DNA from: an uncultured Oxalobacteraceae bacterium
Lineage (GTDB): Bacteria > Pseudomonadota > Gammaproteobacteria > Burkholderiales > Burkholderiaceae_D
DNA: 64,000 bases
Reading direction: 5' to 3'
Assembly: GCA_903893945.1 (NCBI GenBank)
Contig: CAITOF010000026.1
Span: 1 to 64,000, forward strand
In this document: piece by piece, positions 1 through 64,000 of the stretch
Layout of the letters: each line of letters starts with the position of its first letter
Numbering within the stretch: the first letter of the stretch is position 1
Notes under the pieces: model-generated
Told to the model about the DNA's origin: nothing
The model's input: only the letters and a program-made list of their open reading frames with translations
Database searches by the model: none
Position numbers and translations under genes: made by a program

Positions 1-235
1 ACAAACACGAAACGTGTCCTGCAGAAACACGTGGCGCTGAACCGGCACGATCACCCTTGCCAGTGTACGTTATATTATCAATAAATAATATAAATAGGTT
101 AACTTAATGACTTTTTTGAATCATTTTATTGAAAAATTGCGAGATCGCTCGAACCGGCCATGATCATGGGGGTCATTTCACGCTGGTGTCGATACGCTGG
201 ATTACTGCAGGGCAATGTGGCTCGCGGTACGGCAC

Positions 236-553
236 TCAATCCTGCGCCAGATGCCGGTAGCGCAGGTCCGTTATCTTCCCGTCCCTGCTGCCAATCTCGC
301 AGGCATAAACGGATTGCGGATCGTAACTGCTGAACATGATTGACAGACGATTCCCGGCGTTGATCCACTTGTCGGTGGACGGCGTTGAATTCATCAGTGC
401 GATGGCCGATTCAAAGTCATCACCCGCTTTAAACTGTGCACAGAACGATTTCGCCTTGCCCTCGGCGGCCCGCTCGGACACGGATGCAAAGACCACAAAT
501 CCGCCGATGACGATCAATACGGCGCTGATCACAATCCATTTTCGACTCATCAT
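236..553 (-). CDS. small membrane-anchored or secreted hypothetical protein
   Basis: I do not recognise this family. The protein opens with a short basic stretch (MSRK), then a hydrophobic segment of about 20 residues (WIVISAVLIVIGGFVVFASV). That fits a signal anchor with a periplasmic domain of about 80 residues. Two cysteines (SFCAQF and VYACEI) could form a disulfide outside the membrane. I chose the ATG at 553 because a G-rich stretch (GGGGGG) lies about 11 bases upstream; the longer GTG start of the ORF track is too close to it. It lies downstream of the hybrid kinase on the same strand with a gap of about 100 bases. Function unknown; reality as a gene is likely from the signal anchor and the ribosome binding site. 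Confidence 0.55.
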   Translation of the reverse strand: MMSRKWIVISAVLIVIGGFVVFASVSERAAEGKAKSFCAQFKAGDDFESAIALMNSTPSTDKWINAGNRLSIMFSSYDPQSVYACEIGSRDGKITDLRYRHLAQD

Positions 554-649
554 TGTTACCACTGCCCCCCTATCAATGCGACGCGCACCCGGTCCTCTGT
601 GCAGGCCATGTTCCTCATGGCGACGCCCACCGCTGACGAGTCGCCCCGT

Positions 650-2518
650 TCAGACATGGCGGACGTCAGCATCCTTAATCCATTGCAACATGTCATTCAG
701 ATTCACCGGTTTCGCCATAAAACCCGCAATGCCGTTTTGCCGGGCAATCGCCCGATCAACCTGGTCACTGTAACCGGTACATAACAGCACCGGCAGTTGC
801 GGGCGCTGTTTGAGCATCGCCGTTGCCATGTCCAGCCCGGACAGTTTAGGCATGGTCATATCGGTTATCACCAGATCAAATCCGTCCGGGTCACGCAGAA
901 ACGCAGCCAGCGCGTCGGTCGGACTGCAGAACGATGACACCGTGGCACCCTGCATCGACAGGAACTGCTCCAGCATCGATGTCAGCGACTGCTCATCGTC
1001 CACCACCATGATGGTGCGTCCGCCCAGGTTATTTTCTGTGGCAGCGACCCAATCCGTGACAACTGGCGTGGCGACATCGCCGGCGTCGGCGACCGGCATC
1101 AGAATTTGTACTGTGGTGCCCGCTTCCGAACTGACCAGCCGGATATGCCCGCCCAGACCATGAACAATGCCGTGCACAACCGACAAGCCCATACCGGTCC
1201 CCTTGCTGACCGGTTTGGTCGTGAAGAACGGATCAAAAATGTTAGCGATCAGCGGCTCCGGTATCCCGGTGCCGTTATCGCTGACACTCAGCTCGACATA
1301 ATTTCCGGCATAATTCTGAAGACAGGAGCTGCAGGTCCCGGACAGGTAAGCCTGTCTCAGCGTCACCTCGATTCGCCCGTACTCATCGATGGCGTCGTGA
1401 GCATTAATGATCAGGTTCATCACTATCTGGTGTAACTGAACCGGCTGTATGCGCGAGCACAACGGGTCGTCTGGCGGTTGAAAAATCAGTTCCGTGGTGC
1501 TGGGAATCGACGATCGCAGCAGTTGCAATACTTCCGCAATCACCGGCGCGAGCAGGACGGCAGGTGTCGCGCCAGATGTCTGTTCGGAATTCGAACGACT
1601 GAAGATCAGCATTTTGGCAATCAGTTCCTTGGCGCGGCTGCCTGCCGTTATGATCTGGCTGATGTACTGCTGCGCACGGACCGGCAAGGCCGGTTCGCTG
1701 TCACGTTTCATGCCGAGCAGTTCGGCATAGCCCAGCATCGTCGCCAGGGTATTGTTGAAATCGTGGGCGATGCCCCCTGTCAGCCGCCCGATCGAATCGA
1801 GCTTCTGTGTCTGCAGCAGCTGGCGCTGCATCTGCCGGTTCTCGGCTTCTGCATGTTTCAGGGTCGTGATGTCTTCAACAAAAATAATCATGCCGCCAAT
1901 GTCGTTATTGTCGGATCGCCACGGCGCAAGTTCCCAGCGCAACCATTGTGTGGTGCCGTCCTGGAGCACAAAATGATCCTCATCGGAACGAATCACTTCG
2001 CCCGCCAGACAGCGGCGGTGATAGGCTTTCCAGACATCGGTTATCGTCGGGAAGATGTCATAATGCGACTTGCCGATGACATCGCCGCTGATCCCGTAAA
2101 TTTTCAGCCAGCGGTCACTGACTGCCAGATACTTCATATCCATATCGAGCATGGCCAGCGCGGCAGGCGCCCTTTTGACAAACATCTGCAGCACCGAGCG
2201 GCCCATGCTTGATTCATTAAATCGTCGACGATATGATTCCAGCGCGATCAGGATCGCCAGTGCACCAATAACAAAAGTGGTCACCGGTACGATAGCGCCT
2301 GGGCCGAACCCGTAAAAAGGCGGGGTGAAAATATAGGTGCCGACCACCGCGGACAGTACCGTATACAGCAGACTCGGACCGAGGCCGAAACACACCGCAC
2401 AGACCACCAGAATCGGGTAGAAAGTGGCGTATGCCAGCCCCGCTTCCACCGGCATGATCAGAAAACGCAGACCCAGGCCAAGCAGAAAAAGCCCTACCGA
2501 AAAAAAGTAACGTTTCAT
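650..2518 (-). CDS. membrane-bound hybrid sensor histidine kinase (PAS-HisKA-HATPase-REC)
   Basis: Two-component hybrid kinase of about 622 residues. Order of parts: four hydrophobic segments in the first 100 residues, resembling a KdpD/DUF4118-type membrane domain; a PAS domain (about 115-230); a HisKA domain with H-box GGIAHDFNNTLA; a HATPase with N-box NLIINAHDAI, G1 DNGTGIPE and G2 GKGTGMGLSVV; and a C-terminal receiver with acidic pocket VVDDE, phospho-acceptor LVITDMTMP and lysine AKPV. No output domain follows, so phosphate must pass to another protein or act as a sink. I chose the ATG at 2518 because AGGA sits 6 bases upstream. The solute-binding protein gene lies 63 bases upstream on the same strand, so the two probably share a transcript. 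The signal sensed is unknown. Confidence 0.9.
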   Translation of the reverse strand: MKRYFFSVGLFLLGLGLRFLIMPVEAGLAYATFYPILVVCAVCFGLGPSLLYTVLSAVVGTYIFTPPFYGFGPGAIVPVTTFVIGALAILIALESYRRRFNESSMGRSVLQMFVKRAPAALAMLDMDMKYLAVSDRWLKIYGISGDVIGKSHYDIFPTITDVWKAYHRRCLAGEVIRSDEDHFVLQDGTTQWLRWELAPWRSDNNDIGGMIIFVEDITTLKHAEAENRQMQRQLLQTQKLDSIGRLTGGIAHDFNNTLATMLGYAELLGMKRDSEPALPVRAQQYISQIITAGSRAKELIAKMLIFSRSNSEQTSGATPAVLLAPVIAEVLQLLRSSIPSTTELIFQPPDDPLCSRIQPVQLHQIVMNLIINAHDAIDEYGRIEVTLRQAYLSGTCSSCLQNYAGNYVELSVSDNGTGIPEPLIANIFDPFFTTKPVSKGTGMGLSVVHGIVHGLGGHIRLVSSEAGTTVQILMPVADAGDVATPVVTDWVAATENNLGGRTIMVVDDEQSLTSMLEQFLSMQGATVSSFCSPTDALAAFLRDPDGFDLVITDMTMPKLSGLDMATAMLKQRPQLPVLLCTGYSDQVDRAIARQNGIAGFMAKPVNLNDMLQWIKDADVRHV

Positions 2519-2581
2519 CAGTAATCCTGTCCAGATCATGCAACGTGAATGTATGGTGACACGGAAAATACCCGCTTAGCC

Positions 2582-3364
2582 CTAGTCCGACGAATTCTGT
2601 TCAATTATTTTCTGGTATTCAGCACTCTTTTTCAGCGCCAGCAAGGCCTTATTGAAACGTTGCACTGCCAGCTCCCTGTGCATAGCTTTGGGAAACGCCA
2701 GATACATCATGTCGCTGGCCAGGTTAAAAGGCAGCAGTGTCAACAAGTCACCCTTGCTGGCCAACTCGGGATCCGATTTCAAGACCGGTGCCAATCCACC
2801 ATCACTGATCGCGGCCAGATCAATCCGGTGCAACAGCAATTTTTTAATGCGTGAAACCGGGTTGTTGTCTTCGTCGACCAGAATGACCTTGTCATTGATT
2901 TTCCGGTTAAACGCGTCCCCGAAGGTTGAACCGTATGGCAGTCCGATCGTCTGGCCTTTCAAGTCATTGATATCCCTGAATTGGCGCGCGCGATCCTTCA
3001 GGACGACCAGGCGTATCGGCTTGTCGAGTATCGGTTCAGTGAAATCAAAGACTTTTGCACGGTCTGCCGTCCAGCTGAAAGCGGAAATGCCACCGTTACC
3101 CTCAGTCGCTTCGTGTACGGCACGCTTCCAGGGCAATAAAACCAGCTGGTAGTTATCCCCCGTATCCCTGCCGATACGTTTGAGCAGAGCAGGAATAATT
3201 CCAGCCGGCTGGCCATTTTTAAGGTAAATCTCAGGCTGAAATGATTCGCCGCCGTAGACGATCAGGTCGTCAGCGCATGCATTGAAACACACGAGCACAA
3301 GCCATGCGCCACAAGCCAGTCTGGCAGGAAGTCCAAAGGAGCACAGGAAAGGTAATATGAACAT
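2582..3364 (-). CDS. periplasmic solute-binding protein, SBP family 3, without permease
   Basis: A 260-residue protein with an N-terminal signal sequence (hydrophobic LACGAWLVLVCFNACA, probable cut before DDLIV). It then has the bilobed type II periplasmic binding fold seen in polar amino-acid binding proteins and in periplasmic sensor modules: GIIPALLKRI, WKRAVHEA, FDFTEPILDKPIRLVV, DINDLKGQTIGLPYGSTF. No permease or ATPase gene is nearby. The next gene downstream on the same strand is the hybrid kinase. It may therefore be a stand-alone ligand sensor or be shared with a distant transporter. The ligand cannot be told from sequence. Secretion and fold are clear; the pairing with the kinase is inference. 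Confidence 0.85.
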   Translation of the reverse strand: MFILPFLCSFGLPARLACGAWLVLVCFNACADDLIVYGGESFQPEIYLKNGQPAGIIPALLKRIGRDTGDNYQLVLLPWKRAVHEATEGNGGISAFSWTADRAKVFDFTEPILDKPIRLVVLKDRARQFRDINDLKGQTIGLPYGSTFGDAFNRKINDKVILVDEDNNPVSRIKKLLLHRIDLAAISDGGLAPVLKSDPELASKGDLLTLLPFNLASDMMYLAFPKAMHRELAVQRFNKALLALKKSAEYQKIIEQNSSD

Positions 3365-3602
3365 TTTTTAAAGAATCAGCTGATCTGCAACTGCCAGCCC
3401 ACCTTGATGGCTGCAGCACCCTTTTGACTGCCAACCCGGCACCGATTCAAAGATCGGTATGGTCATAACAGCCAGTCCTGCTGCACAGTTTAACAAAAAC
3501 CCCGTGCCATGCGGCTTTTTGTTCGATTCATCTGCGCGCTGATGCCGGGCATCCTGATGTAACGATATCCGCCCCGCTTCATCCAATATTGATTAAAAAC
3601 AA
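3365..3602. other. intergenic stretch with no recognised gene
   Basis: This 238-base gap separates the solute-binding protein gene from tag. A 72-codon open frame on the minus strand (3368-3586) lacks a recognisable domain and a convincing ribosome binding site, so I left it out. I see no strong hairpin with a U-tract. Confidence 0.4.
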
Positions 3603-4184
3603 TTAATCAGCCGGTTGGCGGTGCGCTGGCTGGCGTTTAAAGCAATCTGCGGCATGATCATTCACCATACCGATCGATTGCATGTAAGCATAGATTATCG
3701 TCGGGCCTATAAATTTGAAACCGCGCTTCGCCAGGTCTTTTGAAATACGTTCGGATAACTCCGTTTTTGCCGGGGGCCGGTGTTCATCGCTGACATGATT
3801 GATGATCGGTTTGCCGTCGACAAAACGCCACATATACGGATCCAGCCCACCGACTTCCCTGCACAGGATCAGGTAAGCTTTTGCATTCGCTATGGCCGCA
3901 GCGACCTTCAATTTATTGCGCACAATACCTGCGTCTGCCAATAACTCGGCCACTTTTTTATCGTCATAGCGGGCAATTTTTTTGGCATTCCAGCCGTCAA
4001 ACGCCTGACGGTAATGTTCGCGCTTGTTGAGTATGGTTTCCCAGCTCAGTCCGGCCTGCGCACCTTCCAGATTTAACATTTCAAATAGCGTGGTCTCGTC
4101 ATGGCAGGGCACACCCCAGTCATGATCATGGTACGCAATGTAAAGCGGATTGGCCGGATTCGCCCAGTGGCAGCGTTTTATCAT
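3603..4184 (-). CDS. tag: DNA-3-methyladenine glycosylase I
   Basis: Base-excision repair enzyme of the HhH superfamily that removes 3-methyladenine from alkylated DNA. Family landmarks are present in order: RCHWAN near the N-terminus, YHDHDWGVP, ETTLFEMLNLEGAQAGLSWETILNKR, and GFKFIGPTIIYAYMQSIGMVNDH near the end. About 193 residues, normal for Tag. The start is set at MIKRCHWAN (4184), seven bases after the sdaA stop. The ORF track's longer start would overlap sdaA. It is the last gene of the kbl-tdh-sdaA run, probably co-transcribed by position, though it has no obvious metabolic link to it. Confidence 0.95.
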   Translation of the reverse strand: MIKRCHWANPANPLYIAYHDHDWGVPCHDETTLFEMLNLEGAQAGLSWETILNKREHYRQAFDGWNAKKIARYDDKKVAELLADAGIVRNKLKVAAAIANAKAYLILCREVGGLDPYMWRFVDGKPIINHVSDEHRPPAKTELSERISKDLAKRGFKFIGPTIIYAYMQSIGMVNDHAADCFKRQPAHRQPAD

Positions 4185-4191
4185 GATTCCG

Positions 4192-5565
4192 TCAGCAGGC
4201 TGCATGATTCACCGTGACGACATGCACCGCAAGTCCGCCAAGCGAGGTTTCCTTGTATTTGGCCTGCATGTCAAACCCGGTCTGACGCATGGTTTCTATT
4301 ACCTGGTCCAGACTGACATGATGCGTGCCATCACTGTGCAATGAAAGCGACGCGGCGGTAATTGCTTTCACCGCACCCATGCCATTGCGCTCTATGCATG
4401 GAATCTGCACCAGTCCGCCAATCGGGTCACAGGTCATGCCCAGATGGTGTTCAATACCGATTTCTGCGGCAGCCTCAATCTGCTGATTGGTTCCACCGAG
4501 TGCCGCCGCCAGACCGGCCGCTGCCATGGCACAGGCCACGCCAACTTCGCCCTGACAACCGATTTCGGCGCCGGAAATGGATGCATTTTTCTTGCACAGC
4601 ATACCTATGGCGGAGGCCACCAGTAAAAAGTCACGCACCCCTTTTTCCGAATCAGTCTGCTGGCAATCCTGTGCGTAGTATCGCAATACAGCCGGTATGA
4701 TGCCGGCCGCCCCATTGGTGGGTGCGGTTACGACCCGACCACCGGCAGCATTCACTTCATTCACCGCCATGGCATACAGGCTGACTTTATGGATCGGATC
4801 ATGCGGCAAATTGTCAGCATGGGTCAGCGCGGTTTGCCAGAGCTTCGCGGCACGCCGTTTTACATTCAGACCACCCGGTAACACGCCTTGATCCTTCAGG
4901 CCGGTTTCTATGCAGTGTCGCATCACATGCCAGATTTCGTCGAGGCCGGCATCCAGTTCTTCACTGGAGCAGAATACCGATTCATTGGCGCGCATCATCC
5001 CGGCAATACTGATGCTGTTTTTTTCGCCCAGCGCCAGCAGCTCGCCCATCGTCCCGAAGGGATAGGGCTTTTTTCTGGGCGCAACGGCGGGTTCGTGGCC
5101 CATCTCCTGTTCGGTTTGAATAAATCCGCCCCCAACCGAATAAAAAACCTGTGAACTCTGGCTTCCGTCCCGATGGACGGCGGTCAGCCTGAGTCCGTTC
5201 GGGTGTGCCGGCAGACTTTCCTGCCTGTGCCAGTGCAGATCGCGTTCAATCTCAAATGGAATCTCGTATTCGCCCAGCAAATGCATCCGGTGCGATTCAC
5301 GGATACGTGCGATCTTTGCATCCATTGTTTCAGGATCAACCTCTTTGGGTGTTTCGCCCAGCAGACCCAGCAATACGGCTTTGTCGGTCGCATGGCCTAT
5401 GCCAGTCAGGGCGAGTGAGCCGTACAGATCGATGCTGACACGGGTGACGCTGGCCAGGTCGGCGCATTCCACCAGAAAACGGCGCGCGGCCAGCATCGGC
5501 CCCACGGTGTGCGAGCTTGAGGGGCCGACACCAATTTTAAACAGGTCAAACACACGCATGTCCAT
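4192..5565 (-). CDS. sdaA: L-serine ammonia-lyase, iron-sulfur dependent
   Basis: Single-chain bacterial L-serine dehydratase (457 residues) that converts L-serine to pyruvate and ammonia in the cytoplasm. The N-terminal half is the beta domain ([20 protein letters not shown]) and the C-terminal half the alpha catalytic domain. The three cluster-binding cysteines show the family spacing exactly: C-x41-C-x10-C ([22 protein letters not shown]). The start has GGGGA about 6 bases upstream. It lies 37 bases after the threonine dehydrogenase gene in a catabolic cluster: kbl and tdh yield glycine and acetyl-CoA from threonine, while this enzyme drains serine to pyruvate. The [4Fe-4S] cluster makes the family oxygen-sensitive. 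Confidence 0.97.
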
Positions 5566-5602
5566 CTTTTGTCCCCTGATATTATGACCAGTCAGCGTAT
5601 TT

Positions 5603-6568
5603 TCATGCTGCTCTGCTGTCTTTCGTCATGGCGATATGCTTGAGCATATCCGCCACCATTTCCGGCAGCCCGTGTCGCGACTGCCAATGCCAGTCCTGAT
5701 TGGCCTGCTGGTCATCCAGACTATCGGGCCAGGTATCGGCAATCGCCTGTCGGCTGTCCGGACAATAATTTACACTGAAATCCGGGTAATGGCGTTGTAT
5801 TTCCGTCGCTATCTGCCTGGGGGTGAAACTGATGCCGGCCACATTATAGGATGAACGGATCTGGATCTGTTCGGCAGGTGCCTTCATCAGTTCGATGGTA
5901 GCGCGTATCGCGTCCGGCATGTAGATCATGGGCAGGGCCGTCTCCTCGCTCAGAAAGCAGTCGTACGCCTCGCCATTCAGGGCGGCATGAAAGATGGCAA
6001 TGGCGTAATCGGTCGTGCCGCCACCGGGCGGCGACTTGTAACTGATGATACCCGGATAGCGTATGCTGCGCACATCCACACCATATTTGAGAAAATAGTA
6101 TTCACAGAGCCGTTCTCCGGCCAATTTGCTGATGCCGTATATCGTGGTCGGATCCATGGTCGTCATCTGTGGCGTTCTGACCGCCGGCGTGTTGGGTCCG
6201 AAGGCGGCAATTGATGACGGCCAGAATACCTGCAACGGTTTGCCTGCGTCACCCCGGATACGCGCCAGTTCGAGTATATTCAGCAAACCGTCCATATTCA
6301 GGGTCCATGCCTTCAGGGGCGCCTGTTCACCGGTTACGGACAACAGCGCGGCCAGCTGATAGACATCGGTAATGTCGTATTGCGCAACGACACTGGCCAG
6401 ACGGTCGGCATCCAGAATATCGAGTTGCTGATAATGCCTGGCACCGTACTGACTGTGCGGGGCAATGTCGGAGGCAATCACATTCTGTGCGCCGTATTCC
6501 TGAACCAGTGCATCGACCAGTTCACAGCCAATCTGCCCATTGGCACCAATTATGAGTATTCGTTTCAT
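5603..6568 (-). CDS. NAD-dependent epimerase/dehydratase (SDR-type L-threonine 3-dehydrogenase)
   Basis: Extended short-chain dehydrogenase of about 321 residues. It has the NAD-binding motif ILIIGANGQIG, the catalytic YxxxK (TIYGISKLAGE), and the family motif RYPGIIS with PGGGTTDYA that is typical of SDR-type threonine dehydrogenases. Those enzymes oxidise L-threonine to 2-amino-3-ketobutyrate. The gene directly upstream (24-30 bases) is kbl, which cleaves that product; this pairing strongly supports the assignment. I chose the ATG at 6568 (AGGG five bases upstream) over the in-frame GTG at 6574. It is unrelated in fold to the zinc-dependent Tdh of E. coli. Confidence 0.9.
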   Translation of the reverse strand: MKRILIIGANGQIGCELVDALVQEYGAQNVIASDIAPHSQYGARHYQQLDILDADRLASVVAQYDITDVYQLAALLSVTGEQAPLKAWTLNMDGLLNILELARIRGDAGKPLQVFWPSSIAAFGPNTPAVRTPQMTTMDPTTIYGISKLAGERLCEYYFLKYGVDVRSIRYPGIISYKSPPGGGTTDYAIAIFHAALNGEAYDCFLSEETALPMIYMPDAIRATIELMKAPAEQIQIRSSYNVAGISFTPRQIATEIQRHYPDFSVNYCPDSRQAIADTWPDSLDDQQANQDWHWQSRHGLPEMVADMLKHIAMTKDSRAA

Positions 6569-6598
6569 GTTCACCCTGCCTGCTGATTCTGGTTAAAT

Positions 6599-7816
6599 TC
6601 AGTTAATGATGCGCAACTCACGTCCAGCCTGCGCAAAAGCCGCCAGCGCCTTATTGATCTGTTCGGTCGAATGTGCCGCCGACAGCTGCACCCTCACCCG
6701 CGCCTGGCCCATGGGTACAACCGGAAAAAAGAAACCCGACACCAGCACGCCCAGTTCGTACAGGCGTGCCGCAAACTGCTGGGCGACGGTGGCTTCAAAC
6801 AGCATCACCGGAACCACCGGATGGGTCCCGGGCTTGATGGTGAAACCCAGTTGAAGAATCTCACGACGGAAATGGGTTGTATTGGCATGCAGGCGATCAC
6901 GCAGTTCCGTGCTGGCCGTAATCGTTTTAAGTACCTCGAGCGACGCACCGGCAATGGAGGGTGCCAGCGTATTCGAAAATAAATACGGACGGGATTTCTG
7001 TCGCAGCATGTCAATCACTTCGCGACGCGAGGACACGAAACCGCCCATCGCGCCGCCCAGCGCTTTCCCCAGCGTACCGGTAATGATGTCAATGCGTCCC
7101 ATGACATTGTGATGTTCGTGGGTGCCGCGACCGGTCGCCCCCATGAAACCGGAGGCATGACACTCATCGATCATGACCAGTGCACCGTAACGGTCAGCCA
7201 GCGCGCAGATTTTATCCAGTTGGGCGATGGTGCCGTCCATCGAAAACACGCCATCCGTTACAATGATTTTATGGCGTCGCCCTTCGCTGCTGGCTGTTTG
7301 CAGCTGGACTTCCAGGTCCGCCATATCGTTGTGTGCGTAACGATAACGTGCCGCTTTACACAGCCGTATGCCATCAATGATCGAGGCGTGATTCAGTGCA
7401 TCAGAAATAATGGCATCCTGCGCATCAAACAGGGGTTCAAACACCCCGCCGTTGGCATCAAATGCCGCCGCATACAGTATCGTGTCCTCCATGCCCAGAA
7501 ACTGCGCCAGTGCCGCCTCAAGCTCCTTGTGCACGGTTTGCGTTCCGCAGATAAACCGTACCGACGATAAACCGTAACCATACTTTTCAGTTGCCTGAAT
7601 GGCTGCCTGCACGGTATGTTCGTTACCGGACAGTCCGAGATAATTGTTCGCGCACATGTTGATCAGATGACGGCCGTCACTACCCACCACTTCAGCCCCC
7701 TGGCGCGAGGCCAGCACCCGTTCAACCTTGTACAGACCCGACTCGCGCAATTGTCCCAGTGTGTCCTGCAATCCCGAATAAAACGCGTGGTGGTGATCCT
7801 TGTCCGCTGTATTCAT
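6599..7816 (-). CDS. kbl: glycine C-acetyltransferase (2-amino-3-ketobutyrate CoA ligase)
   Basis: PLP-dependent alpha-oxoamine synthase of 405 residues that splits 2-amino-3-ketobutyrate with CoA into glycine and acetyl-CoA. Motifs: MCANNYLGLSGN near the N-terminus, DALNHASIIDGIRL, ECHASGFMGATGRGTHEH, the PLP lysine in GTLGKALGGAMGG, and a C-terminal RVQLSAAHS. The start at 7816 has GGAAACAGC directly upstream; the longer ORF-track start adds 19 residues not typical of the family. First gene of the threonine/serine catabolic run. The 167-base gap to the divergent regulator holds repeated TTCAATATA boxes that may be its operator. Confidence 0.97.
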   Translation of the reverse strand: MNTADKDHHHAFYSGLQDTLGQLRESGLYKVERVLASRQGAEVVGSDGRHLINMCANNYLGLSGNEHTVQAAIQATEKYGYGLSSVRFICGTQTVHKELEAALAQFLGMEDTILYAAAFDANGGVFEPLFDAQDAIISDALNHASIIDGIRLCKAARYRYAHNDMADLEVQLQTASSEGRRHKIIVTDGVFSMDGTIAQLDKICALADRYGALVMIDECHASGFMGATGRGTHEHHNVMGRIDIITGTLGKALGGAMGGFVSSRREVIDMLRQKSRPYLFSNTLAPSIAGASLEVLKTITASTELRDRLHANTTHFRREILQLGFTIKPGTHPVVPVMLFEATVAQQFAARLYELGVLVSGFFFPVVPMGQARVRVQLSAAHSTEQINKALAAFAQAGRELRIIN

Positions 7817-7904
7817 GCTGTTTCCTTCAATTTTCAATTCAGGGTGGCTAAAATAGTTACCCTGCAAGAGCAAGCTCTGCTACTATTCACTCAATGACCT
7901 TAAA

Positions 7905-7942
7905 TTCAATATAAAGAATTTAATTTCAATATATCGAATATT
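7905..7942. promoter_or_regulatory. candidate operator: TTCAATATA direct repeat and AATAT/ATATT palindrome
   Basis: In the very AT-rich gap between kbl and the XRE-cupin regulator, TTCAATATA occurs twice with start points exactly 20 bases apart (7905 and 7925), about two helix turns. The second copy runs into AATAT-ATCGA-ATATT, an inverted repeat. The placement between divergent genes fits an operator for the regulator. The link is inference. Confidence 0.35.
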
Positions 7943-7983
7943 AATCAACCTCTGACAACATTGCAAGAGCTAACCACGACTCC

Positions 7984-8568
7984 ATGCCGAAATTGCCCGC
8001 CAAATCCACGCCCAACACGCCCCCCGAAGTGGGCGCCACGCTACAGCGAATGCGCCTCGATCGCGGCCTCACACTGGAAGATCTGTCACGTACCGCCGGC
8101 GTTTCCAAGTCGATGCTGTCGCAGATCGAACGCGAAAAAGCCAACCCCACCATTGCCGTGGCCTGGCGCCTGGCCAATGCGCTGGGCGTTGATATTGCCG
8201 AATTATTAAGCTCCGACGTCAAAAAAATCGACACGCTGCGCATTCTGGAAGCCCACGAAACACCGACACTGCCCGGCGAACATGCCGGTTACACACTGCG
8301 TATATTGGGTCCGATGGAACTGGCCGGAAAATTTGAATGGTACGAGCTGACGCTGGCTCCCCAGGGAGCACTCATTTCCGGTTCGCACGATCCGGGCACC
8401 ACCGAACATTTAACTCTATTACATGGCAGTGTCGAACTCGATGTTAATAATATAAAAAAGAAACTGAAAATTGGTGCCACCGCCCGGTACGCTGCTGACC
8501 TGCCTCATTCCATCCATAATATTGGTAAAGGTGAAGCAAAAGCACTGATGGTGGTGATTCACCGCTAA
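7984..8568 (+). CDS. XRE-family regulator with C-terminal cupin domain
   Basis: A 194-residue transcription factor. Residues about 20-75 form a Cro/CI-type helix-turn-helix (LQRMRLDRGLTLEDLSRTAGVSKSMLSQIEREKANPTIAVAWRLANALG). Residues about 110-190 form a cupin barrel (GSHDPGTTEHLTLLHGSVELDV, LPHSIHNIGKGEAKALMVV) that probably binds a small effector. This architecture is common in regulators of amino-acid and sulfur metabolism (SutR/PuuR type). It is divergent from kbl, so local control of the threonine/serine genes is the simplest idea. The AT-rich intergenic repeats support it. The effector is unknown. Confidence 0.88.
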   Translation: MPKLPAKSTPNTPPEVGATLQRMRLDRGLTLEDLSRTAGVSKSMLSQIEREKANPTIAVAWRLANALGVDIAELLSSDVKKIDTLRILEAHETPTLPGEHAGYTLRILGPMELAGKFEWYELTLAPQGALISGSHDPGTTEHLTLLHGSVELDVNNIKKKLKIGATARYAADLPHSIHNIGKGEAKALMVVIHR

Positions 8569-8640
8569 CTTTTTCGCCGTCCCCAACGGCCCCTTGGCAC
8601 TGCATTTTGTTGCTTTAAAGCATTTTCAAAAAATCTAAAT

Positions 8641-8679
8641 GGTATTTATTCTCATTATCATTTAAAATGAGGTATCATT
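8641..8679 (+). promoter_or_regulatory. Fur box(es) over the feoA promoter
   Basis: The minus-strand reading of 8641-8659, GATAATGAGAATAAATACC, matches 15 of 19 positions of the classical Fur box GATAATGATAATCATTATC. Overlapping palindromes follow: TCATTT-A-AAATGA (8658-8670) and AATGA-GGTA-TCATT (8666-8679). A TATCAT at 8673-8678 with ttctca 18 bases upstream could be the -10/-35 pair, so Fur bound here would cover the promoter. Iron repression of feo is well established in other bacteria. Confidence 0.65.
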
Positions 8680-8710
8680 CAGCTAGATTAATTGCTTTAG
8701 GGCAACCAAA

Positions 8711-9007
8711 ATGACTGTCAATAAAGAAACACCTCCTGCTTCAGGTCTCTCACTGGATCAATTAAACGTCGGTGAGTCGGGTTTTGTCGGCAAAATTAAC
8801 CAGATTACCTCGGCCATCACCCATTTTGATCCACAACTGGCGCGTCGCCTGATGGAAATCGGGTTTATTCCCGGTGAGCCATTACAGGTATTGCACAAAG
8901 GTTTTTTTGGCGGGGAACCGATTGCGGTTCGGATCGGCCACTCCACATTTGCATTACGCCGCTTTGAAGCGGCGCTGATTTCCGTGATTCCCAACCCGAC
9001 AACCTGA
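8711..9007 (+). CDS. feoA: ferrous iron transport protein A
   Basis: A 98-residue cytoplasmic protein with one SH3-like FeoA domain. Hallmarks: LARRLMEIGFIPGEPLQVLHKGFFGGEPIAVRIGHSTFALRRFEAALI. FeoA assists the FeoB ferrous iron channel at the inner membrane. The first 25 residues are a variable extension. feoB starts three bases after the stop, so translation is probably coupled. The Fur-like box upstream predicts iron-repressed expression. Confidence 0.96.
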   Translation: MTVNKETPPASGLSLDQLNVGESGFVGKINQITSAITHFDPQLARRLMEIGFIPGEPLQVLHKGFFGGEPIAVRIGHSTFALRRFEAALISVIPNPTT

Positions 9008-9009
9008 TC

Positions 9010-10869
9010 ATGAATACTGCCGTGCCGTTTTCGCCTCTGGTCGCATTGGTTGGCAACCCTAACTGCGGCAAAACGGCACTGTTTAACCGCTTAACGGGAG
9101 CACGTCAGAAAGTCGCCAATTTTGCCGGCGTCACGGTGGAACGCAAAATTGGCCGTTACCTGGGCCGTTCCGGACGGGTGTGGCAGATTCTGGATTTGCC
9201 CGGTACCTACAGCATCAACGCCAGTACCCCGGACGAACATATTACGCAGGCCGTCATCACCGGCCAACATGAGTCGGAACCGATGCCGGACGCGATCGTC
9301 TGTGTGGTCGATGCGACCAATCTGCGGCGCGGTTTGCGCATTGCACTCGAATTGAAGCAGCTCAAGCTGCCGATGGTGTTAGCGGTCAACATGATCGACG
9401 TGGCTGAAAAGCGACATATCCAGATCGACCTGGACGCACTCTCGGCGTTGCTGGACATGCCTGTCGTCGACACCGTTGCCGTGCGTCCGCACGGTGAAGC
9501 GAGTTTATTGGCTGCGCTGGAACAGTTGCCCTTGCGGTTCGAAAAAAATCCTCCCGTACAACTCCTGCCGGTCTCGGTCATGGAATTGCAGGATGAAGTC
9601 AATGTCATTCTGGGTAAATGTGTCCGGAATCAGGCGCCGGCGTCAGCCTGGACCGACAAAATAGACCGGGTCATCCTGCACCCGATTTTTGGCACCGCGC
9701 TGTTCCTGGTATTGATGTTTCTGGTGTTCCAGGCCGTGTTTTCCTGGGCGACCTGGCCTATGGATCTGATTAAAAACGGCGTCGAAGGTTTGGGCAACGT
9801 TGTTCAGGCCGACATGCCAGCCGGCGTGTTACGTGATCTGATCACGCAGGGCATAATTGGCGGCAGTGGCGCGGTTCTGGTTTTTTTGCCGCAGATTGTC
9901 ATACTGTTCTTTTTTATCCTCACGCTGGAAGATTCGGGTTATTTGCCGCGCGCCGCTTTTCTGCTCGACCGTCTGATGGGTAGTGTCGGATTGTCCGGCC
10001 GTGCCTTTATTCCACTGCTGTCAAGTTTTGCGTGTGCCATACCGGGCATCATGTCCACCCGGACAATACAGAATCCGCGCGACCGGCTGATTACGATCAT
10101 GATCGCCCCGCTCATGACATGCTCTGCGCGGCTGCCGGTGTATGCCCTGATCATTGCCGCCTTCATACCTGACCGACCTGTTTTGGGTCTGCTGAATCTG
10201 CAGGGACTGGTACTGTTTATTCTGTATATGGCCGGCATTGTTGCCGCCATGGTGGTCGCCTGGGTGATGAAGCCGCGTAAAAAGACCCACCATGCCCTGA
10301 TGCTGGAACTGCCGGATTATCGCTGGCCAAACCTGCGTAATCTGGTTCTGGGGTTATGGGAGCGGATACGCATCTTTGTAACCCGTGTCGGCACCATTAT
10401 TCTGTCACTGATGGTCCTGCTCTGGTTTCTCTCCAGTTTTCCCGGTGCGCCGCCCGATGCAACCCATCCGGCGATCTATTACAGCATTGCCGGCCTGCTC
10501 GGTCGGGGCTTGGAAGTGATTTTCGCGCCGATCGGTTTCAACTGGCAAATCTGTATTGCACTGGTACCGGGTATGGCTGCCCGTGAAGTGGCGGTGGCTG
10601 CATTGGGCACCGTGTATTCACTTTCCCAGCATGGTGACAACCTGACGCAAACGTTGCAGCCGCTGATCGCCCGGTCCTGGAGTTTGCCAACCGCATTATC
10701 ATTGCTGGCCTGGTATGTGTTCGCGCCACAATGCATTGCAACCTTGAGTGTTGTTAAACGTGAAACTAATTCCTGGCGCTATCCTTTCATTATGGCCGCC
10801 TACCTGTTTGGACTGGCTTATTTCGCTTCTTTCCTAACTTATCACACCGCCTTGCAGTTTTTAGGCTAA
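9010..10869 (+). CDS. feoB: ferrous iron transport protein B
   Basis: Inner-membrane Fe(II) importer of 619 residues. The N-terminal G domain has G1 GNPNCGKTALF, a G2 threonine in ANFAGVTVE, G3 DLPGTYS and G4 NMID. After a short linker come the membrane segments with the two gate/core repeats (GSGAVLVFLPQIVILFFFILTLEDSGYLPRAAF, then the half around LVPGMAAREVAVAALGTVY). The C-terminal region ends FLTYHTALQFLG. It is shorter than the E. coli protein (about 770), as is usual for the compact FeoB form. It follows feoA in one operon. Confidence 0.97.
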   Translation: MNTAVPFSPLVALVGNPNCGKTALFNRLTGARQKVANFAGVTVERKIGRYLGRSGRVWQILDLPGTYSINASTPDEHITQAVITGQHESEPMPDAIVCVVDATNLRRGLRIALELKQLKLPMVLAVNMIDVAEKRHIQIDLDALSALLDMPVVDTVAVRPHGEASLLAALEQLPLRFEKNPPVQLLPVSVMELQDEVNVILGKCVRNQAPASAWTDKIDRVILHPIFGTALFLVLMFLVFQAVFSWATWPMDLIKNGVEGLGNVVQADMPAGVLRDLITQGIIGGSGAVLVFLPQIVILFFFILTLEDSGYLPRAAFLLDRLMGSVGLSGRAFIPLLSSFACAIPGIMSTRTIQNPRDRLITIMIAPLMTCSARLPVYALIIAAFIPDRPVLGLLNLQGLVLFILYMAGIVAAMVVAWVMKPRKKTHHALMLELPDYRWPNLRNLVLGLWERIRIFVTRVGTIILSLMVLLWFLSSFPGAPPDATHPAIYYSIAGLLGRGLEVIFAPIGFNWQICIALVPGMAAREVAVAALGTVYSLSQHGDNLTQTLQPLIARSWSLPTALSLLAWYVFAPQCIATLSVVKRETNSWRYPFIMAAYLFGLAYFASFLTYHTALQFLG

Positions 10870-10877
10870 ATTACATA

Positions 10878-10924
10878 CAGGCAAGCGCAGAACAACCCGA
10901 CACCGGTTCATCGACGCTTGCCTG
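10878..10924 (+). promoter_or_regulatory. 10-bp perfect inverted repeat before the small Cys-rich gene
   Basis: CAGGCAAGCG (10878-10887) and CGCTTGCCTG (10915-10924) form a perfect 10-bp stem around a 27-base loop, just after the feoB stop. The right arm ends where the ribosome binding site (GGCAGGAG) of the next gene begins. No U-tract follows, so it is not a classical terminator. It could stabilise the feoAB transcript end or tune translation of the small protein. Confidence 0.45.
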
Positions 10925-10937
10925 GCAGGAGAACTTT

Positions 10938-11150
10938 ATGCAAACCGTAATCTGTAGTTTAATTATTATCGGCGCTGCAATTTATGTTGCACACCGTTGG
11001 TTACCTACTAAAATTAAACAGCGATGGATGAAATGGTCCGGCAGCGCCAGGGCCGATGCATCGACTGAAAGCCTGAAAGGCGGAACCTGCAGCGCCTGTT
11101 CCTCCTGTGGAAACTGTGGAAGCAATTCGGAAAAATTAGTTAAAAAGTAA
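10938..11150 (+). CDS. small FeoB-associated Cys-rich membrane protein
   Basis: A 70-residue protein with one N-terminal membrane segment (VICSLIIIGAAIYVAHRW), a basic linker, and a C-terminal cluster of five cysteines (GTCSACSSCGNCGSN). The pattern resembles the small FeoB-associated Cys-rich proteins (DUF6587 type) found beside feo genes in Proteobacteria. Position 68 bases after feoB with a clear AGGAG supports membership in the iron operon. A role in FeoB activity or iron handling is inference. The cysteines could bind Fe or an Fe-S cluster. Confidence 0.8.
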   Translation: MQTVICSLIIIGAAIYVAHRWLPTKIKQRWMKWSGSARADASTESLKGGTCSACSSCGNCGSNSEKLVKK

Positions 11151-11179
11151 TTCAGACCGTAGCATTTTTATCAAACGCT

Positions 11180-11719
11180 ATGGAAAGCCTAACCAGAAAC
11201 CTCCATTGTGAACTGATGCCAAACATTATTTTTGATAAAACTGATAAGGGCCGTGAAGAAATCATTTCGCGCAAATACCGTTTAGCCAGCCGGCTGCGTA
11301 CCCTGCTGGTTATGGTTGACGGAAAACACTCCAGCAAAGACCTGCTGTCGAAAGTATCGAGTCTGGGCCTGAATCAGGCCAGCCTCGATGATCTGGAACA
11401 GCAGGGTTTTATCCAGCGTCACGGCGCGCCGGCGCCGGTCGAAAACAATGCTGACGACGTTCAGAACAGCCAGATTAACAGCATAGAATTATTTCAGGTA
11501 CTGCACGACTTCTACACGGAATCAATCAAGCAGAATCTGGGATTGCGCGGCTACAACGTGCAATTTATTGTCGAACGCGCAAGCACATTGCAGGATTTCC
11601 ATGAATTGCGCGGTCCGTTTCTGGACGCCATCAACAAAGCGCACAGTGAAAAAAGGGCACTCGAAATCAGGGATCAGCTGGACGAACTGTTAAGTATTGT
11701 CCCTTTTAAATCGACCTGA
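11180..11719 (+). CDS. hypothetical protein, possible winged-helix-like N-terminal part
   Basis: I do not recognise a named family. The 179-residue protein is soluble. Its N-terminal half (about 25-75) reads like a compact helical domain (GREEIISRKYRLASRLRTLLVMVDGKHSSKDLLSKVSSLGLNQASLDDLEQQGFIQ), similar in look to a winged helix. A polar linker follows, then a mostly helical C-terminal half (about 100-175). The start is uncertain: MESL at 11180 or MPNIIFDK at 11216, neither with a strong Shine-Dalgarno. It lies 29 bases after the Cys-rich gene and 217 bases before the diguanylate cyclase, so it may belong with either. Confidence 0.7.
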   Translation: MESLTRNLHCELMPNIIFDKTDKGREEIISRKYRLASRLRTLLVMVDGKHSSKDLLSKVSSLGLNQASLDDLEQQGFIQRHGAPAPVENNADDVQNSQINSIELFQVLHDFYTESIKQNLGLRGYNVQFIVERASTLQDFHELRGPFLDAINKAHSEKRALEIRDQLDELLSIVPFKST

Positions 11720-11936
11720 TCGTGCCCATTCAGCCGGGTTCTGTCACTACGCTGCACCCAAACTTTTTCATTTTTCCCTTACATATGAGCCATTTTTTCC
11801 TAAGATAATCAGTAGGCTTGGGGAAAATGTGCATGGTTATTCCAAAACATCCTTAAAATTACCGAATAAACAACTTTAATCAACGATACTGCCTCTGCCG
11901 CACCATTCAACCAGACTGACTCAGGAGATTGCTTCC

Positions 11937-13805
11937 GTGGCCACCGCTAAACCACCCAAACTAAGTCCCACTGAATTGGCGCGGGAAACATTTCGTCAAT
12001 TATCAATCAACAGAACATCGCCTACGCCGGACGCCTACAGAAAACTCTACAATGAAATTGCAGGCATCAAGGAGGAACCGGAAGGCAAAACGGCGAAAGC
12101 CAGAAATAACCAGGAGCTTGAATCGATACTGCTCAATTTCGCCATCAGCCTGACGCTTGAGAGCAAGGAATACGCCAGCATCGGTCAGCAGTTAACTGTC
12201 TCCGCTGAACAATCGAAATGGAATGAATACCAGCAGGGACTGAATGAATTTATTGAAAAAATATTTTCCCAGATAAAAGCACTGCAAACAAAAATCAGGA
12301 ACGAATCAACGGCGCAGGCTGCCGATACAGCCGCCGATGAAGAGAAACAGACCAGTGCCTTAAAAAATCTCCTTACCCGCACACTGGGACTGGCCTTGCC
12401 AAGCCTGCTGAATACAGCACCTGAACTTTCCCAGGAATCAGAAGCATTGTCGAAGCTGCTCAAGAAAGCGCAGTCTGAAAAACAGCTGGCCGAGGTGGAA
12501 TCACGACTGAAGAATCTCTGTTTCAAGATCGAGCACCTCGCCAAGTCGGCGCCAGGGTCCGTTCCGGCCACAGGAACCGAATCGCTGCCCCTGATGGACG
12601 ATCCTGTCATCCCGATGCTGTCCAAATTACTCTCGCAAACATTGGGGATGGCGGTGGGCACCCTGCTTCAGCATGAACCCAAATTACTGGAGGTCTCCGA
12701 CAGGTTGGCAGACGACGTCAAATCGGCCAGGTCAATGGACGATTTTTTGCGCATCGAGAGCAGCCTGAAGGACCTGTGCTACAAAATAACCCTTAAAGGC
12801 GATGACGCCAGCGAGCAATTGCAACTGCTGCTGACCCTGTTCAAACTGTTGCTCGAGAATGTCTCCTCGCTGCTGGATGACGACAACTGGTTGCGTGGCC
12901 AGGTTATCATCATCAAAGAACTGATAGACGGTGAAATAGATCATCGTGCACTGCTTGAAGCAACAAAGAGCCTGAAAAATGTGGTGTACAAGCAGGGCAT
13001 GCTGAAAGACAGCATTGCGCAAAACAAAGTCTCTGTTAAACAGTTGATGGATCTGTTCGTAGACCGCCTGAGTGTGTTTGCCAGCGCAACCGGCGACTAC
13101 CATCAGAAAATATCCGGCTACACCGGTAAAATTTCGCATGATACCAAACCGGAGGATATCAACAGGGTCATCGACAGCCTGCTGGAAGACACGCTGGTGG
13201 TGCAGACCGAAGCAAAGGAATCGCACCAGTTAATGCTGGCTGCGCAAAAAGAAGTGCTGGATGCCGAAGCTCGTATTGCCGATCTTGAGAAAAAACTGGC
13301 TGAAATGAGTGACCAGGTTCAGAAAGACCAGCTTACCGGCAGTTTGAACCGCCGTGGGCTGGATGAACTGCTGGACCGCGAAGCAGCGCGTGCAGACCGG
13401 CGCAATACGCCGCTGTGCTTTGGTATGCTGGACATTGACAACTTCAAAAAAATCAATGACACGTATGGCCATACCACAGGCGACGGCGCCCTGATCCACC
13501 TGGTCAACGTCATCAAAAAAACGCTGCGCAGCATGGATGTGGTGGCGCGCTATGGCGGCGAAGAATTTGCCATCATCATGCCGGAAACGGCGTTAAATGA
13601 CGCAAACGACACGCTGGTGCGACTCCAGCGCGAACTGACCAAGCACTATTTTATGGCGGACACTGAACGGGTACTGATCACCTTCAGCGCGGGCGTCGCC
13701 GAGCGCCATCCGATGGAAGAAAAAGAGACCCTGATCATACGTGCAGACAAAGCGATGTATAAAGCTAAGATGTCAGGAAAAAACCGCGTTATCTCGGCCG
13801 AGTAA
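11937..13805 (+). CDS. diguanylate cyclase with long helical N-terminal region
   Basis: A 622-residue cytoplasmic protein. The C-terminal GGDEF domain (about 460-620) has active site RYGGEEFAIIMPE and the flanking motif DQLTGSLNRRGLDELL...FGMLDIDNFKKINDTYGHTTGD, so it should make c-di-GMP from two GTP. The first 450 residues are predicted mostly helical, with two similar internal segments (ALPSLLNTAPELSQESEALSKLLKKAQS... and AVGTLLQHEPKLLEVSDRLADDVKSA...), an internal duplication with no known domain. The GTG start at 11937 has AGGAG 10 bases upstream. It precedes the FliK-like, FlhB-like and PilZ genes, which suggests a local link between c-di-GMP and the flagellum. Confidence 0.93.
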   Translation: MATAKPPKLSPTELARETFRQLSINRTSPTPDAYRKLYNEIAGIKEEPEGKTAKARNNQELESILLNFAISLTLESKEYASIGQQLTVSAEQSKWNEYQQGLNEFIEKIFSQIKALQTKIRNESTAQAADTAADEEKQTSALKNLLTRTLGLALPSLLNTAPELSQESEALSKLLKKAQSEKQLAEVESRLKNLCFKIEHLAKSAPGSVPATGTESLPLMDDPVIPMLSKLLSQTLGMAVGTLLQHEPKLLEVSDRLADDVKSARSMDDFLRIESSLKDLCYKITLKGDDASEQLQLLLTLFKLLLENVSSLLDDDNWLRGQVIIIKELIDGEIDHRALLEATKSLKNVVYKQGMLKDSIAQNKVSVKQLMDLFVDRLSVFASATGDYHQKISGYTGKISHDTKPEDINRVIDSLLEDTLVVQTEAKESHQLMLAAQKEVLDAEARIADLEKKLAEMSDQVQKDQLTGSLNRRGLDELLDREAARADRRNTPLCFGMLDIDNFKKINDTYGHTTGDGALIHLVNVIKKTLRSMDVVARYGGEEFAIIMPETALNDANDTLVRLQRELTKHYFMADTERVLITFSAGVAERHPMEEKETLIIRADKAMYKAKMSGKNRVISAE

Positions 13806-13823
13806 ATTCTCAGGGTTCACATC

Positions 13824-15131
13824 ATGGTTTCAGGAGTCGATTCTCCCTTACCGCAAAATCCGCTGATCGAAGCGTCGGCAAATGTCGTCCTGGTAAACCA
13901 GGCCAGGCAGGGCGCGGTACTCAATTCGAGTCAACTGGTGGTCGGCAAACAATTTCAGGCAGAAGTGGTGTCGTCGCTCACCGATGGCACTTATATCGTT
14001 AAGGTGGCCGACGTTGCCGCTCGCATGCAACTGCCTGATTCGCCCCAGGTTGGAACTAAACTTTCGTTGACCCTGATAGCCGGTTCGCCGCGACCGACCT
14101 TTCTGTTAAACCCGTCCGACCCGGAAGAGAACGGCCAGCCGCCCACGACCAGCAGCGCCATTCTGGGTACATCAGTCAAGCAGCTGATCGATGAATTCAA
14201 TCAATCCAGCCCGGCAAAAACCAGCACGGCGGCGAGTTCATCGACCAACCCGGCATTAACCCGGGATGTCAGTCTGCAGACCAGTTCGACTGTTGAGGAA
14301 GTCAGTGATGACACGGCGCAACCGCGATTGATCACACTACCGACCGGACAACCGGACAGTGCACCCGCCTCGTTCAGTTCCGCAGGAAAACTGATCAATC
14401 AGCTGATCCAGACTGCACCACAGCAGTCCACTGTGGTGAATGTCACCAAGATGCCGTTACTGACAGTGCCGACAACTGATGTGAATGCCATGGCCAAAGC
14501 ATTACAGACGGGCGTGAATTCCAGCGGCATTTTTTATGAGTCGCATTTGCTTCAGTGGGCGGAAGGAAAAATGAGCACGCCCGATCTGATGAAGGAACCG
14601 CAGGCAGGTTTTCCGGTCGTAGCGGACAATGCGGCAAACGAAGCGGAAAATGGCGCGGCTCCGGGCGCCAGCCTGTCTGGCGCGGCGCTGCCGGCTGACG
14701 ATGGAAAAATAAATCTGGCCATTAACCTGGCGTCCGCAGCGAACGCCACCAATGCAACAATCGCCCTTCCCAAAGAGGCTGCGCCGATCATACAGCAACA
14801 ACTCCAGACCCTGGAACAGCAGCGATTTGTCTGGCATGGCGAGTTATGGCCGGGCCAATCGATGCATTGGGAAATTTCACAGGACGGCTCTCCACAACAA
14901 AGAAATCAGCAGGAAAAAACCTGGCAAAGCGATGTTCAATTTGAGCTGCCACAGCTGGGCGGGGTCTCCGCCATGCTACAGCTGACCGGCACGCACCTGA
15001 CCTTAACGGTCAGTACCCGGGATGCCGCGACCACCCAAACGCTGCAAAATCATGCCAGCGAACTCGTCGGTGCCATCAATAATACCGGCACCCAGCTGGA
15101 TGCACTCCTCATAAAAACCCGACAGGCCTGA
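13824..15131 (+). CDS. FliK-like hook-length control family protein (second copy)
   Basis: A 435-residue protein with a long low-complexity Ser/Thr/Ala/Gln-rich N-terminal part and a folded C-terminal domain (about 330-430: FVWHGELWPGQSMHWEISQD, LPQLGGVSAMLQLTGTHLTLTVST, LVGAINNTGTQLDALLI). That matches the Flg_hook domain of FliK, the ruler and switch of flagellar export. The canonical fliK of the fliFGHIJK run is at 22296-23780, so this is a paralogue. The FlhB-like gene starts 7 bases later. AGGG precedes the ATG by 8 bases. A role as an alternative switch protein is inference. Confidence 0.85.
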   Translation: MVSGVDSPLPQNPLIEASANVVLVNQARQGAVLNSSQLVVGKQFQAEVVSSLTDGTYIVKVADVAARMQLPDSPQVGTKLSLTLIAGSPRPTFLLNPSDPEENGQPPTTSSAILGTSVKQLIDEFNQSSPAKTSTAASSSTNPALTRDVSLQTSSTVEEVSDDTAQPRLITLPTGQPDSAPASFSSAGKLINQLIQTAPQQSTVVNVTKMPLLTVPTTDVNAMAKALQTGVNSSGIFYESHLLQWAEGKMSTPDLMKEPQAGFPVVADNAANEAENGAAPGASLSGAALPADDGKINLAINLASAANATNATIALPKEAAPIIQQQLQTLEQQRFVWHGELWPGQSMHWEISQDGSPQQRNQQEKTWQSDVQFELPQLGGVSAMLQLTGTHLTLTVSTRDAATTQTLQNHASELVGAINNTGTQLDALLIKTRQA

Positions 15132-15138
15132 TGATTTT

Positions 15139-15489
15139 ATGGATGAGGAAAACAGACACAGGAATGAAAAAACGTCGCCGATACAAAGTGCCGTTGCATT
15201 GGCGTACCAGGGTGGCTCGTCAACGCCATCGGTCGTCGCCAAGGGAAAGGGTCTGATAGCCAAGGCAATCATTGAACGCGCCAGGGAAAATGGCATTTAT
15301 GTGCATCATTCGCAGGAACTGGTGGCCCTTCTGATGCAGGTCGAACTCGATAAAGATATTCCACCGGCACTTTACCGTGCCGTTGCAGAATTACTGGCCT
15401 GGCTTTACCATATAGAAAAGCAGAAAAGCACCGGAATAATCACACCTTACGTTTCCACCTTTAAAGAGAATGCCAAACTGACACCATGA
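15139..15489 (+). CDS. FlhB C-terminal-domain-like protein (export switch homologue)
   Basis: A 116-residue protein that matches the cytoplasmic C-terminal domain of FlhB/YscU: AVALAYQGGSSTPSVVAKGKGLIAKAIIERARENGIYVHHSQELVALLMQVELDKDIPPALYRAVAELLAWLY. It lacks the membrane part of FlhB. It also lacks the NPTH self-cleavage motif: where FlhB reads NPTHYAVAL this protein reads SPIQSAVAL. It should therefore not auto-cleave. Such stand-alone forms (FlhX type) are known and can partly replace the cleaved FlhB domain. It overlaps the PilZ gene by 4 bases (ATGA) and follows the FliK-like gene closely. Confidence 0.9.
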   Translation: MDEENRHRNEKTSPIQSAVALAYQGGSSTPSVVAKGKGLIAKAIIERARENGIYVHHSQELVALLMQVELDKDIPPALYRAVAELLAWLYHIEKQKSTGIITPYVSTFKENAKLTP

Positions 15490-16247
15490 AACCAACTCTG
15501 CCAACGCTGGGAACCGAAAATCAAAGCCCCTATCAAGTCGATTCGCGCAAGGAAATCATGTTATTGCTGCGTAATCTGCAGGAAAGCAAACAGCTGATCA
15601 ACATGATTATTGGTGAAGGCAGTGAAGTTATTGTGACCGCCATACTAAAGGTCGACGATGAAAACAACGCCATCATTTTCGACTGCGCCTCGACCGATTC
15701 GGCCAACCAGCACCTGGTTGAGGCACCGAGAGTCTATTTTGAAGCGTCTTTAAATCGCATCAGCATCCAGTTTTCGTCGTCGAGTGTCAGCGGCAGCAAT
15801 CATTTTGGCAAGGAGACACTGAGCTGCACCATCCCCGCGAGCCTGATACGACTGCAACGACGTGAATACTACCGCATCAATACGCCCATCACCCAGCCGA
15901 TCCTGTGTCAGGTGACACTTCCAGAAGAGGATGGCGGCGACGTGGTTCACTTGCCGCTGGTTGATATCAGTTGCGGCGGGGTCGCTTTACTGGACGAAAA
16001 CCGGGTGTTGAATCTGGACGTCGGTACACTGTATGAAAACAGCAAAATTGATTTGCCCGGGATTGGTCTGGTCGTCCTGACGCTGCAAGTGCGTAATTCC
16101 CAGAACCTGTTGCTGATGAACCATAAAACCAGTCGACGTATCGGTTTTCAGTTTATTGATATGCACCATTCGATCATGTCGCAAATTCAACGACTGATCA
16201 CAAAAATTGAGCGTGAACGTAATTCCCGCCAGTCCGGCCTGGGCTAG
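15486..16247 (+). CDS. flagellar brake protein, YcgR-like (PilZ)
   Basis: A 253-residue c-di-GMP effector. The N-terminal YcgR domain (about 20-115) is followed by a PilZ domain with the ligand motif RLQRREYYRINTPI and DISCGGVAL. In enterobacteria YcgR binds c-di-GMP and slows the flagellar motor through FliG/MotA. It ends the run GGDEF - FliK-like - FlhB-like - PilZ, so synthase and receptor of c-di-GMP are encoded together, next to the motor genes. Translation is coupled to the FlhB-like gene by a 4-base overlap. Confidence 0.93.
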   Translation: MKPTLPTLGTENQSPYQVDSRKEIMLLLRNLQESKQLINMIIGEGSEVIVTAILKVDDENNAIIFDCASTDSANQHLVEAPRVYFEASLNRISIQFSSSSVSGSNHFGKETLSCTIPASLIRLQRREYYRINTPITQPILCQVTLPEEDGGDVVHLPLVDISCGGVALLDENRVLNLDVGTLYENSKIDLPGIGLVVLTLQVRNSQNLLLMNHKTSRRIGFQFIDMHHSIMSQIQRLITKIERERNSRQSGLG

Positions 16248-16284
16248 CATGGCCCATTCCTGGCGATAGCCCCAGCGCAATCAG

Positions 16285-16301
16285 GTTGGCATTCAGCCAA
16301 C
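16285..16301. other. small hairpin between convergent PilZ gene and fliE
   Basis: GTTGGC-ATTCA-GCCAAC forms a 6-bp stem in the 66-base gap between two convergent genes. No U-tract follows on either strand, so termination is possible but weakly supported. Confidence 0.3.
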
Positions 16302-16313
16302 TAAACACCGTCG

Positions 16314-16697
16314 CTATATTTGCATATTCATAATATCGTTGTAGGCCGCCACCATTTTGTTGCGCACCTGCACGGTGGTTTGCAAGCTGATATTAGCTTT
16401 TTGAGTAGCAATCATGACATCAGACAAGCTCAGATTACTGTTGCCCGAGGCAAATTGGTCGCCCATGGTCTGGGCCTGTTGCTGTATCTCATTGACCTGA
16501 TTCAGGGAATTTTTCAGGGCATCGGCAAAGCTGACTGTTGCAACTGAATCACTGCCCTGCACCGCGCCGGCAACGCCAGCCGCGCCTGTTGGGCTCACGG
16601 ATCCGAGTCCGGACGGAGGTGACGCTTTGGCTGCGGTCGTACGCAGCAAAGCCAGCATTGAATCTATTTGACTGGAGCTAATCCCCTCGACGCTCAT
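16314..16697 (-). CDS. fliE: flagellar hook-basal body complex protein FliE
   Basis: A 127-residue protein that joins the MS ring to the proximal rod. The C-terminal half is diagnostic: SFADALKNSLNQVNEIQQQAQTMGDQFASGNSNLSLSDVMIATQKANISLQTTVQVRNKMVAAYNDIMNMQI. The N-terminal 55 residues are Ala/Ser/Gly-rich. A good Shine-Dalgarno (GGGAG) precedes the ATG. It is transcribed divergently from fliF across a 256-base gap, a usual betaproteobacterial arrangement. I found no convincing sigma-54 or sigma-28 promoter in that gap. Confidence 0.96.
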   Translation of the reverse strand: MSVEGISSSQIDSMLALLRTTAAKASPPSGLGSVSPTGAAGVAGAVQGSDSVATVSFADALKNSLNQVNEIQQQAQTMGDQFASGNSNLSLSDVMIATQKANISLQTTVQVRNKMVAAYNDIMNMQI

Positions 16698-16953
16698 TTT
16701 GACTCCCAGGTTTCATTTCAGCGTCATTTTTTGCAGAAAATTTGAAGACAATGACGAGTAGGAGCACATTAGCAGAGGCACAGCCGCATTTTAATGGAGA
16801 TAAGACAGGTAAATAGCCCCGTATTCCAGTGTTTAAAATTACAAAATCATCTGACAATCTAGTCGTTAAGAATGCTACTCTGACGTCTGTGAACGTTATT
16901 TCTGGCGATAGGGTGACTGCTGATAGCTTCTTATTTATTCCGGAGAACGTAAC

Positions 16954-18630
16954 ATGGCAACAGCAAATCAGGCGACGCTGGCAGCACCCCGCTTTCTGGG
17001 TCTGCCAGAGACACAAGGAACCAGGGTATTTCTGCTGGCGAGCTCGGCTGCGGCCATCATTGCCGTCATGGCGGGTATCTGGATGTGGACCTCGCAACCG
17101 GATTATCGTGTCCTGTTTGCCAATTACACTGACCGCGATGGTGGTGCCATCGTCGCAGCACTGCAACAGATGAACATTCCCTACAAATTTACCGATGGCG
17201 GCACTGCCATACTGGTGCCCGATACGATGGTCGCCGACGCACGTTTGAAACTCGCTTCACAAGGTTTGCCACGAGGCGGCAATGTGGGCTTTGAATTGAT
17301 GGAAAACCAGAAAATGGGTATTTCGCAGTTTCTGGAACAGGTCAATTTTCAACGCGCGCTGGAAGGTGAACTGGCCCGCTCCATTGAAACCATTTCATCG
17401 GTCCAGAGTGCACGTGTCCACCTGGCGATGCCCAAAGATTCCGTTTTTGTCCGGGACCAGCAAAAACCGACGGCATCGGTCGTGTTAAATCTGTATTCGA
17501 GCCGGTTGCTGGACCAGCATCAGGTCAGTGCGATTGTGCACCTGGTCGCCTCCAGCGTACCTGATCTGCCGGCACAGAATGTCACCATCGTTGACCAGAG
17601 CGGCAATTTACTTTCGGACACCAGTCGGCAGGCTGGCACCGGCCAGTTAAATCCCAGCCAGTTAAAATACGTCCAGGATCTGCAGCAGGAAATCGTCAAG
17701 AAAATCGAATCCATCATCAGCCCTATCGTCGGCAACAACAACGTGCGTGCCGAAGCCACGGCGGATGTTGATTTTACCCACGTTGAGCAGGCCGCTGAAA
17801 CCTACAAACCGAATCCGACACCGGACTCGGCGACAGTAAGAAGCATGCAGAGCAGTGAATCTGGAAACAGGGCAGGCGCCAATGCGTCCGGAATTCCGGG
17901 GGCGCTCAGCAACCAGCCACCCACAAACGCGACAGCCCCGATCACCACCGGTGCGGGAGCCAACGGGGCCAGCGGCGCGCCGGCTGCTGCCAGTTCACCG
18001 TCCCAAAAAGAATCGACCATCAATTACGAAGTCGACAAAACAGTCCGGTACACCCAGCAAGCCATGGGCGGCGTCAAGCGACTGGCAGTGGCTGTGGTCA
18101 TCAATTACAAGCACGAAACGGACAAGAACGGCAAAGCAGTCAGCCGTGAACTGAATGACGCCGAAAAAGCGCAGGTCCTGTCGCTGGCCAAGGAAGCGAT
18201 GGGATTTAATCAGGAGCGCGGCGATACGATCAATGTAGTCAACACGCAGTTCATCAGCACTGAAAAAGAAGCGGCTGACATTCCGATCTGGAAACAGACT
18301 GAAACAATAGAAATGGTCAAGAGCATCGGCAAGTATATTGCCGGGACACTGGGTATCATGTACCTGTTTTTCGGCTATCTGAAACCGCTCATCACCAAGA
18401 TCATGGAGCGCAGCAAGAAACCGCCACAACGTGCCGTGCCCGAACCTGAAGAAGAGGAAGACGAAGGAACGGTTGTCAATCTCGGCAACAAGGAACCGCC
18501 GCCGGAAGAATTCCAGTTCAAGTCCGCGCAGGCCTATGAAAAAGATCTCGAGATCGCCAAAAATCTTTCCAAGCAGGATCCGAAAATAGTGGCAAACGTC
18601 GTCAAGACGTGGGTAAACAGTGAGCAATAA
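16954..18630 (+). CDS. fliF: flagellar M-ring protein FliF
   Basis: A 558-residue inner-membrane protein that builds the MS ring, the base of the flagellum. A first membrane helix lies near residue 30-50 (VFLLASSAAAIIAVMAGIW), followed by the ring-building motifs (YRVLFANYTDRDGGAIVAALQQMNIPYKF, NFQRALEGELARSIETISSVQSARVHLAMP). A proline/alanine-rich disordered loop sits near 290-350. A second membrane helix lies near 450-475 (IGKYIAGTLGIMYLFFGYL). The acidic C-terminal tail binds FliG. First gene of fliFGHIJK; GGAG precedes the ATG. Confidence 0.98.
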   Translation: MATANQATLAAPRFLGLPETQGTRVFLLASSAAAIIAVMAGIWMWTSQPDYRVLFANYTDRDGGAIVAALQQMNIPYKFTDGGTAILVPDTMVADARLKLASQGLPRGGNVGFELMENQKMGISQFLEQVNFQRALEGELARSIETISSVQSARVHLAMPKDSVFVRDQQKPTASVVLNLYSSRLLDQHQVSAIVHLVASSVPDLPAQNVTIVDQSGNLLSDTSRQAGTGQLNPSQLKYVQDLQQEIVKKIESIISPIVGNNNVRAEATADVDFTHVEQAAETYKPNPTPDSATVRSMQSSESGNRAGANASGIPGALSNQPPTNATAPITTGAGANGASGAPAAASSPSQKESTINYEVDKTVRYTQQAMGGVKRLAVAVVINYKHETDKNGKAVSRELNDAEKAQVLSLAKEAMGFNQERGDTINVVNTQFISTEKEAADIPIWKQTETIEMVKSIGKYIAGTLGIMYLFFGYLKPLITKIMERSKKPPQRAVPEPEEEEDEGTVVNLGNKEPPPEEFQFKSAQAYEKDLEIAKNLSKQDPKIVANVVKTWVNSEQ

Positions 18631-18654
18631 CAGGTCAATTGCAGAAGGCATATT

Positions 18655-19653
18655 ATGAGCGACGCCGGTTTAAATAAAGCAGCCATCCTGATGCTGGCCC
18701 TCGGCGAAGATTGCGCCTCTGAGGTGATGCGCCATCTGGGTCCGAGGGAAGTCCAGAAACTGGGCATTGCCATGGCCAGCATGGCGGCCATACCGCATGA
18801 AAATGTCGCTGCCACGATCGATGAATTTTTGAATAATGCCGATATCAGTTCGTCCATGGGTATCGACTCGGACGACTATATCCGGAATGTACTGACCAAG
18901 GCACTGGGTGACGACAAGGCGGCGTCATTACTGAACCGGATACTGGGTGGCCGTGACGCCAGCGGAATTGAAAGCCTGAAGTGGATGGACTCGCCCTCAG
19001 TGGCGGAATTGATCCGGAATGAACACCCGCAGATTATTGCCACCATCCTGGTGCATCTGGAACGGGATCAGGCGTGTGAGATATTGACGCATTTTACTGA
19101 ACGGCTGCGCAATGATGTGGTTCTGCGCATTGCCACGCTGGACGGCATACAGCCGGCCGCCCTGCGGGAACTGAACGATGTCCTGACAAAATTATTGACC
19201 GGCAACGAGAGTCTCAAGAAAAAAACCATCGGTGGCGTGCGAGCCGCCGCTGAAATACTGAACTTCATGAATGGCGAACAGGAAGCCTCCGTGATGGGTA
19301 ATCTGCGTAATTATGACAGCGACATGGCAGAAAAAATCATGGATGAAATGTTCGTCTTCGATAATATTATGGATATAGACGATCGCGGTATCCAGTTGCT
19401 GTTGCGTGAGGTGCAGTCCGATACCCTGATCATTGCACTCAAAGGGGCTAATCCCGAAATGCGCGAAAAAATATTCAAGAACATGTCGCAACGTGCGGCT
19501 GAGATGATGCGTGATGACCTGGAATCGAAAGGTCCGGTCCGACTGTCTGAAGTCGAAGCGCAACAGAAAGCGATACTCGTAATCGTCCGTCGTCTGGCCG
19601 ACGAAGGACAGATAGCCCTGGGTTCAAAAGGTGGGGAGGATGCCTTTGTCTGA
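18655..19653 (+). CDS. fliG: flagellar motor switch protein FliG
   Basis: A 332-residue rotor protein of the C-ring that carries torque from the stators. It has the N-terminal FliF-binding domain (LNKAAILMLALGEDCASEVMRHLGPREVQKLG), the middle domain with the EHPQ motif (IRNEHPQIIATILVHL), and the C-terminal charged ridge (FVFDNIMDIDDRGIQLLLREV, MREKIFKNMSQRAAEMMRDDLESKGPVRLSEVE). Its end overlaps the start of fliH, which suggests coupled translation. It is also the known target of YcgR-type brakes such as the one encoded nearby. Confidence 0.98.
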   Translation: MSDAGLNKAAILMLALGEDCASEVMRHLGPREVQKLGIAMASMAAIPHENVAATIDEFLNNADISSSMGIDSDDYIRNVLTKALGDDKAASLLNRILGGRDASGIESLKWMDSPSVAELIRNEHPQIIATILVHLERDQACEILTHFTERLRNDVVLRIATLDGIQPAALRELNDVLTKLLTGNESLKKKTIGGVRAAAEILNFMNGEQEASVMGNLRNYDSDMAEKIMDEMFVFDNIMDIDDRGIQLLLREVQSDTLIIALKGANPEMREKIFKNMSQRAAEMMRDDLESKGPVRLSEVEAQQKAILVIVRRLADEGQIALGSKGGEDAFV

Positions 19654-20314
19654 TACAGTCGCCAAGGGAAAACTCTCAGCCTACCAGCGCTGGGAGATGA
19701 CGTCGTTTGAAGAGAAAAAACCGGCGGGAAAAGGCGTATCTGAAAGCGTTGCGGCAGCCAACCGGGATGAACTTCAGCAGTTGAAAATCCGGGCACAAAA
19801 AGAGGGATTTGCCAAAGGCTTCGAGGAAGGACATCAGGCCGGCCTCAATACCGGCATGAAAGACATGCAGCAGCAGATAGCCGACTTCAGTAAAATAGGC
19901 ACGCAATTTGCCGCCTCACTGCAGCAGGCGGAAAACATTGTGGCACAGGACGTGCTGGATCTGGCGCTGGATCTGGCCAAGGCCATGTTGAAAAATGTGC
20001 TGGACATCAACCCTGAACTGGTCATTCCGATTGTTCAGCAGGCCATCTCAGGACTTCCGTCAGTCCAGTTACCGGCGCAACTGTTTCTGCACCCTGCCGA
20101 TGCCACGCTGGTCGCCGCCCACATCGGTGATGAACTGGATAAAGCCGGTTGGGTCATCGTCAATGATCCGCGTCTGAATCGCGGCGATTGCCGTATCGAG
20201 ACGTTGCAGAACCAGATCAATGCATCACTTTCGTCGCGTTGGAAACAGTTGACCGATGCGCTCGGGAGAAACAATAACTGGTATGTCAATCACTCCACTG
20301 ACAGCAGGCGATGA
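19640..20314 (+). CDS. fliH: flagellar assembly protein FliH
   Basis: A protein of about 224 residues that holds the export ATPase FliI in check and docks it at the export gate. The middle has the FliH glycine repeats ([24 protein letters not shown]); the C-terminal half is the V-ATPase E-like domain ([51 protein letters not shown]). The start is uncertain: the ATG at 19640 abuts GGGGAGG, while a TTG at 19646 has better spacing. It overlaps fliG and shares ATGA with fliI. Confidence 0.93.
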
Positions 20315-21720
20315 ACCAGGAACCCGACACCGAACCGTCACTCGCGTTGTGCAAAACATATCTGGAAAATGCGCGAGAAGTTGTGGCATTGGTCGGCAAT
20401 TTTGAAATCGCGGGCCGTATCACGCGCATTACCGGCATGGTCATTGAAGCGGTCGGATTAAAACTGCCGATGGGCAGTGCCTGCATTATCGCCCTGCAGA
20501 ATGGCGAAGAAATCAACGCGGAAATTGTTGGTTTTGATCACGACAAATTCTTTTTGATGCCGCAAAGTTCGGTGGAAGGCTTACTGCCGGGCACACCGAT
20601 TTATGCTGCCAAGTCGAACGAAAACATCAGTCGCGTCAATTTAACCATACGCCCGTCGCGGCGCGCCATTGATCGCACCCGGCACCTTCCTGTCGGGGAC
20701 GAATTGTTGGGCCGGGTTCTGGACGGCGCAGGCAACCCTCTTGACAATCTGGGCCCCCTCAACACAACACACAGTGCGGCATTGAAATCGCGGCCCATCA
20801 ACCCACTCCACCGGGCGCCCATTACCGAAATTCTGGACGTCGGGATACGGGCCATCAACAGCATGCTGACTATCGGTCGCGGGCAACGCATGGGACTGTT
20901 CGCCGGCTCAGGTTTGGGTAAGAGCGTGTTATTGGGGATGATGGCGCGCTATACCAGCGCTGATGTGATTGTGGTCGGTTTGATTGGCGAGCGGGGTCGT
21001 GAGGTCAAAGAGTTTATTGAACAGATTTTGGGTACCGCGGGATTGGCCCGGTCGGTCGTGGTGGCCGCCCCGTCCGACACCCCGCCCTTGATGCGCCTGC
21101 AGGGCGCAGCCTACGCGACGACGATCGCGGAGTACTTCCGGGATCAGGGCAAAAATGTCCTGCTGATTATGGATTCACTGACCCGCTACGCCATGGCACA
21201 GCGGGAAATCGCGCTGGCCATTGGTGAACCACCTGCCACCAAAGGTTATCCGCCGTCAGTTTTTGCCAAACTGCCGATTCTGGTCGAACGTGCCGGAAAC
21301 AGCCTGCCCGGCGGGGGATCGATTACCGCGTTCTATACGGTTCTGACCGAAGGCGATGACCAACAGGACCCGATCGCGGACGCCGCCAGGGCGATACTGG
21401 ACGGTCACATCGTGCTGGATCGTGGACTGGCCGATTCAGGACACTATCCGGCTATCGATATTGAAAAGTCAATTAGTCGCGTCATGACCAACATTACCAG
21501 TCCGGAACATCAGAAAGTTGCACGAAAATTAAAACAGCTCGTGTCCAGATATCAACAAAGTCGAGATTTAATCAGCGTTGGTGCGTATACTGCAGGTACA
21601 GATCCGGTGCTGGACGAAGCGATCAAATACCACCAGAAAATCGAGCATTTTTTGCAACAGGGCATTCCGGAAAGATCGCGTATTACCGAAAGCTTGGGGC
21701 AACTTACCACGCTATTCTAA
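20311..21720 (+). CDS. fliI: flagellum-specific ATP synthase FliI
   Basis: A 469-residue ATPase of the flagellar type III export apparatus. It has Walker [16 protein letters not shown], Walker [27 protein letters not shown], and the F1-beta-like signature [38 protein letters not shown]. Length is normal. It overlaps fliH by four bases. A 48-base gap leads to fliJ. Confidence 0.98.
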
Positions 21721-21768
21721 GTATTGATTTCGCCTTAATCAATTTATACTGAATTCATAAGGAATATC

Positions 21769-22215
21769 ATGGCTCAGTCATCGACGCTCGCAACTTTAAT
21801 CGATCTTGCTGAACAGGCCTCTGATGAGGCGGCCGCCAAATTGGGCAGTGCAATCCGTGCCACCCAGGATCTGGAAAGCAAGCTCGGTTTATTAAAGAAG
21901 TACAGAGACGATTATACGCAGAAGCTACAGGCCGAAATGAAGGCCGGACGTGATATGCAGCACATTCGGAATTTTCAGACATTTATCGGGAAAATTGACG
22001 ATGCCATACGCGGCCAGCAGCAGCTGGTACTGGACGCGCAGAAGCAGGTGCAGATCGAAAAAAAACATTGGCAGGATGAAGAAAGAAAAAGAAAATCCTT
22101 TACCACACTCGAAGAGCGGGCTGAAAAGGCACAGCAGAAAAAAGAAGCAAGGCAGGACCAGCTGCAGACTGACGAAATCGGAACCAGGAATACCTTTTAT
22201 AAACAACCAAATTGA
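21769..22215 (+). CDS. fliJ: flagellar export protein FliJ
   Basis: A 148-residue, highly charged, almost fully helical coiled-coil protein, as expected of the FliJ chaperone/stalk that sits in the FliI hexamer. Typical features are LATLIDLAEQASDEAAAKLG, LKKYRDDYTQKLQ, and a Lys/Glu/Gln-rich second half (KKHWQDEERKRKSFTTLEERAEKAQQKKEARQDQ). Position between fliI and fliK confirms it. Confidence 0.95.
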   Translation: MAQSSTLATLIDLAEQASDEAAAKLGSAIRATQDLESKLGLLKKYRDDYTQKLQAEMKAGRDMQHIRNFQTFIGKIDDAIRGQQQLVLDAQKQVQIEKKHWQDEERKRKSFTTLEERAEKAQQKKEARQDQLQTDEIGTRNTFYKQPN

Positions 22216-22295
22216 ACTTAGGGAACTGAACAGCGGCTGAATCGAATTTATCTGCCGTTCATTGCTGGAATTTGCCACCTATACAGGTCACTATC

Positions 22296-23780
22296 ATGCT
22301 AGCTAACGTTACCTCCACAAGCCACGCGCCGGGTTCAACCGGCGCTTCCCCTGCCAGCAGTAATGCCGGTGGTTCGAATTCGTCGTTTACCGACATGCTG
22401 CAAAATGAAATCAATGCCAGCGCCGCCACGGCGGGCAGCTCTGCATCGGCCGCACAGACCGCAACAGGGCCATCAAATGCCGCCGAAACAGCATCTGTAA
22501 AACCTGCTGCCGGTGCGTCTGGCGTATCGGGTTCAGGCAATGCCACTGCAGCGGACAGCAAGAAAGCCGCCAAGCCCGCGCCAGCCCAGACGGCCCAATC
22601 CAGTACGGCAGATGCGCAGGCGGCTGCGGCTGCGGCCGCTGCGACTACAGCCGCAATAACCAGTGCGGTGGCCAACTCCAAAGCCGCCACAGCACCAGCC
22701 GGCAACGTCAGCGGCGCGCAGGACAGTACAGCGCCAGCCAGTGCCATTGCCGCCACCGCACCTGATAAAATCACGGACGCCGCGATATCCGCGTCCGCTA
22801 CCAAGGCAGGCACGGATCCATCAGATCCGGCAACGGCGGCCAGTTTCGCCACTACGTTTAATGCCCAGGTCAATTCGCCGGTAACCCCGGGCAAAGACGG
22901 ATTGGCCGTGAACGCAACCGCCGCCAGAACCGCGGCCGGCTCAACCAGTCTGCCGGCCGCCAGTGCAACAGCGGCAGGTTCTGGCATCACCGCAATCCCA
23001 CTGCCGCTTGCGGGCAAGACCGCACTTGCGCACGCCAATGAATTCAGCGCCGCTGCAGGCAAACCCGGTTACACCGAAAGTCCACCGGCGAACAGGACAA
23101 CGTTATCTGCCGATTCTGGCACCGAGTCCGGTACGGCCAGTTCAGCGGCTGGCACAACTGCCAGCACCGCACAGACAGACGGCGCCACCTCACCGGCAAA
23201 TGCAGCCATTGATTCAAGCATTCCCCTGCAGACCTTAAAAGCAGCCAACCAGAATCTGAGCAGCTCGCAACTTAACGCGATCGCACCGGTGCTGACCGCC
23301 GGCAACAATGTGGGCGAGACTAATGCCAATTCGGCCAATGCCATTGCACCCAGAGTCGGCACACCTGACTGGGATCAGGCCATAGGACAAAAAATAACCT
23401 GGATGGTCAATGGCGGCCAGCAAAGTGCGACGCTAACGTTGAATCCGCCGGATCTGGGACCGATGCAGGTTGTCCTGAGTGTCAATAACCAGCATGCCAA
23501 CGCGACATTTATTTCACATCAGCCCGAGGTACGTGCCGCGCTGGAAAGTGCCATCCCCAAGCTGCGTGAGATGATGGGACAATCCGGCATACAATTGGGT
23601 CAATGCAATGTCAACAGTCAGACCCGACAGCAGCAGGAGTTTGCGCAGAATCAGGGCAATTCATCGTCTGCCGGCGTCATATCGGGCGCATCGGCAGGCA
23701 GCAGCAGTGGCGCAGGCATGGTACAGACACCGGGGTCCGCCTCCCGAACCGGCAGCGGCCTGGTCGACACGTTTGTTTAA
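22296..23780 (+). CDS. fliK: flagellar hook-length control protein FliK (canonical copy)
   Basis: A protein of about 494 residues. The first 340 residues are extremely Ala/Thr/Ser/Gly-rich with no fold visible, as in ruler regions. The C-terminal Flg_hook domain is well conserved (QKITWMVNGGQQSATLTLNPPDLGPMQVVLSVNNQHANATFISHQPEVRAALESAIPKLREMMGQSGIQL), followed by a polar tail. I chose the ATG at 22296 (MLANVTS) over the upstream TTG. It sets hook length and triggers the FlhB switch. Last gene of the fliFGHIJK run; a 207-base gap precedes fliL. Confidence 0.95.
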   Translation: MLANVTSTSHAPGSTGASPASSNAGGSNSSFTDMLQNEINASAATAGSSASAAQTATGPSNAAETASVKPAAGASGVSGSGNATAADSKKAAKPAPAQTAQSSTADAQAAAAAAAATTAAITSAVANSKAATAPAGNVSGAQDSTAPASAIAATAPDKITDAAISASATKAGTDPSDPATAASFATTFNAQVNSPVTPGKDGLAVNATAARTAAGSTSLPAASATAAGSGITAIPLPLAGKTALAHANEFSAAAGKPGYTESPPANRTTLSADSGTESGTASSAAGTTASTAQTDGATSPANAAIDSSIPLQTLKAANQNLSSSQLNAIAPVLTAGNNVGETNANSANAIAPRVGTPDWDQAIGQKITWMVNGGQQSATLTLNPPDLGPMQVVLSVNNQHANATFISHQPEVRAALESAIPKLREMMGQSGIQLGQCNVNSQTRQQQEFAQNQGNSSSAGVISGASAGSSSGAGMVQTPGSASRTGSGLVDTFV

Positions 23781-23987
23781 TGCCTGGCGGACATCGTGGT
23801 TTTGATGATCCGCTGGCAAATTAAATGCATGACAGGTTAAGACAGTACCGTGATGCATGGTAGTACGGAATTGATCTGGAACAGGTAGGGCGATGGCCAG
23901 GATTGATATTGCGGATTAAAACCCCTATAGTTAACCGGCAGTTAATAACAGCATTGCCCCACTTACCACTCAGCAGAAGGAATTTAA

Positions 23988-24527
23988 ATGGCAACAAAAG
24001 CACCCAAGACAGACGAAGCCGCGGCCGGCGCCGATGCACCCGCCGCCGCATCCGGATCGAAGAAGAAAAAAATTATCATCATCGCGGTGATTGCTGTGCT
24101 GTTGTTGGGTGGCGGCGGTGCGGCAGCGTTTTTCCTGACCAAAAAGCCTGCTGACGCCAAGGAAGCGGCCAAAAAACCGGCGGAAAAAGCGGCGCCACCG
24201 GTATTTCTGGCACTGGATAACTTTATTGTGAACCTGTCTTCCGAAAACGGCGACAAATACCTGCAGGCTGGTATTACCTTACAGGTACGGAACGAAGAAC
24301 AGGCAAATTATTACAAAACAAATATGCCCCAGTTACGCAGCCGGCTTTTATTATTATTATCCAGCAAGACCTCCGAGGAATTGCTGACCAACGAGGGAAA
24401 ACTGAAACTGAGCGATGAAATTATCGAGCAGGCTGAAATACCATATAACAAAGACGAACCGACGCCCAAAGAAGCAGAAGAACGGCACATTCTTGGCGTG
24501 TTTTATACCTCCTTCATGATCCAATAA
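23988..24527 (+). CDS. fliL: flagellar basal body-associated protein FliL
   Basis: A 179-residue single-span inner-membrane protein near the stators. The N-terminal tail is Lys/Ala-rich, then comes the membrane helix (KIIIIAVIAVLLLGGGGAAAFFL). The periplasmic domain has FLALDNFIVNLSSENGDKYLQAGITLQV and LRSRLLLLLSSKTSEELLTNEGKLKLSDEII. GAAGGAATTTAA precedes the ATG. It starts the fliLMNOPQR run. Confidence 0.97.
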   Translation: MATKAPKTDEAAAGADAPAAASGSKKKKIIIIAVIAVLLLGGGGAAAFFLTKKPADAKEAAKKPAEKAAPPVFLALDNFIVNLSSENGDKYLQAGITLQVRNEEQANYYKTNMPQLRSRLLLLLSSKTSEELLTNEGKLKLSDEIIEQAEIPYNKDEPTPKEAEERHILGVFYTSFMIQ

Positions 24528-24547
24528 CGCGAAACGATACAAAAGCC

Positions 24548-25585
24548 ATGTCTGATAATTTTCTATCCCAGGAAGAAGTTGATGCCCTGCTAAAAGGCGT
24601 CACGGGAGATCTTGACGACACCGATTCGCAAGAGGATACCAGTGGCGTCCGCACCTACAATCTGGCTACCCAGGAACGGATTGTACGCGGTCGTATGCCG
24701 ACGCTGGAAATTATCAACGAACGCTTCGCCCGGTTATTGCGTATTGGCCTGTTCAACTTTTTGCGCCGCAGTGCTGAGGTATCGGTGGGTACCGTACGCG
24801 TTTCCAAATACAGCGAATTCATTCGAAATCTGGTTGTACCCACCAATCTGAATCTGGTCCACATGAAACCGCTGCGCGGAACCGCGCTGATGGTCATGGA
24901 CCCCAATCTGGTGTTCCTGCTGGTGGATAACCTGTTTGGAGGCGACGGTCGCTTCCATACGCGTGTCGAAGGACGGGATTTCACCCAGACTGAACAGCGT
25001 ATCATCTTGCGAATACTGGATATCCTGTTTGAAACCTATGCAAAGTCATGGAATCCGGTGTACCCGGTCGAATTTGAGTATATACGTTCAGAAATGAACA
25101 CGCAGTTTGCCAACATAGCCACACCGAACGAGGTGGTCGTCTGCACAACCTTTACCATCGAACTCGGACCAGTAAGCGGCGAAATGCATTTTTGCATGCC
25201 CTACTCAATGATTGAACCGATTCGCGATGTTCTCACCAGCAGCCTGCAGGGCGAAACTCTGGAAGTGGATAAGCGCTGGGTCCGTCTGATGACACAGCAG
25301 ATACAGATAGCCGAAGTTGAAATCGTCGCAGATCTGGGCACGGCCCATATGGATTTGGGCGACATTCTGAATTTGCGTGTCGGCGACATTATTCCGCTAA
25401 ACGTGCCGCCGGTGTTATCCGCCAAGGTTGACGGCACTCCCGTGATGGAATGCAAATACGGTGTCTTCAATGATCAATATGCACTGAAAGTGGAAAAGCT
25501 GCTTTCTTCCAGTGCTCAGGAAATGGCAATGGATGCCCTAACCGATGCAAAGTCAGCAGCCAAGCAAGGAGCACAACATGGATGA
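24548..25585 (+). CDS. fliM: flagellar motor switch protein FliM
   Basis: A 345-residue C-ring protein. The N-terminal CheY-binding peptide is present (FLSQEEVDALLKGV). The CheC-like middle domain follows (RIVRGRMPTLEIINERFARLLRIGLFNFLRRSAEV, FLLVDNLFGGDGRF), then the C-terminal SpoA domain (LGDILNLRVGDIIPLNVPPVLSAKVDGTPVMECKYGVFNDQYALKVEKLL). It overlaps fliN by 8 bases. Confidence 0.98.
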   Translation: MSDNFLSQEEVDALLKGVTGDLDDTDSQEDTSGVRTYNLATQERIVRGRMPTLEIINERFARLLRIGLFNFLRRSAEVSVGTVRVSKYSEFIRNLVVPTNLNLVHMKPLRGTALMVMDPNLVFLLVDNLFGGDGRFHTRVEGRDFTQTEQRIILRILDILFETYAKSWNPVYPVEFEYIRSEMNTQFANIATPNEVVVCTTFTIELGPVSGEMHFCMPYSMIEPIRDVLTSSLQGETLEVDKRWVRLMTQQIQIAEVEIVADLGTAHMDLGDILNLRVGDIIPLNVPPVLSAKVDGTPVMECKYGVFNDQYALKVEKLLSSSAQEMAMDALTDAKSAAKQGAQHG

Positions 25586-26009
25586 AAATAACTCAGGTGA
25601 TGCAGGCGCCCCCATCAGTGAAGACGATTGGGGTGCGGCAATTGCAGAGCAGGAAAAAGCGGACGCGGCGGCAGCCTCAAAACCTGCAGAACCGCAACCG
25701 ACGGTTTTTCAGGAGCTCAGCCCCAAGCCCAATAAAATCGAGACGCATAACGACATTGATTTCATTCTGGATATCCCGGTACAACTGACTGTCGAGCTAG
25801 GTCGTACCAAAATTGCCATCAAGAACCTGCTGCAGTTGGCGCAAGGCTCAGTCGTTGAACTTGACGGCATGGCGGGTGAACCGATGGACGTGTTAGTCAA
25901 TGGCTGTCTGATTGCACAGGGTGAAGTGGTGGTGGTTAACGATAAATTCGGGATACGTCTGACTGACATTATCACGCCTGCCGAACGTATACGAAAGCTC
26001 AATAAATGA
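25578..26009 (+). CDS. fliN: flagellar motor switch protein FliN
   Basis: A 143-residue C-ring protein. After an acidic, Ala-rich leader the C-terminal SpoA domain is typical: DFILDIPVQLTVELGRTKIAIKNLLQLAQGSVVELDGMAGEPMDVLVNGCLIAQGEVVVVNDKFGIRLTDIITPAERI. The start at 25578 (MDENNSG) has AAGGA 7 bases upstream; the ORF-track start lies deep inside fliM. It overlaps fliO by four bases. Confidence 0.97.
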   Translation: MDENNSGDAGAPISEDDWGAAIAEQEKADAAAASKPAEPQPTVFQELSPKPNKIETHNDIDFILDIPVQLTVELGRTKIAIKNLLQLAQGSVVELDGMAGEPMDVLVNGCLIAQGEVVVVNDKFGIRLTDIITPAERIRKLNK

Positions 26010-26428
26010 AATTGGTCACCCCCTGTATTGCCATTCTGCTCTGCCTGTGCTGTGCTGTGACCCACGCCGCGACGGGCGCTGATCCTGTCAGCGCCGGTAA
26101 TTTGACCCAGATTACCCTGAGCCTGCTGCTGGTTGTGGGGCTGCTGATTTTTGGCAGTTTCCTGTTCAAAAAGTTCGGCATGACCCCATTCAACAGGCCT
26201 TTCCCGGTGAAAGTGATCGGAGCGGTGAGCGTGGGCAACAATCAGCGAATTGTGGTGATTGAAGTCGGTGAAGAGTGGATAGTATTGGGGGTTACAGCGC
26301 AACAGATTTCGACCATCACCAGCATGCCCCGCAAGGAAATCCCGGACGGCGCCGCGATGGGCGACAAGATCAAATTTTCGACCTGGATGCAGAGCGCGTT
26401 AGAGAAGTATCATGCCAAAAAACCGTAA
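26006..26428 (+). CDS. fliO: flagellar biosynthetic protein FliO
   Basis: A 140-residue membrane protein that helps assemble the FliP ring. It has a signal-like N-terminus ([19 protein letters not shown]), one membrane helix ([19 protein letters not shown]), and a short cytoplasmic domain with [34 protein letters not shown], the usual FliO signature. It overlaps both neighbours (fliN by 4 bases, fliP by 17). Confidence 0.94.
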
Positions 26429-27170
26429 GCAGTTACATTATCGTCTGGCGCTGCTTTTACTGGTGGCCCTCAGCAGCGTTGCACCGCTGGCATTTTCGCA
26501 GGTTCCGATCATCACCGCCACCCCTGCGCCCGGCGGCGGGCAAAACTATGTATTGAGCATTCAGACGCTCCTGATACTCACCTCATTAAGTTTCCTGCCT
26601 GCAGTTTTGTTAATGATGACCAGTTTCACGCGCATCATCATCGTGCTGTCCATGCTGAGGCAGGCGATTGGCACACCAACCTCACCTCCCAATCAGGTCA
26701 TTGTCGGTCTGTCCCTGTTCCTCACCCTGTTCGTCATGAGCCCGGTGATTGATAAAATTTATCAGGATGCGTATCAACCCTACAATGAAAACAAAATCAC
26801 CTTTACCGATGCACTGGATAAAGGGGCCAAACCGTTAAAACAGTTCATGATGAAACAGACCCGCCAGACCGACCTGGCTCTTTATGTCAAACTGTCGCGC
26901 TCGCCACAGTTACAGAGCCCCGATGATGTTCCGCTGACTGTGCTCGTGCCGGCCTTTATTACCAGCGAACTCAAAACGGCATTCCAGATCAGTTTTGCAA
27001 TTTTCATTCCGTTTCTGATCATCGACATGGTGGTCGCGTGCGTACTGATGTCGATGGGGATGATGATGATGTCGCCTGCCACGGTGTCACTGCCGTTTAA
27101 ATTAATGTTATTTGTTCTGGTCGATGGCTGGCAGTTACTGGTTGGCTCACTGGCGCAAAGTTTCTATTGA
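26412..27170 (+). CDS. fliP: flagellar biosynthetic protein FliP
   Basis: A 252-residue core export-gate protein. It has an N-terminal signal peptide ([19 protein letters not shown]) that is cleaved in the family. Membrane segments and family motifs follow: [114 protein letters not shown]. The end of the gene lies a few bases before fliQ. Confidence 0.98.
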
Positions 27171-27184
27171 AGGGATGGTATATC

Positions 27185-27454
27185 ATGACACCTGAAATGG
27201 TAATGGCAATGGGGCGTCACGCCATGCAAATCACGCTGATGATCGCTATTCCGATGTTGCTGGTCGCGTTAACGATAGGTCTGCTGGTCAGTATTTTTCA
27301 GGCTGCGACACAAATCAACGAAATGACGTTGTCGTTCATTCCGAAACTGGTGGGTGTATTCCTGGTCCTGGATCTGGCCGGACCCTGGATGCTGAGTATC
27401 CTGACCGACTATTTTCGGGAACTATTCACCAGCATCCCCGGCATGCTCAGCTGA
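27185..27454 (+). CDS. fliQ: flagellar biosynthetic protein FliQ
   Basis: An 89-residue two-helix export-gate protein: MTPEMVMAMGRHAMQITLMIAIPMLLVALTIGLLVSIFQAATQINEMTLSFIPKLVGVFLVLDLAGPWML. The ATG at 27185 is chosen over the TTG in the track, since AGGGA lies about 10 bases upstream and the family starts at this point. Confidence 0.97.
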   Translation: MTPEMVMAMGRHAMQITLMIAIPMLLVALTIGLLVSIFQAATQINEMTLSFIPKLVGVFLVLDLAGPWMLSILTDYFRELFTSIPGMLS

Positions 27455-27496
27455 ATCAGCGCTCCGGCCTGATCGAGCCATTTTTGCGGATTGTCC

Positions 27497-28267
27497 ATGA
27501 TACATATTTCGAGCGATCAATTTGTCATCTGGGTGAATTCATTTATCTGGCCCCTGACACGCATACTCGGTCTGATCGCCATTGCGCCCTTTTTTGGCAA
27601 TGCATCGATTCCGGTCATGATCAAAATCAGTTTTGGCGTACTGCTTGCCCTGATTGTGGCACCCACACTGCAGCATCTTCCCCTGGTCGATCCGATCTCG
27701 TTGCCAGGGTTGCTGATTCTGGTACAGCAATTCATCATTGGTATTGCGATGGGATTCACCATGCAGATAGTCTTCAACAGTGTTGAAGTGGCCGGTGGCA
27801 TCATCAGCATGTCGATGGGGCTGGGGTTCGCGTCATTTTATGACCCACAGACCCGCGGCAGCACCCCGGTTTTGAGCCAGCTATTATCACTGATCGCGCT
27901 GATCCTGTTCCTCAGTCTGAATCTTCATCTGGTATTGCTCAACACACTGGTCGAAAGTTTTACGCGCCTGCCTATAGGGTCCGATGTTTCAGGCGACCCG
28001 GGTATGTGGATGCATCTGGTCAATGCGGGTTCAGTTATTTTCAGCTCCGGGATCCAACTGGCCCTGCCGGTGATTGCCGCGCTGCTGGTCACCAACATTT
28101 CATTGGCCATTCTGACACGCGCCGCACCGCAATTGAACATTTTCGGGATCGGTTTCCCGATCACCATGTCGGTCGGCTTGCTCATGTTATTTATTGTCAT
28201 GCCGTATCTGGCAGCGCCGCTGCAGAAGATTTTTGAACTGGGGTTACAGCAGGCAGTACTCCGGTAA
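27497..28267 (+). CDS. fliR: flagellar biosynthetic protein FliR
   Basis: A protein of about 256 residues with six or so membrane segments, the last part of the FliPQR export channel. Motifs: WPLTRILGLIAIAPFFGNASIPVMIKISFGVLLALIVAP, GFTMQIVFNSVEVAGGIISMSMGLGFASFYDPQTRGSTPVLSQLLSLIALILFLSLNLHLVLL. The start may be the ATG at 27497 or the TTG two codons upstream. It ends the flagellar run; no clear U-rich terminator follows. flhB and flhA are not in this window. Confidence 0.97.
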   Translation: MIHISSDQFVIWVNSFIWPLTRILGLIAIAPFFGNASIPVMIKISFGVLLALIVAPTLQHLPLVDPISLPGLLILVQQFIIGIAMGFTMQIVFNSVEVAGGIISMSMGLGFASFYDPQTRGSTPVLSQLLSLIALILFLSLNLHLVLLNTLVESFTRLPIGSDVSGDPGMWMHLVNAGSVIFSSGIQLALPVIAALLVTNISLAILTRAAPQLNIFGIGFPITMSVGLLMLFIVMPYLAAPLQKIFELGLQQAVLR

Positions 28268-28390
28268 AAGCCTGTCGTCGTAGACCTTGACGGCGATGTG
28301 GGTGAACCTGCTTGCGCAGGATAGCATGCAGAACGGTCACTGAACTGCGGCGATCGCCAACAGGCCGGTGACAATAACCGGGGAGCCGCT

Positions 28391-28825
28391 ATGGATGTAC
28401 AAGCACAGATCGACCAGTATTTACTTGGTCAGCCTGAACCGAAACGCAACGACATGCAGACATTGCACCGCACCATGCTGACGTTAATGCCAGGCTGTCG
28501 ACTATGGTTTCTCGACGGCAGAAACAGCGACAATAAAGTCGTTTCCAATCCAAATGTCGGGCACGGAGTTCAGCTCCTCAAACATGCAGGCGGAAAAACC
28601 AGAGAATTTTATCAAATCGGATTCAGCGCGAATACAACCGGTATTTCAGTCTATATCATGGGTATCAAGGACAAAAAATATCTGGCCGAAACTTTCGGTA
28701 AACGCCTCGGCAAAGCGAGTGTGACTGGCTACTGCATCAAATTCAAGGCACTCAACGACATCAATATGGAGGTCCTTGAGGCCGCTATCCGATCCGGCCT
28801 GGAGGTCCAAGGTGATAAAGATTAA
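28391..28825 (+). CDS. DUF1801-like (YdhG/YobT-type) protein
   Basis: A 144-residue soluble protein that looks like the DUF1801/YdhG family: an N-terminal helix pair (IDQYLLGQPEPKRNDMQTLHRTMLTLMPGCRLWFLDGRN), a beta-rich centre (REFYQIGFSANTTGISVYIMGI), and a C-terminal KASVTGYCIKFKALNDINMEVLEAAIRSGLE. The family is small and poorly understood. It stands alone after the flagellar operon with a 123-base gap and is probably an independent accessory gene. Confidence 0.75.
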   Translation: MDVQAQIDQYLLGQPEPKRNDMQTLHRTMLTLMPGCRLWFLDGRNSDNKVVSNPNVGHGVQLLKHAGGKTREFYQIGFSANTTGISVYIMGIKDKKYLAETFGKRLGKASVTGYCIKFKALNDINMEVLEAAIRSGLEVQGDKD

Positions 28826-28865
28826 GTTCACCACGTGCCTGTCTGGGCAGGTCACATGACAGGCC

Positions 28866-28934
28866 GGCGGGTCATTCGTGCGATCCCGCCGCATGCCGCG
28901 ATGCAATGCGTCCCGGACCGGATCCGGCGCCGGG
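28866..28934. repeat. cluster of GC-rich palindromes
   Basis: In the gap after the DUF1801 gene, GGCGGG...CCCGCC (28866-28871/28885-28890) is followed by a nested palindrome with arms CCCGG (28912-28916) and CCGGG (28930-28934) around CCGGATCCGG (28918-28927). No U-tract follows. This may be extragenic palindromic DNA or a terminator-like block. It sits next to a gene remnant. Confidence 0.4.
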
Positions 28935-28948
28935 TCAGCGCTTACACC

Positions 28949-29074
28949 TCAGTCAGTTAGCATCTCAAGCTCACGGGTCTTGCGCAGTTCGGGATCGGTC
29001 TTGGCCCAATCGGCCAGAACTGACGCAGGTGCCATATAGAAGACCATGAACGTCCTGTTAGCGGATTCAGTCAT
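28949..29074 (-). pseudogene. 41-codon remnant of a longer gene
   Basis: Too short for the ORF track. It has a good ribosome binding site (GAGAGGGG) and reads MTESANRTFMVFYMAPASVL, then ADWAKTDPELRKTRELEM, before a stop. The strand-helix pattern looks like the first third of a small alpha/beta protein whose remainder is missing. I cannot name the family with confidence. A real mini-protein is also possible. The GC-rich palindromes begin where the protein ends. Confidence 0.4.
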
Positions 29075-29159
29075 AAATACCCCTCTCACATGGCTAACTG
29101 CCCGCTCATTCACCGCAATGCATCGCTGATGCCTGACAATTTATTGATGGGCTACACTA

Positions 29160-29900
29160 TCAATTCCATTTTTTTTCAATCGTGGCCAGGGTCCGGTTCT
29201 TTGAAATTATGTCGAAACCCTGATTATATAATTCCATATATCTGGCACTATCCGGATACGTTTTTGAAAACACCGTGTAAACATCTTCTTTTATATTCAG
29301 GTTACCAACGGCGACGATTTTTCCGCTGAATTCCCGGGAATAGTTTCTTAACAGGTACGCAGTTATTTTTCCGTAAGAAATTACATAATCCGCGCGACCG
29401 GCCAGCAGTTTACGAAATGCGCTTACGTCAGTGGGTGATTCATCCCGAATAATTTTTTTATCGGTGTCGAATGCTTCACCGTATTCATATTCATAGGTCA
29501 CAATGACACGCTTACCTTCCAGATCAGAAATGGTGAGGTCGCGCTCTTTACTGTCGGAACGGGAATAAATAGTGGGCGTGATGGTGAACATGGGCTTACG
29601 GGTCCACAGATAGTCCGGCTCCATCAAGCTTGTGCGTGTAGTATTGAAACACCCCAGCAGCTGGCCTGTTTTTACCAGATGCAGGCAACGCGCATAGGGT
29701 ATGGGTTCAAATTTGACATCAATTTTTACAGCGGCAAAAGCAGCACGGACAACGTCGACCGAATATCCTTCAATTTTTCCATTGTTCATTCCAGAAAATG
29801 GATACCATGCGTCTTCCGCCGCGATAGTTATGGTTTCAGCGCCGCATCCGCTCGCAGACAATACCCATAGCGTAAAAATCCAGATGCGCAGCTTACACAT
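29160..29900 (-). CDS. periplasmic solute-binding protein, SBP family 3, without permease (second copy)
   Basis: A 246-residue secreted protein. The signal segment (LRIWIFTLWVLSASGCGA) ends near a cysteine, so lipoprotein processing is possible. The type II binding fold follows: DAWYPFSGMNNGKIEGYSVDVVRAAFAAVKIDVKFEPIPYARCLHLVKTG, SDLEGKRVIVTYEYEYGEAF, FRKLLAGRADYVISYGKITAYLL. No transporter genes are adjacent. It shares the family of the protein at 2582-3364. A ligand cannot be assigned. Confidence 0.85.
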   Translation of the reverse strand: MCKLRIWIFTLWVLSASGCGAETITIAAEDAWYPFSGMNNGKIEGYSVDVVRAAFAAVKIDVKFEPIPYARCLHLVKTGQLLGCFNTTRTSLMEPDYLWTRKPMFTITPTIYSRSDSKERDLTISDLEGKRVIVTYEYEYGEAFDTDKKIIRDESPTDVSAFRKLLAGRADYVISYGKITAYLLRNYSREFSGKIVAVGNLNIKEDVYTVFSKTYPDSARYMELYNQGFDIISKNRTLATIEKKWN

Positions 29901-30054
29901 TGTCAGCCTTTAAGAAAATACTGGTCGTTCAGGTGCCGTAAGATCACCGCGAAAATGGCAGAACATCGACGAGCCATTGGCCACTTCAAAGTCCCTGCTG
30001 AAATGCAAACTGGCGGGGCGATCACTTTGAACAATAAACAGGCTGCAACATGAC

Positions 30055-30072
30055 GCTGATCGCGGGATCAGC
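30055..30072. other. 7-bp perfect hairpin just after the NUDIX gene
   Basis: GCTGATC-GCGG-GATCAGC lies three bases past the NUDIX stop codon, at the end of the long nuo transcript. No run of U follows on the minus strand, so a terminator role is possible but weak. Confidence 0.3.
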
Positions 30073-30074
30073 GA

Positions 30075-30638
30075 TCAAGGACCAGTTGTCCACAATCCGG
30101 CCTGAATTTTTTCGAGCCAGAAGGCTCCAATGATGGTCTTTACGTCGGTCACGCGGCCGGTTTTTACGCCGTCCAGCAACTCGGCCAACGGAGCGCGATA
30201 AACGTCCAGGAATTCGCCCTCGTCCAGCCGAGATGGCCCAGCCGTCAGATTCTTTGCAAGATAAATGTCAAGATGCTCGTCGGAATACGCTATCGCATTG
30301 TGAATGGTGCAAACGAATTGCCATGACTGTGCGGTGTAGCCGGTTTCTTCCAGTAATTCACGTTTGGCACAATCCAGCGCGGCTTCGTCCGGATCAATTT
30401 TCCCGGCCGGGAATTCAATGAAAACCTGATTCAGCGGATAGCGAAACTGGCGTTCCAGCAGCACCGTACCATCGTCAAACACGGGAAGAATCACCACGGC
30501 ACCAGGGTGTTTAATGTATTCACGACAGGTTGTTTTCCCATTGGGCAATGTCACCTGATCGCTTTGCACCTTGACGAAATGCCCTTCGAAAACCCGTTCG
30601 GACGAAATACGGTATTCAGTTAAATGATCGTCATTCAT
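30075..30638 (-). CDS. NUDIX hydrolase, ADP-ribose pyrophosphatase type
   Basis: A 187-residue NUDIX enzyme. The Nudix box is present with normal spacing (GKIDPDEAALDCAKRELLEETGY). The N-terminal strand motif SERVFEGHFVKVQSDQVTLPNGKTTCREYIKHPGAVVILPV and the C-terminal EGEFLDVYRAPLAEL fit the ADP-ribose/NudF group. The start is MNDDHL at 30638; the ATG overlaps the stop of the DUF2818 gene (ATGA). It ends the nuo gene run, a common betaproteobacterial neighbour there. Confidence 0.93.
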   Translation of the reverse strand: MNDDHLTEYRISSERVFEGHFVKVQSDQVTLPNGKTTCREYIKHPGAVVILPVFDDGTVLLERQFRYPLNQVFIEFPAGKIDPDEAALDCAKRELLEETGYTAQSWQFVCTIHNAIAYSDEHLDIYLAKNLTAGPSRLDEGEFLDVYRAPLAELLDGVKTGRVTDVKTIIGAFWLEKIQAGLWTTGP

Positions 30639-30940
30639 TGGCGTCGCAGGTATTGATAAACAAAACCGGGGAAGGCAAGGACAATGAACAGGCAGGCGGA
30701 TACAGCATAAAACTCCCAACCTTGCTGGAACACATTGCCGATCGCCGATTCGAGCAGGTAGCCTATGCCACCTATGACAAAATAACAGGAAATTAATTCC
30801 GCCAGACGTATCCAGAACGATTTCCTGGCGGACTTTCCTTTGATGGGAATCAGAGCGAAAAGACGCTGATTTATAAACGGCAAATTGGCGCCTATCAGCG
30901 CCAATAAGATCAGACTCCCGACTGCCGTGGAATTTTGCAT
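30635..30940 (-). CDS. DUF2818 family membrane protein
   Basis: A 101-residue protein with three probable membrane helices (SLILLALIGANLPFI, LAELISCYFVIGGIGYLLESAIG, FYAVSACLFIVLAFPGFVYQYL). It matches the DUF2818 family, found mainly directly after nuoN in Betaproteobacteria. A role in complex I assembly or stability is often suspected from position only. It begins 12 bases after nuoN and overlaps the NUDIX gene. Confidence 0.9.
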   Translation of the reverse strand: MQNSTAVGSLILLALIGANLPFINQRLFALIPIKGKSARKSFWIRLAELISCYFVIGGIGYLLESAIGNVFQQGWEFYAVSACLFIVLAFPGFVYQYLRRQ

Positions 30941-30952
30941 TGCAATCCCGGC

Positions 30953-32431
30953 TTACGAGGCTAAGGTTTTGGTAATCGCATCCAGACAGGCGCGCATCAG
31001 TGACTCCGGCAGCAGGCCAAGTACAATGACAGCCAGACCATTTAAGCTCAATATCAAACGCATTTCGGCACCCACTGCGATAGCAGTCTGATCGGTCGGT
31101 TCATCAAAGTACATGACTTTAATAACGCGCAGGTAATAAAACGCACCGATCAGGGAAAACGCCACCGCCACGACGGCGAGCCAGACCTGGCCAGTACCCA
31201 ATACCGCCTGCAGCACGGAAAACTTCGCATAAAAACCCATGAAGGGCGGGATGCCTGCCAGCGAAAACATCAGCATCAGCATCACAAAGGCAAACCACGG
31301 ACTGCGTTTGGCCAACCCCTTGAGATCGTCAATCTGTTCGGATTCAAAGCCGTTGCGCGACAATAACAGGATAATGCCAAAGGTGCCGAGGGTCGTCAGG
31401 ACATAGGTAACGACGTAGAACATCGAGGAGGCATAGGCACTCGCGGCCAAATGAACGTGTCCGTCAGACACTCCCGAGAGCAGTCCCAGCAGCATAAAGC
31501 CCATGTGTGAAATGGTTGAATAGGCCAGCATGCGCTTCAGATTGGTCTGCGCCAGCGCAGCGACATTTCCAACCGCCATCGACAATACCGAAAGAACCAC
31601 CAGCATCTGCTGCCAATCGACCGCCTGCGTAAACAGGCCTTCCACCAGCAACCGGAAGCAGATCGCAAATGCGGCCAATTTGGGAGCGGCGCCCAGCAGC
31701 AGGGTCACGCCTGTCGGAGCACCCTGATACACGTCCGGAACCCACATGTGAAATGGCACGGCACCGAGTTTAAACGCGAGCCCCGCCACAATGAACGCCA
31801 GTGCAAATACCAGTATCGTTTTATTGGCCGTGACCGATGAACTGATATGCGATATTTCCGACAGGTCCAGTGAACCGGTTGCGCCATATAGCATCGAAAT
31901 GCCGTAAAGCAAAAAACCGGATGCCAGGGCACCCAGCACGAAATATTTCATCGCGGCTTCAATTGAAGCGACATGATCACGGCGCAGAGCGACCAGTGCG
32001 TACAGCGCCAGGGACATCAGTTCCAGACCAAGATAAATAATCAGGACGTTGTTTCCCGAAATCATGACCATCTGTCCGAGCAGCGAAAACAGGGCCAGCA
32101 CATAAAACTCGCCACCCAGCTCACCACCCAACATGCCCCGGTCAGCACTGTATTGACGGCTGTAAATCAGCGTCAGGGCCACCGCCAGATAGGAAAACAG
32201 TTTAAGCAGATTTGCCAACGGGTCCGAGAGAAACATGTTGTTGAACAGGTAGTAGGTCTGTCCCGAGTTCAGATCAGCCAGCGTCAGTGCGGCACATACA
32301 GCCAAGGTCAGTAACGACAGATAATGTGTCAACAGACGTTTTGTCCCAGCCAGAAACATGTCGATCAACAGGATCGCACAAGTGGCTAACAGTAAAAAAA
32401 CTTCAGGATAGGCAGGTGTAAAATTCATCAT
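30953..32431 (-). CDS. nuoN: NADH-quinone oxidoreductase subunit N
   Basis: A 492-residue antiporter-like membrane subunit of complex I with about 14 helices. It has the proton-channel core with the TM5-like glutamate ([17 protein letters not shown]), lysines in [29 protein letters not shown] and [19 protein letters not shown], and the C-terminal half with FAKF-type [15 protein letters not shown]. Last of the 14 nuo genes, 79 bases after nuoM. Confidence 0.98.
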
Positions 32432-32510
32432 CTTTTTGCCTTATAGGCTAATGTGGCTTGGAGCCAGTTCAACTTCGTTTACGTTTTCCGAGGCCGCGCT
32501 CACGCGTCCA

Positions 32511-34001
32511 TCAGGGTGTTATTTTGGTTTGTGCAACATGATTTAACAGGTCAGAGACGCTGGTTTGCATGGCAGCGGTAATCGGCTCGGGATAAAGACC
32601 CATGGCAAACACGGCGATGGCCAGTATCGCCATCATAAAAAATTCACGCGAACTCAGATCTGTCAATTCAGCCACATGCTTGTTCGTAACCGCACCGAAA
32701 ATCACGCGCTTGACCATCCATAATGAATAGGCCGCGCCGAAAATCAGGGCCGTCGCAGCCAGCATGCCAATCCAGAAATTGAATCTGACCGCACCCAGAA
32801 TGACCATGAACTCACCGACAAACCCCGAGGTCGCAGGAAGCCCGCAGTTCGCCATGGAGAAAATCAGGAAAAATGCCGCAAATTTCGGCATGGTATTCAC
32901 GACTCCCCCATAGTCCGCTATCTGGCGCGAATGCACCCGGTCATACAGCACGCCGATGCAAAGAAACATGGCGCCGGAAACAAAGCCGTGTGAAATCATC
33001 TGCACCAGGCCACCCTGCACAGACATGTCATTGAACATGAAGAACCCCAGCGTGACAAACCCCATGTGTGCAATCGATGAGTAGGCTACCAGCTTTTTCA
33101 TATCTGTCTGCACCAGCGCCACCAGTCCGATATAGATAACCGCGATCAGCGACAGGGTAATGATGAAGCCGGACAGGTAATGGCTGGCGTCCGGGGCAAT
33201 CGGCAGGGAGAAGCGCAGAAAACCATAGGCACCCAGTTTCAGCATGATGGCCGCCAGCACCACCGACCCGCCGGTGGGCGCCTCGACGTGGGCATCCGGC
33301 AACCAGGTATGTACTGGCCACATCGGCACCTTGACTGCAAAGGCCATCAAGAACGCCAGGAAAATCAGGATCTGCTGATGCAGGCTCAGTGGCAGCTTAT
33401 GCCAGTCAAGAATATTGAAACTGCCGGATTGCGTGTACAGATAAATAATGGCAACCAGCGTCAGCAACGAGCCGAGCAGCGTATAAAGAAAAAACTTGAA
33501 CGAGGCATAGACCCGGTTTGCGCCACCCCATACACCAATGATGATGTACATCGGAATCAGGGTGGCTTCGAAAAACACATAGAACAAAAGTCCGTCCAGG
33601 GCGCAGAATACACCGATCATCAGGCCTGACAGAATCAGGAACGCGCCCATATACTGGGCCACCCGCTTTTCAATCACCACCCAGCCTGCAATCACGACGA
33701 TCACGGTTATGAATGCGGTCAGTAGCACCAGCCACAGCGAAATACCGTCGATCCCCAGAAAGTAATTGACATTGAAGCGCGCAATCCAGCTGGCCTGCTC
33801 GACAAACTGCATGCCGTGCGCCGCATTGTCAAAGTGACTGAGCAGCGGAAGCGTCACAATGAAGCTGGCGACCGAACCGATAAGCGAAACCAGACGAACC
33901 AGACCGGGGTTATCATCATTACCGATCGCAATGACCAACACACCGAAAGCGACTGGAAGCCAGATCGCAAGACTTAATAAAATGGAAGTTGACTGCATCA
34001 T
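32511..34001 (-). CDS. nuoM: NADH-quinone oxidoreductase subunit M
   Basis: A 496-residue antiporter-like proton-pumping subunit. Typical segments: FFEATLIPMYIIIGVWGG with the conserved glutamate, VPMWPVHTWLPDAHVEAPTGGSVVLAAIMLKLGAYGFLRF, and MKKLVAYSSIAHMGFVTLG. Length and order match the family. It starts 21 bases after nuoL. Confidence 0.98.
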   Translation of the reverse strand: MMQSTSILLSLAIWLPVAFGVLVIAIGNDDNPGLVRLVSLIGSVASFIVTLPLLSHFDNAAHGMQFVEQASWIARFNVNYFLGIDGISLWLVLLTAFITVIVVIAGWVVIEKRVAQYMGAFLILSGLMIGVFCALDGLLFYVFFEATLIPMYIIIGVWGGANRVYASFKFFLYTLLGSLLTLVAIIYLYTQSGSFNILDWHKLPLSLHQQILIFLAFLMAFAVKVPMWPVHTWLPDAHVEAPTGGSVVLAAIMLKLGAYGFLRFSLPIAPDASHYLSGFIITLSLIAVIYIGLVALVQTDMKKLVAYSSIAHMGFVTLGFFMFNDMSVQGGLVQMISHGFVSGAMFLCIGVLYDRVHSRQIADYGGVVNTMPKFAAFFLIFSMANCGLPATSGFVGEFMVILGAVRFNFWIGMLAATALIFGAAYSLWMVKRVIFGAVTNKHVAELTDLSSREFFMMAILAIAVFAMGLYPEPITAAMQTSVSDLLNHVAQTKITP

Positions 34002-34022
34002 AGTTATGTTCTTCTGGTCTTC

Positions 34023-36074
34023 TTATTTAGTAAATGGGCTAGGCATGAAATAAATCAGGTAACCCAGTACCCCAAGTATCATGACAAACGCATAGTGATA
34101 GATGTAGCCGGTCTGGGCAGTACGTATTGCTCTTGAGAACCACGCCACCACCCTGGCACTGCCATTGACGATTAATCCATCGATCACACTCTTGTCACCG
34201 ACATTCCACAAACCACCTCCCAGCAACCGTGCACCTCCGGCAAAAACGACATCGTTAAATTTGTCCATGTAGTATTTGTTGTCGAGTATCGTGTACAGAA
34301 CACTGAAATTTTTCTTGAGTGCCGCCGGAATCGCGGGTTTCACCATATAGAAGTAGTAGGACAGTCCGACGCCAGCCAGAGCCAGCCATAGCGGCAATGA
34401 CTTCACCGCACCCAGAGCCATACCTAACGCACCACCGGACCGTTCAAATTCCTCAGTCAGTTCTCGCATGGCTTCATGATGATCGGCTACAAAGATAACA
34501 TTTTTGAAGAAATCGCCATGCAGCATCGGGCCTATGGTCAGATAACCGATTATGACCGATGGAATTGCCAGCAGCACCAGCGGTAACGTCACCACCCAGG
34601 GAGATTCATGCGGTTTCTGCCCCGCTGCCAGGCCATGATGGTGTTCGTCGTGCGCGTCACCCTGATCAGCGTGGTTGTGATGCCCGTGCTGACCAAAATT
34701 TTCCTTGCCGTGGAACACCAGAAAGTACATCCGGAACGAATAGAAGGCGGTAATAAACACACCTGCCAATACCGAGAACTGAGCGAACCCGGAGCCGGCG
34801 ATCTGGCTGGCCTGCACGGCATCAATAATGCTGTCTTTCGAATAGAAGCCGGAGAAAAACGGTGTACCGATCAGGGCGAGCGAACCAACCAGCGACGTGA
34901 GCCAGGTCACCTTCATGTATTTGCGCAGCCCCCCCATATTGCGGATGTCCTGGTCATGGTGCATGCCGATAATGACCGAACCGGCGGCCAGGAACAGCAG
35001 CGCTTTAAAAAATGCATGTGTCATGAGATGGAAAACTGCCACCGAATAGGCCGATGCGCCCAGCGCAACGGTCATGTAGCCGAGTTGCGACAGGGTTGAA
35101 TAGGCCACAACACGTTTGATATCGTTTTGAATAATGCCCATGAAACCCATGAACAGCGCGGTAATGGAGCCGATAACCAGCACGAACGACAGCGCCGTAT
35201 CGGACATTTCAAACAGCGGCGACATGCGTGCCACCATGAAAATGCCGGCGGTAACCATCGTCGCGGCATGAATCAGGGCAGAGATCGGTGTCGGACCTTC
35301 CATCGAATCAGGCAACCAGACGTGCAGCGGGAACTGGGCCGATTTACCCATGGCACCAATAAACAGGCAGATGCAGCTGACCGTGATCAGCGACCAGCCT
35401 GTGCCAGGCAACACGCCCATCACCAGAATGTCCTTCTGGTGAAAGACATCCTGATAATTCATGCTGTTGGTGTACGCCACGATCAACCCGATACCGAGGA
35501 TGAAGCCGAAGTCACCGACGCGGTTCACCAGGAATGCTTTCAGGTTGGCAAAGATGGCTGTAGGCCGGGTGTACCAGAAACCAATCAGCAGGTACGACAC
35601 CAGTCCGACAGCTTCCCAGCCAAAAAACAGCTGCAGGAAATTATTGCTCATCACGAGCATTAACATCGAAAAGGTGAACAGCGAAATATAGGCAAAGAAG
35701 CGGTTATAGCCTTCATCTTCATCCATATAACCGATGGTGTAAATATGCACCATCAGGGAAACAAAAGTGACAACGCACATCATCATCGCCGACAGGCTGT
35801 CGATCTGAAAACCGACTTCGAGCTTTAAGCCCGCCACATTCATCCACTGGTAGATCGTTCCGTTAAAACTTGCACCATCCAGGACAGACATCAGTGTGTA
35901 GACGGAAATGACAAATGCGATCAATACCCCCAGTATGGTGACACTGTGCGACGTTTTGCGGCCTACCACGTTGCCTGAGAACTTCGTTCCCAGAAGACCG
36001 GCAATGGCAGAGCCGGCGAGTGGTGCCAGTGGCACCGCTAATAGTAGTTGTGGATTCATTGCTCCTACCGTCAT
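34023..36074 (-). CDS. nuoL: NADH-quinone oxidoreductase subunit L
   Basis: A 683-residue distal antiporter-like subunit that carries the long lateral helix at its C-terminal end. Core motifs: FFGWEAVGLVSYLLIGFWYTRPTA, FPLHVWLPDSMEGPTPISALIHAATMVTAGIFMVAR, IKRVVAYSTLSQLGYMTVALG. A His/Asp-rich loop (HGHHNHADQGDAHDEHHHG, near 475-495) is a local feature and could bind metal by chance. It lies 5 bases after nuoK. Confidence 0.98.
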   Translation of the reverse strand: MTVGAMNPQLLLAVPLAPLAGSAIAGLLGTKFSGNVVGRKTSHSVTILGVLIAFVISVYTLMSVLDGASFNGTIYQWMNVAGLKLEVGFQIDSLSAMMMCVVTFVSLMVHIYTIGYMDEDEGYNRFFAYISLFTFSMLMLVMSNNFLQLFFGWEAVGLVSYLLIGFWYTRPTAIFANLKAFLVNRVGDFGFILGIGLIVAYTNSMNYQDVFHQKDILVMGVLPGTGWSLITVSCICLFIGAMGKSAQFPLHVWLPDSMEGPTPISALIHAATMVTAGIFMVARMSPLFEMSDTALSFVLVIGSITALFMGFMGIIQNDIKRVVAYSTLSQLGYMTVALGASAYSVAVFHLMTHAFFKALLFLAAGSVIIGMHHDQDIRNMGGLRKYMKVTWLTSLVGSLALIGTPFFSGFYSKDSIIDAVQASQIAGSGFAQFSVLAGVFITAFYSFRMYFLVFHGKENFGQHGHHNHADQGDAHDEHHHGLAAGQKPHESPWVVTLPLVLLAIPSVIIGYLTIGPMLHGDFFKNVIFVADHHEAMRELTEEFERSGGALGMALGAVKSLPLWLALAGVGLSYYFYMVKPAIPAALKKNFSVLYTILDNKYYMDKFNDVVFAGGARLLGGGLWNVGDKSVIDGLIVNGSARVVAWFSRAIRTAQTGYIYHYAFVMILGVLGYLIYFMPSPFTK

Positions 36075-36079
36075 GTTAA

Positions 36080-36391
36080 TTATCCTTTGAGCGAATCGAG
36101 GTCTTCAACATTGATGGTATCCAGATTTCTGAACATCACCACCAGTATTGCCAGCCCGATGGCAGATTCAGCCGCCGCCACGGTGAGTATGAAGAACACA
36201 AAAATCTGCCCGGCCGTATCGCCCAGATAGTGTGAGAACGCGACAAAATTGATATTGACCGCCAACAGCATCAGTTCAATTGCCATTAACAATACAATGA
36301 TATTTTTTCTGTTCAGAAAAATGCCGATCACCGAAATGGCAAACAGAATCGCGCCAAGAATAAGATAATGGGTAAGCGATATGACAAACAT
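36080..36391 (-). CDS. nuoK: NADH-quinone oxidoreductase subunit K
   Basis: A 103-residue subunit with three helices. It carries the conserved membrane glutamates ([18 protein letters not shown] and [13 protein letters not shown]). Size and sequence are fully typical. It overlaps nuoJ by one base. Confidence 0.98.
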
Positions 36392-37029
36392 TATTTACCG
36401 TCCTGGTTAGGTTGAGTCGAACTTGCCGTTGCGCGTGGTTCGGCCTGCATTTTTACTATGCGCAGGCGGTCACTGCTTTTCACTTTAATGGCAAGTGCGG
36501 GGTCCAGATGTTTGGTGTCTTTGCGTCGACGCAGGGTCAGCGCAACCGCGGCGACAATACCGAGCAGCAGAATCGCGGCCGCAATTTCGAATGCGTACGC
36601 ATAGTGCGTGTAAATCAGCATACCCAGTGCTTTGGTATTACCACCCAACTCCACTTTAGCCGGAATGTTGCCAACCACCGGGGTCCAGAAGCCGCGCAAC
36701 AGCACCATCGACATTTCAAGCACAATCACCACGCCCACCGTGGCGGCGAGGGGAAAGTGGCTCCAGAATCCTTCGCGTATCTTGTCCATGTTAATGTCCA
36801 GCATCATCACCACAAACAGGAACAGCACCATGACGGCGCCGACATAGACCAGCACCAGCACAATGGCCAGGAATTCTGCCTGCAATAACATCCAGAGTGC
36901 GGCGGCGTTAAAAAACGCGAGCACCAGGAACAGTGCCGCATGCACCGGATTTTTTGCCGTCACAACACGAAATGCAGCGCATATCAATATGGCTGAGAAC
37001 AGTAAAAAAAGGATAGAAGTAAATTCCAT
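36391..37029 (-). CDS. nuoJ: NADH-quinone oxidoreductase subunit J
   Basis: A 212-residue membrane subunit with about five helices ([72 protein letters not shown]). A polar cytoplasmic tail ends the protein ([16 protein letters not shown]...). Position between nuoI and nuoK confirms it. Confidence 0.97.
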
Positions 37030-37047
37030 TATCTGAATTCTTTTAAG

Positions 37048-37548
37048 TTAGCGGTATTGAGCATCGCGGGCACGAGCTGCTGCAATTTCGGGTTCATATT
37101 TATTACCAACGGCCAGCAACATGTCTTTGGTAAAATACAGGTCACCGCGCTTTTCACCATGATATTCCAGCACATGCGTTTCAACGATTGAATCCACCGG
37201 ACAGGACTCTTCGCAGAATCCGCAAAAGATGCACTTGGTCAAATCAATGTCATAGCGCGTTGTGCGGCGACTGCCGTCGTCACGCTGTTCAGACTCAATC
37301 GTGATTGCCATTGCCGGGCAGACCGCTTCACAGAGTTTGCAGGCGATACAACGCTCTTCCCCGTTCGGATAGCTGCGCAATGCATGCAGTCCGCGAAATC
37401 GCGGCGACATGGGCGTTTTTTCTTCCGGGAATTGCACGGTGATCTTGCGCGCAAACATATAGCGCCCCGTTAAGGCCATCCCCTTGATGAGCTCTCTCAG
37501 CATAATACTGGAGAAAAAATCTTTAATTGCTTCCATCTTTACATCCAA
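37048..37548 (-). CDS. nuoI: NADH-quinone oxidoreductase subunit I
   Basis: A 162-166-residue peripheral subunit with two [4Fe-4S] clusters, N6a and N6b. Both motifs are intact: [12 protein letters not shown] and [12 protein letters not shown]. It passes electrons toward NuoB. The start may be MDVK (37548) or MEAIKDFF (37536), the usual family start; no strong Shine-Dalgarno decides. Confidence 0.97.
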
Positions 37549-37573
37549 TCACGTGAGTTCCGATTTGATATTG

Positions 37574-38644
37574 TTATTTCCAGATATTCAGCGGCGACTG
37601 CAGCCACGCAGCAACGATCACCAGATACACCAGCGTAAACGGGATAAACACCTTCCAGCCCAGACGCATGATCTGGTCAAAACGATAGCGCGGAAATGAG
37701 GCACGCGCCCAGATAAACATGGATACCACGACGAACGTTTTTACACCCAGCCAGATCCAGCCCGGAACAAACGACAGAAAGCCCAGTGGCGCAGCCCAGC
37801 CGCCAAGGAACATCAGTGACGCCATTGCCGATATGAGTATCATGTTGGCGTATTCGGCAAGGAAGAACATGGCGAAGGACATACCGGAATATTCCACCAT
37901 ATGCCCGGCCACAATTTCAGATTCGCCTTCGACCACGTCAAAGGGATGACGATTGGTTTCGGCAATACCTGAAATAACGTAAATGACAAACATGGGCAAC
38001 AGGGGCAACCAGTTCCATGACAGGAAATTCAGACCCATGTCAGCGAACTGCCCCCTGGACTGCGTCATCACGATGTCTGTCAGATTCAGACTGCCTGACA
38101 CCATCAGTACGATGACAAGTACAAAACCCATGGCGATTTCATACGAGACCATTTGCGCGGAGGCACGCATGGCGCCCAGAAACGCATACTTGGAATTGGA
38201 TGCCCATCCGGCAATGATCACGCCATACACTTCCATCGAGGTAATTGCCATCATCAGCAGCAACCCTGCATTCACATTCGCCAGCACGGTTTCCGGACCA
38301 AAAGGCACCACAGCCCAGGCGGCCAGAGCCGGCATGATGGTCATGATGGGCGCAATAACGAACAGCGCCTTATTGGAACGGGTCGGTATCACGATTTCTT
38401 TCAGCAGCAATTTCAGCGCGTCAGCGATCGGCTGAAGCAAACCGGCAGGTCCGACACGATTCGGCCCCAGACGCACGTGCATCCAGCCGATCATTTTACG
38501 TTCCCACAACGTCAGGTAGGCAACGAGTCCCATCACCGGCAACGTGATGCAGACGATTTTGACGAGCGTCCAGACCGTAATCCAGATTGATGGCCACCAG
38601 GCACCAAACAGACCTGAGCCGGTTGAATTGATCAGATCCATCAT
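37574..38644 (-). CDS. nuoH: NADH-quinone oxidoreductase subunit H
   Basis: A 356-residue, eight-helix subunit that forms much of the quinone tunnel. Landmarks: [38 protein letters not shown] near the N-terminus and [27 protein letters not shown] in the middle. It overlaps the nuoG stop by four bases. Confidence 0.98.
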
Positions 38645-40974
38645 GATGCGCGCTCCACAGTAACTGTTCCAAACAGCGCTCCAAGTGCCGCAGTAGCCGG
38701 ATGGCCTGCCGCAATTCTCACCACGCCTGCCGGTAATCCCTTATCGATCGACGCCGGCAGCAGCACATGCTGACCCGCCAGGCTTATTCTGACCAGATCA
38801 CCATTGACCAGACCCAGCGAGGAAAACTGTGCGGCAGGAATCCACGCACGTGGCGGCTTGGCATCGGCCGTTTCCTGCAGGGTGACCGAATGTCGCGCCA
38901 GGGCATCCGCGCTATAAATGCCAATATTGGCAATACGCTCGAATCCGCCATTTGCCGGAGTGGCATTATTTAGCACGCTTTCATCGGGCAATCGGACTGC
39001 CATCCGGTTATTCAGACGGGAGGAAAGATCGGTCTGATTCTGCAGCAGTTCATCACGAACGGCTTCGGACGTTTCATAATCAAAGCCGCTCAGGCCGAGC
39101 AGATTGCCAAGGACGCGCAGCACCTTCCACGCCGGACGCGCCTCGCCCAAAGGCTTGACAGTGCCGTTAAAACTCTGGGCACGCCCTTCACAGTTCACAA
39201 AGGTGCCCGATGTTTCGGTAAATGGGGCAATCGGCAACAACACATCCGCGTAATCCTGCGCATGTTTAAAGGCAGACAGCACAACGACCATCTCGGCCTG
39301 TTCCAGTGCCGGGCGCGCGGCAACAGCGCTGTCCAGCAGCGGATCGGCATTGAACAGTACATAGGCCTTGCGCGGCTGCGTCAGCATTTGCGATGCATTC
39401 AAGCCGTCATTGCCCGGCAAGGCATTGGCGAGATAGCCGCCGACCGTGTTGGCCGCTTCGGTCAGATAACCGAATTTGATCCCGGTCTGTTCCGCTATCC
39501 ATTGAACGACTGCATGAATTCCGGACGCCTGCGGGTGATAGGTCACTGAATTACCCAGCATGATTGCATTGCGGTCACCGGCCAGCAAATCGGCCGCGAT
39601 CGCACGCGCCACCGCCGAAATCGGGTTCGACTTGACGGGTGCAGCGATATTTTTTGCTTCAGCAATGGCAGCCGCAATGTCGATAATCCCGGACAACCAG
39701 GCCGACGGCGCATAAATCATCTTGTTGGCCACCGGAATCAGCAGATCATCATCACTGGCGTGAAGCAGGGATAGACGGCTGCCCCCTTTTACCGCACTGC
39801 GCAGCCGGGCTGCCAGCAAGGGATGGTCCTTGCGCAGGAACGAGCCGACCACCAGCACATTCCCCAGTTCGGCAAATTCTGCTATCGACATGCCCAGCCA
39901 GGGTTTAAAGCTGGCTACCGGGGTATCGTCGGCAACACGCAAGCGGAAATCGATATTTTCGGACCCGATGCCACGCACCACTTTTTGCAGCAGGCTCAAC
40001 TCTTCCAGTGTGGAATGCGGCGTCGCCAGCGCACCGATCGCCGCAGCACCATGTTCATGCCTGATATTTCTCAAGCCGTGTGCCACATATTCCAGGGCTG
40101 TTTGCCAGTCGGTTTCTTTCCATTGCCCGCCCTGCCTGATCATGGGCTGGGTCAATCGGTCGGCACTGTTCAATGCGTCGTAGGAAAAACGATCCTTGTC
40201 AGAGATCCAGCACTCATTGATGGCTTCGTTTTCAAGCGGCAGAACGCGCATGACCCGGTTATTTTTTACCTGTACCACCAGATTGCTGCCGAGGCCGTCA
40301 TGCGGGCTCACGGATTTGCGCCGGGACAGTTCCCAGGTGCGCGCCGAGTAGCGAAATGGTTTTGACGTGAGTGCGCCGACCGGGCAGATATCAATCATGT
40401 TGCCGGACAGTTCAGAATCCACCGTTTTTCCGACGAATGTGGTAATTTCCGAATGTTCGCCGCGACCCAGCATACCCAGCTCCATGACACCGGCAATTTC
40501 CTGGCCGAAGCGGACGCAACGGGTACATTGAATACAGCGACTCATTTCTTCCATGGAAATCAGCGGACCGGCCTGTTTATGGAACACCACGCGCTTCTCT
40601 TCCTGATAACGTGACGCTGACTTGCCATAGCCCACAGCCAGGTCCTGCAATTGACACTCACCGCCCTGGTCGCAGATGGGACAGTCAAGCGGATGATTGA
40701 TCAGCAAAAACTCCATGACTTCTTTTTGTGCCTTGACGGCTTTTTCGCTGCTGGAGCGCACGATCATGCCTGCGGTCACAGGCGTAGCACATGCCGGCAG
40801 CGGTTTGGGCGCTTTTTCCACCTCAACCAGACACATGCGGCAATTCGCCGCAATCGACAATTTTTTGTGATAGCAGAAATGGGGAATGTATGTACCGAGT
40901 TTATTGGCCGCGTCCATGACCATACTGCCCGGAGGTACTTCTACTTTCTTGCCGTCAATTTCTATTTCAACCAT
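38641..40974 (-). CDS. nuoG: NADH-quinone oxidoreductase subunit G
   Basis: A 777-residue subunit of the hydrophilic arm. The N-terminal ferredoxin domain has the [2Fe-2S] set ([22 protein letters not shown]), then the His-ligated cluster region ([20 protein letters not shown]) and the [4Fe-4S] motif ([10 protein letters not shown]...ICPVGAL). The large molybdopterin-oxidoreductase-like C-terminal part carries no cofactor in this family. Lies between nuoF and nuoH. Confidence 0.98.
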
Positions 40975-41036
40975 GGTCTTCTCTGGCCTATTGTTGTTAA
41001 CCTGCTAGCCTGCTAAAAATTAGACAAACGACGAAT

Positions 41037-42332
41037 CTACAAATACGTCGGCACCAGACAGCGCTTGTGCTCAATGTGATATTCAAACTCGGAACGGAAA
41101 TTTTTAATCATGGCACGCACCGGCATGGCGGCTGCATCACCCAGGGCACAGATAGTACGACCCTGAATGCCATCGGCAACACTGTTGAGCAGCTCGAGAT
41201 CATCCGCCCGCCCCTGCCCGTGTTCAATACGGTGCACCATCCGGTACAGCCAGCCTGTGCCTTCGCGACACGGCGTGCACTGTCCGCATGACTCCTCGTA
41301 ATAAAAATACGATAAACGCAATAACGACTTCACCATGCAGCGCGTTTCATCCATCACGATGACCGCGCCCGACCCCAGCATCGAGCCCGCCTTGGCAATC
41401 GAGTCATAATCCATATCGGTGGCCATCATGACCTCACCCGTCAATACCGGCATGGATGAACCACCCGGGATGACAGCCTTGATTTTTTTTCCGTCACGCA
41501 TGCCACCGGCCAGTTCCAGCAGGGTGGCAAACGGTGTGCCCAGCGGCACCTCATAATTGCCCGGTTTGGCCACATCACCCGACATTGAAAAAATCTTGGT
41601 TCCGCCATTATTCGGCTTACCGAGCGCGGCATACGCTTCGCCGCCCAGGTTCATCACAAACGGCACCGCCGCAAAGGTTTCGGTATTATTGATGGTGGTC
41701 GGTTTGCCATACAGTCCAAAACTGGCCGGAAAAGGCGGCTTGAAGCGCGGCTGCCCCTTTTTGCCTTCCAGCGACTCCAGCAATGCCGTTTCTTCGCCGC
41801 AGATATAGGCACCGTAGCCGTGGAATGCGTGCAGTTGAAAATTGAAATTGCTGCCACAGATCCGGTCACCGAGCATACCGGCGGCGCGGGCCTGTTCCAG
41901 AGCCTCTTCAAAACGGTCGTAATCGGCAAAAATTTCGCCATGAATGTAGTTGTAACCAACCGTAATACCCATCGCATAGGCACCAATCGCCATCCCTTCG
42001 ATCAGGGCATGCGGGTTGTAGCGGATAATGTCACGGTCCTTGAACGTACCCGGCTCACCTTCGTCGGTATTACAGACCAGGTATTTTTGCCCTGGAAACT
42101 GACGTGGCATGAAGCTCCATTTCAGTCCGGTCGGAAAGCCGGCGCCTCCGCGACCACGCAACGATGAGGCTTTCAATTCAGCGATCACCTGTTCGGGGGT
42201 GATTCCCTCCGCGAGTATGCGTTTCAGCGCGCTGTATCCACCCCGTTTGACGTAGTCGTCGAGTTTCCAATTGCTGCCATCGAGGCCCGCCAGTATCAAC
42301 GGCTTGATGTGTCGGCTATGCAGGCTGGTCAT
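41037..42332 (-). CDS. nuoF: NADH-quinone oxidoreductase subunit F
   Basis: A 431-residue subunit that binds NADH and FMN and holds the N3 cluster. NADH site: [22 protein letters not shown] region: [16 protein letters not shown] and [31 protein letters not shown]3 motif: [15 protein letters not shown] with a later cysteine in [12 protein letters not shown]. It abuts nuoE (one-base overlap). Confidence 0.98.
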
Positions 42333-42835
42333 TATTGAGACCCCTCATTTGGTGGCGTATTTTTCAGTTCATCCACTAAAGCATCAATTTTCTGATCCGA
42401 CATGAAACTGCACATGCGCTTGTTATTGACCAGCATCACCGGCGCATCACCGCAAGCACCCATGCATTCGCCTTCAACCAGCGTAAATTTGTGGTCGGCT
42501 GTGGTTTCTTTGTAGTCAACACCCAGTTTCTGTTTCAGATAATGCGCCGCTTTTTCACCACCGGATAACGCGCACGGCAGATTGGTACAGACTGAAATTT
42601 TGAACTGACCGACCGGTTTGGTGTTGTACATGTTATAGAACGTTGCCACTTCCTGAACGGCAATGGCGGGCATGCGCAGATAATCGGCCACTTCCTGCAT
42701 GATTTCGGGTGACAGCCAGCTCGTCTGGTCCTGGGCAATTGCCAGCGCTGCCATCACGGCAGACTGTCTTTGCTCAGCCGGAAATTTCGCAATTTCACGA
42801 TCTATTTTTTTATATGTTTGCTCAGTTAACAGCAT
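42332..42835 (-). CDS. nuoE: NADH-quinone oxidoreductase subunit E
   Basis: A 167-residue thioredoxin-like subunit with the N1a [2Fe-2S] cluster. The four cysteines are in CTNLPC and [13 protein letters not shown]. The N-terminal helical part ([31 protein letters not shown]) and [11 protein letters not shown] are typical. Confidence 0.98.
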
Positions 42836-42864
42836 AAATTCAACCTTAAATACTGACCTCAGCG

Positions 42865-44118
42865 TTAGCGGTCAATTTCACCAAATACAATATCCTGGGT
42901 ACCAATAATCGTTACGGCATCAGCAATCATGTGCCCTTTCGCCATCTCGTTCAACCCTTGCAGATGCGCGTAGCCGGGTGCGCGGATTTTCAGACGGTAA
43001 GGCTTGTTTGCGCCGTCAGAAACGAGGTAAATCCCGAACTCACCTTTCGGATGTTCTATGGCCACATAAGCTTCACTGGCAGGCACATGAAAACCTTCTG
43101 TAAATAATTTGAAGTGATGAATCAGCTCTTCCATGTTCGACTTCATGCCGACCCGGGTCGGTGGCGTCACTTTATGGTTGTCCGAGATAACCGGACCGGG
43201 ATGATTCCTCAACCATTCCACGCACTGCCTGATTATCTTGTTGGACTGGCGCATTTCTTCCACGCGCACCAGATAACGGTCATAACTGTCTCCGTTAACG
43301 CCGACAGGTATGTCAAAATCGAGCAGGTCGTAAACTTCATACGGCTGCTTCTTGCGCAAATCCCATTCAACACCCGATCCGCGCAGCATGGCGCCGGTAA
43401 ATCCCATGGCTTTGGCACGCTCAGGCGTCACCACGCCTATCCCGACCAGACGCTGTTTCCAGATCCGGTTATCCGTCAGCAGTGTTTCATATTCATCGAC
43501 GTAGGTTGGAAAGCGCACCGTGAAATCTTCGATAAAATCGAGCAGCGACCCGCGACGATTTTCATTTAACGCCTGCATGGTCCTGGCGTTGCGCAAATAG
43601 GATGCTTCATATTGTGGCATGGTATCGGGCAGATCACGATACACACCGCCGGGGCGGTAGTAGGCTGCATGCATGCGCGCACCGGAAACAGCCTCGTAGC
43701 AATCCATCAAATCTTCGCGCTCGCGGAACGCATACAGAAATACCGCCATGGCGCCCACGTCCAGTGCATGCGCGCCCAGCCACATCAGGTGATTCAGCAG
43801 CCGGGTGATTTCATCGAACATGACACGAATATACTGCGCGCGCAGCGGCACTTCCAGACCCAGCATTTTTTCAATTGCCATGACGTAAGCATGTTCGTTG
43901 CTCATCATGGAAACGTAATCCAGCCGGTCCATGTACGGCACGGATTGCAGGTAGGTTTTCTGTTCGGCCAGCTTTTCTGTAGCACGGTGCAACAAGCCGA
44001 TATGCGGATCAGCACGCTGAATGACTTCGCCATCAAGCTCAAGCACCAGACGCAACACACCGTGCGCTGCCGGATGCTGCGGGCCAAAGTTGAGGGTGTA
44101 ATTTTTGATCTCAGCCAT
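42865..44118 (-). CDS. nuoD: NADH-quinone oxidoreductase subunit D
   Basis: A 417-residue 49-kDa-type subunit that helps form the quinone pocket. N-terminal [22 protein letters not shown] holds the quinone-site histidine. [45 protein letters not shown] and the C-terminal [15 protein letters not shown] are characteristic. nuoC is a separate gene, as in most Betaproteobacteria. Confidence 0.98.
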
Positions 44119-44147
44119 TCAATACCTCTGCCTTTGTGTCCGTGTCA

Positions 44148-44741
44148 TCATTTTGCGTAATTTTCTTCACGAATAATACGTGGCGTATTTTCGCGCGGGT
44201 CTATGGTCACCGGCTGATACACCACGCGCTTCTGCTCTGCATCATAGCGCATCTCAACATAACCGGAAACCGGGAAGTCTTTTCGGAACGGATGACCGAT
44301 AAAACCATAATCAGTCAGAATGCGACGCAGATCATTGTGGCCGTCAAACAGGATACCGAACAGATCAAATGCTTCACGCTCGTACCAGTTTGCCGACGAC
44401 CAGATATCAGAAACCGACGGCAACAGGGGCATGTCATCGTCCGGCGCAAATACCCGTACACGCAAACGCCAGTTGTGGGAAATCGACAGAAGATGGGTGA
44501 CGGCGGCAAAGCGCCTGCCCGGCCAGGTATCGTTACCGTAGGTCGAATAATCCACGCCGCACAGGTCTATAAGTTCTTCAAACCTTGTGTCGGGATTGTC
44601 ACGCAACGCGGTCATGACGCTGCGGTAGTCATCGTGCCCCACCACCAGTGTCAGCTCGCCCAGCGCCGACGTCAATTCAAACTCCCGGCTGCCAAGCACG
44701 GAACGGACCGCTGATTCGAGATTTTCTAATTTTGTCGTCAT
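44148..44741 (-). CDS. nuoC: NADH-quinone oxidoreductase subunit C
   Basis: A 197-residue 30-kDa-type subunit. Signature near the C-terminus: [49 protein letters not shown]. Unlike E. coli it is not fused to nuoD. It sits 33 bases after nuoB. Confidence 0.97.
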
Positions 44742-44774
44742 TTTTATTTAACCGGATTATCTGAACACAGTGGA

Positions 44775-45251
44775 TTAGCGGGCAATCGTATTGGTCCGTT
44801 TTATTTTGTTCTGCAGCTGCATGATGCCATACAACAATGCCTCAGCCGTCGGCGGACAACCCGGCACGTAAATATCCACAGGCACTATCCTGTCACAGCC
44901 GCGCACCACGGAATACGAGTAATGGTAATATCCCCCTCCATTGGCACACGACCCCATGGAAATTACCCAGCGTGGTTCCGCCATCTGGTCATAGACCTTG
45001 CGCAGTGCCGGCGCCATTTTATTGCACAGGGTACCGGCCACTATCATCACATCAGATTGCCTTGGCGACGGGCGAAACACCACACCAAACCGGTCAAGGT
45101 CGTAACGCGATGCACCGGCCTGCATCATTTCAACCGCACAGCACGCCAGGCCAAATGTCATCGGCCACATGGAACCGGTACGCGTCCAGTTTATCAGCTT
45201 GTCCGCTGTGGTCGTCACAAAACCTTCGTTTAATATGCCTTCAATTGACAT
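44775..45251 (-). CDS. nuoB: NADH-quinone oxidoreductase subunit B
   Basis: A 158-residue subunit that carries terminal cluster N2, the donor to quinone. Cluster cysteines: [57 protein letters not shown]. An unusually long gap of 135 bases separates it from nuoA, with a short tandem repeat in it. Confidence 0.98.
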
Positions 45252-45357
45252 GGAACTAACCCTTTAGGCTGATTTTTATTCTGATACTTTAACTTGATCT
45301 ATCGTACCACCGGTCCGACGCGTTTCATTGATGCAAATCAGTGATCCAATCCGGTAA

Positions 45358-45381
45358 TGCAACTGCAACTGCAACTGCAAC
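45358..45381. repeat. hexamer tandem repeat (TGCAAC)x4
   Basis: Four perfect copies of TGCAAC lie a few bases after the nuoA stop codon (GTTGCA on the coding strand), in the 135-base nuoA-nuoB gap. Perfect short repeats like this can change copy number by slippage. No coding role is seen. Confidence 0.85.
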
Positions 45382-45386
45382 ACCAC

Positions 45387-45746
45387 TCACTCCCAATCCA
45401 GCGCGCCCTTCTTCCAGATGTACCAAAAACCGACACCAAATTCAAGAACAAACCCGAGCATGACTAAAAATCCGGTCCAGCCCAGGTCGCGCTGCGCCAC
45501 GGCCCATGGAAAGAAAAACGCGGTTTCCAGATCGAACAGGATAAACAGGATGGCGACGAGATAATAACGCACGTCAAATTTCATGCGCGCATCTTCAAAC
45601 GCTTCGAAGCCACACTCATAGGGAGATAATTTTTGCGCATCCGGCTTGTGGGGGGCCGCCAGACGGCCAAGAACCTGGGGAACAACGCCAACCAGAATGC
45701 CGACGATGATGAATAATAAAACGGGGAAATAATTTTCGAGATTCAC
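45387..45746 (-). CDS. nuoA: NADH-quinone oxidoreductase subunit A
   Basis: A 119-residue, three-helix subunit with the quinone-cavity loop ([44 protein letters not shown]), including the conserved cysteine and glutamates. It starts with GTG and lacks a clear Shine-Dalgarno. First gene of the nuo run, downstream of tRNA-Leu on the same strand. Confidence 0.97.
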
Positions 45747-45894
45747 GATTGGGCAATTAAAGCTAAAAAGGTTTAAAAGTTGTAGTTAAATTCCAGTCTG
45801 TGTCCACTTGAGTTCAACTACCCATTTTCACTGCTTGTCCCTGATTTCCAATTCCGATTTGTCAGTCTCTGATCTCCAGAAATCGGTTCTGGAA

Positions 45895-45979
45895 TGGTGC
45901 CGACGACGAGACTCGAACTCGTACAGCTTTCGCCACTACCCCCTCAAGATAGCGTGTCTACCAATTTCACCACGTCGGC
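45895..45979 (-). tRNA. tRNA-Leu (anticodon GAG)
   Basis: On the minus strand GCCGACG...CGTCGGC closes the acceptor stem and CCA is encoded. The D-arm reads TGGTGAAATTGGTAGACACG, the anticodon arm CTATC-TTGAGGG-GGTAG with GAG, then a long variable arm typical of leucine tRNA, and the T-arm GAGTTCGAGTCTC. Length 85 bases. It lies between secG and nuoA, its usual place in Betaproteobacteria. Confidence 0.97.
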
Positions 45980-46139
45980 CCTTATTTCTGCTGCGTTTTG
46001 TGACTTTTGCCGCAGATTTACTACTGACTTTTTCGTACTGATTTACTAAGTCCGACATTCTACTTGATCGATAGTAATTGTTCAACGCACAATTACCAAA
46101 AAACAAGAAACAAATCCGAACCGGATAACCGTTGCAGCG

Positions 46140-46586
46140 TTATTTGGGTATCTGGTCGGCATGCCCTGTGCCATTGGCCGGTTTGGCAGGTGCCGCTGCT
46201 GGCGCCTGTGCAGGTACTGCTTTTGCAGCGGCCGGTTGTGCCGTACCGGTTGCCGGTGCAGCTGGTGTGCCCGCCGCCGGTGCGCCACCCACTTCTGCCG
46301 CTTTAGGCGGTGCCAGATTGTCCATCACACCGTCTGAGGGTGCAGTATGCCTGTTACCAAGGTAGGCCAAAGCCAGCGTCGCGCAAAAAAATACGGTGGC
46401 TGCCACACCGGTTGCTTTCGACAGAAAGCTTGATGAGCCCGTTGCGCCAAACAGGCTTCCGGAAGCGCCTGAACCAAATGCGGCACCCATATCCGCACCT
46501 TTTCCGTGCTGCACCAGTACTAAACCGATAATAATCAGTGCAGCCATTACCTGAACAGCAACTACTAATGAGAAAAATGTATTCAT
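46140..46586 (-). CDS. secG: preprotein translocase subunit SecG
   Basis: A 148-residue inner-membrane protein of the SecYEG channel. Two helices (VQVMAALIIIGLVLVQ and ATGVAATVFFCATLALAYL) flank the cytoplasmic loop GKGADMGAAFGSGASGSLFGATGSSSFLSKAT. The C-terminal 65 residues are Ala/Pro-rich and low complexity, longer than the E. coli protein (110). Such tails are common in the class. Confidence 0.96.
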   Translation of the reverse strand: MNTFFSLVVAVQVMAALIIIGLVLVQHGKGADMGAAFGSGASGSLFGATGSSSFLSKATGVAATVFFCATLALAYLGNRHTAPSDGVMDNLAPPKAAEVGGAPAAGTPAAPATGTAQPAAAKAVPAQAPAAAPAKPANGTGHADQIPK

Positions 46587-46745
46587 TTATAAACCTAAAA
46601 TTAACAATTGCACATGATTAATTGTGCACCCGTACTTCAAAAATAACGCCGACTGGTTCAGTTGTACCTGCACCATCTTAACTGAATAAATTCCGGATTA
46701 AATCAACCTCATGAATTCAACCCGACAAATATATTAATTAATAAC

Positions 46746-47537
46746 TTAATTACTTTGCGCTGCTGCAATAATACCTAAAAAATCGACCGCTTTTAGCGAC
46801 GCCCCGCCTATAAGGCCACCGTCAATGTCATCCATCGCCAGTAACGCAGCGGCATTGTCCGGCTTCATGCTTCCTCCATACAGTATCGGCACCCGTTGCG
46901 CCGCGTCCGCATCCACCGATGCAATCTGACGGCGAAGATACGCATGAACCTGCTGCGCCATTTCAGGCGTTGCTGTCAGGCCTGTACCTATGGCCCAGAC
47001 AGGCTCATAGGCAACCACCACCTGGGCAAGCTGCTCTTTGCCTAGCTGGGTCAGCACCGCGAGCAATTGTCTTGCCACGACGTCGTCAGTCTGCCCGGCT
47101 TGCCGTTGTTCTGACGATTCACCTACACAGACTATAGGAACTATACCTGCTTCTAACAAGCGTAATGTTTTCTGCGCTACCAGTTGATCTGATTCGCCCT
47201 GATAAGTGCGGCGTTCCGAATGGCCAACAATAGTATAAAAACAAGAAAAATCGCACAGCATGGACGCAGAAATATCCCCTGTATAGGCACCGCCCTGCTG
47301 CGCGGACACGTCCTGCGCACCCCAGCGAATCGATGTATGCTGTAACGCAGTTTGCGCTTGCGCCAGATAAACCGCTGGCACACAGACGGCAATATCAGCC
47401 TCCGCGCGACCCGACTCGCGCACGGACCGCCCTGACTGCTGCAAGCCATTCTGCAGTTCGGCTAATAATGACGCATTTGTTGCCAAATTGCCATTCATTT
47501 TCCAATTGCCCGCAATTAATGGACGCCGTCGCTTCAT
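46746..47537 (-). CDS. tpiA: triose-phosphate isomerase
   Basis: A 263-residue glycolytic TIM barrel that interconverts dihydroxyacetone phosphate and glyceraldehyde 3-phosphate. Active-site pieces: GNWKMNG (lysine), IVGHSERR (histidine), [13 protein letters not shown] (glutamate), and the phosphate loop [12 protein letters not shown] with [13 protein letters not shown] lies 7 bases before the ATG. It precedes secG by 159 AT-rich bases. Confidence 0.98.
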
Positions 47538-47694
47538 TCAGAATTTCCTGATTTCAAATAACTCGCCATTTTAGCGTGTTGAGGCAACCATGGTCAATTA
47601 GCGCGAGCGTCTTGTTACCGTTTCATCAGGCAGCATGCGCCTCAGCACAGCGGATTCAACCAGAACCGGGTTGAAAACCGACCGATTTAATGAA

Positions 47695-48675
47695 TTATTT
47701 AACAACCAAAACAATTTTTCCAATATGCTCGCTGCTTTCCATCAGGGCATGAGCCTGTGCCGCCTGTTCAAATGGGAAGGTCTTATAAATGACCGGTTTG
47801 ATTTTTCCCGATTCCAGCAACGGCCATACTTTCTGACGGAGTTGCTGTGCGATGGCATGTTTAAAATCGACCGATCGCGGGCGCAGTGTGGAGCCGGTAA
47901 CCGTGAGACGGCGGCGCATGACAGCACTCATGTCGATCTGCGCCCTGGCACCACCCAGCAATGCAATCACAACGATACGGCCATCATCGGCCAGACAGCT
48001 CAACTCGCGATTAACATAGTCACCAGCCACCATATCCAGCACCACATCCACGCCACGCCCCTGGGTGACTTCGTTGACCACCTGGACAAAATCTTCCGAT
48101 TTGTAATTGATACCTCGAACAGCGCCGAGATCTTCACAGGCACGACATTTATCATCACTGCCCGCGGTGGCCAGCACGACATGCCCCAACGCTTTCGCCA
48201 GTTGAATCGCCGTCACGCCTATTCCCGAAGTTCCGCCCTGCACCAGCAGTGTTTCCGATCCCTGCAATCCGGCGCGGTCAAACACATTGCTCCACACAGT
48301 AAAAAAGGTTTCCGGCAAGGCTGCCGCTTCAATGGCGCTGAAATTCGCTGGCAAGGGCAAACATTGCTTGAGCGGTGCGGCACAGAATTCCGCGTAACCA
48401 CCGCCGGCCACCAGTGCACAGACGTTGTCACCTTTTGCAAAACCACTGCCTGTCAGATCACCGTCGACAATTTCCCCGGCCACTTCCAACCCCGGCAAAT
48501 CGGATGCATCAGCCGGTGGCGGATAGATACCCTTGCGCTGGAATACGTCAGGGCGATTAATGCCCGCTGCGTGGACTTTGATCAGCACTTCGCCCGGTCG
48601 CAACACCGGCAAGGGCCGCTCACACAAACGCAATACCTCCGGTCCACCCGGCTGCGAGATTTCAATTGCTTTCAT
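47695..48675 (-). CDS. NAD(P)H-quinone oxidoreductase, MDR/zeta-crystallin type
   Basis: A protein of about 326 residues in the zinc-free quinone oxidoreductase branch of the medium-chain dehydrogenases (PIG3/Qor group). N-terminal MKAIEISQPGGPEVL and NRPDVFQRKGIYPPP, nucleotide motif VQGGTSGIGVTAIQLAKALG, and C-terminal HALMESSEHIGKIVLVV. I chose MKAIEI (48675), with AAGGATG upstream. Just before it lies the palindrome at 48700-48717. Physiological substrate unknown. Confidence 0.93.
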   Translation of the reverse strand: MKAIEISQPGGPEVLRLCERPLPVLRPGEVLIKVHAAGINRPDVFQRKGIYPPPADASDLPGLEVAGEIVDGDLTGSGFAKGDNVCALVAGGGYAEFCAAPLKQCLPLPANFSAIEAAALPETFFTVWSNVFDRAGLQGSETLLVQGGTSGIGVTAIQLAKALGHVVLATAGSDDKCRACEDLGAVRGINYKSEDFVQVVNEVTQGRGVDVVLDMVAGDYVNRELSCLADDGRIVVIALLGGARAQIDMSAVMRRRLTVTGSTLRPRSVDFKHAIAQQLRQKVWPLLESGKIKPVIYKTFPFEQAAQAHALMESSEHIGKIVLVVK

Positions 48676-48699
48676 GAATTCATCCTTTGTCATCAATAG

Positions 48700-48717
48700 G
48701 GGACTTGCGCAAGTCCC
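48700..48717. repeat. 18-base perfect palindrome GGGACTTGCGCAAGTCCC
   Basis: A perfect inverted repeat with no spacer, between the pnp terminator and the start of the quinone oxidoreductase gene. It could be an operator for a dimeric regulator or a second RNA hairpin. No copy was noticed elsewhere in the window. Confidence 0.6.
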
Positions 48718-48724
48718 AAAAAAA

Positions 48725-48752
48725 AACGCCCATGTTGTTACCCATGAGCGTT
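48725..48752 (-). terminator. rho-independent terminator after pnp
   Basis: On the minus strand AACGCTCATG-GGTAACAA-CATGGGCGTT forms a 10-bp stem with one G-U pair, followed by a long run of T. It lies 20 bases past the pnp stop. Confidence 0.88.
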
Positions 48753-48771
48753 TTCATGCGAACCTCAACAG

Positions 48772-50895
48772 TTAATGAGGCGCATTACCTTCGGTGCCTG
48801 ATTCAGCAGGAGCACCTTCCGCAGCGGCTGCTTTCATCGACAATTTAAGGCGGCCACGATCATCGGTTTCCAGTACTTTAACACGAACTGCCTGACCTTC
48901 TTTCAGATAGTCGGCGACCGCATTCACCCGCTCATTGGCGATCTGGCTGATATGCAGCAGTCCGTCTTTGCCCGGCAATACCTGGACGATGGCACCGAAA
49001 TCCAGCAACTTCAGCACCGTGCCTTCGTAGATCTTGCCGACTTCAACTTCGGCAGTGATTTCCTGAATACGACGGCACGCTTCCTGGCCCGCTGCTGCAT
49101 CCACAGAGGCAATCGTTACAACGCCTTCATCGCTGATATCAATCTGCGTACCGGTTTCTTCGGTCAGTGCACGGATAACAGCGCCGCCTTTACCGATCAC
49201 ATCGCGAATTTTTTCAGGATTGATCTTGATGGTGATCAGGCGCGGGGCAAAATCGGACAGCTCAACCCGGCCGTGTGGAACGGCGGTCTGCATTTTTTCC
49301 AGAATATGCATACGTCCTTCTTTAGCCTGCGCCAGGGCGACGTGCATGATTTCTTTGGTAATACCCTGAATCTTGATATCCATCTGCAGAGCGGTAATAC
49401 CGTTTCGGGTACCGGCCACTTTGAAATCCATATCGCCCAGATGATCTTCATCACCCAGAATGTCGGTCAGGACGGCAAACTTGTTGCCGTCCTTGATCAG
49501 GCCCATCGCGATACCGGCCACATGGGCTTTAACCGGGACACCGGCGTCCATCAATGCCAGACAACCACCGCACACCGACGCCATGGACGATGAACCGTTT
49601 GACTCGGTAATCTCCGACACCAGGCGAACCGAATAACTGAAATCAGCGACATCCGGCAACACCGCTTCCAGCGCGCGTTTGGCCAGACGTCCGTGGCCAA
49701 TTTCACGACGTTTCGGTGTACCGACCCGTCCGGTTTCGCCAGTCGCAAAGGGAGGCATATTGTAGTGAAGCATGAAACGGTCGGAATATTCACCCATCAG
49801 CGCATCAATTTTCTGTTCATCGCGTGACGTACCCAACGTGGCAATGACCAGCGCCTGAGTTTCACCGCGTGTGAACAATGCGGTTCCATGTGTACGGGGC
49901 AATACGCTGGTGCGAATCGAGATGGGACGCACGGTACGCGTATCACGACCGTCGATGCGAGGCTCCCCGTCCAGAATCTGTGAACGGACGATTTTCGCTT
50001 CCAGATTGAATAGGATGTTACCCAGTTCGACGGAATCCACGTCCTGGCCTGCCAGCGCAGTTTCAACCGTTGCGGTTGCCGCTTTCAGTTTTTCGGTACG
50101 GGCCTGCTTTTCCTTGATCTGGTACGCCTCACGGAACAGCGGTTCCGCAATGGCGCCGACACTGGAAATCAGCGCTTCATTCTTAGGCGCCGGGGCCCAT
50201 TCAACCAGCGGTTTGCCGCCCTGTTCAACCAGGTCATGAATCGCATCAATCACGACACGCATCTGGGTATGGCCGAACACCACGCCACCCAGCATCACGT
50301 CTTCCGACAGTTCTTTGGCACCGGATTCGACCATCAGCACGGCGGCTTCCGTACCGGCAACCACCAGGTCCATCTGCGAATTTTTGAGCTCAGTGGCGCT
50401 TGGATTCAACACGTACTCGCCATTGACATAACCCACACGGGCTGCGCCCAACGGACCATCAAACGGGATGCCGGAGACACACAGGGCTGCCGAAGCACCG
50501 ATCATGGAAGCAATGTCAGGGTCGATTTCCGGATTGACGGACAGGACATGAATCACCACCTGCACTTCATTCATGTAACCATCTGGAAACAGCGGGCGAA
50601 TCGGGCGATCGATCAGACGGGAGGTCAGCGTTTCTTTTTCGGACGGGCGGCCTTCACGTTTAAAGAAACCACCGGGGATACGACCGGCGGCATAGGATTT
50701 TTCCAGATAGTCCACCGTCAATGGGAAAAAATCCTGCCCCGGTTTGACATCTTTTTTGGCGACCACGGTCGCCAGCACAACTGTATCTTCCATCGATACG
50801 ACCACAGCACCTGTTGCCTGACGGGCTATTTCGCCTGTTTCTAACGTGACTTTATGTTTGCCGTATTGAAAAGTTTTAGTAATTTTATTAAACAC
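48772..50895 (-). CDS. pnp: polyribonucleotide nucleotidyltransferase
   Basis: Phosphorolytic 3'-5' exoribonuclease (about 707 residues), part of RNA turnover. Two RNase PH domains flank a helical linker. Next comes the KH domain ([34 protein letters not shown]), then the S1 domain ([38 protein letters not shown]). I prefer the GTG start at 50895 ([12 protein letters not shown]), with AAAGGA 6 bases upstream; the family starts there, while the ORF-track ATG adds 8 residues. It follows rpsO, as usual. Confidence 0.97.
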
Positions 50896-50998
50896 AATGT
50901 GTCCTTTCTGATTGGTCATGAGTGACCTTGCCGACAGAATTCCAGGTGCTGTCGTTCACCTCACAACGATTACTGCAAAAAACGGTAATTCTTAATGC

Positions 50999-51029
50999 AA
51001 AAAGCCCGCATCAGAACACTGATACAGGC
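50999..51029 (-). terminator. terminator between rpsO and pnp
   Basis: Read on the minus strand, GCCTGTATCAG-TGTT-CTGATGCGGGC (11-bp stem, two G-U pairs) is followed by TTTTTG. A T-run also lies on the other side. It should stop or attenuate rpsO transcripts before pnp, as in many Proteobacteria. Confidence 0.88.
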
Positions 51030-51066
51030 ATTTTTTGTGCTAACGATCTGACAAGCTGAGCTTGAA

Positions 51067-51336
51067 TTACTTACGCAGACCAAGTTTAACAATCAGGTCG
51101 CGGTAACGGACTGAATCTTTACCCTTCAGGTAAGACAACAGGCTTTTACGACGATTGACCATCATGATCAGACCACGACGTGAATGGTGATCTTTTGAAT
51201 GTTCCTTGAAATGGGTATTCAGGTCGTTGATACGTGCTGTCAACAATGCAACCTGAACTTCCGGCGAACCGGTGTCATTTGCACCACGTGCATTTTCAGC
51301 AACAATAGCTGCTTTGGCTTGTTTTTCAATTGTCAT
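51067..51336 (-). CDS. rpsO: 30S ribosomal protein S15
   Basis: An 89-residue ribosomal protein that binds 16S rRNA early in 30S assembly. Typical sequence: [74 protein letters not shown] precedes the ATG. Followed by a terminator and then pnp. Confidence 0.99.
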
Positions 51337-51509
51337 AATACTTCCTCAACATGCGATAAATGGAGTCAGTCAGGGCAATTTCCCTCTGTGACAACCCCAG
51401 AAATCGTGATTAATCAATAAAATAACCGACAGAAATATCGGTTAGGTGCGGCATTATATAGGAAAAACAGTTGCCAGACAAATTCTTATCCACTTTTTAA
51501 AACCACCGG

Positions 51510-51536
51510 GGCGGCGCGGATCATTTCCGCGCCGCC
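51510..51536 (-). terminator. strong GC hairpin after leuA
   Basis: GGCGGCGCGGA-AATGA-TCCGCGCCGCC on the minus strand is a perfect 11-bp stem. A short TTTT follows after 7 bases, so termination is likely though the U-tract is displaced. A run of ten C (51541-51550; G on the transcript) separates it from the leuA stop. Confidence 0.6.
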
Positions 51537-51540
51537 GCCG

Positions 51541-51550
51541 CCCCCCCCCC
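51541..51550. repeat. homopolymer run C10
   Basis: Ten consecutive C just past the leuA stop codon, next to GCC repeats. It is prone to slippage and to sequencing error. Confidence 0.85.
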
Positions 51551-51554
51551 GGAA

Positions 51555-53093
51555 TCACAGCTGCGGATTGACCTTTTCAATCTTGGAATGCAGTTTATTC
51601 AATGCGGCGATATAGGCTTTGGCCGACGCAACGATAATATCGGGATCGGCGCCGACCCCGTTTACGATACGGCCCGCTTTGGACAAACGGATCGTGACTT
51701 CGCCCTGCGACTGGGTTCCTTCGGTAATGGCATTCACTGAAAACAGCAGGAACTCCGCACCGCTTTGCGTGACCGACTCGACGGCCGCGAGCGTCGCATC
51801 AACCGGTCCGTTACCCAGTCCTTCGCTGACGGTTTCTTTGCCGTCGATGGAGAAAATCACTTTGGCGCGCGATTTTGCGCCAGATTCCGAACTCTGGCTG
51901 AGCGAAACAAAGTTGTAATATTCCTTGGTATGTGAATGCTGCTCGTCAGACACCAGCGCCATGATGTCTTCATCATAAATTTCAGATTTCCGGTCCGCCA
52001 GTTCCTTGAAGCGCGCAAACGCGGCGTTGACTTCGGCTTCCGATTCGAGCTCAATACCCAGTTCATCCAAACGCTGTTTAAACGCATTGCGCCCGGACAA
52101 TTTACCCAGCACGATCTTGTTGGCGGCCCAGCCCACGTCTTCTGCGCGCATGATTTCATAGGTATCACGCGCTTTCAGTATGCCGTCCTGATGTATTCCC
52201 GACGCATGTGCAAATGCATTCGCGCCGACCACCGCCTTATTCGGCTGAACGTTAAAGCCGGTAATCTGCGCCACCAATTTCGAGGTTGGCACAATCTGGG
52301 TTGTATCGATACCCAGCTGAAAATCGAAATAATCTTTACGGGTGCGAATTGCCATGACGATTTCTTCCAGAGCCGTGTTCCCTGCCCGCTCACCCAACCC
52401 GTTGATGGTGCACTCCACCTGGCGCGCCCCGCCTATGATCACACCGGATAATGAATTGGCCACCGCCATACCCAGGTCGTTATGGCAATGCACCGACCAG
52501 ATCGCCTTGTCGGAATTGGGAATGCGTTCACGCAGGTTCCTGATCATGGTGCCGTACAGCGTTGGTACCGCATAGCCCACCGTATCTGCAAAGTTAATGG
52601 TAGTGGCGCCTTCGTTGATGACTGTTTCAATCACACGGCACAAAAAATCCATTTCGGAACGGCTGCCGTCTTCGGGACTGAATTCAACATCATCGGTAAA
52701 TTTCCGTGCATAGCGCACGGCCATTTTTGCCTGTTCGACCACCTGATCCGGACTCATGCGCAGTTTTTTCTCCATATGCAAAGGCGAGGTCGCAATGAAG
52801 GTATGTATCCGCTTGCGCTGCGCATGTTCCAGTGCTTCGGCGGCCCGGGCGATGTCTCGGTCGTTGGCACGCGACAGGGAGCAGACGATGGAATCCCTGA
52901 TGACGCTGGAAATCGACCGGATGGATTCAAAATCCCCTTGTGACGCGGCGGCAAATCCGGCTTCAATCACATCAACACGCAAGCGTTCCAGCTGCTTGGC
53001 AATACGAATTTTTTCGTCTCGGGTCATCGATGCGCCAGGTGACTGTTCGCCATCACGCAAGGTCGTGTCAAATATGATGAGTTTTTCTGCCAT
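51555..53093 (-). CDS. leuA: 2-isopropylmalate synthase
   Basis: A 512-residue enzyme for the first committed step of leucine synthesis: acetyl-CoA plus 2-ketoisovalerate to 2-isopropylmalate. The N-terminal TIM barrel has [17 protein letters not shown] and the metal-site [43 protein letters not shown] follows. The C-terminal regulatory domain (about 390-510) normally binds leucine for feedback control. Start is MAEKLIIF (53093) with GGAG upstream. A leucine-rich mini-ORF and a promoter lie 130-260 bases upstream. Confidence 0.98.
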
Positions 53094-53221
53094 GGTGTAC
53101 TCCATTTAATGAAATTAGTGGGGATAAGAAATTTAAAAACAGACATAAAATTTGCATGTTCTTCTCACCTCTTGCCGGTTTGACATGAGGGGGACAAACT
53201 CAAATTGTGGGGGTATGTGAT

Positions 53222-53320
53222 TTAGCGCGTTGGCCGCACTAGATCCAGAAACAGGTTCAGAACCAGCAGGGACACTGCCAGTTTGAGGGGTGAATTAATG
53301 CGGATGAATGGGGTAGACAT
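53222..53320 (-). CDS. candidate leucine-rich leader peptide upstream of leuA
   Basis: A 32-codon ORF, too short for the track: MSTPFIRINSPLKLAVSLLV then LNLFLDLVRPTR. Eight of the middle 17 residues are leucine. It has no Shine-Dalgarno, but a good promoter places the transcript start within about 1-3 bases of the ATG, so it could be translated as a leaderless message. It ends 128 bases before leuA. Leucine-rich leaders control leu operons by attenuation elsewhere. I see no strong terminator hairpin here, so the mechanism is open. It could also be a small membrane peptide. Confidence 0.42.
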   Translation of the reverse strand: MSTPFIRINSPLKLAVSLLVLNLFLDLVRPTR

Positions 53321-53328
53321 GGAGACAG

Positions 53329-53357
53329 ACTATAAGTGCAAATAACATGAAACGCAA
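53329..53357 (-). promoter_or_regulatory. candidate sigma-70 promoter for the leuA leader
   Basis: On the minus strand TTGCGT (53357-53352) and TATAGT (53334-53329) are 17 bases apart. TATAGT matches 5 of 6 of the -10 consensus; TTGCGT matches 3 of 6. The predicted start near 53322 nearly coincides with the mini-ORF ATG at 53320. The rest of the pssA-leuA gap (53358-53486) holds no gene I recognise. Confidence 0.45.
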
Positions 53358-53486
53358 CACCTTCCATGCACTTTTCCTGAATTTTTTGAAAAACCATTCC
53401 GGTTGGGCGGCTTTATCGCTCTGCCGGTCATCCCGAAGGACTTCATTGCCCTGGATCAGCGGCTTGAATTGCCTGTCGCTGCAGGC

Positions 53487-54359
53487 TCAATCGTGGTCAC
53501 TGTCATGTTCATGCTCTTCGACTTTTGTTTGCACAATACTAACAGGTCGGCCTTTTCTCCAGCGCCACAGGAAGATGGCATAACCGGAAATACAATAAAG
53601 GACAAACACACTGAACAAAACTATCGAGGGAAAACTGACGATCAGCACGTAGGCCAGCACCAATACCAGCGGCACAGCAAAAGGCACCGATTTTTTCAGA
53701 TTGATTTCTTTGAAACTATAGAACGGGATATTGCTGACCATCGTAAAGCCGGCAACCAGGGTAATCGCCCAGATTACCCAGCGCAAATCAGCCGCGTCCA
53801 GTTTAAAATCCGTGACTGCCCAGATAAAACCGGCAACCAGTCCTGCCGCGGCGGGGCTCGGAATGCCCTGAAAATAACGTTTATCGACCACCGCGATATT
53901 GGTATTAAACCGTGCCAACCGGAGCGCCGCGCAGGCACAGTAAACAAACGCGGCAAGCCAGCCCCATTGGCCCAAGCCACGCAATCCCCATTCATAGGCG
54001 ACCAGCGCAGGTGCTGCACCAAACGACACCATGTCGGACAAACTGTCATACTGCGCACCAAACTCGCTTTGCGTGTTGGTCAAACGCGCCACCCGGCCGT
54101 CCAGGCTATCGAGCACCATCGCAATGAACACCGCAAAGGTTGCCTTGTCAAAATGACCATCCATCCCCATCACGATGGCATAAAAGCCGCAGAATAGCGC
54201 CGCCGTGGTAAACGCATTCGGCAACAGGTAAATGCCGCGACGCGGCTTTTTCTTTACCCCGACCGGACCGGCCGCTCCGACGGCCTTGCTGGACGGTTTC
54301 TTGATAACTTTAAAAAAGTTCTTAAAGTTGGCTTTGGTTTGACGACGTTGGAATGCCAT
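53487..54359 (-). CDS. pssA: CDP-diacylglycerol--serine O-phosphatidyltransferase
   Basis: A membrane enzyme of about 290 residues that makes phosphatidylserine, precursor of phosphatidylethanolamine. The CDP-alcohol phosphotransferase motif is intact (DSLDGRVARLTNTQSEFGAQYDSLSDMVSFG). Several helices follow. PNAFTTAALFCGFYAIV is the first one. I chose the ATG at 54359 (AAGG 5 bases upstream); the ORF-track start is a TTG. The decarboxylase gene psd, often next to pssA in related genomes, is not in this window. Confidence 0.94.
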   Translation of the reverse strand: MAFQRRQTKANFKNFFKVIKKPSSKAVGAAGPVGVKKKPRRGIYLLPNAFTTAALFCGFYAIVMGMDGHFDKATFAVFIAMVLDSLDGRVARLTNTQSEFGAQYDSLSDMVSFGAAPALVAYEWGLRGLGQWGWLAAFVYCACAALRLARFNTNIAVVDKRYFQGIPSPAAAGLVAGFIWAVTDFKLDAADLRWVIWAITLVAGFTMVSNIPFYSFKEINLKKSVPFAVPLVLVLAYVLIVSFPSIVLFSVFVLYCISGYAIFLWRWRKGRPVSIVQTKVEEHEHDSDHD

Positions 54360-54510
54360 GCGAGCCTTGTGCAAAGGTTGACCGGTTTCAGTTACATCAG
54401 CGACTGACGTCGCCAACAATTATTGGCGCCAAGTATAGCTTCATTTCCGTCAGGCTCAAAATAGTTGCACGCTGCGCTTCGGCGACCCGACGCTATTGCA
54501 CGGAATCTGT

Positions 54511-55236
54511 TTAATTAAACCTGACTTTGGCCAGCACCGTCGCATAAAGTCGGGTTTCACCGGGCTCAAAACGGGTCTCTTCGACGACGTTGCCTGCCTT
54601 CATCATGGCAGGGGCCGCCAGCCCGCGCAGCTGCGGCTGAAAATGGGGGCCAGAGCCCTCAAAGTCCAGGGAATCAAACGTTGCCTCGGCAGGGTCCCGC
54701 CCCATGGCCCGGGCTATAACCTGAATACGCTCCAGCAGATTTTTATAGGCCGAGGCAAGCCGTTTCTCCTCCAATTTCTTTATGGTGTCTTCAGCCAGTT
54801 CAAAATGCAGATCATTCAGCGCCAATATCTGCTGCGCTGCTGCTACGGTGGCGGGCAGCTGCACGATATTGGCCGTGGTCAGATCGAGGTACTGTCCGAC
54901 ACGCCAGCTCGTTATCGTGCGTGTCCGGGTGCCGGACGCCGGTTCCGAATAAACCGGGTACGTGTAATAGCCCCGGGTCGTATATTTTCCGTCCGGATCA
55001 AGTTTTTTCAGCAGCTCGGTGCCGTCTTTCATTTTTTTATTGACACGACTGGCCGCAACCGTTTTATCTTTATCCTGTTCTTCAATAAAAAAGGTCGCTT
55101 TTGCCTGATCATTATCTGCACTGACTTCACCCGTTCCGGACACCGTGATAACGGCACCTTTGGTTTGCTGGGAAAAAACCGGGATGCAGAACATGATACC
55201 GAACAGCACCCATAACGTCGCAAGCATTTTTTTCAT
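54511..55236 (-). CDS. SIMPL domain (DUF541) periplasmic protein
   Basis: A 241-residue secreted protein with a signal peptide (MKKMLATLWVLFGIMFCIPVFS). The SIMPL/DUF541 domain shows VITVSGTGEVSADNDQAKATFFIEEQDKDK, YPVYSEPASGTRTRTITSWRVGQYLDLTTANI and the C-terminal FEPGETRLYATVLAKVRF. The family forms ring assemblies in some bacteria; its job is poorly defined, with links to membrane stress. GGAG precedes the ATG. It sits between the histidine kinase and pssA. Confidence 0.9.
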   Translation of the reverse strand: MKKMLATLWVLFGIMFCIPVFSQQTKGAVITVSGTGEVSADNDQAKATFFIEEQDKDKTVAASRVNKKMKDGTELLKKLDPDGKYTTRGYYTYPVYSEPASGTRTRTITSWRVGQYLDLTTANIVQLPATVAAAQQILALNDLHFELAEDTIKKLEEKRLASAYKNLLERIQVIARAMGRDPAEATFDSLDFEGSGPHFQPQLRGLAAPAMMKAGNVVEETRFEPGETRLYATVLAKVRFN

Positions 55237-55306
55237 TTGAATCTCCAATTGAATTAACGTCCGTTTCCGCCACGCGTCAGCGATAGTTCAATATAACGAC
55301 AATGGC

Positions 55307-56710
55307 TCATACAGAACGATTCTGCTCCATTTCCGGTTCGGGCGCCACCTGCGGCAGGCGCAACTGAAAACGGGTCCCGTTTCCCGGACTGGTCACCAGT
55401 TCAATGGTGCCGCCCAGTACGGACGTCACAATATTATTGACAATATACAGGCCCAGACCACTGCCACCGATGCCCATTCGGGTTGAAAAGAAGGGGTCAA
55501 ATGCGTGTTTGGCCGTGTGCTCATCCATGCCGTTTCCGTTGTCGGAAAATTCCAGCGCGACCAGCCCCTCGTGTATTGTTGCCCGCAACACCATTGAGCC
55601 GGTGTCCGTGGCGGCGAATGCGTGGATCAGGGCATTATCGATAAAACTGGTCACCACCTGCTCGATGGCACCCGGAAAGCTGTCCAGCTGTATGGGTTCG
55701 TCGATATCGACCGACAGGCGGTGCCGGCTTTTATCAAGGACCGGACGCATCGTCACCGCCACATGAGTGACGACCGATTTCAGATCAAACTGCCGTCGAC
55801 AATCGCTCGACTGGTCGACCGCCACCTGCTTGAAACTGCGCACCAGATTTCCCGCCCGAACAATATTCCGTTCGATCAGGTCGGACTCATCCCTGGCCTC
55901 ATTGATGTACTGCTCCAGCACGGAACGTTTCAGCACACCGCGCTGCATCGAGTCGTTCAGTTCAGTGACATGCGAGTTCAGGGTTGATGACGCCATCAGG
56001 GCATTACCAATCGGCGTATTCAGCTCATGGGCAACACCTGCCACCAGATTGCCGAGTGCCGCCATTTTTTCAGATTGGACCAGATGTTTCATTGCCAGCT
56101 GTAAATCATGATTCATGGCCTGCAATTTTTCTTCCGCGATTTTGCGCTGGGTAAAATCATAGAACTGGATCAGAACATGGGACTGATTTTTATGGTTGAA
56201 CGGCAACAGTTCACAATCAAACCAGACCTCCCGCCCAAACAGACTGGTATCGTGCACCTCAAAACGACCGGTTGTGTTTTCAGTTAATACCCGTTGTATC
56301 GCCTGAAGCAGCCCGCACGCCTCAAAGACACTGAAATTGTGGTACAGCAGCATCGCGGACCGGGTCGCACTGAAAATATGGGCGTACGCATCGTTGACTT
56401 CGAGACACTGACCGGCCTTCGAGTAAACAGCCATTGGTAACGGGGAATTAAACAGGATGGATTCGTTGAACTTTAACAGCTCATTCAAATCACTGTTTGC
56501 TTTCAGGAACCGGTTTGTGTTCAGACCAATGACAAGGGCACTTACTGCTGCCACCAGCGCGGCGACCAGCGCTGTACCGGCATACGATGCCCACAACGGT
56601 GGCGCTGTTCCGTACACCCTGGGCAGCAATTCGCTGACCATCCCGATCAACAGCACCGTTACGAAAAAGATAAGGCAAAAATTCAAGATCGCTGCTGGCT
56701 TTGCTGGCAT
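55307..56710 (-). CDS. membrane sensor histidine kinase with PAS domain
   Basis: A kinase of about 467 residues. Two N-terminal helices (AAILNFCLIFFVTVLLIGMV and YAGTALVAALVAAVSALVIGL) flank a short periplasmic piece. A PAS domain follows (about 85-200), then HisKA with GNLVAGVAHELNTPIGNALMASSTL and HATPase with DNALIHAF, DNGNGMDEH and GIGGSGLGLYIVNNIV. No response regulator gene is adjacent. Its H-box resembles the RegB/DctB-like group. Start is uncertain: ATG 56710 is chosen since the track start is a TTG before unrelated sequence. Confidence 0.9.
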   Translation of the reverse strand: MPAKPAAILNFCLIFFVTVLLIGMVSELLPRVYGTAPPLWASYAGTALVAALVAAVSALVIGLNTNRFLKANSDLNELLKFNESILFNSPLPMAVYSKAGQCLEVNDAYAHIFSATRSAMLLYHNFSVFEACGLLQAIQRVLTENTTGRFEVHDTSLFGREVWFDCELLPFNHKNQSHVLIQFYDFTQRKIAEEKLQAMNHDLQLAMKHLVQSEKMAALGNLVAGVAHELNTPIGNALMASSTLNSHVTELNDSMQRGVLKRSVLEQYINEARDESDLIERNIVRAGNLVRSFKQVAVDQSSDCRRQFDLKSVVTHVAVTMRPVLDKSRHRLSVDIDEPIQLDSFPGAIEQVVTSFIDNALIHAFAATDTGSMVLRATIHEGLVALEFSDNGNGMDEHTAKHAFDPFFSTRMGIGGSGLGLYIVNNIVTSVLGGTIELVTSPGNGTRFQLRLPQVAPEPEMEQNRSV

Positions 56711-56848
56711 AAAATTCACGTCCGTTCGCTCGTTCCAATCGGGGCTGTGCCGTTCGCTACACCAGAAGAAACGCCCGGCCACCTCACAAGTATAGGGGTC
56801 GAACCCATTAATGCAATTTTTTATCGGCAAATATCGTTTCTTTGCGTA

Positions 56849-56874
56849 AAAAAAGGTGCAGACGCACCTTTTTT
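56849..56874 (-). terminator. terminator after ilvC
   Basis: AAAAAAGGTGC-AGAC-GCACCTTTTTT is a perfect 11-bp stem with a T-run on both strands, 25 bases past the ilvC stop. It should end the ilvI-ilvH-ilvC transcript and separate it from the kinase gene. Confidence 0.92.
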
Positions 56875-56898
56875 ATACCTGCGTCGTGAACCACCGGT

Positions 56899-57939
<1,041 letters not shown>

Positions 57940-57994
57940 TTAAATTTAATAGTGGATATCCGCTGGTTGGAGCGGAAACAGTTTCTGCGGCCGC

Positions 57995-58486
57995 CTACAC
58001 TTTCAGTATGCGTTCGCCTCGTCCTATTCCGGAGCCACCGGTTCTTACAGTTTCAAGTATGGAGGTGCGTTCAATCGAATCAATGAACGCATCAAGCTTG
58101 GCCTTGTTGCCGGTCAGTTCTATCGTGTAGGTCTTTTCCGTCACGTCAATGATGCGGCCACGGAAAATGTCGGCCGTGCGTTTCATTTCCTCGCGCTCTT
58201 TTCCGACGGCACGCACCTTGATCAGCATCAGTTCACGTTCAATGTGTGCGCCCTCGGTCAGATCGACCACCTTGACAACTTCAATCAGACGGTTCAGATG
58301 TTTGGTAATCTGTTCGATCACATCATCCGAACCGGTTGTGACTATCGTTAACCGGGATAAGGTCGCATCTTCGGTCGGGGCCACAGTCAGGGTTTCAATA
58401 TTGTAGCCGCGTGCTGAAAACAGACCGACCACGCGCGACAGGGCACCGGCTTCATTTTCCAGCAGGACTGAAATAATATGGCGCAT
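57995..58486 (-). CDS. ilvH: acetolactate synthase small subunit
   Basis: A 163-residue regulatory subunit with an N-terminal ACT domain (HIISVLLENEAGALSRVVGLFSARGYNIETLTVAPTED) that binds valine in the family, and a C-terminal domain (FRGRIIDVTEKTYTIELTGNKAKLDAFID). One base separates it from ilvI, so translation is coupled. Confidence 0.98.
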   Translation of the reverse strand: MRHIISVLLENEAGALSRVVGLFSARGYNIETLTVAPTEDATLSRLTIVTTGSDDVIEQITKHLNRLIEVVKVVDLTEGAHIERELMLIKVRAVGKEREEMKRTADIFRGRIIDVTEKTYTIELTGNKAKLDAFIDSIERTSILETVRTGGSGIGRGERILKV

Positions 58487-58487
58487 A

Positions 58488-60215
58488 TCAGAGATCCTCC
58501 GAGCCGAGTAACATTTCAGAGAGACCTTTTCCGGTTTTCACCATCGGCCAGACATTTTCAGTCTGGTCAGTAATGAAATTCATGAATACCAGCCGGTCTT
58601 TCATCGCGAAGGCATCCCGCAAGGCACCATCCACGTCAGACGGTTTTTCTATCTTCATGCCGACATGACCGTAGGATTCGGCGAGCATGGAAAAATCAGG
58701 TAACGAATCCATGTACGATTCCGAATAACGCGACGCATAATCGATCTGCTGCCATTGGCGCACCATGCCCAGGAAGCGGTTGTTTAGCAATATGATTTTC
58801 GGTGTCAGGTGATATTGTTTGCAGGTCGCCAGCTCCTGTATGCACATCTGGATTGAACCCTCGCCGGTGATACAGGCCACGGTGGCATCCGGATTGGCCA
58901 TCTGTACACCCATGGCGTAGGGCAAGCCCACGCCCATGGTGCCCAGGCCACCGGAGTTTATCCAGCGTCGCGGCTTATCAAACCCGTAGTATTGGGCCGC
59001 CCACATCTGGTGCTGGCCGACGTCCGAGGTAATAAACGCATCACCTTTGGTTATCTGGTACACTTTTTCCACGATCGACTGTGGCTTGATGACCTCCGTG
59101 GAGGTGGCATATTTCAGGCAGTTCCGTTGACGCCATTCATTAATCTGCTTCCACCAAGGTGCAATCAGCCTGGGATTGGGCCGGGCTTCTGCACTGGCCA
59201 GTTGTGACAGCAGTTCAACCAGCACGTCTTTCACGTTGCCGACAATCGGAATGTCGACCTTGACGCGTTTGGAAATCGACGACGGGTCAATGTCGATGTG
59301 GATAATTTTGCGCTGCTGGGATGAAAAATGCTTTGGATTACCGATCACCCGGTCATCAAATCGTGCACCAATGGCAATGAGCACGTCACAGTGCTGCATG
59401 GCCATATTCGCTTCATAGGTTCCATGCATGCCTGGCATACCAACGTATTTTTCGTCCGAGGCGCGGTAGGCGCCCAGTCCCATCAGGGTATTGGTGCACG
59501 GGAATCCGAGCTGATCAACCAGTTTATTCAATTCGGGCGACGCATTGGCCAGAATCACGCCACCACCGGTATAAATCATGGGACGTTCGGCCTGCAACAG
59601 CAATTGCAATGCCTTGCGGATCTGTCCGGCATGCCCTTTGTCGACCGGTTTATAGGAGCGCATTTCAACGTCTTTTGGATACGAGTAAGCACATTTATGC
59701 ATGCTGATATCCTTGGGAATATCAATCAGCACCGGCCCGGGGCGGCCGGTTGTTGCAATATAAAACGCTTTTTTCACTGTCATCGCCAGATCGCGCACAT
59801 CTTTTACCAGAAAATTGTGTTTGACACACGGCCGGGTAATGCCGACCGTATCACACTCCTGAAATGCATCCTGACCGATGGCGCTGCTCGGCACCTGGCC
59901 GGAAATGACGATCATGGGAATGGAATCCATGTACGCGGTTGCCAGCCCCGTTACCGCGTTGGTGACACCGGGACCCGAGGTCACCAGCGCGACACCGACC
60001 TTGTTGGACGAACGCGAATACGCATCGGCTGCATGCAGTGCGGCCTGTTCATGACGTACCAGTACGTGTTGGAATTTGTCTTGTTTATAGATGGCATCGT
60101 AGATATACAATACCGCACCGCCAGGATAGCCGAACACATGTTCAACGCCTTCTTCGGCCAGGCACCGGACCAGAATTTCCGAGCCCGTTAAATCTGAATT
60201 TATACTCACTACCAT
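58488..60215 (-). CDS. ilvI: acetolactate synthase large subunit
   Basis: A 575-residue ThDP enzyme that condenses pyruvate to acetolactate (or with 2-ketobutyrate). It has the catalytic glutamate region FGYPGGAVLYIYDAIYKQDKFQHVLVRHEQAALHAADAYSR, FAD-site residues in GARFDDRVIGNPKHF, and the ThDP motif GEGSIQMCIQELATCKQYHLTPKIILLNNRFLGMVRQWQ (GEG in place of the usual GDG). The start is ATG 60215 or GTG 60209; AAGGA sits closer to the correct distance for the GTG. The symbol could also be ilvB. Confidence 0.96.
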   Translation of the reverse strand: MVVSINSDLTGSEILVRCLAEEGVEHVFGYPGGAVLYIYDAIYKQDKFQHVLVRHEQAALHAADAYSRSSNKVGVALVTSGPGVTNAVTGLATAYMDSIPMIVISGQVPSSAIGQDAFQECDTVGITRPCVKHNFLVKDVRDLAMTVKKAFYIATTGRPGPVLIDIPKDISMHKCAYSYPKDVEMRSYKPVDKGHAGQIRKALQLLLQAERPMIYTGGGVILANASPELNKLVDQLGFPCTNTLMGLGAYRASDEKYVGMPGMHGTYEANMAMQHCDVLIAIGARFDDRVIGNPKHFSSQQRKIIHIDIDPSSISKRVKVDIPIVGNVKDVLVELLSQLASAEARPNPRLIAPWWKQINEWRQRNCLKYATSTEVIKPQSIVEKVYQITKGDAFITSDVGQHQMWAAQYYGFDKPRRWINSGGLGTMGVGLPYAMGVQMANPDATVACITGEGSIQMCIQELATCKQYHLTPKIILLNNRFLGMVRQWQQIDYASRYSESYMDSLPDFSMLAESYGHVGMKIEKPSDVDGALRDAFAMKDRLVFMNFITDQTENVWPMVKTGKGLSEMLLGSEDL

Positions 60216-60520
60216 TTCCTTTCAAGGTCCATAGGAGATTGATCGGATGTTCTCGCCTTTCGAAGTGCCATACCGGGCAACAGGTGCTTAACCAGAATCA
60301 CATAACCGTTTTCGCCCTTCACACAACCGTAGGTGTGCTACAGACCAAAACTGGATTAAGACTGGATATCGCGAAAGTCCCTGGTACAGAAAAAACTTCT
60401 CACGCTTGTGGCGTGGGTCAGAACAAACTAGCCTGAATCAAAATTGAATCTTAAGCAAATCGCACAGTCGTGACACGGTGAGCCATTTTGTGGATTTTTT
60501 TTGCCCCAGGATGATGGGGC
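60216..60520 (-). promoter_or_regulatory. long 5' leader of the ilvI operon
   Basis: About 300 bases without a gene precede ilvI. A perfect TTGACA (60558-60553) suggests a promoter, though the -10 is poor. Within the leader lie a terminator-like hairpin (60401-60415 plus T6) and the hairpin CACAC-CTACGGTT-GTGTG (60337-60320). A long structured leader before an acetolactate synthase gene suggests cis-regulation. Betaproteobacterial ilvH-type RNA motifs are known from comparative work; I cannot confirm a match by eye. Confidence 0.45.
60390..60415 (-). terminator. attenuator-like hairpin in the ilvI leader
   Basis: On the minus strand CACGC-CACAA-GCGTG is followed by AGAAG and then TTTTTT. The stem is short (5 bp) and the U-run is displaced by 5 bases, so it is a weak intrinsic terminator. 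Its place about 175 bases before ilvI fits an attenuator. Confidence 0.4.
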
Positions 60521-60540
60521 GGATTGACACGTTAATGCGT

Positions 60541-60733
60541 TGCACCATTTTGTGTCAAGTTATTTAAGTCTTTTTTGATGAAAAAATAGTAATTTATCAA
60601 AATAATGCACCTGTCTGCGTGACTATTTAACAAACGCTTACGACTAAGTTGCGTACAAAATCGCTTAATTTCACACTTTTGCATTAACATTCGGCTTGGT
60701 TTTCAACTTTGCCGCTTTTTTTAACACGCCCAC
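60541..60733. other. AT-rich divergent promoter region, ilvI / aroG
   Basis: This AT-rich stretch should hold the aroG promoter (plus strand) and the upstream part of the ilvI promoter (minus strand). I see no clear repressor palindrome and no obvious Shine-Dalgarno before aroG. Confidence 0.4.
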
Positions 60734-61807
60734 ATGAACAGTCAAGATCTCGAAAATATCAATGTCATCTCGTTCGATGCCATGCCCACGCCACAAGAAT
60801 TGCACGGCCGGTTGCCGCTCTCTGAACACGCCGCTGATGCCGTCAATGCCGGTCGCAACACCTTGCGCGCCATATTGGAGCGGAAAGACCCGCGCCTGTT
60901 TGTCGTGGTGGGCCCGTGCTCGATTCATGACCCGGTCGCCGGACTGGACTATGCCCGGCGCTTACGAGCCTTGCAGGATGAAGTGCGGGATTCGCTGTTT
61001 CTGGTGATGCGGGTTTATTTTGAAAAGCCGCGCACCACAACAGGCTGGAAGGGCTACATTAATGATCCTGACATGGATGATTCGTTTCATGTTGACCGCG
61101 GCATGGAAAAGGCACGCCAGTTCCTGCTCGATGTCTGTGAACTTGGCCTGCCGACAGGCACCGAGGCGCTCGACCCGATTTCACCACAGTATCTGGGTGA
61201 TCTGATTTCCTGGACCGCCATCGGTGCCCGCACCAGCGAATCACAGACCCATCGGGAAATGTCCTCGGGACTGTCAACTCCGGTGGGATTCAAAAATGGC
61301 ACCGACGGCGATATCGGTATTGCGATCAACGCCATTCTGTCGGCCTCCCATCCACATTCGTTTCTGGGCCTGAATGATCAGGGGCGCGTTGCGATTGTAC
61401 GCACGCGCGGAAATCAATTTGGTCATGTCGTCCTGCGGGGCGGCGATGGCCGTCCGAATTACGACACGGTATCCGTCGCCATGGCCGAACAGGCCATGAT
61501 CAAGGCAAAGCTGCCGGCCAACATTGTCGTTGATTGCTCACACGCCAACAGTTTCAAAAAACCCGAATTGCAATCACTGGTCATGGCAGATGTCATCAAT
61601 CAGGTGGTTAATGGCAATACCTCGATACGCGGTCTGATGATTGAATCCAACCTGGTCGCCGGCAATCAGAAAATTCCGGAAGATCTGTCCGGCCTGATTT
61701 ATGGATGTTCAGTGACCGATGCCTGCGTCGATTGGCCAACCACAGAAAAAATGATCCGTGACGCGGCGCATCACCTGATGACTCAGAAAAAGAGTCTGGC
61801 CGGATAA
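60734..61807 (+). CDS. aroG: 3-deoxy-7-phosphoheptulonate synthase (class I DAHP synthase)
   Basis: A 357-residue enzyme that joins phosphoenolpyruvate and erythrose 4-phosphate, the entry to the shikimate pathway. Motifs of the AroF/G/H class: VVVGPCSIHDPVAGLDYARRL, VYFEKPRTTTGWKGYINDPDMDDSF, GARTSESQTHREMSSGLSTPVGFKNGTDG, and VVDCSHANSFK. Which aromatic amino acid inhibits it cannot be told. The ATG lacks a clear Shine-Dalgarno. Confidence 0.96.
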   Translation: MNSQDLENINVISFDAMPTPQELHGRLPLSEHAADAVNAGRNTLRAILERKDPRLFVVVGPCSIHDPVAGLDYARRLRALQDEVRDSLFLVMRVYFEKPRTTTGWKGYINDPDMDDSFHVDRGMEKARQFLLDVCELGLPTGTEALDPISPQYLGDLISWTAIGARTSESQTHREMSSGLSTPVGFKNGTDGDIGIAINAILSASHPHSFLGLNDQGRVAIVRTRGNQFGHVVLRGGDGRPNYDTVSVAMAEQAMIKAKLPANIVVDCSHANSFKKPELQSLVMADVINQVVNGNTSIRGLMIESNLVAGNQKIPEDLSGLIYGCSVTDACVDWPTTEKMIRDAAHHLMTQKKSLAG

Positions 61808-61840
61808 CATTTGCAATGAAAATAATGAAGGAATAACAAC

Positions 61841-62110
61841 GTGAACAACACTGAACAATCTGCCCGGTCAGCGGTTCTGATCCTCTGTCTGGTGACACTG
61901 CTGACAGGGTGTTCCGTGATATCGGCAGCCGGCACCGTTGTCAGTACCACCGTCGGCGTCGGCGCCGCCGTGGTGAGCACCACTGCCACGGTCGGCGCGG
62001 CCGCCGTAGGTACAACGGTGAACGTCGGTTCTGCCGTCGTCGGGACCACTGTCGACGTTGCACGTGCGGGCGTCAGGGCGGCAACCAGCGATACCGTTCC
62101 GGCCAAATAG
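61841..62110 (+). CDS. small lipoprotein with 11-residue repeats
   Basis: An 89-residue protein. The signal peptide ends in a lipobox (LVTLLTGC), so it should be a lipoprotein. The mature part consists of about four 11-residue repeats: VVSTTVGVGAA, VVSTTATVGAA, AVGTTVNVGSA, VVGTTVDVARA. The pattern is rich in V, T, G and A, like a beta-stacked or glycine-zipper segment. The GTG start has AAGGA 9 bases upstream. It follows aroG by 33 bases and could share its transcript. Function unknown. Confidence 0.75.
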   Translation: MNNTEQSARSAVLILCLVTLLTGCSVISAAGTVVSTTVGVGAAVVSTTATVGAAAVGTTVNVGSAVVGTTVDVARAGVRAATSDTVPAK

Positions 62111-62146
62111 ACATTCAGGCCTGATCGGGACAATGAAATCTGCCCC

Positions 62147-63559
62147 CTAATCTGACTCACCGGTGTGGGCCAGACTGACGTTTTCTCCATCTTTTGCCCG
62201 CAGGGTGGCAAACGTCAATGACGACAATACGGTCACCATACCCATTGCTACAAAGGCGTGATGCAGCGCACCCAGGATAGCCGGGTGATCTGATTGCGGA
62301 AGCCCGTTCAGAAACCAGGTGGTGATCAGCAGTCCGCAGGCAAGTCCAAAACTCATGGAAAGCTGCTGCATCGAACTGGCTATCGTGCTGGCCATACTGG
62401 AGTCAGCCAGCCTGATGTCCGCGTAGGCCATGGAATTCATGCAGGTGAACTGCAGGGAGTTGAAAAATCCCATCGTCAGTCCGAGGCCAACGATCATGGC
62501 CAATGGCGTGTCGATACCGATGAAGGCGTAACAGCTCATGGTGCAGCCTATCAGTACCGTATTGGCCATCAGTATTCGTTTATAACCAAAACGGGCCAAT
62601 ACGCTGGTCGCAATCATTTTCATGCCCATGGCCGCCATCGCTGCGGGCATCATTAGCAGACCGGACTGCCACGCCGGCATACCCAGACCGAGCTGATACA
62701 GCAAGGGCAGCAGAAAAGGCAGCGCGCCGACACCCAGTCGCGTATTGAATCCCCCCACGACTGCAACGCGAAAGGTGCGGATTTTAAACAGTGCCAGATT
62801 CAGCAGCGGGTACGCATGTTTGCGCGCATGAAAACCGTAAGCAACCAGCAGCGCTATCGACATGACGAATAAAACACCTATTACCGGTAAATGCAGATTG
62901 TGTTCACCAAAAATTTCCAGCAGCCAGGACAGTAACGCCGTGCCTGAGACAAACAGGAGCATGCCGTAGATATCCAGCGGTCGTTCGGTGTCACCAAAAT
63001 AATCGGGCATATACCGGTGACATAAGAAAAGTGCGACCAATCCAACCGGAATATTGACAAAAAATATCACGCGCCACGAAAGCCAATGAACAATTAAACC
63101 ACCCACCAGCGGACCCAGTAACGGCCCGATCAGGGCCGGAATGATCACAAAATTCATCGCAGCCAGCAATTCGGATTTTGGAAAAGTCCGAATGATCGTC
63201 AGTCGGCCAACCGGCATCATGAGTGCCGCGCCAATTCCCTGCAGTATGCGTGCCACCACCAGCATGTGCACATTAATCGACAACCCACACATCAGTGACG
63301 CCAGCGTGAACAACGTGACAGCGTAACCGAAAATTCGCCGCGTGCCATAGCGGTCAGCAATCCAGCCGCTGACCGGAATGCACACGGCCAGACTCAATAT
63401 GTAGGAGGTGACAACGGCTTTCAGGCTGAGTGGCGTGACGCCCAGACTCAGCGCCATCGACGGGACTGCGGTATTTACGATGGTGGAATCGAGTTGTTCC
63501 ATGAATAGTGCGGATGCCACCACCCAGGGCAGGTAGCGCTTTACAACAGACTGGGTCAT
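62147..63559 (-). CDS. DHA2-family MFS multidrug efflux transporter
   Basis: A 470-residue transporter with about 14 membrane helices. Typical DHA2/EmrB-MdtD signs: MEQLDSTIVNTAVPSMALSLG in helix 1, WIADRYGTRRIFGYAV (motif A-like), RILQGIGAALMMPVGRLTIIR, and GPLLGPLVGGLIVHWLSWRVIFFVNIPVGLVAL (motif C). No EmrA-type membrane-fusion partner is beside it, so it probably acts alone like MdtD. Substrate unknown. It is convergent with the lipoprotein gene. Confidence 0.94.
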   Translation of the reverse strand: MTQSVVKRYLPWVVASALFMEQLDSTIVNTAVPSMALSLGVTPLSLKAVVTSYILSLAVCIPVSGWIADRYGTRRIFGYAVTLFTLASLMCGLSINVHMLVVARILQGIGAALMMPVGRLTIIRTFPKSELLAAMNFVIIPALIGPLLGPLVGGLIVHWLSWRVIFFVNIPVGLVALFLCHRYMPDYFGDTERPLDIYGMLLFVSGTALLSWLLEIFGEHNLHLPVIGVLFVMSIALLVAYGFHARKHAYPLLNLALFKIRTFRVAVVGGFNTRLGVGALPFLLPLLYQLGLGMPAWQSGLLMMPAAMAAMGMKMIATSVLARFGYKRILMANTVLIGCTMSCYAFIGIDTPLAMIVGLGLTMGFFNSLQFTCMNSMAYADIRLADSSMASTIASSMQQLSMSFGLACGLLITTWFLNGLPQSDHPAILGALHHAFVAMGMVTVLSSLTFATLRAKDGENVSLAHTGESD

Positions 63560-63631
63560 CTTCAGAGTGGATTCAACTTGAACAATAATTCACGGATCGG
63601 CTGCCTGTCAGGGTAATCAGCTTCATTAATT

Positions 63632-63829
63632 TCAGCAACACTTGCCTGTCCCTTTACCGCCGTAACGCGCTTCCATGCGTTCGCGAAAAAATTCTTCGTA
63701 GCTCATGCAGGGCTGGTCTGCGTGGTGGGTCCGCATATGTGTCACGTAAACATCGTAATCGGGTACGCCAACCATTAACCGGGCCGTTTGTCCCAGATAG
63801 CGCCCGATTTTTCCAAGTTCGTCAAACAT
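63632..63829 (-). CDS. YbdD/YjiX family small protein
   Basis: A 65-residue protein that matches the YbdD/YjiX (DUF466) family throughout: [65 protein letters not shown]. These proteins pair with CstA/BtsT-type peptide or pyruvate carriers and are normally encoded right after them. The start at 63829 has GGGAGA upstream. The carrier gene is not visible in this window, unless it is the cut gene at the edge. Confidence 0.92.
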
Positions 63830-63868
63830 GCTGATCTCCCATAGCCTGCAACGGCGCAACTGAAATTT

Positions 63869-63890
63869 GCCAGCACGCTAAAGTGCCGGC
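63869..63890 (-). other. 8-bp hairpin between the cut gene and the YbdD-like gene
   Basis: GCCGGCAC-TTTAGC-GTGCTGGC on the minus strand (one G-U pair) is followed by AAATTTC, with no true U-tract. It could lower read-through into the YbdD-like gene. Confidence 0.4.
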
Positions 63891-63906
63891 AAAGTCCACT
63901 CCTGTG

Positions 63907-64000
63907 TCACTTTACCGGATCCATCGCCACAAACGGCACTTCCAGGGCTGTCGACTCGCTGTTTTTTAACGACAGCAACGCCGTACGCAGTCCAAATCCG
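63907..64000 (-). CDS. C-terminal end of a cut gene
   Basis: The last 30 codons of an open frame that runs off the window: GFGLRTALLSLKN then SESTALEVPFVAMDPVK and stop. Sequence character is protein-like, with no membrane segment. I cannot name the family. A carrier of the CstA type is expected upstream of the YbdD-like gene, but this tail does not clearly show one. Confidence 0.5.
   Translation of the reverse strand, partial: GFGLRTALLSLKNSESTALEVPFVAMDPVK

Follow-up and report, generated by a model that had tools for sequence, protein, structure and literature searches.

The window, by which we mean the entire 64,000-nt stretch of DNA analyzed here, carries a leuA gene preceded by a short, leucine-dense open reading frame (ORF), and all features of this locus (leader, promoter, hairpins, and leuA) lie on the minus strand (Table 1). 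The original prediction, accurate wherever it could be verified, had placed a Leu-dense ORF of 32 codons 128 nt before leuA: the frame opens with an ATG at 53320, its stop codon ends at 53222, and the leuA ATG follows at 53093. Eight of the 32 codons specify leucine (six CTG, one CTC, and one CTA), and the sole CTA is the last of them, at the foot of a hairpin designated P1. The upstream neighbor of the leader is pssA (53487 to 54419). The genome is Oxalobacteraceae-like: its nearest named relatives by LeuA sequence, at 82 to 84% identity, belong mostly to the Oxalobacteraceae (Collimonas and Undibacterium, for example). An alternative leuA start at 53105 (MEYTMAEK) is readable, but both the Shine-Dalgarno spacing and the relatives favor the ATG at 53093 (MAEK). 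A comparison of six leaders with Pfam and NCBIfam recovered no match above cut-off; the one weak match, to DUF1294 (E value of 0.15), was far below the family cut-off and was rejected.

Table 1. Coordinates of the features at the leuA leader locus of the window
Feature	Position	Strand	Remarks
-35 hexamer TTGCGT	53352..53357	-	Family consensus TTGCRC
-10 hexamer TATAGT	53329..53334	-	8 nt before the leader ATG; the commonest -10, in 23 of 59 leaders
Leader peptide ORF	53222..53320	-	Leucine-rich, predicted leaderless, 32 aa, MSTPFIRINSPLKLAVSLLVLNLFLDLVRPTR; frame and position kept in same-genus and order-wide relatives
Hairpin P1 (TAGTGCG-gccaa-CGCGCTA)	53223..53241	-	Reaches from the last Leu codon (CTA) to the stop codon
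Conserved motif CCCACAATTTGAG	53199..53211	-	C-rich, G-poor stretch after the stop; from alignment
Hairpin P2 core (CCTC.TGTC...GGCA.GAGG)	53168..53190	-	Outer pairs may extend to 53207-53149
leuA Shine-Dalgarno GGAG	53100..53103	-	Before ATG 53093
leuA, 2-isopropylmalate synthase	51555..53093	-	Putative controlled gene; 82-88% identical to its counterparts in close relatives

Promoter geometry and predicted start

The two promoter hexamers of the window are separated by a 17-nt spacer, and the bases between the -10 hexamer and the leader ATG (CTGTCTCC) are all pyrimidines but for one, which makes the A of the leader ATG itself the earliest suitably placed purine. The transcript should thus begin at this ATG or within a few bases of it, and no Shine-Dalgarno-like sequence was found upstream of the ATG in the window. 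This promoter spacing, the predicted start near the ATG, and the missing Shine-Dalgarno had all been proposed beforehand, and all recur in relatives: among 59 distinct leaders, TTGCRY with 17-nt spacing is present in 33 and a -10-to-ATG gap of 6 to 7 nt in 45, while only 2 have an SD-like sequence, compared to 57 of the 59 associated leuA genes. A generic promoter scan of the window reported none at its thresholds because the TTGCGT-TATAGT pair scores below them.

Promoter architecture varies within the order. The leader promoter in Comamonadaceae (loci L067 to L111 of our set) resembles an extended -10 (TGTGCTACATT) with no clear -35 and differs from the TTGCRC-17-TATAGT arrangement of other groups. 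At two loci (L003 and L004), terminator-like hairpins with long T runs lie between pssA and the leader (GGCCATTCCTGCGGGGATGGCTTTTTTTTT and AAGCCATTTCCTGCGAAATGGCTTTTTTT, respectively); these end the upstream operon, so that the leader there forms its own transcription unit. No obvious terminator-like hairpin is present between pssA and the leader in the window.

Conservation and spread of the leader

We examined 78 Burkholderiales leuA loci having at least 120 nt of room and scored as a leader any ORF of 12 to 60 codons with at least 4 leucines in 10 residues whose ATG lies 4 to 9 nt after a TAnnnT box. A leaderless, Leu-dense ORF was identified in 53 of these loci, compared to 0.47 to 0.56 per dinucleotide-shuffled set, and when the same definition was applied to other amino acids, the next best were serine (10 loci) and alanine (7 loci). 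The order pssA-leader-leuA is retained in three genomes of the same genus, as are the promoter, the position of the ATG, the reading frame, and the C terminus, with TATAGT at an almost equal distance in all three. Their leaders end in LLLDLVRFTR in two cases and in LILVRFTR in the third, each directly before the stop codon, and C-terminal differences within the genus are often synonymous (CTG/CTA, AAC/AAT, and GAT/GAC); the N-terminal half is variable even at this level. Lack of conservation of the frame or of the leucine codons in close relatives had been named as the outcome that would speak against a leader, and both are conserved.

To follow the element further, a covariance model (R1) was built from the end of the leader and the RNA that follows. 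Among the 146 genomes of the window's family, 39 (from 15 of 44 genera) had one R1 match each; the window's own genome has one significant copy, and all 30 family loci fetched with the model lie directly upstream of leuA with a leaderless Leu-rich ORF. Elsewhere in the order, a leader is present in about 13 of 21 leuA loci drawn one each from 21 other families, two of these being weak (L155 and L157). The commonest C terminus in the order is LLLRPAR (CTG CTG CTG CGC CCC GCG CGC TAA), of which LVRPTR in the window is a variant, and the peptides of different families have little in common save the leucine codons and the arginine end.

Enrichment of the rare CTA codon

CTA makes up 143 of the 371 leucine codons in the 59 distinct leaders, versus 20 of 2,178 in the leuA genes behind them, which served as the reference for codon usage; this corresponds to an enrichment of about 40-fold. 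Leaders were selected by counting leucine residues and not codons, and the CTA bias is therefore no artifact of selection. A sensor that responds to how fully a minor leucine tRNA is charged would be expected to show such enrichment. The window leader is mild in this respect, with CTA at one of its eight leucine codons.

RNA structure behind the leader in the window's family

P1 is a hairpin of 5 to 8 bp in all 32 distinct sequences of the window's family, with changed arms, a loop of variable length among relatives, and a mean z score of -3.9 against shuffles. Between P1 and a second hairpin, P2, lies an unpaired conserved motif, CCCACAATTYGWG, within a C-rich stretch; the motif as delimited in the window, CCCACAATTTGAG, has a single exact copy in the genome. 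In the P2 core of eight pairs, 93.7% of cells are paired and two-sided changes occur in six of the pairs; none of 500 shuffles reached covariation as high, and slid controls had 32 to 44% of their cells paired.

The first reading of this DNA had missed these two conserved hairpins at and after the leader end, but its statement that no strong terminator hairpin follows the leader is borne out in the window's family. An intrinsic terminator scan at the window locus found none, and P2 in the family is followed by no U-tract and often by A-rich sequence; an AAATTTT end is possible for P2 in the window, with a weak T-rich stretch behind it. No covarying antiterminator helix between the leader end and P2 rose above permutation in the family sequences, although the C-rich linker and the 3' arm of P2 are complementary in general, and no consistent switch emerged from minimum-energy folds computed after removal of the part covered by the ribosome. 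The competing terminator and antiterminator that would mark an attenuator were thus not found in the window's family. At 52900 to 53700, none of 4,227 Rfam families, T-box and Leu_leader included, matched at E values up to 10, and an Rfam scan of the whole window likewise gave no match.

Putative output structures in other families

In Comamonadaceae the leader ends in ...CACGGGCGG...TAG, behind which lies GGCCCGTATGCACC-GCAGCGGGCC-TTTTGTTTT, an intrinsic terminator with a U-tract. Across 22 sequences, the leader has an invariant GGGC and the terminator hairpin an invariant GCCCGT and CGGGC; the leader end is complementary to the 5' arm of the terminator, and the Leu-codon stretch is in turn complementary to the leader end. 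Judged by these predicted pairings, the Comamonadaceae layout is that of a classical four-segment attenuator. Cupriavidus has a different terminator (ACGCCCCGGCC...GCCGGGGCGTTTTGC) and a different complementary leader segment (GGTCGGG); its complementarity runs through other sequences, so the principle is kept while the sequence has changed.

Several other families of the order have a clean hairpin with no U-tract at the place of P2, as at L153 (TTGTCTTTTACC-taag-GGTAAAAGACAA). The leaders at L144 to L158 end in LLLRPAR or similar residues, often with a perfect hairpin lacking a U-tract behind them.

A probable leaderless leucine sensor and its output

Our analysis indicates that the mini-ORF very probably encodes a leucine leader peptide, carried on a leaderless transcript that would continue into leuA, and that it most likely serves to sense leucine shortage. 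This interpretation, which the original prediction had offered on the window alone, gains support from the conserved frame and leucine codons of relatives, the order-wide pattern, and the roughly 40-fold enrichment of CTA. In the mechanism we envision, the transcript would be translated from its 5' end by leaderless initiation. When charged leucyl-tRNA is scarce, chiefly that reading the rare CUA, the ribosome would stall in the Leu-rich C-terminal part of the leader; stalling at the last CUA would hold P1 open and alter what becomes of the RNA downstream, and leuA would be made. With plentiful leucine, the ribosome would reach the stop codon and leuA would be turned down. As for the output step in the window's family, our first guess is that Rho ends transcription prematurely in the C-rich stretch behind the stop codon, with noncanonical termination at P2 or control of leuA translation as alternatives.

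Under the Rho-dependent form of this leader-peptide mechanism, Rho would load on the C-rich, G-poor RNA (CATACCCCCACAAT) once the ribosome leaves the stop codon and would end transcription before leuA, and a stalled ribosome would alter access to this RNA. Over the 50 nt behind the leader stop, the ratio of C to G is 2.37 in the window's family, compared to 1.2 to 1.55 in other groups; this ratio, the missing U-tract after P2, and the empty terminator scan speak for this form. Base composition by itself is no demonstration of Rho dependence, however, and the strict conservation of CCCACAATTYGWG exceeds what a rut site needs, while P2 is left unexplained; we regard this form as a tentative possibility that falls somewhat short of an even chance.

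A classical intrinsic attenuator, in which P2 of the window would act as the terminator and an antiterminator would form upon stalling, is the second form that the leader-peptide mechanism could take. Its textbook version stands at the equivalent place in Comamonadaceae and Cupriavidus, P2 is conserved with covariation, and the possible AAATTTT end and weak T-rich stretch of the window also favor it. We nevertheless consider it doubtful, given that most family members have no U-tract, that P2 often precedes A-rich sequence, and that neither the terminator scan nor the search for a covarying competing helix gave a positive result.

Control could also be exerted on translation, the leader ribosome reshaping the RNA to expose or block the start site of leuA with no termination of transcription. 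The lack of a terminator would fit such control, as would the Shine-Dalgarno that 57 of 59 leuA genes have of their own and the change in predicted folds when the 5' part is occluded. P2 is separated from the Shine-Dalgarno by some 45 to 65 nt in the window, however, and this distance is variable; the folds show no conserved pairing with the Shine-Dalgarno either, and we rate this third form as unlikely.

The remaining explanations deny the ORF a role in sensing. A functional small membrane protein would account for a hydrophobic, Leu-rich peptide of 16 to 53 aa at a conserved position, but the N-terminal half is unconserved even within the genus, the peptides of different families differ apart from the leucine codons and the arginine end, the CTA enrichment is a signal at the level of codons and not of protein, and Pfam and NCBIfam gave no match above cut-off, making this explanation very improbable. 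That the ORF arose by chance beside an ordinary leuA promoter can be rejected with near certainty, since, common as short ORFs are (many occur in the window), 53 of 78 loci carry a leader against about 0.5 expected and the ORF is conserved both in the genus and across the order.

Returning to the leucine leader peptide, we propose, at a confidence just under even, that the leaderless leucine sensor is order-wide and that its output module has been switched between lineages. Comamonadaceae and Cupriavidus would use an intrinsic terminator, whereas the window's family and several others would use the P1-CCCACAATTYGWG-P2 arrangement with no U-tract, stopping leuA expression through Rho, a noncanonical terminator, or some factor that binds the motif.

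Comparison with known leader peptides

One of the nearest known counterparts is the leuL leader of the leuABCD operon in Escherichia coli and Salmonella, the Leu_leader family of Rfam (RF00512). The leucine codons of this leuL include the rare CUA. The window leader, which is predicted to act in the manner of leuL, is similar to it as a short ORF of leucine codons between a promoter and leuA, again with the rare CUA among them. It differs in having no Shine-Dalgarno and, by prediction, no 5' untranslated region; its sequence is unrelated and has no Rfam match, the window's family has no intrinsic terminator, and leuA stands without leuBCD. The E. coli leuL peptide has 28 aa with 4 leucines (PMC6123439).

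Several features of the leader have precedents elsewhere. According to a citing article, the ilvBNC leader peptide of Corynebacterium glutamicum is produced with no ribosome binding site (Morbach 2000, cited in PMC4046766), and the leuA leader peptide of this species is cg4015 (PMC4046766). The likeness lies in leucine codons before leuA and in an SD-less leader (there for ilvBNC); the Burkholderiales leader is set apart from these actinobacterial leaders by its order-wide lineage and its own P1-motif-P2 RNA. The trpL leader (peTrpL) of Sinorhizobium meliloti is likewise leaderless and belongs to the transcription attenuator of a proteobacterium (PMC7298713), but it concerns tryptophan in Alphaproteobacteria and has a different RNA. 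In Staphylococcus aureus a leucine-rich attenuator peptide controls branched-chain amino acid genes (PMC5794164); it resembles the window peptide in its leucine content and differs in phylum and target operon. Start-site studies of B. cenocepacia and C. metallidurans describe leaderless mRNAs as frequent in Burkholderia and Cupriavidus, and their main text mentions neither leuA nor leader peptides (PMC4603805 and PMC7563307). No leucine leader is described for Betaproteobacteria in the literature we searched, which did not extend to a 2004 survey of proteobacterial attenuators (Vitreschak et al., cited in PMC5794164) that may mention one. A leucine leader peptide is thus a textbook kind of element, while neither its leaderless form, spread across the order, nor the P1-motif-P2 element is present in the databases searched (Rfam, Pfam, and NCBIfam).

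These findings have several implications. In the Burkholderiales, a large order that includes many species from plants, soil, and the clinic, leucine attenuation would apparently be an old means of controlling leuA. A leaderless ORF acting as a sensor in a natural series of genomes would place leaderless initiation within a measurable regulatory circuit, and the existence of lineages with and without an intrinsic terminator makes a change in the output step of an attenuator directly testable. Annotation also benefits: a small gene and an RNA element, absent from the copies of Rfam, Pfam, and NCBIfam that were searched, can be added to dozens of genomes.

Lineages lacking the leader

The leader is absent from Massilia, Duganella, and Janthinobacterium, where leuA lies within 35 to 82 nt of pssA, and also from Collimonas, which implies that it is dispensable for leuA in the family. 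The short pssA-leuA gap of 35 to 82 nt, too small to accommodate a leader, occurs in these three genera and their relatives at L023, L025, L026, L044 to L047, L057, L059, L061, L064, L066, L068, and L105. At the Collimonas loci (L010, L033, L034, and L036) and at L009 and L019, all lacking the leader, a LysM-like gene, judged by its end sequence alone, apparently lies between pssA and leuA, and L009 retains a remnant-like CCATTACAATTCATGTA stretch.
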